Positions 1 to 34,333 of a stretch of 34,333 bases of DNA are shown here, piece after piece. The translations under genes were made by a program, and so were the position numbers. Numbering within the stretch: position 1 is the first letter of the stretch; each line of letters begins with the position of its first letter. The notes beneath the pieces were generated by a model, which saw nothing but the letters and a program-made list of their open reading frames with translations, had not been told where the DNA came from and searched no databases. Source of the stretch: Flavobacteriales bacterium (lineage in GTDB: Bacteria > Bacteroidota > Bacteroidia > Flavobacteriales_F > PHOS-HE28); assembly GCA_013360395.1 (NCBI GenBank), contig JABWBQ010000034.1:1-34333 (forward strand), read 5' to 3'.

Positions 1-1588
1 CGGCCCCGGCGGCTTCACCAGCGACGACCAGAACCCGACGGTGTGTGTGCCGGGTACCTACACCCTGGTGGTGACGGGCACCAACGGCTGCACCAGCACT
101 GCCACGGCCGAAGTGCTGGAGGACACCACGGCGCCTGACCTGGATGCGGAGGCCACGCCGATCGATTGCAACACCATGGAGGCGACGTTGACGGCGACCT
201 CGCAAGCCGCAGTGTCCTTCCTGTGGACCGGCCCGAACGGCTTCAGCAGCGCCGGGCCCATGGCCACCACCATGGAAGCCGGCACCTACACGGTGACCGT
301 GACGGGTGAGAACGGATGCAGCGCCACCATGGATGTCGTCGTGATCGACCCCTGTGACAAGGATGAGTGCAGCGACCTCATCGTGATGTGCGGACCGGAC
401 GTGACCGTGGAATGCGGCAGTTCCCTGCACCCCTACGATGTGGGCCATCCGATCTTCCGCAAGGACGACAAGTGCCCCGAGGTGACCGTGGGCTGGACCG
501 ACAGCTGGAGCGGAAGCTGCCCCTACATCCTGACCCGTACCTGGTGGGCCACGGACGCCCTGGGCAACAGTGAGACCTGCGTGCAGATCATCACCGTGGT
601 GGACACCCAGGGCCCCGAGCTGATCGGTGTGCCGGCGGACATCACCGTGGCCTGCGACGAACTGAGCGATGAGCTGCCCGAGGTGCAAGCGGCGGACGCC
701 TGCAAGAGCGCGTCGACCGTGACGATGACCGAAGTGTTCGTGCCGGGGAACTGCCCGGGCAACTACCAGCTGGTGCAGACCTGGACCGCCACGGACGAGT
801 GCGGCAACAGCAGCAGCGCGACCCGGACCGTGACGGTGGTGGACAACGAAGCGCCCGTCCTGGTGGGTGTGCCCGCCGACCTCACCCTGGAGTGCGACCA
901 GAAACTGCCCGAACCCGCGGTGGTGGAAGCGCAGGATGCCTGCAGCACGGACCTCGAGGTGTTCTTCACCGAGGAGACCGTGCCCGGCGACTGCAAGAAC
1001 GAGTTCACCGTGGTGCGTACCTGGACCGTGACCGATCTGTGCGGCAACACCGCCACCGCCACCCAGACCATCGAGGTGGTGGACACCACCCCGCCGACCA
1101 TCCTGTGCTCGGTGACCGATCTGGAGACCGTGTGTGACAAGGTGCCCGACCCCGAGCTGTGCAAGGCCATCGACAATTGCAGCGGCGAGGTGGACGTGGT
1201 GTTCACCGAGGACGCCAGCGGCAAGGACTGCGAGAAGGGCTTCACCATCACGCGCACCTGGACGGCCGTGGACGACTGCGGCAACACCAGCGAGCTGGTG
1301 CAGGTGATCACCGTGCTGGGCAATAAGAAGCTGGCCGTCAGTGCCAACCCGAACCCCTTCCGCGTGAAGACCACCCTGCGCTTCACCGCTGACCGCGACG
1401 GGCAGGCCGTGCTTGACCTCACCGACCTGCAGGGCCGCCCGGTGGCCCGCCTCTTCGAGGGTCGCGTTGAGCATGGCACCGAGTACCAGGTGGAGCTGGG
1501 CGCCGAGGGCCTCACCGGCAACACCTACCTCTATCACCTGACGTTGGACGGCCGGAGCGTCCACGGGCGGCTGGTCCTGACCCGCTGA
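1..1588 (+). CDS. Repeat-rich adhesin-like T9SS cargo protein (5' partial)
   Basis: The reading frame is open from the left edge (frame of base 2), so the true start lies outside the window. The visible part begins with two Ig/PKD-like repeats that share a G-P-(G/N)-G-F motif and a closing G-x-Y-T-(L/V)-x-V-T-G-x-N-G-C motif. From about base 360 it continues with four cysteine-containing HYR-like repeats of about 80 residues, each with a T-W-(T/W)-(A/V)-T-D-x-C/L-G-N motif and ending V-I/T-V-V-D. The last 75 or so residues (from N-P-N-P-F) form a T9SS type A sorting domain ending in LVLTR. The protein is therefore probably exported through T9SS and displayed on or released from the cell surface. 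Ligand and function cannot be inferred; adhesion is a guess from the repeats. A strong terminator follows at 1610. Confidence 0.85.
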   Translation, partial: GPGGFTSDDQNPTVCVPGTYTLVVTGTNGCTSTATAEVLEDTTAPDLDAEATPIDCNTMEATLTATSQAAVSFLWTGPNGFSSAGPMATTMEAGTYTVTVTGENGCSATMDVVVIDPCDKDECSDLIVMCGPDVTVECGSSLHPYDVGHPIFRKDDKCPEVTVGWTDSWSGSCPYILTRTWWATDALGNSETCVQIITVVDTQGPELIGVPADITVACDELSDELPEVQAADACKSASTVTMTEVFVPGNCPGNYQLVQTWTATDECGNSSSATRTVTVVDNEAPVLVGVPADLTLECDQKLPEPAVVEAQDACSTDLEVFFTEETVPGDCKNEFTVVRTWTVTDLCGNTATATQTIEVVDTTPPTILCSVTDLETVCDKVPDPELCKAIDNCSGEVDVVFTEDASGKDCEKGFTITRTWTAVDDCGNTSELVQVITVLGNKKLAVSANPNPFRVKTTLRFTADRDGQAVLDLTDLQGRPVARLFEGRVEHGTEYQVELGAEGLTGNTYLYHLTLDGRSVHGRLVLTR

Positions 1589-1609
1589 CCGGTCCACGAC
1601 CCCTACGAC

Positions 1610-1638
1610 AGGACCCCCTCCCGCCCGGAGGGGGTCCT
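1610..1638 (+). terminator. Hairpin terminator after the adhesin-like gene
   Basis: A perfect 12-bp stem (AGGACCCCCTCC at 1610-1621 with its complement at 1627-1638) encloses a five-base loop. It lies 22 bases after the stop codon at 1586-1588. The T tract after the stem is weak (TCGTTG), but the stem is very stable. Confidence 0.8.
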
Positions 1639-1650
1639 TCGTTGTGGGCC

Positions 1651-1658
1651 TACCTTCG
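1651..1658 (+). promoter_or_regulatory. Putative -7 box (TACCTTCG) of rarA
   Basis: TACCTTCG fits the Bacteroidota TAnnTTTG box with one change. It ends four bases before the ATG at 1663, so transcription would begin at or near the start codon. No clear TTTG -33 box is seen; that position falls within the preceding terminator stem. Confidence 0.45.
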
Positions 1659-1662
1659 CCGC

Positions 1663-2934
1663 ATGGATGCCGCGCCACTGGCCGAGCGCATGCGCCCCCG
1701 CCACCTGGACGAGGTCGTGGGCCAGGAACACCTGGTGGGCCCTGAGGGGATCCTGCGCCGGGCCATCGCCGGCGGCATGCTGCCCAGCATGGTGCTGTGG
1801 GGACCTCCAGGGGTGGGCAAGACCACCCTGGCCCGGCTGATCGCCGAACAACTGCAACGCCCCTTCTTCACCCTCAGCGCCATCAGCAGCGGGGTGAAGG
1901 AGGTGCGCGAGGTCATCGAGCAGGCCGGGGGAAAGGGCCTCTTCGCACGCAGTGCCGTGCTCTTCATCGACGAGATCCACCGCTTCAGCAAAGCCCAGCA
2001 GGACAGCCTGCTCGGCGCCGTGGAAAAGGGCACCATCACCCTGATCGGCGCCACCACCGAGAACCCCAGCTTCGAGGTGATCGGCGCCCTGCTGAGCCGC
2101 TGCCAGGTGTACGTGCTGCGGCCGCTGGCCGAGGAACACCTCCTGGCCCTGCTTGACCGGGCCATGCGCCAGGACACCGAGCTGCGGCACAGGTCCATCG
2201 CCCTCGCGGGCACGGAGGCCCTGCTGCGCGCCAGCGGGGGCGATGCCCGAAGGCTGCTGAACACCTTCGAGCTGTGCGTGAAGGCCGCCGGCGACGGTGT
2301 GATCTCCATCACCGACGAACTGGTGAAGCAGGTGGTGCAGGGCCAGGCCGCGCGTTACGACAAGCAGGGTGAACAGCACTACGACATCATCAGCGCGTTC
2401 ATCAAGAGCATGCGCGGCAGCGATCCGCACGCGGCGCTGTACTGGCTGGCCCGCATGGTGGAAGGCGGCGAGGACCCGCTGTTCATCGCCCGCCGCATGG
2501 TGATCCTGGCCAGCGAGGATGTGGGCAACGCCGATCCGAACGCCCTGCTGCTGGCCACCACCGCCATGCAGGCCGCCCAAATGGTGGGCTGGCCCGAAAG
2601 CCGCATCATCCTGGGCCAGTGCGCGGTGTACCTGGCCTGCGCACCCAAGAGCAACGCCTCGTACAAGGGCATCGGCGCCGCCCAGCAACTGGTGCAGCGC
2701 ACCGGCGACCTGCCCGTGCCGCTGCACCTGCGCAACGCCCCCACCCGCCTGATGAAGGACCTCGGCTACGGCCGCGACTACCAGTACAGCCACGACCAGC
2801 CCGGCCATGCCGGCGACCAGGAATTCCTGCCCGAGGCCGTCAGCGGCACGCGCCTCTACACGCCGGGCGACAACCCCCGCGAGCAGCGCTGGGCCGAACA
2901 CCTCGACCGCATCTGGAAGGACCGGTACCGCTGA
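1663..2934 (+). CDS. rarA: Replication-associated recombination protein A (RarA/MgsA AAA+ ATPase)
   Basis: This 423-residue AAA+ ATPase belongs to the RarA/MgsA/WRNIP1 family, cytoplasmic proteins that act at stalled replication forks. The N-terminal P-L-A-E-R-M-R-P-x-x-L-D-E-V-V-G-Q-E-H motif is typical. Walker A is GPPGVGKTT at residues 47-55 (Lys53) and Walker B is VLFIDEIH at about 99-106, followed by a sensor 1 region (GATTENPSF). The C-terminal half carries the family tetramerisation region (SAFIKSMRGSDPHAALYWLARM) and ends with the usual R-L-Y-x-P-G-D-N segment. Length is normal. An in-frame TTG at 1642 exists, but the ATG at 1663 matches the family N-terminus. The gene sits alone between two terminated or convergent neighbours, and its stop codon abuts that of the convergent gene at 2935. 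Confidence 0.97.
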   Translation: MDAAPLAERMRPRHLDEVVGQEHLVGPEGILRRAIAGGMLPSMVLWGPPGVGKTTLARLIAEQLQRPFFTLSAISSGVKEVREVIEQAGGKGLFARSAVLFIDEIHRFSKAQQDSLLGAVEKGTITLIGATTENPSFEVIGALLSRCQVYVLRPLAEEHLLALLDRAMRQDTELRHRSIALAGTEALLRASGGDARRLLNTFELCVKAAGDGVISITDELVKQVVQGQAARYDKQGEQHYDIISAFIKSMRGSDPHAALYWLARMVEGGEDPLFIARRMVILASEDVGNADPNALLLATTAMQAAQMVGWPESRIILGQCAVYLACAPKSNASYKGIGAAQQLVQRTGDLPVPLHLRNAPTRLMKDLGYGRDYQYSHDQPGHAGDQEFLPEAVSGTRLYTPGDNPREQRWAEHLDRIWKDRYR

Positions 2935-3381
2935 TCAATGCGCCCGCTCGTTCTCCATGAAGCGGCGGTGCATGTCGTAGATCACGCCCAGGCTCACCAT
3001 CAGCCCGCCCAGCCCCTGTTCCAGCATCTGCCAAAGGGCATCGATCACCACGTGCACGGCCCCCGATTTGGCGAAGCTCATCCCCAGGATGTACACCAGC
3101 AGGAAGACCACGAAGCCCACCGCGGCGCCCAGCAGGGCGCTCATCAGCGGAAAGGCCCGTTTGAGGCTCACCCACTCGTAGGCGATGGCCTGATGCACCA
3201 GGAAGGTGATCGCCATGCCGATGATCAGGTACACCAGGCCGCTCAGGGCCAGGTACAACGGCAACGGGATCCGCAGGTCCTGCAGGTCGGTCAGCGCCAG
3301 CCCATGCCACACGTACGAAAGCCCGTACATCAGCACGCTTGATGCGATCCAAGGGACCAGGAACCCGCGTTTTCCGAACAT
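2935..3381 (-). CDS. Four-helix integral membrane protein of unknown function
   Basis: This 148-residue protein has four predicted membrane segments, at about residues 7-29, 40-65, 75-105 and 115-138, with a short charged C-terminus (HRRFMENERAH). It is predicted to sit in the inner membrane. I do not recognise the family. The ATG at 3381 has a good Shine-Dalgarno sequence (GGAGGAAGG a few bases upstream), unusual for this window and supporting the start. It is convergent with rarA without any intervening base and divergent from the lipoprotein-like gene at 3440. Confidence 0.8.
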   Translation of the reverse strand: MFGKRGFLVPWIASSVLMYGLSYVWHGLALTDLQDLRIPLPLYLALSGLVYLIIGMAITFLVHQAIAYEWVSLKRAFPLMSALLGAAVGFVVFLLVYILGMSFAKSGAVHVVIDALWQMLEQGLGGLMVSLGVIYDMHRRFMENERAH

Positions 3382-3423
3382 GCCTTCCTCCAGGGACGTT
3401 GCCGCGCCAACAAGCGGCGGTGG

Positions 3424-3432
3424 CTAAATTAC
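3424..3432. promoter_or_regulatory. Possible overlapping divergent -7 boxes
   Basis: One AT-rich patch in otherwise GC-rich DNA reads TAAATTAC on the plus strand (3425-3432, seven bases before the ATG at 3440) and TAATTTAG on the minus strand (3431-3424, upstream of the gene starting at 3381). Both approximate TAnnTTTG with one or two mismatches, so a single patch may serve both directions. No good -33 box was seen for either. Confidence 0.35.
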
Positions 3433-3439
3433 GCCCCCT

Positions 3440-5059
3440 ATGAGGAACGATGCCGCCACGGCCAGGGTTGCCTCGGCCATCGCCGTGGTGTGCGCCCTGG
3501 GGGTGGGATCCACGGGCTGCCGCAAGGACGCCGGACCCGCCCGGTGGGATGTGGATGTGCTGGCCCCCCTGGTGAACACTTCGCTCACGATCGGCGACCT
3601 CGTGGCCGATTCGCTGTTGGTGGAGGGCGACGCCGGGGAGCTGAGCCTGTTGTACCGCACCGAGCTCTTCGGCATCCGCCTGGACACCCTGTTGCAGGTC
3701 CCCGACACGGGGATCACTTACAGCTACGTACTGCCCGTTCCGGGACCGCTCTTCTTCGCCGCCGGCGCCCTGCTGCCCACCGACGAGGACGCCACCGCCC
3801 TGGACCTGGAGGGTGTGCAGCTGCGCACGCTGGCGATCCGGAGCGGGCAACTGGAGGTGGCCCTCACCAACATGATCGCCAGCGGCATCCACGGCACCTT
3901 CGCCCTGCCCGGTGCCACCTTCAACGGCCAGCCCGTCGCCGTGCAAGGGGCCGTGCCCGCCGGCAGCCCGCAAACCCCCTCGGCGACCACGCTCACCCGC
4001 GACCTCGCCGGTCATTGGTTCGACCTGCGCGGACCGGCCTTCGACCAGGTGAACGCCCTCCACTCCCAGGTCACCATCCAGCTGGACCCGAACGGTGCGG
4101 GGGCCAACGTCACCAACATGGACAGTGTGAAAGCCGTGGCCACCTACTCCGATATCGTGCCCCAGTACGCCGAGGGCTACTTCGGGAACCGCGTGGAGCA
4201 GGTGGGCCCGGAGCACACCGAACTCGACCTCTTCGACCGCATCACCCACGGCCTGCTCGACATCGACCAGGCCGAGGCCCGCATCCGCATCAGCAACGGG
4301 GTGGGCGCCGACCTCCGCATCCGCATCCACGAACTGGTATCGGAGAACACACGCACCGGTACGGAGGTCCCGCTGACGGGACCGCTGGTGGGCGTGCCCA
4401 TCAACCTCACCCGCGCGCTCGACTTGGGCGGCAGCTTCCAGCCCACCGTGTGGAACGCCACCCTGCACACCGGCAACAGCAGCATCGCACCCTTCGTGGA
4501 GAACCTGCCCGACCGCCTGCGTTATGCCATGGACCTGGAGCTGAACCCGCTGGGCGACGTGAGCAACGGGCACGATTTCCTCTACTACGAAAGCGCCATC
4601 AGTGCCCGGTTGGAACTGGAGATGCCCCTGCGGCTGATCGCCACGGACCTCACCGTGGAGCGCACCCTCACGCCCGACCTGCCGGGCACGGCCGAGGGGC
4701 ACGGCCTCACCGAAGGCACCCTCACCCTGTTCGCCACCAACGGCTTCCCCTTCCGGGCCCGGCTCCTGTTGGACATCCTGGACGCGAACGGCGCGGTGGC
4801 GGGCGTCATTCCCGTGGTGGGCGAAGTGGCCTCCGGCGAGGTGGACCCCGACGGGCTGGTGCGCGACCCGGTACGCTCCACCTGCACGGCCTCCCTCTCC
4901 CCCGCCCTGGTGGACCTGCTCTACACGGGCCTCCCGCTCCGGGTGCGCGCGGTCTTCAACACCGCCGACCAGGCCCAGCACCTGCCGCTGATGGCCCACT
5001 ACCGCCTGGACCTGCAGGTGGTGGCCGGCGTGAACCATGTGGTGAACGGCGATGAGTGA
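3440..5059 (+). CDS. Exported lipoprotein-like protein of unknown function
   Basis: This 539-residue protein starts with a basic region, a hydrophobic segment (about residues 10-24) and a cysteine at about residue 27 in the context GSTGC, a loose lipobox. It is therefore probably a lipoprotein or at least exported. The mature part is rich in beta-strand-type sequence, opening with W-D-V-D-V-L-A-P-L-V-N-T-S-L-T-I, a pattern I associate with uncharacterised Bacteroidota surface proteins. No catalytic motif is visible. It overlaps the next gene by 8 bases, so the two are very likely translated from one message and may form an outer-membrane pair. The identity of the family is not known to me. 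Confidence 0.8.
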   Translation: MRNDAATARVASAIAVVCALGVGSTGCRKDAGPARWDVDVLAPLVNTSLTIGDLVADSLLVEGDAGELSLLYRTELFGIRLDTLLQVPDTGITYSYVLPVPGPLFFAAGALLPTDEDATALDLEGVQLRTLAIRSGQLEVALTNMIASGIHGTFALPGATFNGQPVAVQGAVPAGSPQTPSATTLTRDLAGHWFDLRGPAFDQVNALHSQVTIQLDPNGAGANVTNMDSVKAVATYSDIVPQYAEGYFGNRVEQVGPEHTELDLFDRITHGLLDIDQAEARIRISNGVGADLRIRIHELVSENTRTGTEVPLTGPLVGVPINLTRALDLGGSFQPTVWNATLHTGNSSIAPFVENLPDRLRYAMDLELNPLGDVSNGHDFLYYESAISARLELEMPLRLIATDLTVERTLTPDLPGTAEGHGLTEGTLTLFATNGFPFRARLLLDILDANGAVAGVIPVVGEVASGEVDPDGLVRDPVRSTCTASLSPALVDLLYTGLPLRVRAVFNTADQAQHLPLMAHYRLDLQVVAGVNHVVNGDE

Positions 5060-6281
5060 ACGCCTGCACGCCCTGGCCCTGGCGCTGGCCGTTCCCCTGT
5101 TCGCCGGCGCACAGGACCTGCTGCCCGCGGGCATCCCTGCGGAAGCGGACCGCCTGGAACTGCACGGTGGCTTCGCGTACGACGCGAACACCCTGTTGAA
5201 CGAGCTCGTCCTCGACCTGGCGCAGGGCGGTTTCGTGGCGCGTGATGTGCGCCTGCGCAGCCAGGAGGCGCTGCGCACCAACAACCGCATGGGGCAGGTG
5301 ATGCAGGTGGGGCTGCACGCCGTGTTCGGCGACAGCGTGCTCGGCCGGCCCGGCCTGAAAGTGCTGCTGTCCGCCGCCTACACGGACCAGGTCGGGCTGC
5401 GTTTCCGTCCCGACGTGTACGAACTGACCTTCTTCGGCAACGCCGGTTCCGCGGGCCGGATGGCCGACCTCTCCGGATCGGCCTTCGAACGGCAGCGCTA
5501 CCAGACCCTGGGCGCCGGCCTGTACAACGTGCGCACCGGAAGCTGGGTCCGGTTCGACCTGGTGAAAGGGAGCTCGTGGACGTCCGTGGACCTTCAGGAT
5601 GCGACCCTCTTCACAGCGGCCGACGGCACCCGCCTGGACCTGCGGCTTCACGGCAGCTACCACCAGAGCGATACCGCACGCAACGACCTGGGTGCCTTCA
5701 ACGGGATCGGCGCCGCGGTCAGCTTCGCACAGCGCTTCGGCCTGCCCGGCCGCAACGGTGCCACGCACCGCATCACCGTGGGGGCCGACGACCTGGGTGC
5801 CGTGCGGTGGGGCCCGCGCACCCTGCACACCAGCGCGGACACCGGCCTCGCCTTCGACGGGTTCGATGTGGAGGACATCTTCGACCTGGACGGTGCGCTC
5901 ACGGGCGAACAACAGCTGTTGGACACCTTCGGCGTACGCCCTGTCACGGGCGCGCGTTGGCACATGCTTCCGGTGCATGCCTGGGTGGCGTACGGCGCCA
6001 CCTGGGCCACGGGCTGGCGGATGGACCTGCGGGTGGCCCAGCGTGCCCTGCCCGGCTTCATCCCCTTCGCCCAGGTCATCGGCTGGCGTCGGTTCGGGGA
6101 CCAGTACGTGGGCCTTTCGGCCCAGTACGGCGGTTCCGGCGGGCTGCGTGCCGGGCTGCACGGCCGGTTCCGCATCACCCGCTGGCTGGGGGCCGAGCTG
6201 CTGCTGCCCAACCTGTACGGCTTCACCGGCCCACGGGCCCGTGGTTTCGCCGCGCAGGTGGGCCTGGTGTTCATCCCCTGA
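5052..6281 (+). CDS. Predicted outer-membrane barrel-like protein
   Basis: This 409-residue protein has a signal peptide ending near A-G-A-Q-D (about residue 20). Alternating hydrophobic and polar strands with many Gly, Tyr, Phe and Arg residues follow (for example GLRFRPDVYELTFFGNAG and WRMDLRVAQRALPGF), and the protein ends in the strand GFAAQVGLVFIP with a near-terminal aromatic residue. This suggests an outer-membrane beta-barrel, possibly related to DUF5723-type Bacteroidota proteins, but that family assignment is uncertain. The ATG at 5052 overlaps the end of the lipoprotein-like gene, and trmD follows 14 bases after its stop. The lipoprotein/barrel pairing suggests a shared envelope role that cannot be specified. 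Confidence 0.75.
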   Translation: MSERLHALALALAVPLFAGAQDLLPAGIPAEADRLELHGGFAYDANTLLNELVLDLAQGGFVARDVRLRSQEALRTNNRMGQVMQVGLHAVFGDSVLGRPGLKVLLSAAYTDQVGLRFRPDVYELTFFGNAGSAGRMADLSGSAFERQRYQTLGAGLYNVRTGSWVRFDLVKGSSWTSVDLQDATLFTAADGTRLDLRLHGSYHQSDTARNDLGAFNGIGAAVSFAQRFGLPGRNGATHRITVGADDLGAVRWGPRTLHTSADTGLAFDGFDVEDIFDLDGALTGEQQLLDTFGVRPVTGARWHMLPVHAWVAYGATWATGWRMDLRVAQRALPGFIPFAQVIGWRRFGDQYVGLSAQYGGSGGLRAGLHGRFRITRWLGAELLLPNLYGFTGPRARGFAAQVGLVFIP

Positions 6282-6295
6282 GGAACTTCGCACCC

Positions 6296-7015
6296 ATGGT
6301 CCGCCTCCGCATCGACATCCTCTCGGCCGTGCCGCGCCTGCTGGACAGCTGGTTCGCCGAAAGCATCCTGCAACGCGCCCAGCAGAAAGGCCTGGTGGAA
6401 GTGGTGGTGCACGACCTGCGCCAGTGGAGCACCGACAAGCACCGGCGGATCGATGACTATGTGTTCGGTGGTGGCGCCGGGATGGTGCTGCAGGTGGAAC
6501 CCATCCACCGGGCCATCACCCAGCTGAAGGGCGAGCGCCCCTACGATGCGGTGATCTACCTGAGCCCGGACGGGGAGTTGCTGGACCAGCCGCTGGCCAA
6601 CCGCTTGAGCGTGCACCGCAACCTGATCCTGCTCTGCGGGCATTACAAAGGCGTGGACGAGCGGGTGCGCACGCACCTGGTGGACCTGGAGGTGAGCATC
6701 GGCAACTACGTGCTGAGCGGCGGCGAGCTCGGGGCGGCGGTGCTCAGCGACGCCCTGATCCGCCTGGTGCCGGGGGTGCTGAGCGACGAGACCTCGGCCT
6801 TGAGCGACAGCTTCCAGGACGGCCTGGTGGCCCCGCCGGTGTACACCCGTCCCGCCGTGTACGGCGATTGGAAGGTGCCCGACATCCTGCTCAGCGGGCA
6901 CGAGGCGCGCATCGCCGAATGGCGCCACCAGCAGGCCGTGGAACGCACCCGGGAGCGCCGGCCCGAGCTGCTGGAAGGCGGTGGCGACGGGACCGGAACC
7001 TTCGGCGAAGGCTGA
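6296..7015 (+). CDS. trmD: tRNA (guanine-37-N1)-methyltransferase TrmD
   Basis: TrmD transfers a methyl group from S-adenosylmethionine to G37 of tRNAs reading CNN codons, preventing +1 frameshifting, in the cytoplasm. The 239-residue product has the SPOUT trefoil-knot motifs: R-R-I-D-D-Y-V-F-G-G-G-A-G-M near residue 55, L-L-C-G-H-Y-K-G-V-D-E-R near 110 and I-G-N-Y-V-L-S-G-G-E near 135. The C-terminal helical part includes Y-T-R-P and the usual L-L-S-G-x-H. The start at 6296 gives the expected N-terminus (RIDILSAVPRLL) and has a GAGGAA upstream. The gene precedes rplS, a pairing also found in many other bacteria, where rpsP and rimM often precede them; here those two are absent and the upstream partners are envelope genes. 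The distal C-terminus (GGGDGTGTFGEG) is a low-complexity tail. Confidence 0.97.
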   Translation: MVRLRIDILSAVPRLLDSWFAESILQRAQQKGLVEVVVHDLRQWSTDKHRRIDDYVFGGGAGMVLQVEPIHRAITQLKGERPYDAVIYLSPDGELLDQPLANRLSVHRNLILLCGHYKGVDERVRTHLVDLEVSIGNYVLSGGELGAAVLSDALIRLVPGVLSDETSALSDSFQDGLVAPPVYTRPAVYGDWKVPDILLSGHEARIAEWRHQQAVERTRERRPELLEGGGDGTGTFGEG

Positions 7016-7041
7016 GCGGAGCGGGGATCCGGAAAGTTCCG

Positions 7042-7049
7042 TAATATTG
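7042..7049 (+). promoter_or_regulatory. Putative -7 box (TAATATTG) of rplS
   Basis: TAATATTG lies 43 bases before the rplS ATG and fits TAnnTTTG except at one position. It implies a leader of about 35 bases containing a small hairpin (GCGGG at 7061-7065 paired with CCCGC at 7071-7075). The box suggests rplS can be transcribed apart from trmD. Confidence 0.4.
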
Positions 7050-7092
7050 CGGCCCCGAACGCGGGTCATGCCCGCATAAGTGCCTGAGCGCC

Positions 7093-7461
7093 ATGGATAA
7101 GCTGAAGCAACTCGAAAAGGAATGGGCACCCCTGAAGGCCATGCCCGACTTCAAGGCCGGTGACACCATCACCGTGCACTACAAGATCGTGGAGGGCAAC
7201 AAGGAGCGCATCCAGCAGTTCCAAGGCGTGGTGATCCAGCGCAAGGGCTCGGGCAGCACCGCCACCTTCACCGTGCGCAAGATGAGCGGCAACGTGGGCG
7301 TGGAGCGCATCTTCCCCGTGTCGTCCCCCTTCATCGATCAGGTGGACGTGAACAAGCGCGGCGACGTGCGGCGTGCCCGTATCTTCTACCTGCGTGAGCG
7401 CCGCGGCAAGAGCGCCCGCATCACCGAGAAGCGCCAGAACGTGGCCGCCACGGCCCAGTGA
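7093..7461 (+). CDS. rplS: 50S ribosomal protein L19 (bL19)
   Basis: This 122-residue bL19 lies at the interface of the two ribosomal subunits. Typical sequence includes [22 protein letters not shown] near residue 19, then [12 protein letters not shown], and further on G-V-E-R-I-F-P and S-P-F-I. It ends in the basic region [17 protein letters not shown]. The C-terminus is slightly longer than in many homologues. The ATG at 7093 has no clear Shine-Dalgarno sequence. A GNRA-loop terminator follows at 7483. Confidence 0.98.
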
Positions 7462-7482
7462 GGCGTATCGCTGTGAACTCCG

Positions 7483-7508
7483 AAGGGCCCCGGCAACGGG
7501 GCCTTTTT
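7483..7508 (+). terminator. Rho-independent terminator of rplS
   Basis: GGCCCCG (7486-7492) pairs with CGGGGCC (7497-7503) around a GCAA tetraloop, and the stem extends with A-T and G-T pairs into a run of five T (7504-7508). It is a textbook intrinsic terminator 25 bases after the rplS stop. Confidence 0.9.
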
Positions 7509-7524
7509 CGTTGAAGGCGACGAG

Positions 7525-7532
7525 TAGATTTG
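7525..7532 (+). promoter_or_regulatory. Perfect TAnnTTTG box before the LamG/kelch gene
   Basis: TAGATTTG matches the Bacteroidota -7 consensus exactly and ends three bases before the ATG at 7536. A T-rich stretch (the tail of the rplS terminator, 7504-7508) sits at the -33 distance. A start point about seven bases downstream would fall inside the start codon region. Confidence 0.55.
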
Positions 7533-7535
7533 AAC

Positions 7536-9668
7536 ATGAGGTGGCTGCTCGTCATCACCCTGGGCATCGCGACCGCGCCTTCCCTGCTGGGGCAGGTGCC
7601 TGCGTCCGGGCGGGTCTGCCATCTTACCTTCAACGATAGCGTAGTGGACATTGGCCCGCTGGGGCTTGCCGTGGTCTCCAGCAGCACCCTGCATGCACCG
7701 GACCGGAACGGGGTGGTCGGTGCTTCGCTCCACCTCGAAGGGGTCACGGATTCGATCCATGTGGCCATGGCCGGTCTTGTCCCGGCCGCTCAGGCGTTCA
7801 CCTTTTCGATCTGGTATCGCTCCGCCTCACCCGAGCAACAAAGCCTGTTCTGTCGGCGGTCAACTCCTGCGGATACCACCACCAACCTCCACTGTGCGCT
7901 GAACACGAACGCCCCCTCCCAGCCCGTGTTGGAGCTGCACTATGGGACGTTCATCCATTGGAACGGCAGCGGCTCGGGCCAGAACGTCCTTGCGGAAGGC
8001 GTGCCGGGCCGGTTCACCGATGGTCGTTGGCATCATCACGTTCTCCAACGATCGTCGGATACACTGCGGATCTGGCACGATGGAGACCTCTATGCGGAGA
8101 CCCTGGCCTCCGGTGCTTTGGGAGGCGATCTCGATCTGGTGGTCGGAGGTGGTCCGTACGGCCTGAATGGCGACGTTGACGACCTTGTGGTCTATGACCG
8201 GGCATTGGACCACTCCGAGATCCAACAGCTTTACCACGACAGGGTCCCCTTGCGGTTCCTTGCTCCGGAGTCCACGGATGCCTATGCATGGGGCGATACC
8301 GCGTGGGTGAACTGGCGCTGGGATCCCGTTGCGGTCGGCGATTCGATCGACCTGGACCTCCGCCAGAACGGTGCGGGGGCATGGACCCCGATCGGCCATC
8401 CGGGCCTGACGGCCTGGACACCCTATCCCCTGCCCATGACCATGCCGGTCGGGACCACGGTCGAGCTGCGCATTCGCGACCGGTCCGATACCTCTCGGGT
8501 GGCCTATAGCGGCGGTTTCGTGGTGAGCTCGTACCGTTGGGATCCCGTGAGCCCCGCGCTCCCCTTCACACCACGCGACGGGGTCGGACTGTTGGCCCAT
8601 GCCGGGCAGATGTGGGCTTTGGGCGGATGGGACCCGCCCCATCATCCGCCGCACCACACCCATTCGGAGGTGTGGAGCACCATGGACGGACTGAACTGGA
8701 CACAGCATCCCGATGCACCCTGGCCGGGCCGGCATGTCAGTGGCTGGCTGGTGCACGATAGCGCGCTATGGGTGATCGGCGCGGACCCACAGAGCGGATG
8801 GCTCCAGGATGTGTGGCGGTCGGTCGATGGTGCCACATGGTCCCAGGTGACCGATAGCATCCAGGGCATGAACCCTTCGAGAACGATGCACCAAGTGGCC
8901 TCCATCGGCGACACGATGATCCACTTCGGCGGCCAGCAGGAAGCCTACGTTCCGGACAACCTCAATGAGGTATGGGCCAGCACCGATGGGATCGATTGGC
9001 AACAGCTGCCGGACGCCCCGTGGCCGGGGCGTGGCATGGTGTTGAACAGCTGCGTGGACGAGGATGGGACCTGCTGGCTCCTTGGTGGCGGTCGGCTTTG
9101 GGACCGACGTTGCTACAATGATGTGTGGAAGACCACGAACGGCGCGGATTGGGAGCTGGTGCTCGCGTCAGCGCCCTGGTCGCCCCGGTACTGGCACCAC
9201 GTGGCCTGGTTCGATGATCACATCTGGGTCGTCGCCGGTGTGGCCCGTCAGACCGACAACGCCGAGACCTGGTACTCCCCGGATGGGATCACCTGGCGCG
9301 AATTGAAGAACAGCCCCTTCCTTCCCAGGCATGCCGGTTCGATCTGTGTCTTCAACGATGCCCTTTGGCTGATGGCCGGCATCGCCTCGAACGATGCCTG
9401 GCGTCTGGTGAACACCTCGGTCCCGGCGGCCAATGACCCGTACCAGCTCCACTCCGATCCGCTCATCCACCCCAACCCCACCGACGGACCTGTAGATCTC
9501 GGGGAGCGTGTACGTTCCGTGTCGGTCCACGATCTCGCGGGACGCACGCTCATGGTCCAACGGAATGTCCGGACCCTGGATCTCGGCGGCCTGCAGGTGG
9601 GGTGTTATGTCATCGTGGTGGATGCCCTCGATGGTTCACGATCCAGCCATCGCGTGGTCCGTCGATAA
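7536..9668 (+). CDS. LamG and kelch-repeat T9SS cargo protein
   Basis: This 710-residue exported protein has a signal peptide (WLLVITLGIATAPSLLGQ). A LamG/concanavalin-like jellyroll follows (about residues 25-215, including F-T-F-S-I-W-Y-R-S and D-G-R-W-H-H, then N-G-D-V-D-D-L-V-V-Y-D-R-A-L). Next come an Ig-like segment (about 235-330) and five or six kelch-like blades (about 335-640), with recurring W-x-S-x-D-G-x-x-W and A-P-W-P/S-x-R motifs. The C-terminal 70 residues (from I-H-P-N-P-T-D-G-P-V) are a T9SS type A sorting domain. An in-frame TTG at 7530 is inside the promoter box, so ATG 7536 is preferred. Base composition and codon use look less GC-rich than its neighbours, which could reflect transfer. 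Function beyond a surface or secreted binding protein is unknown. Confidence 0.88.
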   Translation: MRWLLVITLGIATAPSLLGQVPASGRVCHLTFNDSVVDIGPLGLAVVSSSTLHAPDRNGVVGASLHLEGVTDSIHVAMAGLVPAAQAFTFSIWYRSASPEQQSLFCRRSTPADTTTNLHCALNTNAPSQPVLELHYGTFIHWNGSGSGQNVLAEGVPGRFTDGRWHHHVLQRSSDTLRIWHDGDLYAETLASGALGGDLDLVVGGGPYGLNGDVDDLVVYDRALDHSEIQQLYHDRVPLRFLAPESTDAYAWGDTAWVNWRWDPVAVGDSIDLDLRQNGAGAWTPIGHPGLTAWTPYPLPMTMPVGTTVELRIRDRSDTSRVAYSGGFVVSSYRWDPVSPALPFTPRDGVGLLAHAGQMWALGGWDPPHHPPHHTHSEVWSTMDGLNWTQHPDAPWPGRHVSGWLVHDSALWVIGADPQSGWLQDVWRSVDGATWSQVTDSIQGMNPSRTMHQVASIGDTMIHFGGQQEAYVPDNLNEVWASTDGIDWQQLPDAPWPGRGMVLNSCVDEDGTCWLLGGGRLWDRRCYNDVWKTTNGADWELVLASAPWSPRYWHHVAWFDDHIWVVAGVARQTDNAETWYSPDGITWRELKNSPFLPRHAGSICVFNDALWLMAGIASNDAWRLVNTSVPAANDPYQLHSDPLIHPNPTDGPVDLGERVRSVSVHDLAGRTLMVQRNVRTLDLGGLQVGCYVIVVDALDGSRSSHRVVRR

Positions 9669-9698
9669 CGGAGCGCCCACCCCGCTTGCCTTCACCCC

Positions 9699-9938
9699 AT
9701 GGGTATCCTCTGGAGCTTGATCGTGGGCGGCATCGCCGGGTGGCTGGCCGGCCGTTTGATGAAGGGCGATGGCTACGGCCTGCTCGTGAACATCGTGCTG
9801 GGGATCGTGGGCGGCTTCGTCGGCGACCTGGTCTTCGGGGTGCTCGGACTGAGCGCCACCCACCTCATCGGTCGCATCATCTGCGCCACCGTGGGCGCCG
9901 TGCTGCTGATCGTCGTGGTGCGGGCGGTGCGGAAGTAG
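9699..9938 (+). CDS. GlsB/YeaQ/YmgE-family small membrane protein
   Basis: This 79-residue protein has three hydrophobic segments separated by glycine-rich turns: I-V-G-G-I-A-G-W-L-A-G near the start, I-V-L-G-I-V-G-G-F-V-G-D in the middle and a C-terminal helix. This is the pattern of the transglycosylase-associated / GlsB-YeaQ stress-response family. It is expected in the inner membrane; the exact function of the family is not settled. A box resembling the promoter consensus (TGCCTTCA, 9687-9694) lies four bases before the ATG. The downstream DNA holds a dienelactone hydrolase remnant on the opposite strand that overlaps its 3' end. Confidence 0.9.
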   Translation: MGILWSLIVGGIAGWLAGRLMKGDGYGLLVNIVLGIVGGFVGDLVFGVLGLSATHLIGRIICATVGAVLLIVVVRAVRK

Positions 9939-10125
9939 ACCGTCGGTCCAGCACCTCGCGAAGGAACAGCAGCGTGTGCCGCCACGCGCGGGCGGCCATC
10001 CGCGCATCGTATCCGGTGCTCGCCGGGCCGGTGAAGGTGTGCCCGCAGCGTGCGTAGGTGGTCATCCGCCGGTCCGCACCGGCTGTGTTCATCTCGTCCA
10101 CAAGGGCCAGCAGCTTGCGGGGCAT
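9877..10125 (-). pseudogene. Remnant of a dienelactone hydrolase-family gene (C-terminal part)
   Basis: The frame encodes 82 residues whose first 58 or so look like the end of a dienelactone hydrolase: L-V-D-E-M-N-T-A-G-A-D, then Y-A-R-C-G-H-T-F-T-G-P, which contains the expected catalytic histidine, then G-Y-D-A-R-M-A-A-R-A-W and F-L-R-E-V-L. The Cys or Ser nucleophile and Asp parts of the alpha/beta-hydrolase are missing, and an in-frame TAG at 10135-10137 lies just upstream of the ATG. The last 23 residues are arginine-rich read-through antisense to the GlsB-like gene, so the original stop appears lost. I infer a 5'-truncated gene left behind when the neighbouring T9SS gene arrived. An AGGAGGA directly before the ATG could permit translation, so a short expressed peptide is not excluded. 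Confidence 0.6.
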
Positions 10126-10161
10126 TCCTCCTTCCTACGGCATGGCCGATCTTGGTCCCCG

Positions 10162-12063
10162 ATGCGTTCCTTGTCCCTGTCCCTTCTCCTGGCCACCTTC
10201 ACCGCGGCAGCCCAGGACACCCTCACCGTACAAGCCCTGCAGCGTGAACTGGTGGTGACCGACCCCTCCCAAGGCGTGCGCTACCTGCATAGGAAAGTGG
10301 CGCTGCCGTCTGCGGGCACGCCTGTACGGCGGATCCTGCTCACCCTCACCTACGCGTGCCCCGATAGCCTGAACTGTGCCGAATGGGACTACCTGGACCA
10401 TGTGTGGGTGAAGCCGCTGCACGGCACCGACACCATCGAGCTGGCACGCATGCTCACCCCGTACGGCAGCTACTACAAGCAGGGCTGGCAGTTCACATGG
10501 GCGTCCGACGTCAGTGAGCTTTGGCCCGTACTGCGCGACAGCGTGGAGCTGATCCACGTGCACCACGGCTATGAGCCCAACAACGACCGGGGCTGGGCGG
10601 TGAGCCTGGACCTGCACTACATCACCGGCAAGCCCATCGCGCCGATATTGGGCGTCCAGGAGCTCTACCGTGGGCACTTCGCGTACGGCGACAGCACCAG
10701 GCCCATCGAGCGGGAACTGGCACCGCGCACCGTGCACACCCTGCCCGGCGCCGAATGGCTGCGCATCCGCACCCAGCAGACGGGCCACGGCATGAACCCT
10801 TCCGACGGCTGCGGTGAGTTCTGCGCAAAGGGACGCAGCATCACCGTGGACGGCCGCGTGGTGCAGCACCGCAAGCTCTGGAAGGAATGCGCCAGCAACC
10901 CGCTGCAGCCGCAGGCCGGCACGTGGATCTTCGACCGTGCGGACTGGTGCCCGGGTGAGCTTCAGCCACCGGATCAGGTCACAGTGCCCTTACCGCCCGG
11001 AAAGGCGGAGCATGTGGTGGACATCCACATGGAGCCCTACACCACGGACAGCAGCACGGCTTTCACCAACCTTTCCGCCTATGCCGTGCAACTGGGCCGG
11101 GCCACCGCCGCGCACGACGCGATGATCACCGAGGTATTGGTGCCCAGCGATGCACCGCGCTACGCCCGCATGAATGCGACGCATGACGGCCCCCGGATCG
11201 TGATCGCCAACGCCGGAAGTGATACGCTGCGGTCGCTCACCATCCGCTACGGCAGCGTGGGCGGTGTGATGCGGACCTTTGAATGGCATGGCCTCCTGGC
11301 CTTCGGCGCCAGCGATACCGTGGACCTTCCTGGGCCGGTGGACCATGGAGCGGGACGCAAGGTGTTCCGGGCCGTGCTGGAGAAGCCGAACGGCAAAGGC
11401 GACGCCTGGCGTGCCGATAACAGCCTGCGCAGCCCGTATGCCCCGGTGGATGTGCTGCCCGCCACCGTTGTGCTGCAATTGCGCACCAATGCCCAACCCG
11501 AGCACAATGCGCTGCGTCTGGCCGATGCTTCCGGCAAGGTGCTGGTGGACCGGCCGCTCGGCTCCCTGCGCGCCGATACGCTCTACTCCGACACTTTGCA
11601 CCTGCCGCCGGCCACCTACCGCCTTCAATTGCAGGATACCGCCGGCGACGGGCTGGAGTTCTGGTACAACACCGAGGGTGGAAGCGGCTACCTGCGCCTG
11701 TTGGACAGCGCGGGTCGCCTGCTCAAGAACTTCGAAAGCGACTGTGGCAACGGCTTTGTCCATCTGTTCCGCACGGGCGGCACGCCCACCGTGGCGCCGG
11801 ACACCGTGCCGGTGATCAGCCTCTTCCCGCGCCGCACCCAGGGCCGCACACGGCTGGACTACTTCGCCAACGACCCCTCGATGCTGCACATCACGGTGAG
11901 CAACGCGGACAGCACCGCGATCCTGGAGATCAAGCCGCAGCAGCCCTTGAAGGAAGACTCCTTCCCCATCGACATTTCCTGGGCCAGGCCGGGGCGCTAT
12001 GTGGTCGCGGTGCTGCGCAATGGGCGCACGGTGTTCCGCCAGCGGATCCGGTTGGAGAAGTAA
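10162..12063 (+). CDS. PNGase F-like exported protein with T9SS-type C-terminus
   Basis: This 633-residue protein begins with a signal peptide (SLSLSLLLATFTAAAQ). Two halves of a peptide-N-glycosidase F-like fold follow. The N-half has A-E-W-D-Y-L-D-H-V-W-V, with Asp76 at the place of PNGase F Asp60, and A-R-M-L-T-P-Y-G. The C-half has T-G-H-G, G-C-G-E-F-C (Glu219, equivalent to Glu206), C-A-S-N-P and G-T-W-x-x-D-R-A-D-W-C-P-G. The residue matching PNGase F Glu118 appears to be His135 in my by-eye alignment. After this come an Ig-like part and a domain shared with the gene at 29726 (T-L-Y-S-D-T-L, then D-G-L-E-F-W-Y). The last residues (VVAVLRNGRTVFRQRIRLEK) look like a sorting-domain end. 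PNGase-type enzymes release N-glycans from glycoproteins; the changed residue makes the activity uncertain. Its 3' end is duplicated at 12750. Confidence 0.85.
   Translation: MRSLSLSLLLATFTAAAQDTLTVQALQRELVVTDPSQGVRYLHRKVALPSAGTPVRRILLTLTYACPDSLNCAEWDYLDHVWVKPLHGTDTIELARMLTPYGSYYKQGWQFTWASDVSELWPVLRDSVELIHVHHGYEPNNDRGWAVSLDLHYITGKPIAPILGVQELYRGHFAYGDSTRPIERELAPRTVHTLPGAEWLRIRTQQTGHGMNPSDGCGEFCAKGRSITVDGRVVQHRKLWKECASNPLQPQAGTWIFDRADWCPGELQPPDQVTVPLPPGKAEHVVDIHMEPYTTDSSTAFTNLSAYAVQLGRATAAHDAMITEVLVPSDAPRYARMNATHDGPRIVIANAGSDTLRSLTIRYGSVGGVMRTFEWHGLLAFGASDTVDLPGPVDHGAGRKVFRAVLEKPNGKGDAWRADNSLRSPYAPVDVLPATVVLQLRTNAQPEHNALRLADASGKVLVDRPLGSLRADTLYSDTLHLPPATYRLQLQDTAGDGLEFWYNTEGGSGYLRLLDSAGRLLKNFESDCGNGFVHLFRTGGTPTVAPDTVPVISLFPRRTQGRTRLDYFANDPSMLHITVSNADSTAILEIKPQQPLKEDSFPIDISWARPGRYVVAVLRNGRTVFRQRIRLEK
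12015..12062 (+). repeat. 48-bp direct repeat, copy 1 (3' end of the PNGase-like gene)
   Basis: Positions 12015-12062 recur at 12750-12797 with a single T-to-C difference near the end. This copy encodes the last residues of the PNGase-like protein and the first two bases of its TAA stop. The two copies are 735 bp apart and enclose the toxin-antitoxin module, like attachment-site duplications at an integrated element. Confidence 0.9.
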
Positions 12064-12085
12064 GTGGGCAGATCACCCAAGTCCG

Positions 12086-12097
12086 ATCCGATCGGAT
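12086..12097. repeat. 12-bp perfect palindrome
   Basis: ATCCGATCGGAT is its own complement and lies between copy 1 of the 48-bp repeat and the end of the toxin remnant. It could be a protein-binding or recombination site; no loop is present, so it is not a normal terminator. Confidence 0.4.
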
Positions 12098-12103
12098 ATC
12101 AGC

Positions 12104-12393
12104 CTAGGGTCCGAACTTCCGGTGTGACCGGCGTTTCAGGTGGCGCACTTGGTACAGACCACCTTATCACCTTGTACTTCGTAGATCCCGCGATACGGGA
12201 ACTTGTGCAACTTCTGGTAACGGAACGGCGGCCTACGTACTTCGAACACAGGGTTACTTTCCCGCGTGGCATAGGCTTTAGTGATCTCGGCAATGAAGCG
12301 CTCGCCCAAGCCTGGCACCTTGCGTTGGTAATAGTGATAAACCTCGGCGGCTTGCCGGATGGCAACCGCCTTTACCTCCAGCTTGTACTTCAT
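12104..12393 (-). pseudogene. RelE/ParE-type toxin with C-terminal frameshift
   Basis: The frame starting at ATG 12393 encodes a RelE/ParE-superfamily toxin-like protein: A-A-E-V-Y-H-Y-Y-Q-R-K-V-P-G-L-G-E-R-F near residue 14, P-F-R-Y-Q-K-L-H-K-F-P-Y-R-G-I-Y-E-V near 59, then G-D-K-V-V. It leaves the family pattern after that, ending VCTKCAT at a TGA (12136-12138), 85 residues. Adding one base at about 12156-12160 restores the expected ending, L-Y-Q-V-R-H-L-K-R-R, to a TAG at 12104-12106. The gene thus appears to have lost one base, removing the last strand and basic tail. It overlaps the antitoxin stop by four bases (ATGA), indicating translational coupling. A shortened but active toxin, programmed frameshifting or a sequencing error remain possible. 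Confidence 0.75.
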
Positions 12394-12644
12394 CCCTTGA
12401 ATCCTTCACGCATCATGCGGATGGATTCATCGGCGGTGTAGGACTTGGACCTCCCGCTGTGGTGGTCGGCCCGTTGGGCCTCCAACTCGGCGATCTCCTC
12501 GTCCGTGAGATCTTGGTCCTCCTCCATGGCTTGGGGAAACGTCTTTTTGTGCAAGTCCATGATCTGCCGGATCACGTTCTCATCCCTGATGCTGGCCAAT
12601 CGTTCCAACAGTTCCAATTTGGCCGCTGCATTGTCCATGGTCAT
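12390..12644 (-). CDS. Antitoxin of a RelE/ParE-type module
   Basis: This 84-residue acidic protein has a helical N-terminal part (A-K-L-E-L-L-E-R-L-A-S-I-R-D-E-N-V-I-R-Q-I-M-D-L) and a charged C-terminal tail (D-L-T-D-E-E-I-A-E-L, then Y-T-A-D-E-S-I-R-M-M-R-E-G). Bacteroidota antitoxins encoded just before RelE/ParE toxins often look like this. It would neutralise the toxin by wrapping it with the C-terminal tail; no separate DNA-binding domain is obvious. Starts at 12644 or 12638 are both possible. A good promoter lies at 12658-12690. The module is visibly more AT-rich than its surroundings, as expected for acquired DNA. Confidence 0.8.
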   Translation of the reverse strand: MTMDNAAAKLELLERLASIRDENVIRQIMDLHKKTFPQAMEEDQDLTDEEIAELEAQRADHHSGRSKSYTADESIRMMREGFKG

Positions 12645-12657
12645 GCGTTTCGTTCAG

Positions 12658-12690
12658 TAAAGATAGGGTCGGGCAACCTTGAAGATCAAG
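12658..12690 (-). promoter_or_regulatory. Promoter of the toxin-antitoxin module
   Basis: On the minus strand CTTG (12690-12687), a 21-base spacer and TATCTTTA (12665-12658) match the Bacteroidota -33/-7 arrangement closely. The start point would lie near 12651, a few bases before the ATG at 12644. Confidence 0.6.
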
Positions 12691-12749
12691 CCATGAACGT
12701 ATAAGCGACCTGCCGGACACGCCCACACGCAACGCTCGCGCGACCCTGG

Positions 12750-12797
12750 GCGCAATGGGCGCACGGTGTTCCGCCAGCGGATCCGGTCGGAGAAGTA
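12750..12797 (+). repeat. 48-bp direct repeat, copy 2
   Basis: Second copy of the 3' end of the PNGase-like gene, differing from copy 1 by one base. It still spells the C-terminal residues in frame (with Ser for Leu) and ends in TAG (12796-12798). It has no gene body attached. The following 100 bases up to 12902 show no convincing gene. Confidence 0.9.
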
Positions 12798-12902
12798 GCA
12801 CGAGGATCGTTCAAGCGCAATTCGCCTGCGGGTGGAAGCCATGCAGGAACGGGGTGCGGATGGGCCTGCGCTGGATGCCCCGCATGTTCCGGGCCATGCC
12901 GT

Positions 12903-14405
12903 TCAATCCAGGAACAGCAGCCTACGCACCGCGGTGCGTTCACCGGCCGTATCATACAGGCACGCCAGTCCGGGCCCTGTGATGGGTGTGGCGATCCGCT
13001 GGATGTCGCCCGTCAGCTCCGTCGTGAACACCAGGCGCCCCGCAGGGTCCCGCAGTTCCAACCGCCCGGCACCCGTGGCCTCCACCACGAGCACCCGACC
13101 TTCGGCACGGAGCGAGGGTCCCTTTCCAGCCCGGCTTTCCGGCACGGCCGTGGCGAAGGGAGCTTCATGGCAACCGATGTCGAAGGCCAGGCCCTGTGGT
13201 CGCGGTGTGCCGTCGAGGTCGTCCAGCACCACGGTCGACACGGCGGAAGTGCCGGCATCCACTTGCGGGGCCGCAGGACTTGCGGCGTGGTGGTCGCTGC
13301 CCGGTTGCACGAACAACTGGGCCAGCGGGGCGGCGACCATGCTGCCCGCGTCAAAGCCAAGCGTCTGCCAGTCGTCCAGGTCCAGCACCGTGGCATCGCC
13401 GTCCGGGCTCAGGCGCGGGGTCACGATGTTGTGGTCGCTCACGAAGCCGCTGAGCGCGTTGGCCGCCACCACGATGCTGCCCCGCCACGGATGTAGGTTG
13501 ATCAGGATGTTGTTGAGCGCCTGGTTCCCGGTGCATCCCTCGCCGATGTTGAGGCACCAGCGCCCATCCGCCGCGTTGACGACCGTGTTGTTGTACACCT
13601 TGTTGCCCGTGCTGGGCGCACCTCCGTCGATCCGGTACAGGCTGATGCCGCTGGCGTGGTTGTCGTACAACAGGTTGTTGTGGATCACGGCGTCAACCAC
13701 CCCGTCGCAATTGATCCCGCTCCCACCGCCCACGCCATTCCCGTGGATGGTGTTGCCGTAGATCCGTGCGTTCCCGATCACGCCGTCGCCACCCATGCTC
13801 TCGTCCCCGTTCATGTGGATGCCGTTCCCATGATTATCCGCACAAGTATTGAACCGGATGATGGGGTCGTCCGCGCTGTTGCTCACATAGATGCCGTGCT
13901 CATCCACGCTCCCGATGCACACGTTGTGTTCGATGACGACATGTTCGGCGAAACCCGTCAGGATGCCCCACTTGTAGTTGTTCGCACAGTGGTTGTGGCG
14001 GATCGTGATGTGGTCGGACAAGGCCGTGCGGATCCCGGTGCGGGGCATGTCGTTCACCGTGAATCCCTCGATCACCACCCATTCCACGCCTTCCACATTG
14101 ATGCCGTCAAGCCCGTTGTAGCTGCAGGGCGAGGTGATGTGCACCCCCGGTCCCGATGCCCGGAACACGATGGGCGCCGAAGTGGTGCCGCTGTGGTCCA
14201 TGGCGGCGAACCCGGGATAGTTGCCCGGATGCACGAGCACCGTATCCCCGGCCATCGCCAGGTCGGAGGCATGCTGCGGGGTGGCCCAGGCCGTGGCGAG
14301 GGAGAGGCCGCTGGCCGCATCGTTCCCCGTGGTGGATACGTGCCACGTACCGGCATGGAGCATCCCGGGCACAAGGAGACAGGCGAGCGCGGCGGTCGGT
14401 TTCAT
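12903..14405 (-). CDS. Right-handed parallel beta-helix T9SS cargo protein
   Basis: This 500-residue exported protein has a signal peptide (TAALACLLVPGMLHA). The N-terminal motif G-T-W-H-V-S-T-T-G-N-D-A-A-S-G then A-T-A-W-A-T-P-Q-H-A is typical of pectate-lyase-like beta-helix proteins. Residues of about 80-330 show repeating beta-helix turns, with many H-N and Y-N/G-N ladder positions (I-R-H-N-H-C-A-N-N, V-I-E-H-N-V-C, I-Y-G-N-T-I-H-G-N, V-Y-N-N-T-V-V-N). The C-terminal 80 residues resemble a sorting domain (G-R-L-E-L-R-D-P-A-G-R-L-V-F). Such proteins often bind or cleave polysaccharides, but no catalytic set can be assigned. The ATG at 14405 is chosen because it opens the signal peptide; an in-frame upstream ATG would add nine hydrophilic residues. 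Confidence 0.88.
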   Translation of the reverse strand: MKPTAALACLLVPGMLHAGTWHVSTTGNDAASGLSLATAWATPQHASDLAMAGDTVLVHPGNYPGFAAMDHSGTTSAPIVFRASGPGVHITSPCSYNGLDGINVEGVEWVVIEGFTVNDMPRTGIRTALSDHITIRHNHCANNYKWGILTGFAEHVVIEHNVCIGSVDEHGIYVSNSADDPIIRFNTCADNHGNGIHMNGDESMGGDGVIGNARIYGNTIHGNGVGGGSGINCDGVVDAVIHNNLLYDNHASGISLYRIDGGAPSTGNKVYNNTVVNAADGRWCLNIGEGCTGNQALNNILINLHPWRGSIVVAANALSGFVSDHNIVTPRLSPDGDATVLDLDDWQTLGFDAGSMVAAPLAQLFVQPGSDHHAASPAAPQVDAGTSAVSTVVLDDLDGTPRPQGLAFDIGCHEAPFATAVPESRAGKGPSLRAEGRVLVVEATGAGRLELRDPAGRLVFTTELTGDIQRIATPITGPGLACLYDTAGERTAVRRLLFLD

Positions 14406-14552
14406 GCCCCATAACAACGGACCACGGGGCACTTCCGGTCACCGATCTCGACGAACGGTCGCTGCGCTGCCACGGGCCCCATGCCCGGTGATCCCGAATG
14501 GCGGCGTGCCCCATGCCGGCGTAGAACACCCTGCGCACTCTCCGACCATCGC

Positions 14553-14574
14553 GATGTTCTCGCTCGGCTCCGCC
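14553..14574 (+). repeat. Intergenic direct repeat, copy 1
   Basis: The 22 bases here are identical to 14827-14848, and similarity continues for about 26 more bases (18 of 26 by eye). The stretch lies in a 506-bp region without a supported gene (14406-14911). Confidence 0.75.
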
Positions 14575-14598
14575 TGCGGGATGGCTGCGTTAGTGCGT

Positions 14599-14770
14599 GC
14601 CGAGTGAGGTTGGCCGAGGGCCTCCGGCCCGCCTTTGCTTCAAGGCCGCTCACGACGCACGGTCCGTCACACTCGCTGAACTAAGCGGCAAAGAAGCGGG
14701 ATGCCGTGTTGCGGCCGGAGGCCGCGACAAGTCGCGCGACCTCACCCGGCATCCGCGGCAGGCACTCGGC
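14599..14770. repeat. Imperfect long inverted repeat in non-coding DNA
   Basis: Outer arms GCCGAGTG (14599-14606) and CACTCGGC (14763-14770) are complementary. Inner arms GGCCTCCGGCC (14619-14629) and GGCCGGAGGCC (14713-14723) are perfect complements over 11 bp, and each is itself nearly palindromic. Further weaker complementarity exists between them. No open frame with normal protein features was found. It may be a mobile or regulatory repeat, or a structured RNA. Confidence 0.55.
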
Positions 14771-14826
14771 CCCTGCATGCCCAGCCCCGCGCAGGCCGAG
14801 CCGAGCGCCAACAACGAATCGCCTCG

Positions 14827-14848
14827 GATGTTCTCGCTCGGCTCCGCC
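14827..14848 (+). repeat. Intergenic direct repeat, copy 2
   Basis: Exact copy of 14553-14574. Together with copy 1 it brackets the inverted-repeat structure at 14599-14770. It ends about 60 bases before the 3' end of cphA. Confidence 0.75.
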
Positions 14849-14911
14849 AGTGAGAGGGTTGCATTCGTGCGTTCGTTGTGAGGATGGACCGTATGTAGCC
14901 CATCATCCACA

Positions 14912-17575
14912 TCACCCCACCAGCGCCTTGTTCCGGTTGGGGATGTCGTCCTTGCTGAAGGGCACCTGGTCGTCCTGTTCCTTCAGCTTGAGCACGAGCT
15001 GCAGGGCATCGGGCACCACGTCGCTGCAGAGCACCACGAAGGCGCCCTTGGGGGCGGTGCCGATGGCATGGCGGATGGCCTCCTCCTCCTTCTTGAGGAT
15101 GATGAACTTCTTGGCCGGGTCCACTTCATGGATGCCCTTCACCAGCAGCGCGATGATCTCGTCGTCGCTCTTGCCGCGCAGGTTGCGGTCCTGGCGGATG
15201 ATGATCTCATCGAACATGCGGGCGCTGAGGCGGCCCAGGTTGATGGTGTCCTCGTCGCGGCGGTCGCCCACGCCGGCGATGACGCCGATCTTGGGCGTGT
15301 CGGGCACCTTGGCCAGGAAGCGGCCCAGGGCCTCGAAGCCGTGGGGGTTGTGCGCGTAGTCCACCACCACCTGGAAATTCTTGAACTGGAACAGGTTGAG
15401 GCGGCCGGGCGTTTGCGCTGGCGATGGCACGAAGGTGGCCAGGGCCTGGCGCAGCTCCTCGATCTTGACCCCGCGCACGTAGGCCGCAAGGACGGCGGGC
15501 AGCACGTTCTGGATGTTGAACACCGCACGCCCGCCGTAGGTGAGCGGCACGTTGACGGCCTTCTCGATGCGCAGTTTCCATTCCCCCTTGCTGATGGTGA
15601 TGAAGCCGTTCTCGTAGATGGCCGCAAGGCCGCCCAGTTTGCAGTGCTGGCGGATCAGACGGTTGTTCTCGTCCAGGCTGAAGAGCGCGATCTTGCAGTC
15701 GCAGGCCTTGCGCATGGCCATCACCCGCTCGTCGTCGGCGTTGAGGATGGCATATCCGTCGCGGCGCACGCTGCGGGGCACCACGCTCTTCACCTGGGCC
15801 AGTTCGTCGATGGTGTTGATGTCCTTCAGGCCGAGGTGGTCGGCGGCCACGTTGGTGACGATGCCCACATCGCAGTGCTCGAAGCCCAGGCCGGCCCGCA
15901 GGATGCCGCCCCGTGCGGTCTCCAGCACGGCCATGTCCACCAGCGGGTCCTTCAGCACGAACTGCGCGCTCACCGGCCCGGTGCAGTCGCCGGTCATCAG
16001 CATGCGGTTCATGATGTACACGCCGTCCGTGCACGTCATGCCCACCTTGTACCCCACGCTGCGCATCAGGTGGGCGATGAGGCGGGTGGTGGTGGTCTTA
16101 CCGTTGGTGCCGGTGATGCTGATGATGGGGATGCGGCTGGGGGCCCCCGGCGGGAAGAGCATGTCCACCACGGGTTCGGCCACGTTGCGACCGATGCCCT
16201 CGGTGGGCTCCAGGTGCATGCGGAAGCCCGGGGCCGCGTTGACCTCCAGCACGGCACCGCCGGTCTCGCGGATGGGCTGGGTGATGTCGTCGGTCATGAT
16301 GTCGATGCCGCAGATGTCCAGGTCGATGATGCGGCTGATGCGCTCGGCCATGAACACGTTGTAGGAATGCACCACCTCGGTGACGTCGGTGGCGGTGCCG
16401 CCGGTGCTGAGGTTGGCCGTGGCCTTGAGGTACACCACCTCGTCCTTGGGCGGCACGCTGTCCGGGGTCATGCCATGCCGGGCGAGGAGCTTCTCGGTGT
16501 GGTCGTCGATGTCGATGCGGGTGAGCACCTTCTCATGGCCGTAGCCCCGGCGGGGGTCCTGGTTCACCTCCTCGACGAGCTGGCGGATGGTGCGGGTGCC
16601 GTCGCCGACGACGCAGGCCGGGGTGCGCTTGGCTGCGGCCACGAACTGATGGTCGATGACCAGCAACCGGTGGTCCAGGCCGGTGATGTAGCGTTCCACG
16701 ATGACACTGCGGCTGATCTCCCTGGCCTTGGCCAGCGCGGCCACGGCCTCGTCCCAGGTCTTGATGCCGATGGTGGCGCCCCGCCCATGGTTGCCGCCGA
16801 TGGGCTTGATGACGCAGGGATAGCCCACCACCTCCAGGGCGTCCTTGAGCCCCTCCTCGGAGCGCACCACGCGTCCCTTGGGCACGGGGATCTCGTAGCT
16901 CTCCAGCAGCTGCTTGGTCTCCTCCTTGTCGCAGGCGATCTCCACGCCGATGTTGCTGGTGCGGCTGGTGATGGTGGCGCGGATGCGCTTCTGGTGCACG
17001 CCGTGCCCGAGCTGCACCAGGCTCTGGCCATTGAGGCGCAGATAGGGGATCCCGCGGTTCACCGCCTCCTGCACGATGCTGGCGGTGCTGGGCCCCAGGC
17101 GGCTTTCCTCGCGCAGTTCGCGCATCTTTTGGATGTCGGCCTCCAGGTCGTACGGTTCGCCGGAAATGAGCGCCTCGGCGATGCGCACGGCGGCGCGGGC
17201 GGCATAGAGGCCCACGGGCTCCTCCATGTAGCTGAACACCACGTTGTACACCCCGCGGTCGCTGGTGCTGCGGGTGCGGCCGAAGCCGGTGTCCATGCCC
17301 GCCAGGGTCTGGATCTCCAGGGCGATGTGCTCGATCACATGGCCCATCCAGGTGCCCCGCTTCACCCGTTCCCAGAAGCCGCCCTCGTGCTCCTCGCTGC
17401 ACCGGTGGCTGAAGGTGGAGGGCAGCAGCTTGGTGAGCCGTTCGTAGAAGCCGGGAATGGTGTCGGTGGGCCGTTCCTCGAGCTCCTGGATGTCGAGCCG
17501 CATCACGATGAGGTGTTGCCGCCGTACCGACCATTGATTGGGGCCTCGCATGGCCTCGATGCGGAGAATGCGCAT
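14912..17575 (-). CDS. cphA: Cyanophycin synthetase
   Basis: CphA makes cyanophycin, a poly-aspartate chain with arginine side groups, using ATP; the polymer is a cytoplasmic nitrogen and carbon store. The 887-residue product has the usual length. It opens with M-R-I-L-R-I-E-A-M-R-G-P-N-Q-W-S, the family N-terminus. An ATP-grasp domain follows (about residues 220-475), with K-P-I-G-G-N-H-G-R-G-A near 260 and V-L-E-V-N-A-A-P-G-F-R-M-H near 450. The C-terminal half is a Mur ligase-like domain with G-T-N-G-K-T-T-T at 489-496, E-T-A-R-G-G-I-L-R near 540 and D-Y-A-H-N-P-H-G near 750. The ATG at 17575 is preferred over an in-frame one at 17629 because the latter lies upstream of the putative -7 box. 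It is divergent from cphB, 145 bp away. Confidence 0.96.
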   Translation of the reverse strand: MRILRIEAMRGPNQWSVRRQHLIVMRLDIQELEERPTDTIPGFYERLTKLLPSTFSHRCSEEHEGGFWERVKRGTWMGHVIEHIALEIQTLAGMDTGFGRTRSTSDRGVYNVVFSYMEEPVGLYAARAAVRIAEALISGEPYDLEADIQKMRELREESRLGPSTASIVQEAVNRGIPYLRLNGQSLVQLGHGVHQKRIRATITSRTSNIGVEIACDKEETKQLLESYEIPVPKGRVVRSEEGLKDALEVVGYPCVIKPIGGNHGRGATIGIKTWDEAVAALAKAREISRSVIVERYITGLDHRLLVIDHQFVAAAKRTPACVVGDGTRTIRQLVEEVNQDPRRGYGHEKVLTRIDIDDHTEKLLARHGMTPDSVPPKDEVVYLKATANLSTGGTATDVTEVVHSYNVFMAERISRIIDLDICGIDIMTDDITQPIRETGGAVLEVNAAPGFRMHLEPTEGIGRNVAEPVVDMLFPPGAPSRIPIISITGTNGKTTTTRLIAHLMRSVGYKVGMTCTDGVYIMNRMLMTGDCTGPVSAQFVLKDPLVDMAVLETARGGILRAGLGFEHCDVGIVTNVAADHLGLKDINTIDELAQVKSVVPRSVRRDGYAILNADDERVMAMRKACDCKIALFSLDENNRLIRQHCKLGGLAAIYENGFITISKGEWKLRIEKAVNVPLTYGGRAVFNIQNVLPAVLAAYVRGVKIEELRQALATFVPSPAQTPGRLNLFQFKNFQVVVDYAHNPHGFEALGRFLAKVPDTPKIGVIAGVGDRRDEDTINLGRLSARMFDEIIIRQDRNLRGKSDDEIIALLVKGIHEVDPAKKFIILKKEEEAIRHAIGTAPKGAFVVLCSDVVPDALQLVLKLKEQDDQVPFSKDDIPNRNKALVG

Positions 17576-17598
17576 GGTAGCTGGATGGGTGATCGGCG

Positions 17599-17630
17599 GG
17601 AAGATAGGCGGCCTTGGGTTGTTCATCAAA
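17599..17630 (-). promoter_or_regulatory. Promoter of cphA
   Basis: On the minus strand TTTG (17630-17627), a 20-base spacer and TATCTTCC (17606-17599) follow the Bacteroidota arrangement. The predicted start point near 17592 would give a leader of about 17 bases before ATG 17575. Confidence 0.6.
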
Positions 17631-17666
17631 TCCGATGGCAGGCTGGCCCGCGATCGGCCGGCAGGC

Positions 17667-17674
17667 TACTTTCG
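17667..17674 (+). promoter_or_regulatory. Putative -7 box (TACTTTCG) of cphB
   Basis: TACTTTCG differs from TAnnTTTG at one position and sits 46 bases before ATG 17721. No TTTG at the -33 distance is visible. Its location opposite the cphA promoter suggests the two genes are separately but possibly jointly controlled from this 145-bp gap. Confidence 0.45.
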
Positions 17675-17720
17675 CGCTGGCCGGTGCCATGCGCGGGCCA
17701 CGGGGGCGGGGGCACCAACC

Positions 17721-18596
17721 ATGCACATGACACCCAAAGGCAAGCTGATCGCCATCGGCGGCAACGAGGACAAGGGCAACACGCCGGAGGCCGGCCACCA
17801 CAGCAAGGTCTTCCACCACAACTTCATCGAGGACGGCATCCTGAAGCGGGTGGTGCGCGAGGCGGGCGGGCCCGAGCGCAGGATCGCCGTGATCACCAGT
17901 GCCAGCAGCATCCCCGAGGAGGTCGGGGCCAACTACCTGGAAGCCTTCGGACGCCTGGGCGCGAAGGACATCGACGTGCTGGACATCCGCGACCGGGGCG
18001 ATGTGCGGCCGGAGATGATCAAGCGGCTGGCGCGGGCCGATGCCGTGATGATGAGCGGGGGCAACCAGCTGCGGCTCACGACCATCTTCGGGGGGACCGC
18101 GTTCCTGCAGCTGATGAAGCGCCGCTACCTGGAGGAACCCGGCTTCGTGATCGCCGGCACCAGTGCGGGGGCCATGTGCATGAGCAGCACCATGATCTAC
18201 CAGGGCCACAGCTCCACCGGCCTCATCAAGGGCGGGGTGAAGATGACCACCGGCGCCGGCCTGATCCAGGACGTGATCATCGACAGCCACTTCGTGGAGC
18301 GCGGCCGCTTCAGCCGCCTCACCCAAGCCGTGGCGGGCAACCCCAACAGCATCGGCATCGGGCTGGGCGAGGACACCGGCGTGGTCATCACCGAGGGCGA
18401 CATGCTGGAGACCATCGGCAGCGGCCAGGTGATGATCTTCGACGGCCACGATATCACCTACAGCGACCTGGCCGATGTGGAGGAGGGCCACCCCTTCAGC
18501 ATCGAGGGCATGCGCGTGCACATCATCAGCAAGGGCCACTGTTACAGCGTGAAGCAGCGCATGTTCACCGCCGTGAAGGTGCCGCAGCGGAGCTGA
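17721..18596 (+). CDS. cphB: Cyanophycinase
   Basis: CphB is a serine peptidase of family S51 that cuts cyanophycin into beta-aspartyl-arginine dipeptides. The product has 291 residues; family members are about 270-300. It starts with G-K-L-I-A-I-G-G-N-E-D-K-G-N. Other family signatures are R-I-A-V-I-T-S-A-S-S-I-P near residue 55, M-S-G-G-N-Q-L-R near 112 and the nucleophile elbow A-G-T-S-A-G-A-M with Ser148. D-S-H-F-V-E-R-G-R-F-S-R-L near 190 and I-G-I-G-L-G-E-D-T near 212 follow. No signal peptide is visible, so it acts in the cytoplasm. ATG 17721 fits the family start; ATG 17727 is an alternative, and the frame upstream lies within cphA antisense. With cphA it forms a storage/mobilisation pair. 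Confidence 0.95.
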   Translation: MHMTPKGKLIAIGGNEDKGNTPEAGHHSKVFHHNFIEDGILKRVVREAGGPERRIAVITSASSIPEEVGANYLEAFGRLGAKDIDVLDIRDRGDVRPEMIKRLARADAVMMSGGNQLRLTTIFGGTAFLQLMKRRYLEEPGFVIAGTSAGAMCMSSTMIYQGHSSTGLIKGGVKMTTGAGLIQDVIIDSHFVERGRFSRLTQAVAGNPNSIGIGLGEDTGVVITEGDMLETIGSGQVMIFDGHDITYSDLADVEEGHPFSIEGMRVHIISKGHCYSVKQRMFTAVKVPQRS

Positions 18597-18612
18597 CCGC
18601 CGCCGCCGGACG

Positions 18613-18620
18613 CATCTTTG
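18613..18620 (+). promoter_or_regulatory. Putative -7 box (CATCTTTG) before the DUF3817 gene
   Basis: CATCTTTG matches TAnnTTTG at all but the first base and ends five bases before the ATG at 18626. It lies 17 bases after the cphB stop, so read-through from cphB is also possible. Confidence 0.4.
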
Positions 18621-18625
18621 ACCGC

Positions 18626-18907
18626 ATGGACCCCCACATCGCCCGTTTCCGCCAATGGGCCCTCGCCGAGGGCTGGAGCTACTTGGTGCTGCTGTTCATC
18701 GCCATGCCGCTGAAGTACCTGGCCGAATGGCCCTGGGGGGTGAAGGCGGTGGGCTGGGCACACGGCATCCTGTTCATCGGCTACTGGGTCACGGCGGTGC
18801 CCCTGTTCACCAAGCTCCGGTGGGACCCCGAGCGCCTGGTGGGCCTGGGCGCGGCAAGCCTGCTGCCCTTCGGCACCTTCGTGATGGAGCGCAAGTGGTT
18901 GCGCTGA
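18626..18907 (+). CDS. DUF3817-family small membrane protein
   Basis: This 93-residue protein has the layout of DUF3817 proteins: A-E-G-W-S-Y-L-V-L-L-F-I-A-M-P-L-K-Y near residue 14, then G-W-A-H-G-I-L-F-I-G-Y-W near 44 and a C-terminal hydrophobic segment ending in the basic ERKWLR. Three membrane segments are predicted, in the inner membrane. The function of the family is unknown. It lies directly after cphB in the same direction but has its own promoter-like box, so a link to cyanophycin use is not established. Confidence 0.88.
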   Translation: MDPHIARFRQWALAEGWSYLVLLFIAMPLKYLAEWPWGVKAVGWAHGILFIGYWVTAVPLFTKLRWDPERLVGLGAASLLPFGTFVMERKWLR

Positions 18908-18953
18908 GCCACGCGCCGGACCGCAGCATCCACACCCTTGCGGCCGTGATGTG

Positions 18954-18961
18954 TATCTTGG
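18954..18961 (+). promoter_or_regulatory. Putative -7 box (TATCTTGG) of the YtxH-to-AI-2E operon
   Basis: TATCTTGG is one base away from TAnnTTTG and lies 49 bases before the ATG at 19011. No clear -33 box is seen. It is the only candidate promoter before the four tightly packed genes that follow. Confidence 0.4.
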
Positions 18962-19010
18962 TTGCCAGGCTTGGTGCCGCGATCCGCCGCGCCACCCCGG
19001 ACCCTCGCCC

Positions 19011-19382
19011 ATGAGCGACGAACGCAACAACGGACTTCTGGGATTCATCGCCGGTGCCGCCGTGGGGGCGGCGTTGGGCGTGCTCTTCGCCCCTCGTTCC
19101 GGCAAGGAAACACGCGAACGCATCCGCACCAAGGTGGGCGAGGCCAGGAACGACCTCGATGCCCTGATCGATCGCGCCCGGGACGAATGGGCCAAGGCCA
19201 CGGGCAAGGCCACGGGAACGGCCACCATGACCAAGGATGAGGTCACGGACTTCGTGCGGTTCCTCATCGAGGAAGGGAAGGACCTCCGGGCCCGGATGGC
19301 GGAAGGCTCCCCGCCACACGGGCAGGACGCGGAGAACACGGCCCGAAGCGCCGGGGGCGATGCACCACAGCCCTCCCACTGA
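19011..19382 (+). CDS. YtxH-domain protein
   Basis: This 123-residue protein has one N-terminal glycine/alanine-rich membrane segment (G-L-L-G-F-I-A-G-A-A-V-G-A-A-L-G-V-L-F-A-P) followed by R-S-G-K-E-T-R-E-R-I and a charged helical tail. That is the signature of YtxH-like (general stress, Gvp-like) proteins. Topology suggests an inner-membrane anchor with a cytoplasmic helix. It opens a tight four-gene set; the next ATG lies one base after its stop. Functions of YtxH proteins are poorly known; envelope stress is the usual suggestion. Confidence 0.88.
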   Translation: MSDERNNGLLGFIAGAAVGAALGVLFAPRSGKETRERIRTKVGEARNDLDALIDRARDEWAKATGKATGTATMTKDEVTDFVRFLIEEGKDLRARMAEGSPPHGQDAENTARSAGGDAPQPSH

Positions 19383-19383
19383 T

Positions 19384-19785
19384 ATGGACACCGGACCACA
19401 GCCCCCCTTCGCGCGCTACATCCGGCCCGGCGAGGATGCCCCCGACATCGGCGTGTACATGCAGGCCGTGAGCGATGATGCCAAGGCTTGGCTCGAAGCC
19501 CAGAAGGCGGTGACCAGGTTGGAGGTGAGCGAGCATGTCGGGAAACTCGCCGCCATGGTGATGCTCGGTGCCGTGGTCGCGATCGTCGGGGTCACCGTGC
19601 TCATGCTCTGGTTCGTGGCCCTGGCCCTGTGGCTGGGGCGATCGCTGGACAACAATGCCCTGGGGTTCCTGCTGGCGGGAACCATCTTCCTGGTGATCGG
19701 GGCCGCTTTCTTCCTGATCTGGCGGTCGGTCCTGCGCGACAAGGTGACGCTGGCCGTGATCAACGCCATGCACGATGAAGCCTGA
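19384..19785 (+). CDS. Holin-X/phage-holin-like membrane protein
   Basis: This 133-residue protein has an N-terminal soluble part with an amphipathic helix (A-K-A-W-L-E-A-Q-K-A-V-T-R-L-E-V-S-E-H-V-G-K) and two membrane segments at about residues 58-83 and 92-117. It ends in a short charged tail. The layout matches chromosomal proteins annotated as phage holin family (Holin_X), which occur with YtxH genes in Bacteroidota and are not evidence of a prophage. It overlaps the next gene by 11 bases. Its precise function is unknown. Confidence 0.8.
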   Translation: MDTGPQPPFARYIRPGEDAPDIGVYMQAVSDDAKAWLEAQKAVTRLEVSEHVGKLAAMVMLGAVVAIVGVTVLMLWFVALALWLGRSLDNNALGFLLAGTIFLVIGAAFFLIWRSVLRDKVTLAVINAMHDEA

Positions 19786-20221
19786 TCGGTTCCGGGACCT
19801 GGACGAGGTCCGTGCGCACAAGATCGCCCTGCGCGCCCAACGCGACCGCTCCCTGCAGGCGCTTCGCGGCCAACTCGAACTGGTCGGCGACGCGGACTTC
19901 CGCCGAGGACTGATGGGCGATGCCTTCGGCGACATGCTGCGTGCCTGGAAGCCTCTGAAACACGTTGGCAACATGTTCGGCGGCTCCTCCGGAGCGGCTA
20001 GCTCGGCCATGGGCACCCTCCTGGGCGCCCAGGCACGGACCCCGATGGGCCGTGTGCTCGTCACGCTCGCCAGCATCGTGCTGCCGGTCCTGGCCGACCG
20101 GTGGGTCCAGGGCACGGCCGGTCGCGACCGGTTGCGCCAGGAGCTCGGCGTGAGCTGGGAACGCGTGAAGCAATACCTGGACGAACGCCGCAAGGCCCAC
20201 CAAGAACACCGCACGGAATGA
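19775..20221 (+). CDS. Unknown small protein of the YtxH operon
   Basis: This 148-residue protein has a basic, helical N-terminal part (E-V-R-A-H-K-I-A-L-R-A-Q-R-D-R-S-L-Q-A-L), a glycine/serine-rich linker (F-G-G-S-S-G-A-A-S-S) and one hydrophobic segment (G-R-V-L-V-T-L-A-S-I-V-L-P-V-L-A at about 90-105). It ends in a charged tail. It begins inside the holin-like gene and its stop overlaps the start of the AI-2E-type gene (ATGA), so the products are probably made together. I do not recognise a family; it may anchor or link the neighbouring membrane proteins. Confidence 0.8.
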   Translation: MKPDRFRDLDEVRAHKIALRAQRDRSLQALRGQLELVGDADFRRGLMGDAFGDMLRAWKPLKHVGNMFGGSSGAASSAMGTLLGAQARTPMGRVLVTLASIVLPVLADRWVQGTAGRDRLRQELGVSWERVKQYLDERRKAHQEHRTE

Positions 20222-21345
20222 GCGATAACGAGGGATTGAAACGCTACGTGCTGACGCTCGCGGCGATCGTGCTGTCGGTGCTCGTGCTATACCACGGCAA
20301 GGACCTGATCCTGTTGTTCGTGATGAGCGGTCTGCTCGCCTTCCTGCTGCTCCCCCTGGCGCGCAAGGTCGAATCCGTGGGGCTTCCCCGCTGGGCCGGT
20401 GCGCTCTTCGCCACGGTGCTGATGCTCTTCGTGGTGCTGGGCACCTTCTTCCTTGCCGGGTGGCAGCTCACCCGCTTCGGCAACGACCTGCCCGCCCTGC
20501 AAGCCACCTTCACCGAGAAGGGGCAGGCGCTGCAACGGCTGATCGAGGAACGGGCCCACATCAGCCAGCGCGATCAGCTCCAATGGTTCAACGATCGCGT
20601 GGCCGACCTGGCCAGCTCGGGGGGAGGCATCCTCGTGGACCTGTTCTCCGGCACGGGCGCGGTGCTCTCCGCCATCGTCCCGATCCCGATCATCGTATTC
20701 CTGCTGCTTCTCCTGAAGGACAAGTTCCGCACCTTCTTCACCCAGCTCGGTCGCACCCGCGAAGGCATGGTGCTCGACATCATGCTCAACGTCTCCAAGC
20801 TCTCCCGCAAATACCTCCGGGGTGTGCTCCTGGTGATCCTCATCCTCGGGACCCTCAGCAGCCTGGGCTTCCTCCTGCTCGGCCTGAAATATGCCGTTCT
20901 CCTGGGCTTCACGATCGGGTTCCTCAACGTGATCCCGTATGTGGGTGTGCTGATCGGAAGCCTGCTGCCCATCCTCATCGCACTGGTCACCAAGGATTCG
21001 ATGATGTACGCCGTGGGTGCCTTGGGGGTGTGCCTGGTGACCCAGTTCCTCGAGAACAACTTCATCACCCCCAAGATCGTGGGCAGCAGCGTGAGCGTGA
21101 ATCCGCTCGCCAGCATCGCGGCATTGATCGGCTTCGGACTGTTGTGGGGCGTGGTGGGCATGGTGCTCGCGATCCCGATCACCGGCATGTTCAAGATCGT
21201 GTGCGACTCGATCCCCTCGCTCAAACCTTACGGCTACATCCTGGGCGAGGATGTGGACTATCCGGACGAACAACAGATCCACCTCCCCTTCATCAACCCA
21301 CGGAAGCCGAAGAGGGCTCCGTCGCCCGCTCCTCCACGGGATTAG
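20218..21345 (+). CDS. AI-2E family transporter
   Basis: This 375-residue inner-membrane protein has about eight hydrophobic segments. Two pairs lie near the N-terminus (L-T-L-A-A-I-V-L-S-V-L-V-L-Y and L-L-F-V-M-S-G-L-L-A-F-L-L-L-P-L). A soluble stretch follows (about 100-150), then four C-terminal helices. The family motif G-F-L-N-V-I-P-Y-V-G is near 240, and F-L-E-N-N-F-I-T-P-K-I-V-G-S-S-V-x-V-N-P-L near 280. Members include TqsA and PerM; substrates range from autoinducer-2 to ions, so the substrate here is unknown. The ATG at 20218 overlaps the previous stop by four bases. Confidence 0.92.
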   Translation: MSDNEGLKRYVLTLAAIVLSVLVLYHGKDLILLFVMSGLLAFLLLPLARKVESVGLPRWAGALFATVLMLFVVLGTFFLAGWQLTRFGNDLPALQATFTEKGQALQRLIEERAHISQRDQLQWFNDRVADLASSGGGILVDLFSGTGAVLSAIVPIPIIVFLLLLLKDKFRTFFTQLGRTREGMVLDIMLNVSKLSRKYLRGVLLVILILGTLSSLGFLLLGLKYAVLLGFTIGFLNVIPYVGVLIGSLLPILIALVTKDSMMYAVGALGVCLVTQFLENNFITPKIVGSSVSVNPLASIAALIGFGLLWGVVGMVLAIPITGMFKIVCDSIPSLKPYGYILGEDVDYPDEQQIHLPFINPRKPKRAPSPAPPRD

Positions 21346-21571
21346 CGGAAGGTCGAAGGGCAGCGCAGCCCCCCCCGTCGCCACCTTCCATGGACGACCG
21401 GGCGATGGCCGTGCGGAACGCCGCATCCGCACCCGCATGACCACCGTGCATGCGCGGGTGGTCGAACTCGTGCACGATGTTCCGGAAGCGGTCGATGGCG
21501 GTCAGGCGGCCGTGGCCATCCGGCGGTGGCAGCTCCTCATGCACCGCCCGGTGGAGGCCCTGGCGGAGCAT
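21293..21571 (-). other. Possible small ORF or gene remnant between the AI-2E and LysM genes
   Basis: In the 255-bp gap, the minus strand has a frame of 92 residues. Its first part (R-Q-G-L-H-R-A-V-H-E-E-L-P-P-P-D then D-R-F-R-N-I-V-H-E-F-D-H) reads like ordinary protein and has high third-position GC. The rest becomes glycine- and serine-rich and runs antisense into the AI-2E gene. The protein-like reading continues upstream of the ATG for about ten codons. I do not recognise it; it may be a remnant or chance. Confidence 0.25.
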
Positions 21572-21599
21572 CCACCTGAAGGACTGATGTTCCGCGCCC

Positions 21600-23369
21600 C
21601 TACCGCACCACGTGTATGCCCTGGTCCCGGTACTCGAGCATCACGGCGCTCTCGTTGCCGAAGCCGTTCTCCAGGCCCAGACGCCGCATGCGGAAACCCA
21701 TGTGCAGCGGTTCGGTCAGCACCCGGTCCATCCGTTCGGCGAACCCCGGACCTTCCTCCTGCAGCGCGGTGAGGTAGAACATGGTGACGTCGAAGCCCAG
21801 GAAGGCGTATGGTCCTGCATCCGTGCCGTAAGCGGTGCGGAACCGTTCCACGAAGCTGCGCACCGCCGGGGAGGACCGGTCGGCATGTGCTGCGGCCGGC
21901 ACGTGCAGGTCCAGTTCGGCCAGGTCCGCGGACTCCAGCACATCCATGTTGGTCCAGGCGGGCATGCCGAACACGGTGATCCGGTATTTACCCACCAACG
22001 GTCGCAGCCGTGTCACCAGCGTGCTCACGAATTCCACGTCCTCGCTGGGGGCCAGCAGCACATTCAAGCGCGCGGGGTCGAGCTTGGCGGTGAGGTCGCC
22101 CAGGTCACGCTTGCCCGGGCGGGCCACGAGCAGGCTGTCGCGCAACCGGTCGGGCCGGTCGGCCAGGGCGGTCTGCACGGCTCGCTGCACCTGGTCCTGC
22201 AGGTCCTTCTCGGCCGGCAGGTCGGGGCGCAGCAGCACCAGGTTCTCCCTGGCGAAGCGCGTGGCGGCATAGCGGGCCATGTGGCGCACCTGCTCGGTGC
22301 GGCCGCTCACCACCTTGCTCACCTGCGGGTGGCCCAGGATCACCTTGTTGCTCTGGGGCACGGGGCACACGATGTGGGCCTCGCGGGAGACGGCGGCCAG
22401 CTGGTCGATGGCCCCGCGGTGGAACGGACCGATGAACAGGTCCATGGTGCGGATCTCGCCCTTGCGCAGCACCGGCCCCCAGGTGGCCGCATCCTCGCCC
22501 ACGTCGTACAGGTGCACCTCCAGCCGCATGCCTTTGCGGGCCATGGAATCGATGGCCATTTGTGCGCCGGCCAGGAACTGCCCGGCGATGCGGGTGACCT
22601 CGTAGAGCCCTTTGTGGTCAGGGTCGGCCGCATGCACGCTGTCGTTGCGGTCCAGGCACAGGGGCAGCAGCAGCCCTATCCGGTAGCGGACGGGGCGGCG
22701 CAGGGTGTCCTCCGGCACCGGGGCCGGTGCTGCCGGCCGGGGGATGCGCAGGTAGGTCCCGACCCGCAAGCCCTCCGCCAGACCGCCGTTGGCCTGCTGC
22801 AGTGCTTCCACGGATACGCCATAGAGCTTGCCCAGCCCGAACAGGGTCTCCCCCGCCTGCACCAGGTGGGTGCGGCTGCTGTCGCGGCGGGCGGGGGTGG
22901 CGGCCACGGCAGGCACGTCCTTGGCCGTCGCGGGCGGGATCACCAGTTCCATGCCGGTCCTCAGCCCGCCGGCGAGCTCGGGGTTGCGGGCGATCAGGTC
23001 CGTCTGTTCCACGCCGTAGCGCTGGGCGATGCCGAACAGCGTCTCCCTGCGGGCCACCGTGTGCACCAGTTCACCGGTGGCGCGGAACTTGGGGGCCCCG
23101 CGCAGTTCCTTGCGCTCCACGGCCTGCTGCGGCACGAGCAGCACCTGGCCGATGCTGAGCCCCTGTGCGGCCGCGGGATTGGCCTTCATCAGCGCGTCCA
23201 GCGGCACGGCGTAGTGCCGGCTGATGCCGTAGAGCGTCTGCCCGGCGACGACCGTGTGCACCGTGTAGCGCTGGCCGTCCACCACCCGCACTTCCTGGGC
23301 GCGCAGCACCGGGTGCGCGGCAAGCAACAGCAGCGTGGCGGCGGCTGCGCGGAGCATCATACGGATCAT
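21600..23369 (-). CDS. LysM-repeat protein with periplasmic-binding fold
   Basis: This 589-residue protein has a signal peptide ([21 protein letters not shown]) and three LysM domains at about residues 28-78, 88-135 and 155-205, each with the G-Q/E-T-L-x-G-I/L motif and an L-x-I/V-P ending. They should bind peptidoglycan. The remaining 350 or so residues resemble a type I periplasmic-binding/receptor fold ([11 protein letters not shown], then [14 protein letters not shown]). The family is common in Bacteroidota, often annotated as a LysM or amino-acid ABC substrate-binding protein, but no transporter genes are near. Its ATG overlaps the guaA stop (ATGA), so it is co-translated with guaA. Confidence 0.9.
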
Positions 23370-24901
23370 TCCCATTCGATGGTGGCCGGGGGCTTGCTGC
23401 TGATGTCGTACACCACGCGGTTCACGCCCTTCACGCGGTTGATGATGGCGTTCGAGATCCGTGCCAGGAATGCGTGGGGCAGGTCGCACCAGTCCGCCGT
23501 CATGCCGTCGGTGCTGGTGACGGCACGCAGGGCCACGGCGTTCTCGTAGGTGCGTTCGTCGCCCATCACGCCCACGCTGCGCACGGGGAGCAGGATGGCG
23601 CCGGCCTGCCACACCCGGTCGTAGAGGCCTTCTTCGCGCAGGCCCTGCACCCAGATGGCATCCACCTCCTGCAGCAGGGCCACCTTCTCGGCGGTGACCT
23701 CGCCCAGGATGCGGATCCCGAGCCCGGGCCCGGGGAACGGATGACGGCCCAGCAGGCGGGCGTCCAGTCCCAGCTCCCGGCCCACACGCCGCACCTCATC
23801 CTTGAACAGGAGGCGCAGCGGTTCCACCACCTGCATGCGCATGCGTTCGGGAAGACCGCCCACGTTGTGGTGGCTCTTGATGGTGACGCTCGGCCCGTTC
23901 ACGCTCACGCTCTCGATCACATCCGGGTAGATGGTGCCCTGGCCGAGCCAACGGACATCCTCGATGCGATGGGCCTCGGTGTCGAAGACCTCGATGAAGG
24001 TGCGCCCGATGGCCTTGCGTTTGGCCTCGGGATCCTCCAGGCCGCGCAGGGCGGCATAGAAGCGTTCGCGCGCATCCACCCCGGTGATGTTCAGCCCGAG
24101 GTGGCGGTAGTCCTCGAGCACCTGGGCGAACTCGTCCTTGCGCAGCAGGCCGTTGTCCACGAAGATGCAATGGAGCCGGTCGCCGATGGCGCGGGCAAGA
24201 AGCACCGCGGCCACCGTGCTGTCCACCCCGCCGCTGAGCGCCATCACCACGCGGTCCTCCCCCACTTGCGCGCGCAAACGCTCCACGGCGGTGTCGACAA
24301 AGGCGTGCGGGGTCCAGTCGCCCGAGCAGCCGCATACCCCGTGCACGAAGTTGCGCAGCAGCTGCAGGCCCTCGGTGGTGTGATACACCTCGGGGTGGAA
24401 CTGCACGGCGAAGGTGTGTTCGCCCTCCAGCCGGTAGGCGGCCACCGGCACGGCATGTGTGCTGGCCATCACCTGCATGCGCCCGGCGGCGCCCGTGATG
24501 CTGTCGCCGTGGCTCATCCACACCTGCGTGCCCGGATGGATGCCGCTGAACAAGGCTCCGGTCTCGTGGATGTTGTCCAGGTGGGCCCGGCCGTATTCCC
24601 GCACCGTGCTCCGCACCACGGGCGCGCCTTCGCGCCGGGCCAGCAACTGCGCGCCGTAGCACACGGCCAGCACCGGCACCCGGCCTTGGAAGCCGGAGAT
24701 GTCGGTGTCCGGGGCGCCCGGGTCGTGCACGCTGAAAGGGCTGCCGCTGAGGATGACCCCCTTGATGGCGGCATCCCCGAAGAAACCGGCCGCCTTGCTG
24801 AAGGGATGGATCTCGCAATAGACGTTGAGCTCGCGCACGCGCCGGGCGATCAGTTGGGTGTACTGGCTGCCGTGGTCGAGGATGAGGATGGTGTCGGGCA
24901 C
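23366..24901 (-). CDS. guaA: GMP synthase (glutamine-hydrolysing)
   Basis: GuaA converts XMP to GMP with ATP and glutamine in the cytoplasm. The 511-residue product has the normal two-part structure. The first part is a class I glutamine amidotransferase starting [21 protein letters not shown], with Cys81 in V-C-Y-G-A-Q and His in V-Q-F-H-P-E-V. The second is an ATP-pyrophosphatase domain with [10 protein letters not shown] at about 222-231, plus the C-terminal dimerisation part ending P-P-A-T-I-E-W-E. The amidotransferase motif has VCYGAQ where many have GICYGMQ. The start is a GTG at 24901; the frame continues upstream to an ATG at 25117, but that part is not GuaA-like and crosses the promoter region. 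Confidence 0.97.
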
Positions 24902-24939
24902 TGCGGAGGGCAGGCGCAATGGGCGCCTTGGCAAGGAGG

Positions 24940-24947
24940 CAAAGGTA
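24940..24947 (-). promoter_or_regulatory. Putative -7 box (TACCTTTG) of guaA
   Basis: A perfect TAnnTTTG on the minus strand lies 38 bases before the GTG start at 24901, giving a predicted leader of about 30 bases. The -33 region lacks an obvious TTTG. The rest of the gap to 25150 holds promoter-like boxes for the opposite gene and no further gene. Confidence 0.5.
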
Positions 24948-25066
24948 TCCCGCAGGGCCTGCCCCCGATCGTGGATGGATCGTGGAAAACTGATCGCCCA
25001 AGGACTTGACCCGCAGGGGATTCCCTGCGTCTTCACGGTGTACGGGGACCTTTCGGGGGCGTGGCG

Positions 25067-25074
25067 TAACTTCA
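25067..25074 (+). promoter_or_regulatory. Candidate -7 box (TAACTTCA) upstream of the gene at 25150
   Basis: TAACTTCA fits TAnnTTTG at six of eight positions. A second candidate, GACCTTTG (25134-25141), matches at seven of eight and ends eight bases before ATG 25150. They imply different transcripts and starts. Confidence 0.35.
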
Positions 25075-25149
25075 CGTCACTGAACGGACCGTGGACTTCA
25101 TGCCTGCTTAACGCCACGAAGCATGGTGATCACGACCTTTGCGGCTGCG

Positions 25150-28044
25150 ATGGCCCATCACCGCTACTTCCTGCCCTTGCTGGGGCTCCTGACCCTTACC
25201 GCGGATCCGTGGGCCACCCGGGCCCAGGCCCAGACCGTGCAGTTCAGCGTAGTGTCCCTTACCGTGCTGGAAAGCGCCGGGATCCAGAACATCGGGCTTA
25301 CCTGGGGCAGCACCCCCTGGCCCGGCGGCTCCATCACGGTGGACTGGGCCTTGAGCCCCGGGACCACCGAAGGCGCGGCCCCCAACGACTTCACCGCGGT
25401 CCCGGCGTATGCCGCGACGCTGACCATCACCCCCCCGGTGAACTCCACCTCCATGCCGTTGGCGATCCGCGTGGACCCCACGGACGACCTGCTGATCGAC
25501 GGAACGAACACGCTGACCTTCACCATCACGGCGGTCCCTGTCGGCATGTTCATCGGTGGCAGCGCGGTGTGCACCATGACCATCGCGGACGTCAACGCCC
25601 CGCCCACGGTGTTCGGCCAGGGCGACCTGGTGATCGTGGGGGTGAATGCCAACAATCAGGTGTGCAGCGGGGTCCTGAGCCAGGACGAGGTGAGCTTCTT
25701 CTGCTTCCAGGACATCACCCCCAACACCACCATCGACCTCACGGACTGTGGCTATGAATACTTGAACGCGGGGCAATGGGGCGACAACGAAGGGGCCGTG
25801 CGCATGACCCGGACGGGCCCGGCGATCCCGGCGGGAACGGTGATCACCTTCCGGATGAACAACACCGCCGGGAGCACCAACGTGAGCGGCGCGGCCCCCG
25901 ATGCCTTCTGGACCTGCACCCGGTTCACCTCTTTCGGCAATGCGCTGAACCTTAATGTGAACGGCGACCAGATCTTCTTCATGCAGAGCGCGCTGCCGCT
26001 GGCCACGGCCTGGACCAATCCCGGCGGCGCATCGAACGCCACGTACAACGGCACCGTTCTATACGGGTTCAGCACGAACGGAAGCTGGCTGAGCTTCCAG
26101 GGCTCGACAGGTCATTCGGGCCTGCCGCCGGGCATGCCGTGCTACAGCATGGGCCCCTCGGCCACCACGGACTGGAGCAAGTACATCGGCCCGCTCACCA
26201 TCACCACCCAACGGGGTTGGTTGATCCGCATCGACGACCCGCTGAACTGGACCTCCTACACCAGTTGCGCGAACTACAACGCGGGTCTGCCCAACTGGCT
26301 CACCGCCCCGGTGCTGCCGATCACGCCCGGCGGATTCATCCCCGGCCTGTGGACCGGCGCCAAGACGAACGACTGGTTCGACTGCCGCAACTGGGACGAC
26401 GCCCGGGTGCCGGTGGCCACCACCAATGTATTGATCGACCAGACCAGCCTGCAGAGCTGCGTGGTGGGCGGCGGCGGCACGGCGGTGTGCAACGACCTGA
26501 CCGTACGCACCAACGGTGTGAGCCGCTTCCTGTTCCTCAACGCTGCAAGCACCCTCAACGCCGGCGGCACCGTGGTGGTGGAACGCACGGGCGGGACGGG
26601 CCTGATGGGCATCGACATCACGGCGGGCAGCAGCTTCCTGTGCGACGAGATCAGCGTGAACGGCGTGAACGTGGGCACCCCCGATGCGCGGTTCCAGAGC
26701 GCGGCCCCGACCAACACCGTGACCGTGCTGAGCGATGTGAACATCATGCCCGGCGGCCTGCTGGACATGAGCAACGGCGTGGTCGGCGGCACCATCACCG
26801 TGGGCGGGGACTGGAACAACACGGCGGCCGAGACCAACTTCGACGAGATCGGCAGCACGGTGGTGATGAACGCCACGGGCAACCAGGGCATCCTGCCCAC
26901 CGGTTTCACCGAGGTGTTCAGCACCCTGCGCATCAACAAGCCTGCCGGCGACATCATCCTGGGCGATCCGGTGCGGGTGAACACCAACCTGGACCTGCTG
27001 CAGGGGCGGATCTTCAGCGCGCCGGGCCTCACCCTGGGCCCCACCGCCACCGCCACCAACGCCAGCGACCTGAGCTTCGTGCACGGTCCGCTGCAGAAGA
27101 TCGGCCTGACCGACCTCACCTACCCGGTGGGCAAGGGCAACAGCCTGCGGACCGCGCGGCTGCAGGGCCTCACCGGCGCGGGCACCGATGCCTTCACCGT
27201 GGAGTACTTCGCGGCCGACCCCCAGGCGACCTTCGGCAACACCCTGGATGCCACGCTGGACCACATCAGCAGCTGCGAGTACTGGATCATCGACCGCAGT
27301 GCCGGCACCCCCAACGCCACCGTGGTGCTGAGCTGGGACACGCCCGAGAGCTGCGGCGTCACGGCCCTGCCCGACCTGCGCGTGGCACGCTGGGACGGAG
27401 CGCTCTGGCTGGATCGCGGCAACGGGGCCACCACCGGCACCGTCGTTTCCGGCACGGTGGCCACGGCGGTGCAGCAGACCGCCTTCAGCCCCTGGACCCT
27501 GGCCTCGGTGAGCACGCAGAATCCGCTGCCGGTGGAGCTGCTGCATTTCACGGCCCGGCCGGAGGGCGACCGGGTGCGGCTGGACTGGGCCACGGCCAGC
27601 GAACGCAACAACGCCTTCTTCACCGTGGAACGCAGCGCGGACAACGCGCAATTCGCAGCACTGCTGGAAGTGGACGGTGCCGGGGACAGCCAGCAGCATT
27701 TGGCGTACAGCGCCTACGACGAGGCCCCGCTGCCGGGCACCAGCTACTACCGCCTGCGGCAGACCGACCACGACGGCACGAGCACGGTGAGCGTCGCCGT
27801 GCCGGTGCAGTTCCGCGATGCCGGGGCGCTGCCCGTGCTGTACACCGCCGACGGCACCCTGTGGCTGCGCCCGGGCGTGGCCAGCGGGGCATGGGCCGAG
27901 GTGCTCGATGCCAGCGGCCGTGCGGTGCGCCGCTTCCGTGCTGCGGATGCGGCTGCGATCCCGGTGCCGGTGGACGGTCTGCGTCCCGGCGCCTACCTGA
28001 TCCGCTTCGACGGCGGCACCGAGGTGCTACGCTTCCTGCGCTGA
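25150..28044 (+). CDS. Large multidomain T9SS cargo protein
   Basis: This 964-residue exported protein has a signal peptide (RYFLPLLGLLTLTADPWATRAQAQ). An N-terminal Calx-beta-like part follows (S-V-V-S-L-T-V-L-E-S-A-G, then T-F-T-I-T-A-V). Next is a cysteine-containing lamin-tail-like segment beginning G-D-L-V-I-V-G-V-N-A-N-N-Q near residue 160. A beta-rich region starts at about W-T-G-A-K-T-N-D-W-F-D-C-R-N-W-D near 405. A fibronectin-like part (P-V-E-L-L-H-F-T-A-R-P then W-A-T-A-S-E-R-N-N-A-F-F-T-V-E-R-S) precedes a short sorting-domain-like end (L-R-P-G-A-Y-L-I-R-F-D-G). An in-frame ATG at 25123 would add nine residues; 25150 opens the signal peptide directly. It overlaps the convergent bshC by 18 bases. 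The biological role is unknown. Confidence 0.87.
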   Translation: MAHHRYFLPLLGLLTLTADPWATRAQAQTVQFSVVSLTVLESAGIQNIGLTWGSTPWPGGSITVDWALSPGTTEGAAPNDFTAVPAYAATLTITPPVNSTSMPLAIRVDPTDDLLIDGTNTLTFTITAVPVGMFIGGSAVCTMTIADVNAPPTVFGQGDLVIVGVNANNQVCSGVLSQDEVSFFCFQDITPNTTIDLTDCGYEYLNAGQWGDNEGAVRMTRTGPAIPAGTVITFRMNNTAGSTNVSGAAPDAFWTCTRFTSFGNALNLNVNGDQIFFMQSALPLATAWTNPGGASNATYNGTVLYGFSTNGSWLSFQGSTGHSGLPPGMPCYSMGPSATTDWSKYIGPLTITTQRGWLIRIDDPLNWTSYTSCANYNAGLPNWLTAPVLPITPGGFIPGLWTGAKTNDWFDCRNWDDARVPVATTNVLIDQTSLQSCVVGGGGTAVCNDLTVRTNGVSRFLFLNAASTLNAGGTVVVERTGGTGLMGIDITAGSSFLCDEISVNGVNVGTPDARFQSAAPTNTVTVLSDVNIMPGGLLDMSNGVVGGTITVGGDWNNTAAETNFDEIGSTVVMNATGNQGILPTGFTEVFSTLRINKPAGDIILGDPVRVNTNLDLLQGRIFSAPGLTLGPTATATNASDLSFVHGPLQKIGLTDLTYPVGKGNSLRTARLQGLTGAGTDAFTVEYFAADPQATFGNTLDATLDHISSCEYWIIDRSAGTPNATVVLSWDTPESCGVTALPDLRVARWDGALWLDRGNGATTGTVVSGTVATAVQQTAFSPWTLASVSTQNPLPVELLHFTARPEGDRVRLDWATASERNNAFFTVERSADNAQFAALLEVDGAGDSQQHLAYSAYDEAPLPGTSYYRLRQTDHDGTSTVSVAVPVQFRDAGALPVLYTADGTLWLRPGVASGAWAEVLDASGRAVRRFRAADAAAIPVPVDGLRPGAYLIRFDGGTEVLRFLR

Positions 28045-29625
28045 GCGCGGCGGGGCCAGGAAGACGGAGAACTTTTTCTCCAACGGGTCCAGGACGTCGG
28101 TCATCCGGTCGGTGAGCGACGTGCCATGGTCGGCCAGCGGCACCAGGAACCCTTCGCGCCTTTCCGCCAGCACCCCGCCGGGGAGCACCGCCTCGCGCAA
28201 GGCGCCATAGCGGCGCAGCAGCACCGCACTGCGGTGCCTGGCCTCGCGCAACAACCGCTGCTCCAGGCGCTCCAGCCCATGCTGCGCACGCTGTTCGGCG
28301 CTCGCGGCCGAGCGCACGAACGTGGGGCCCGCTGCGGCGGTGCGCAGGGCCAGCGCACGGAACACGGTCCCCAGCGCCTCCCGTTCCCCCTGCAGCCGCG
28401 TGGGAAAGGGCGCGTCGCGCTCGGCCAGACGACGTTCCACCGCATGCCGGTCGGCGAAGAGGTCCTCCAGGGCCAGGTCCATGGCGGCGAGGCGTTCGGC
28501 ATCGCCCTCGGGCAGGAAGACGGCCGAGCTGCGCAGCACCGTCACCGGCATGGGCAGCTGCACCGCCTGGAACGCCCATCGCAGCTGCATCCAGTAGGCC
28601 AGCTCGCCACCGCCGCCCACGTAGGCCACGTTGGGCAGCACCGTCTCCTGGTACAACGGCCGCATCAGCACGTTCGGGGAGAAGTCCTCCGGCCGGGTCT
28701 CCAGTTCGTGCAGCGCTTCATCCATGGTCCAACGCGGACCGCCTTCCAGCACTTGCAGCCCGTCACCGTCCGGGGCGATCCGCGCACGCGATCCCTGGCC
28801 GAGGTGGAAGAGGTTGATGGGCCGCGCATGCGCCTGGGCATGATAGCCCTCCGGGAAACGGTCCTCGGCGTAGGCCACCGTGCGGGCCATGAGCCCGTGC
28901 AGCAACTCCTCACGCATCACCGGCGCGAAGAGCGCCTTCAAGACCGGATCGTCGCCATCGAGCACCACCAGGCCCAGGTGCCCGAACAGGCCGTTCATGA
29001 GGATGCGTGTGGCCCCGGCCAGCGTGTGGTGGGGTGCATAGGCTTGGCGGAGCAGACGGCGCACGCTGTCGGCCTGCGGTCCCAGCAACTGCTCGGCCTG
29101 CTGCAACGCTGTGGCGATGCCGGTGAGCGGCATGCGGCCCACCGGCCCACCGGCCTGCGCCGCCCACTGTACACGCTGCCCGCGCAGCAGCACGTGGTCC
29201 ACCTCGGCCAGGTCGTGGTCCTCGGTGGCCATCCAGAACACGGGTACCACGGGGCGCGCCTCCGTGGACAGGTCGCGAGCCAGCCGCACGGCGTTGAGCA
29301 CCTTGAGCAGCACGAACAGCGGTCCGCCGAAAAGACAGAGCTGGTGCCCGGTGGTGACCGTGAGCGTACCGGACCGGGCCAGCCGGTCCAGGTTGTCCTG
29401 CACGGCCTGCGGGCGGTCCAACGCACCGTACTGCCGGCGCAGCGCATCGGCGAGGGCCATGCGGTGGGCGGCCGGGAACGCACGGGCGGCCAGGGCCTCC
29501 TGCAAACCGGCGGCGTGGAAGCCGAACTGGCGGAAAGGATGCAACGCGGGCGCATCCTCCAGCAGGTCGGCGACGAGGGTGCTCGGCCGGACCGTGTCCG
29601 TGTAGGGCAGGACGATGCGCCGCAT
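28027..29625 (-). CDS. bshC: Bacillithiol biosynthesis cysteine-adding enzyme BshC
   Basis: BshC adds cysteine to glucosaminyl-malate in the last step of bacillithiol synthesis, giving the cell its low-molecular-weight thiol. The 532-residue product has the usual length. Typical motifs include V-T-T-G-H-Q-L-C-L-F-G-G-P-L-F-V-L-L-K near residue 95, P-V-F-W-M-A-T-E-D-H-D-L-A-E-V near 135 and the later Y-V-G-G-G-G-E-L-A-Y-W near 335, followed by a coiled-coil-like C-terminal region. It acts in the cytoplasm. bshA and bshB are not in this window. ATG 29625 is preferred because a perfect promoter box lies just upstream; the frame extends further upstream without family similarity. Confidence 0.95.
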   Translation of the reverse strand: MRRIVLPYTDTVRPSTLVADLLEDAPALHPFRQFGFHAAGLQEALAARAFPAAHRMALADALRRQYGALDRPQAVQDNLDRLARSGTLTVTTGHQLCLFGGPLFVLLKVLNAVRLARDLSTEARPVVPVFWMATEDHDLAEVDHVLLRGQRVQWAAQAGGPVGRMPLTGIATALQQAEQLLGPQADSVRRLLRQAYAPHHTLAGATRILMNGLFGHLGLVVLDGDDPVLKALFAPVMREELLHGLMARTVAYAEDRFPEGYHAQAHARPINLFHLGQGSRARIAPDGDGLQVLEGGPRWTMDEALHELETRPEDFSPNVLMRPLYQETVLPNVAYVGGGGELAYWMQLRWAFQAVQLPMPVTVLRSSAVFLPEGDAERLAAMDLALEDLFADRHAVERRLAERDAPFPTRLQGEREALGTVFRALALRTAAAGPTFVRSAASAEQRAQHGLERLEQRLLREARHRSAVLLRRYGALREAVLPGGVLAERREGFLVPLADHGTSLTDRMTDVLDPLEKKFSVFLAPPRSAQEA

Positions 29626-29631
29626 GGCGGG

Positions 29632-29639
29632 CAAAGGTA
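29632..29639 (-). promoter_or_regulatory. Perfect TAnnTTTG box before bshC
   Basis: TACCTTTG on the minus strand ends six bases before the bshC ATG (29625). With the usual seven-base distance to the start point, transcription would begin on the start codon. No TTTG is seen at -33. Confidence 0.5.
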
Positions 29640-29713
29640 GCCGGGGGCGTGGCGGCCGGGAGGGAACCCACGACAGGCCGCGCATCCCGAGCATGCGGCC
29701 GAAGGCATCCGCG

Positions 29714-29721
29714 TACCTTCC
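29714..29721 (+). promoter_or_regulatory. Putative -7 box (TACCTTCC) before the large PNGase-like gene
   Basis: TACCTTCC matches TAnnTT and ends four bases before ATG 29726, the same geometry as at rarA and bshC. It is divergent from the bshC box 75 bases away. Confidence 0.45.
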
Positions 29722-29725
29722 CCCC

Positions 29726-32700
29726 ATGCTGGACACGACCCGACGTGCGCTGCTCGTGGTGCACATGGCCTTTACCCTCACGCCGTGCTTCGCGCAGGAG
29801 GACACCGTGCGCGTGCAGACCCTCACCTTCGACAGCATCACCACCCGGCGCGGCTGCTGGGTGTTCCCCGACGCTTCGCACACCTACCGCAAGGTGCTGA
29901 TGCACCACACGTTGAAGTGCGATCCGCAGACCACGCAGGACCAGTACGCCTGCGGCGAGTGGGACTACCTCACCCACAACCTCATCCACGAGCACACCGG
30001 CGTGCTGGACAGCAATGCGCTGCAGCATCCCTGGTTCAAGGTGGGGGCTGCGGCCCCGGGGAGTGTGGATCGCGCCGCGATGCCGAGCTACGACATCCGG
30101 CAGATCGCCGTTCCGCGGCGCACCGTGATCGGCACCTTGAGCGAGGCCCTTCATCCGGTGGGCAGCGGTGGCGCCTGGGATGGTGGCCTGCTGCAGGCCG
30201 TGCAGGGCACCAGCCGCACGCAGGCCCTCTACCTGGCCTCCGAGCTTTCCGCGGCGGGACTGCAACCCGGGTCCATCGCGCAGTTGCGCTTCACCACGGA
30301 CGGTCAGGGCAACGGGGCCTTCGGGCGTTTCACCATCCGCATGAAGCAGACCCAGGCGACATCGGCAGGCCCCGGTTTCGACGATAGCGCTCTGATGACC
30401 GTGCACGAGGTGGCCCCCCCCACCCTGGGCACGGTTGCCGGTGAGCAGGTGTTCGTGCTCGAGCCGCCCTTCGTGTGGGACGGCAGCTCGAACCTCCTGG
30501 TGGACCTGGCCGCGGCGCGCAGTGCGGGTCTGTCGGCCCCGCAGGTGGTGGGCACGGCGATGCCCGACCTGGCCGTGCAGGCCGTGGGCCGCGATGGCCA
30601 CCTGCTGCTGAAGGATGACCTCATCGGTGTGGACCCCGCCCCGCTGGCCAACGTGGGCCCGGCGATCACCCTCATGTTCCGTGCGTGGGGCGACAGCATC
30701 CTGCCGGTGAACACCACGGCGTTGGAGGCGGTGGACGCCGCGGGGCGCCGCGTGCTGAACGTACACCTGCCCTGGAGCAACGAGCGTGTGTACTGGGATG
30801 CCGGCCAGGACGGCACCGGCTACGACCGCATCGACAAGGCGGCCACCACGGCTGACCTGGAAGGGCGGTGGAACCATTGGGCCTTCGTGAAGAACGCCGC
30901 CACCGGCAGCATGAAGATCTACCTCAACGGCGTGCTGTGGCACAGCGGGACCGGCAAGACGAGGCCCCTCGCCGGCATCACCACCTTCCGGCTGGCCAGC
31001 GGCGCCAATGGCGAATTCCCTTACCCCGGCGCGATGGACGAGGTCAACGTGTTCAACACCGAGGTCGATGCCGCCACCATCGCCGCCTGGGCCGATCGTG
31101 CCGTGGATGCCACGCACCCCAACGCCGCCGACCTGCTGTACAGTTTCCACTGCGACGAGCTGCCTGGGGAGCACATACTGGTGAACGCCGCCGACCCCGC
31201 GCACAACGCCTGGCCACTGGGCACGCCCCGCCGCAGCTTTCGCGAAGCCATCGACCTGCACCACACCGCACACCCCGTCACCGTCCGGCCCGACCTGGTC
31301 TTCGTGCAGGGCACGTACACCTCGGTGACCGACACGGTGCTGCTGGAGCGCCCCGAGCCGCGCGAGCTGCTCACACAGGAGCACTTCCAGGTGAACGGCA
31401 ATGGCGTGGTGCCCGTGGACACCGTGTTCAGCTGGCTCGGCGGCCACACCCGCACCTTCGCACCGGACGGCGCGGTGCTCGACTCGGCCCTGGTGCCCTC
31501 CACCCTCGACCTCAACGACACGCTGCACTACTACGGCGTCCCCTTCGAGGTGGTGAACAATTGGGAGATCGGGCGCTACATCACGCCGTACGGCATCGGC
31601 CTGTCCTTGGGGCCCCAGGGTTTCCGATGGACCTTCGACGTCACCGACTACCAATGGCTGTTGCACGACAGCGTGGAGCTGAGCGCGGGCAACCAGCAGG
31701 AGCTGATCGACCTGGAGTTCGAGCTGATCGAAGGCACCCCGCCGCGCACCGTGGTGGCCCACCAGCGCCCCTGGGGCGGCCTCACCAGCCGCAGCTACGC
31801 CGACCTCAGCAACGACGTGGCCCTTCCTCCGGTGACCGTGCAGCTGAGCCCCGCCGCCAGCCAGTGGAGCCTGCGCACCCGCCTCACCGGCCACGGCCAC
31901 AACAGCAACGACGGCCAGTATCCGCACTGCTGCGAGTGGAAGGACAACACCCACTACCTCTATCTCAACGGCATCGAGCAGGACGCCTGGCACATTTGGC
32001 AGACGAACGACTGCGCGCTGAACCCCGTGTACCCGCAGGGCGGCACCTGGCTCGGCAGCCGCGAGGGCTGGTGCCCGGGCGACCTGGTGAAGGACCATGA
32101 GGTGCAGTTGCCCGGCCTGTCGCCCGGCGGCACCGCCACGCTGGACTACCGCATCACCCCGGTGCCCGCCAACAACCAAGGCATGGGCGGCGGCAACTAC
32201 GTGATCAACATGGACCTGCTGGAGTTCGGCGCAGCCGCCCACGCGCTCGATGCCGAGATCGTGGAGGTGCAGCGCCCCAGCACCACGGACATGCACCGCC
32301 GCAACAACCCGCTGTGCCACGACCCGCTGGTGGTGCTGCGCAACGCGGGCGCCCAGGACCTCACGAGCGTCACCTTCACCTACGGCGTGGAGGGCGGGAC
32401 CCCGATGAGCTGGACCTGGACAGGCCTGCTGAAGCACATGGAGCGCACCGAGGTGGTGCTGCCGGTGGATGGCGCGGGCTTCTGGGTGGGCACCGATCCT
32501 TCGGTCTTCACGGTGAGCGTGAGCGCGCCCAACGGCGGGGCCGATGCCAACCCGGTGAACGACAGCTACCGCACCGCCTTCGCGCTGCCGGCCGTGTATC
32601 CGGAGACCATCGTGGTGAACTACAAGACCAACAACTTCCCCGGCGAGAACAGCCTCAGCATCCGCGACGTGTACGGCAGCACCATCTTCGAACGCACGAA

Positions 32701-33190
32701 CCACGCGGCCAACACCACCTACTCCGACACGCTGACGCTCTTCGCCGGCTGCTACACGGTGGAGTTCCTCGACACCGGCAACGACGGCCTCAGCTACTGG
32801 GCCGATCCGGGGGCCGGCAACGGCTACTTCCGCCTGCGCCGCACCACGGGCAGCATCCTCAAGAGCTTCGACCCCGAGTTCGGCCGCAGCATCAAGTGGT
32901 CGTTCACCAGCGGTGCGCTGGTGGGCGTGGAGGAGCTGGTGCCCGCCGCTGCGCTGGAGGCCTGGCCCAACCCCACCAACGGCCTGCTGACCATGGGCGT
33001 GGAGGGGATCCTGGGCGATGCGCTGGTGGAAGTGCTGGACATGCGCGGGGCCGTGGTGAAGCGGCAGCAGCGTGCGCTGCACGGCGGCGACCGCCTCTCG
33101 CTCGACCTGTCCGGCATGGCCGACGGCCTCTACGAGGTGCGCGTCACCGGTCCCGATCGCCGGGCCCAGGCGCGCGTGGTGAAGCAGTGA
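29726..33190 (+). CDS. Large PNGase F-like T9SS cargo with nested LamG-type insertion
   Basis: This 1154-residue exported protein has a signal peptide (LLVVHMAFTLTPCFAQ). A PNGase F-like N-half begins with Y-A-C-G-E-W-D-Y-L (Asp80, equivalent to PNGase F Asp60) and resumes only at W-E-I-G-R-Y-I-T-P-Y-G near residue 613. The roughly 520 residues between hold a beta-rich domain (about 130-300) and a LamG-like jellyroll (about 330-480; W-N-H-W-A-F-V-K then M-D-E-V-N-V-F). The PNGase C-half has T-G-H-G-H-N, C-C-E-W (Glu737, equivalent to Glu206), D-C-A-L-N-P and G-T-W then E-G-W-C-P-G. A domain shared with the 10162 gene and a type A sorting domain (from W-P-N-P-T-N-G, ending RVVKQ) close it. Deglycosylation is possible but unproven; no residue obviously replaces PNGase F Glu118. 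Confidence 0.87.
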   Translation: MLDTTRRALLVVHMAFTLTPCFAQEDTVRVQTLTFDSITTRRGCWVFPDASHTYRKVLMHHTLKCDPQTTQDQYACGEWDYLTHNLIHEHTGVLDSNALQHPWFKVGAAAPGSVDRAAMPSYDIRQIAVPRRTVIGTLSEALHPVGSGGAWDGGLLQAVQGTSRTQALYLASELSAAGLQPGSIAQLRFTTDGQGNGAFGRFTIRMKQTQATSAGPGFDDSALMTVHEVAPPTLGTVAGEQVFVLEPPFVWDGSSNLLVDLAAARSAGLSAPQVVGTAMPDLAVQAVGRDGHLLLKDDLIGVDPAPLANVGPAITLMFRAWGDSILPVNTTALEAVDAAGRRVLNVHLPWSNERVYWDAGQDGTGYDRIDKAATTADLEGRWNHWAFVKNAATGSMKIYLNGVLWHSGTGKTRPLAGITTFRLASGANGEFPYPGAMDEVNVFNTEVDAATIAAWADRAVDATHPNAADLLYSFHCDELPGEHILVNAADPAHNAWPLGTPRRSFREAIDLHHTAHPVTVRPDLVFVQGTYTSVTDTVLLERPEPRELLTQEHFQVNGNGVVPVDTVFSWLGGHTRTFAPDGAVLDSALVPSTLDLNDTLHYYGVPFEVVNNWEIGRYITPYGIGLSLGPQGFRWTFDVTDYQWLLHDSVELSAGNQQELIDLEFELIEGTPPRTVVAHQRPWGGLTSRSYADLSNDVALPPVTVQLSPAASQWSLRTRLTGHGHNSNDGQYPHCCEWKDNTHYLYLNGIEQDAWHIWQTNDCALNPVYPQGGTWLGSREGWCPGDLVKDHEVQLPGLSPGGTATLDYRITPVPANNQGMGGGNYVINMDLLEFGAAAHALDAEIVEVQRPSTTDMHRRNNPLCHDPLVVLRNAGAQDLTSVTFTYGVEGGTPMSWTWTGLLKHMERTEVVLPVDGAGFWVGTDPSVFTVSVSAPNGGADANPVNDSYRTAFALPAVYPETIVVNYKTNNFPGENSLSIRDVYGSTIFERTNHAANTTYSDTLTLFAGCYTVEFLDTGNDGLSYWADPGAGNGYFRLRRTTGSILKSFDPEFGRSIKWSFTSGALVGVEELVPAAALEAWPNPTNGLLTMGVEGILGDALVEVLDMRGAVVKRQQRALHGGDRLSLDLSGMADGLYEVRVTGPDRRAQARVVKQ

Positions 33191-33355
33191 TCAGCACTTC
33201 CCCGGTCCCCGCGGGGCCATGTGCACATCGAGGAACCCGGCCCCGCTGATGCCGGCCTGGCCCAGGAGCCTGCGCAGGTAGGTGATGACGTCGGCCCGTT
33301 CGAAGTTGCCGCGACGATCCCGGTGCGGCCGACCGCACCCTTCCTTCGCGCAAGG
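33191..33355 (-). other. Possible gene remnant downstream of the last T9SS gene
   Basis: Directly after the TAG of the minus-strand gene (33356-33358), the same frame stays open for 54 codons to a TGA at 33191-33193. About 40 residues read like a genuine protein C-terminus (R-G-N-F-E-R-A-D-V-I-T-Y-L-R-R-L-L-G-Q, then G-F-L-D-V-H-M-A-P). It has no good start codon or family I recognise. It may be the tail of a gene displaced by the T9SS gene. Confidence 0.3.
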
Positions 33356-34333
33356 CTACGGCGGAGACAGCACCAACTTCGTCCCAGCGAGCCATCGTGC
33401 GCCATCGCGCAGATGCACGAAATAAAGGCCGGCCGGATAGCGCGAGAGCTCCAGCGAATGCATGGTCGCGGTGGCCGGCACCGCCTCCTCATGGACCAAC
33501 TTCCCCTCCGCGCTGACCAAGGCCAGACGTAGGTTCTTTCTTTCCAGGCCTTGCGGCAGGGCAAGGTGCACCGTGGCCTGGTCGCGGGCCGGGTTCGGAT
33601 ACACCTCCAAGACATCGCCCAGGTCGGTCATTTGCTCCTCCAATCCATCGAACACCTGGCAGCCGGGCACCAAACATCCGAAACTGTCCACCTTCACCAG
33701 CCAAGCATCCTGGCTCACCAGCAGGCTGTCGAAGGCCGTGCCCGCCATGATGTAGCCCCCGTCCAGCGTGCGCTTCACATCGTAGAAATAGTGGTCCGCC
33801 TGGTTGTTGGTGCGGTACTCCCGGTCCCATAGAAGCTCGCCGTCCAGATCGACCTTGGTGAGCCTGCCCACCGAGAGCCCCAATGGTTTCATCGTGCCCG
33901 CTATGGTATATCCTTCGCCCGGGATGTGGATGGGGATGGTGAAGAAAGGCCCCCACTCCAATTGATCGTACACTTCAGCCCAAATGACCGCGCCTTCTTT
34001 GTCCAAGCGATACAAGGCGGGATAGAGCACACCCTGTGCGGCCAGCCTCTGAGCCCCGGCCAGTACGTATCCGCTATCCGGCAATTGGAGGATGAATCCG
34101 GGGTTGTCGATCCACGCGCTGCCATACCACTGGTGCCATTGCTGGTGGCCTGCGCTATCCGTCTTCACCACGTACATGTTCACGTGGTCGTTGTTGAAGT
34201 ACTTGAACCCGCTGAGCACGTATCCCCCGTCCAAGGTGCGCTGGCCGCTCAGGCATTGCTGGTCCTCGGGTCCACCATACCTCCGGGTCCACATCGTATC
34301 CCCGTTCGCGTCCGTGCGGATCAGGCGCATGTC
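33356..34333 (-). CDS. T9SS cargo protein with repeated blade-like motifs (5' partial)
   Basis: The frame runs off the right edge, so the N-terminus and signal peptide are missing; 325 residues are visible. The first 230 contain repeats of about 50-60 residues with L-D-G-G-Y-V/I-L/M-S/A-G and D-x-x-G-x-x-x-W (D-A-N-G-D-T-M-W, D-S-A-G-H-Q-Q-W, D-L-D-G-E-L-L-W). This is a propeller-like pattern common in Bacteroidota secreted proteins. The last 75 residues (from V-Y-P-N-P-A-R-D-Q-A-T-V) are a T9SS type A sorting domain ending KLVLSPP. Base composition looks less GC-rich than in bshC or cphA. It is convergent with the large PNGase-like gene. Function is unknown. Confidence 0.85.
   Translation of the reverse strand, partial: DMRLIRTDANGDTMWTRRYGGPEDQQCLSGQRTLDGGYVLSGFKYFNNDHVNMYVVKTDSAGHQQWHQWYGSAWIDNPGFILQLPDSGYVLAGAQRLAAQGVLYPALYRLDKEGAVIWAEVYDQLEWGPFFTIPIHIPGEGYTIAGTMKPLGLSVGRLTKVDLDGELLWDREYRTNNQADHYFYDVKRTLDGGYIMAGTAFDSLLVSQDAWLVKVDSFGCLVPGCQVFDGLEEQMTDLGDVLEVYPNPARDQATVHLALPQGLERKNLRLALVSAEGKLVHEEAVPATATMHSLELSRYPAGLYFVHLRDGARWLAGTKLVLSPP

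What the first reader, a model, noticed from the sequence alone, without database searches (positions are those of the whole stretch)
29965..31561. About 520 residues inserted inside one PNGase F-like domain
In PNGase F and in the 633-residue paralog the EWD motif is followed within about 20-30 residues by the (I/L)-T-P-Y strand. In the 1154-residue protein these parts are separated by about 520 residues holding a beta-rich domain and a LamG-like jellyroll. A nested arrangement of this size is unusual and could give the enzyme a substrate-binding module.
Basis: inference. Interest (0 to 1): 0.55.

Follow-up and report, generated by a model that had tools for sequence, protein, structure and literature searches.

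The report
PNGase F-like domain split by insert
A secreted bacterial protein that looks like an enzyme for cutting sugar chains off glycoproteins carries, inside its catalytic fold, a second folded piece that itself carries a lectin-like module, and the same arrangement recurs in many related bacteria, which suggests a plug-in site for binding modules.

Summary
Confirmed, and wider than reported. The 1154-residue protein (29726-33190, +) is one PNGase F double jelly-roll split by about 510 residues. A profile aligns both halves, in order, to PNGase F 26-71 and 76-297. An AlphaFold2 model (pLDDT 91) superposes both halves together on PNGase F: Z 24.6, 278 of 311 residues. The stated refuter therefore fails. 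It is not a one-off: 107 distinct proteins in the loci fetched share it. Linker lengths between the halves fall into three discrete classes, 0-24, 102-106 and 493-523 residues. The middle class matches only the outer beta stalk of the long insert (13 of 13), so the long insert is an insert within an insert: stalk, then a T9SS-type beta module (D1) plus a LamG jelly-roll. Relatives with 80%-identical cores carry different LamG types, so the inner module is exchanged. The PNGase F catalytic pair is kept (D60 129/129, E206 127/129). Most likely it is a T9SS-secreted peptide:N-glycanase with a substrate-targeting lectin-like module. Activity, ligand and the insert's position over the active site are untested. 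I found no description of it in the papers searched.

The parts
29726..33190 (+). 1154-aa secreted PNGase F-superfamily protein (P0001), nested architecture
29801..30013 (+). First piece of the PNGase F fold (residues 26-96), holding the catalytic-Asp motif
   Evidence: profile aligns PNGase F 26-71 here; N-segment profile hit E 6e-39 (the profile includes this protein)
29957..29965 (+). EWD, Asp80 = PNGase F Asp60
   Evidence: D in 129 of 129 nested ORFs (duplicates included)
30014..30148 (+). Stalk, outgoing strands (residues 97-141)
   Evidence: model strands to residue 145; stalk profile matches 13 of 13 mid-class proteins
30149..30595 (+). D1, beta module found also in other long ORFs of these genomes (residues 142-290)
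   Evidence: 4 further matches in the own genome
30596..31135 (+). LamG / pentraxin-like jelly-roll (residues 291-470)
   Evidence: Pfam Laminin_G_3; VIA-align Z 19-23 to pentraxins, PAPP-A and 4dqa
31136..31540 (+). Linker and returning stalk strands (residues 471-605)
   Evidence: model strands 524-603; stalk profile matches 13 of 13 mid-class proteins
31541..32215 (+). Second piece of the PNGase F fold (residues 606-830), with ITPY, His723, Glu737 and Arg779
   Evidence: PNGase F 76-297 aligns here; Pfam N-glycanase_C; VIA-align Z 24.6 jointly with the first piece
31892..31894 (+). His723, at PNGase F Trp191
   Evidence: H in 129 of 129 nested ORFs; family pattern in PMC12381499
31934..31936 (+). 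Glu737 = PNGase F Glu206
   Evidence: E in 127 of 129 nested ORFs; lost in L039 and L040
32216..32962 (+). C-terminal region shared with compact relatives (residues 831-1079)
   Evidence: A1 alignment with compact L070; region used for the core trees
32963..33187 (+). T9SS type A sorting domain (residues 1080-1154)
   Evidence: Por_Secre_tail in Pfam and TIGR04183, both over cut-off
10162..12063 (+). 633-aa compact paralog without the insert (P0002)

Best explanation
A T9SS-secreted peptide:N-glycanase of the PNGase F superfamily. Its double jelly-roll catalytic fold is interrupted in the hairpin between the strand carrying the catalytic Asp and the ITPY strand (shown by sequence and model). 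The hairpin is drawn out into a beta stalk, and the stalk in turn carries D1 and a LamG jelly-roll (shown by profiles and model). The two halves fold back together as one PNGase domain (predicted model). D1-LamG is an autonomously folding, exchangeable module that most likely binds glycan or glycoprotein and holds the amidase at its substrate (inferred). The enzyme would cut GlcNAc-Asn bonds with Asp80 and Glu737 (inferred from conserved residues).
For: Split alignment to one PNGase F chain. Model pLDDT 91.2, pTM 0.67. VIA-align to 1pgs: Z 24.6, rmsd 3.1, 278 aligned, model range 2-813, which spans both halves. Insert alone: pLDDT 95.4, pTM 0.90. D60 129/129, E206 127/129, WDY and His at Trp191 nearly invariant, matching the aromatic-D-aromatic/positive and His+Glu pattern that PMC12381499 reports for PNGases (section read). 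Discrete linker classes 0-24, 102-106, 493-523. Stalk profiles hit 13 of 13 mid-class and none of the six compact proteins above inclusion. LamG types switch on the core tree: 5 changes, at least 3 forced by starred branches. L066 and L227: core 80% identical, LamG stretch 17-47%. T9SS tail. GH92 in the own genome.
Against: No activity or ligand data. Glu118 of PNGase F is not kept (column Q/W/T/N; its role is recalled). The insert is less conserved than the core: median identity to P0001 0.17-0.45 by part, against 0.59-0.60. The full model's pTM of 0.67 leaves the orientation of the insert unsure. No SusD in the genome and no conserved glycan-gene neighbours, so a sugar-uptake role lacks support. 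D1's fold and function were not identified.
Confidence: 0.72

Rival explanations
1. The insert is a spacer, dimerisation or cell-surface orienting element and does not bind substrate.
For: [quoted passage not shown] Compact relatives and a stalk-less species (L180) with a stalked sister in the same genus code (L176) show that the core does without it.
Against: LamG types are exchanged on conserved cores and LamG columns are better conserved than D1 or linker (0.45 against 0.28 and 0.17), which fits a selected ligand site better than a plain spacer.
Confidence: 0.2
2. The nested proteins are mostly binding proteins (adhesins) with a decayed PNGase domain.
For: L039 and L040 keep the whole insert but have lost Glu206. 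Glu118 is not kept.
Against: Asp60 is kept in 129 of 129 and Glu206 in 127 of 129 nested ORFs, and core columns are the best conserved of the protein.
Confidence: 0.08
3. The first EWD is an unrelated motif and the PNGase domain begins after the insert.
For: Pfam N-glycanase_N is not called in P0001.
Against: Profile alignment of both pieces, joint superposition across the split, compact relative L070 with the same N-segment.
Confidence: 0.02
4. Assembly chimera or sequencing artefact.
For: The window is from a multi-contig draft genome.
Against: One open frame in the window, and the same junctions in 107 distinct proteins from many assemblies.
Confidence: 0.005

Closest known systems
PNGase F of Elizabethkingia meningoseptica (1PGS, 1PNF)
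   Same: Double jelly-roll fold, Asp60 and Glu206, order of strands, cysteine pattern
   Different: About 510 residues between residues 71 and 76; Tyr at Arg61, His at Trp191, Glu118 not kept; added C-terminal region and T9SS tail
Bacteroides group 1 and 2 PNGases, PNGase F-II (3KS7, 4QHB, 7ZGN, 4R4X)
   Same: Catalytic fold (VIA-align Z 19.7-21.2)
PNGaseL and the other five enzymes of PMC12381499
   Same: Catalytic module; aromatic-D-aromatic/positive plus His and Glu pattern; T9SS tails in two of the six
   Different: Accessory modules are described as N- or C-terminal only (passages and sections read); the six sequences were not compared here
Zebrafish Ngly2 acid PNGase (9LWG)
   Same: PNGase fold (Z 22.7), the same catalytic pair and reported active-site histidines (passages)
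   Different: Accessory thioredoxin-like and PA domains at the N-terminal side
LamG / pentraxin jelly-rolls (PTX3, PAPP-A, 4DQA)
   Same: Fold of the inner module (Z up to 23.1)
   Different: Here nested in a PNGase through a stalk

Membership tests
PNGase F superfamily | Double jelly-roll catalytic fold | tested here: met
   Z 24.6 to 1pgs over 278 of 311 residues, both halves together
PNGase F superfamily | Asp60 and Glu206 catalytic pair | tested here: met
   Asp80 and Glu737
PNGase F superfamily | Pfam N-glycanase_C over its cut-off | tested here: met
   45.2 bits against 25
PNGase F superfamily | Pfam N-glycanase_N match | tested here: inconclusive
   No hit in P0001, where the insert splits this model; below cut-off also in the compact paralog (15.7 against 22.4); the 64-member profile does align its N-terminal part to PNGase F 26-71
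PNGase F superfamily | Aromatic-D-aromatic/positive motif plus His (Trp in PNGase F) and Glu at the first GlcNAc | tested here: met
   W79-D80-Y81, H723, E737 against the pattern in PMC12381499
PNGase F superfamily | Release of N-glycans | not testable with these tools
   needs an enzyme assay
PNGase F proper (Elizabethkingia type) | Glu118 (role recalled, from no call) | tested here: not met
   Q657 in P0001; column Q/W/T/N in the subfamily; so filed as superfamily member, not as a PNGase F orthologue
LamG (Laminin_G_3) | Profile over cut-off and jelly-roll fold | tested here: met
   47.2 bits against 27.6; Z up to 23.1
LamG (Laminin_G_3) | Ligand binding | not testable with these tools
   needs a binding assay
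T9SS type A cargo | C-terminal sorting domain | tested here: met
   TIGR04183 36.1 bits against 23
T9SS type A cargo | Sec signal peptide | not tested
   hydrophobic N-terminus by eye only

The most novel reading that the evidence does not exclude
One hairpin of the PNGase F fold is a long-used plug-in site: it exists empty, with a stalk, or with a stalk carrying an exchangeable D1-LamG cassette, so that this clade retargets one conserved deglycosylase by swapping a lectin nested two levels deep inside the catalytic domain. The cassette can be kept as a binder after catalysis is lost (L039, L040) and excised to leave stalk-only or compact enzymes.
Probability: 0.45. Interest if true: 0.58.

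Novelty: new variant of a known kind. Interest (0 to 1): 0.45.

Why it matters
Accessory modules of the PNGases in the papers read are placed N- or C-terminal to the catalytic domain. This group instead holds a lectin-like module inside the catalytic fold, at a junction that carries nothing, about 100 or about 500 residues and, in the set examined, nothing in between. It gives matched sets (empty, stalk, full, swapped LamG, catalytic Glu lost) for testing how an internal module changes the specificity of a widely used class of enzyme, and a natural site for adding binding modules to PNGases.

Tried and rejected
Rejected: an unrelated EWD; assembly artefact; a truncated LamG (first suspected from the Pfam match starting at profile position 51, but relatives match the full profile); a polysaccharide-utilisation context (no SusD in the genome; flanking genes conserved only among near relatives).

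Gain or loss of the insert is not settled. On the core tree (78 rows = 30 nested, 29 compact, 12 stalk and 7 outgroup; one contig-cut stalk protein and many further nested and some compact proteins were left out beforehand) 3 compact and 1 stalk rows lie inside the nested clade, which favours loss of the cassette there. The AU test against one nested clade gave p 0.044, and 0.159 with L185 included, so rejection of a single gain is weak. The 'stalk' label needs 6 changes; I read this as an old stalk lost repeatedly, because the stalk sequences are homologous, but that is inference.

LamG type A/B was assigned by short motifs and two of 107 rows were unclear; L232 was typed A although its LamG is closest to L066, so the count of switches is approximate. 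Two long branches (L219 and L039/L040) meet in that tree.

D1's fold: both insert fold searches were filled by LamG hits, so D1 remains untested; absence from those lists says nothing. Foldseek also listed many unrelated lectin-like domains with high rmsd, not used. Dimethylformamidase (6LVB) matched LamG plus a few flanking strands (Z 21.6) and was not followed up. Whether PNGaseDo of PMC12381499 has this nested form was not checked.

Absence from print rests on searches and passages or sections of PMC8812541, PMC9522356, PMC12753239 and PMC12381499; supplements and most subscription journals were not seen.

Full report
Observation. The frame at 29726-33190 gives a 1154-residue protein. Pfam finds Laminin_G_3 (350-453), N-glycanase_C (691-818) and a T9SS tail; NCBIfam confirms the T9SS tail. 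A single-sequence search of solved structures matches PNGase F only after residue 611, but a 64-member profile aligns two separate pieces to one PNGase F chain in order: residues 26-71 with the N-terminal piece holding EWD, and 76-297 with the piece holding ITPY. The N-terminal match is weak on its own (about 6 bits) and is carried by the motif, the conserved cysteines and its place in the chain. The compact paralog P0002 (10162-12063) has 5 residues between the same profile segments; P0001 has 510.

Do the halves fold together? The AlphaFold2 model of residues 24-836 (64 sequences) has mean pLDDT 91.2 and pTM 0.67. VIA-align puts 278 residues of the model, ranging from 2 to 813, on PNGase F (1pgs) at Z 24.6 and rmsd 3.1, with the zebrafish acid PNGase (Z 22.7) and PNGF-II (Z 21.2) next among PNGases. 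An alignment of 278 of 311 PNGase F residues across that range needs both halves. The insert alone (88-604) folds with pLDDT 95.4 and pTM 0.90, so it is an autonomous unit. Its LamG part matches pentraxins, PAPP-A and a Bacteroides putative carbohydrate-binding protein (Z 19-23).

Distribution. PF09113 occurs in 53 of 98 relatives and 203 of 395 genomes of the class. Record titles include Flavobacteriales, Saprospiraceae, Bacteroidales, Ignavibacteria, Chlorobiota and Candidatus Kapaibacterium. All 20 frames of 1148-1189 residues that I chose from the class listing proved nested. After removing duplicates there are 107 nested, 13 stalk-class and 36 compact proteins in hand. Every one of the 107 has both D1 and LamG.

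Insert within insert. Distances between the two profile segments fall into 0-24, 102-106 and 493-523 residues, with nothing between. The 102-106 class has no D1 or LamG. Profiles of the outgoing (90-145) and returning (505-606) stalk of nested proteins match 13 of 13 mid-class proteins (E 1e-13 to 9e-6, and 3e-18 to 8e-5) and none of the six compact proteins above the inclusion threshold (the database there was small, so E-values are generous). The D1-LamG cassette is thus inserted at the tip of a hairpin that is itself an extension of the PNGase hairpin. D1 is a common module: it has four further matches in the window's own genome and many in long frames of relatives.

History. A tree from the part after the insert (78 rows) puts all 30 nested rows in one clade of 34 (99/92) that also holds three compact and one stalk row. 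This favours loss of the cassette in that line, but a single gain is only weakly rejected (AU p 0.044). L176 and L180, of the same genus code, differ by presence and absence of the stalk. The inner module changes faster than the core: median identities to P0001 are 0.59-0.60 for the two core pieces, 0.45 for LamG, 0.28 for D1 and for the returning stalk, 0.24 for the outgoing stalk and 0.17 for the linker. Core and LamG identities correlate at only 0.37 over 5778 pairs. L066 and L227, of the same genus code, have cores 80% identical but LamG stretches at 17-47%, and their closest LamGs lie in other proteins. Two LamG types scored by motif need five changes on a 107-row core tree, of which at least three are forced by starred branches.

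Active site. Asp60 is kept in 129 of 129 nested ORFs and Glu206 in 127 of 129 (duplicates not removed). The two exceptions, L039 and L040, are paralogs in one genome that keep the insert. Arg61 is Tyr (128 of 129) and Trp191 is His (129 of 129). [quoted passage not shown] Asp and Glu were shown essential in the zebrafish enzyme, and the paper states the same for PNGase F (PMC12753239, passages). Glu118, recalled as a further acidic residue of PNGase F, is not kept; an invariant Glu659 lies two positions on, of unknown role.

Function. T9SS tail, conserved catalytic pair and lectin-like insert together point to an extracellular deglycosylase that holds its substrate. The genome has a GH92 family glycosidase but no SusD, and the gene stands among unrelated genes (BshC upstream), so de-N-glycosylation to expose protein for digestion is at least as likely as sugar uptake. 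These last steps are inference.

Novelty. [quoted passage not shown] I rate it a new variant of a known kind.

Noticed in passing
L039 (3564-7010, -) and L040 (2533-5985, +): Two nested paralogs of one genome that have lost the Glu206 segment but keep Asp60 and the insert (T9SS tail checked in L039): possible binding-only derivatives.
   Followed up: partly
L176 and L180: Proteins from the same genus code with and without the roughly 100-residue stalk: a natural deletion.
   Followed up: partly
L048, L038, L208: Further PNGase-like proteins carry a LamG-like hit upstream of their PNGase C-segment, with no N-segment detected between or before; L048 and L038 belong to the AAEF subfamily.
   Followed up: no
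window 7530-9668 (+): Another secreted-type protein with a LamG domain plus Kelch repeats.
   Followed up: no
window 28027-29883 (-): BshC (bacillithiol synthesis) gene directly upstream, kept next to the nested gene only among near relatives.
   Followed up: partly
window 30038-31441 (P0001 residues 105-572): Dimethylformamidase and N-acetyl-beta-phenylalanine acylase, also amidases, match the LamG plus some flanking strands.
   Followed up: no
L095, L116: MAG records titled Chryseobacterium gleum hold relatives (67% and 47% identity) that look like this uncultured Flavobacteriales group; the titles look doubtful.
   Followed up: no
L233 (own genome contig C95, 4929-8543): GH92 glycosidase of 1204 aa (longest frame), a possible partner in N-glycan breakdown, on another contig.
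   Followed up: partly
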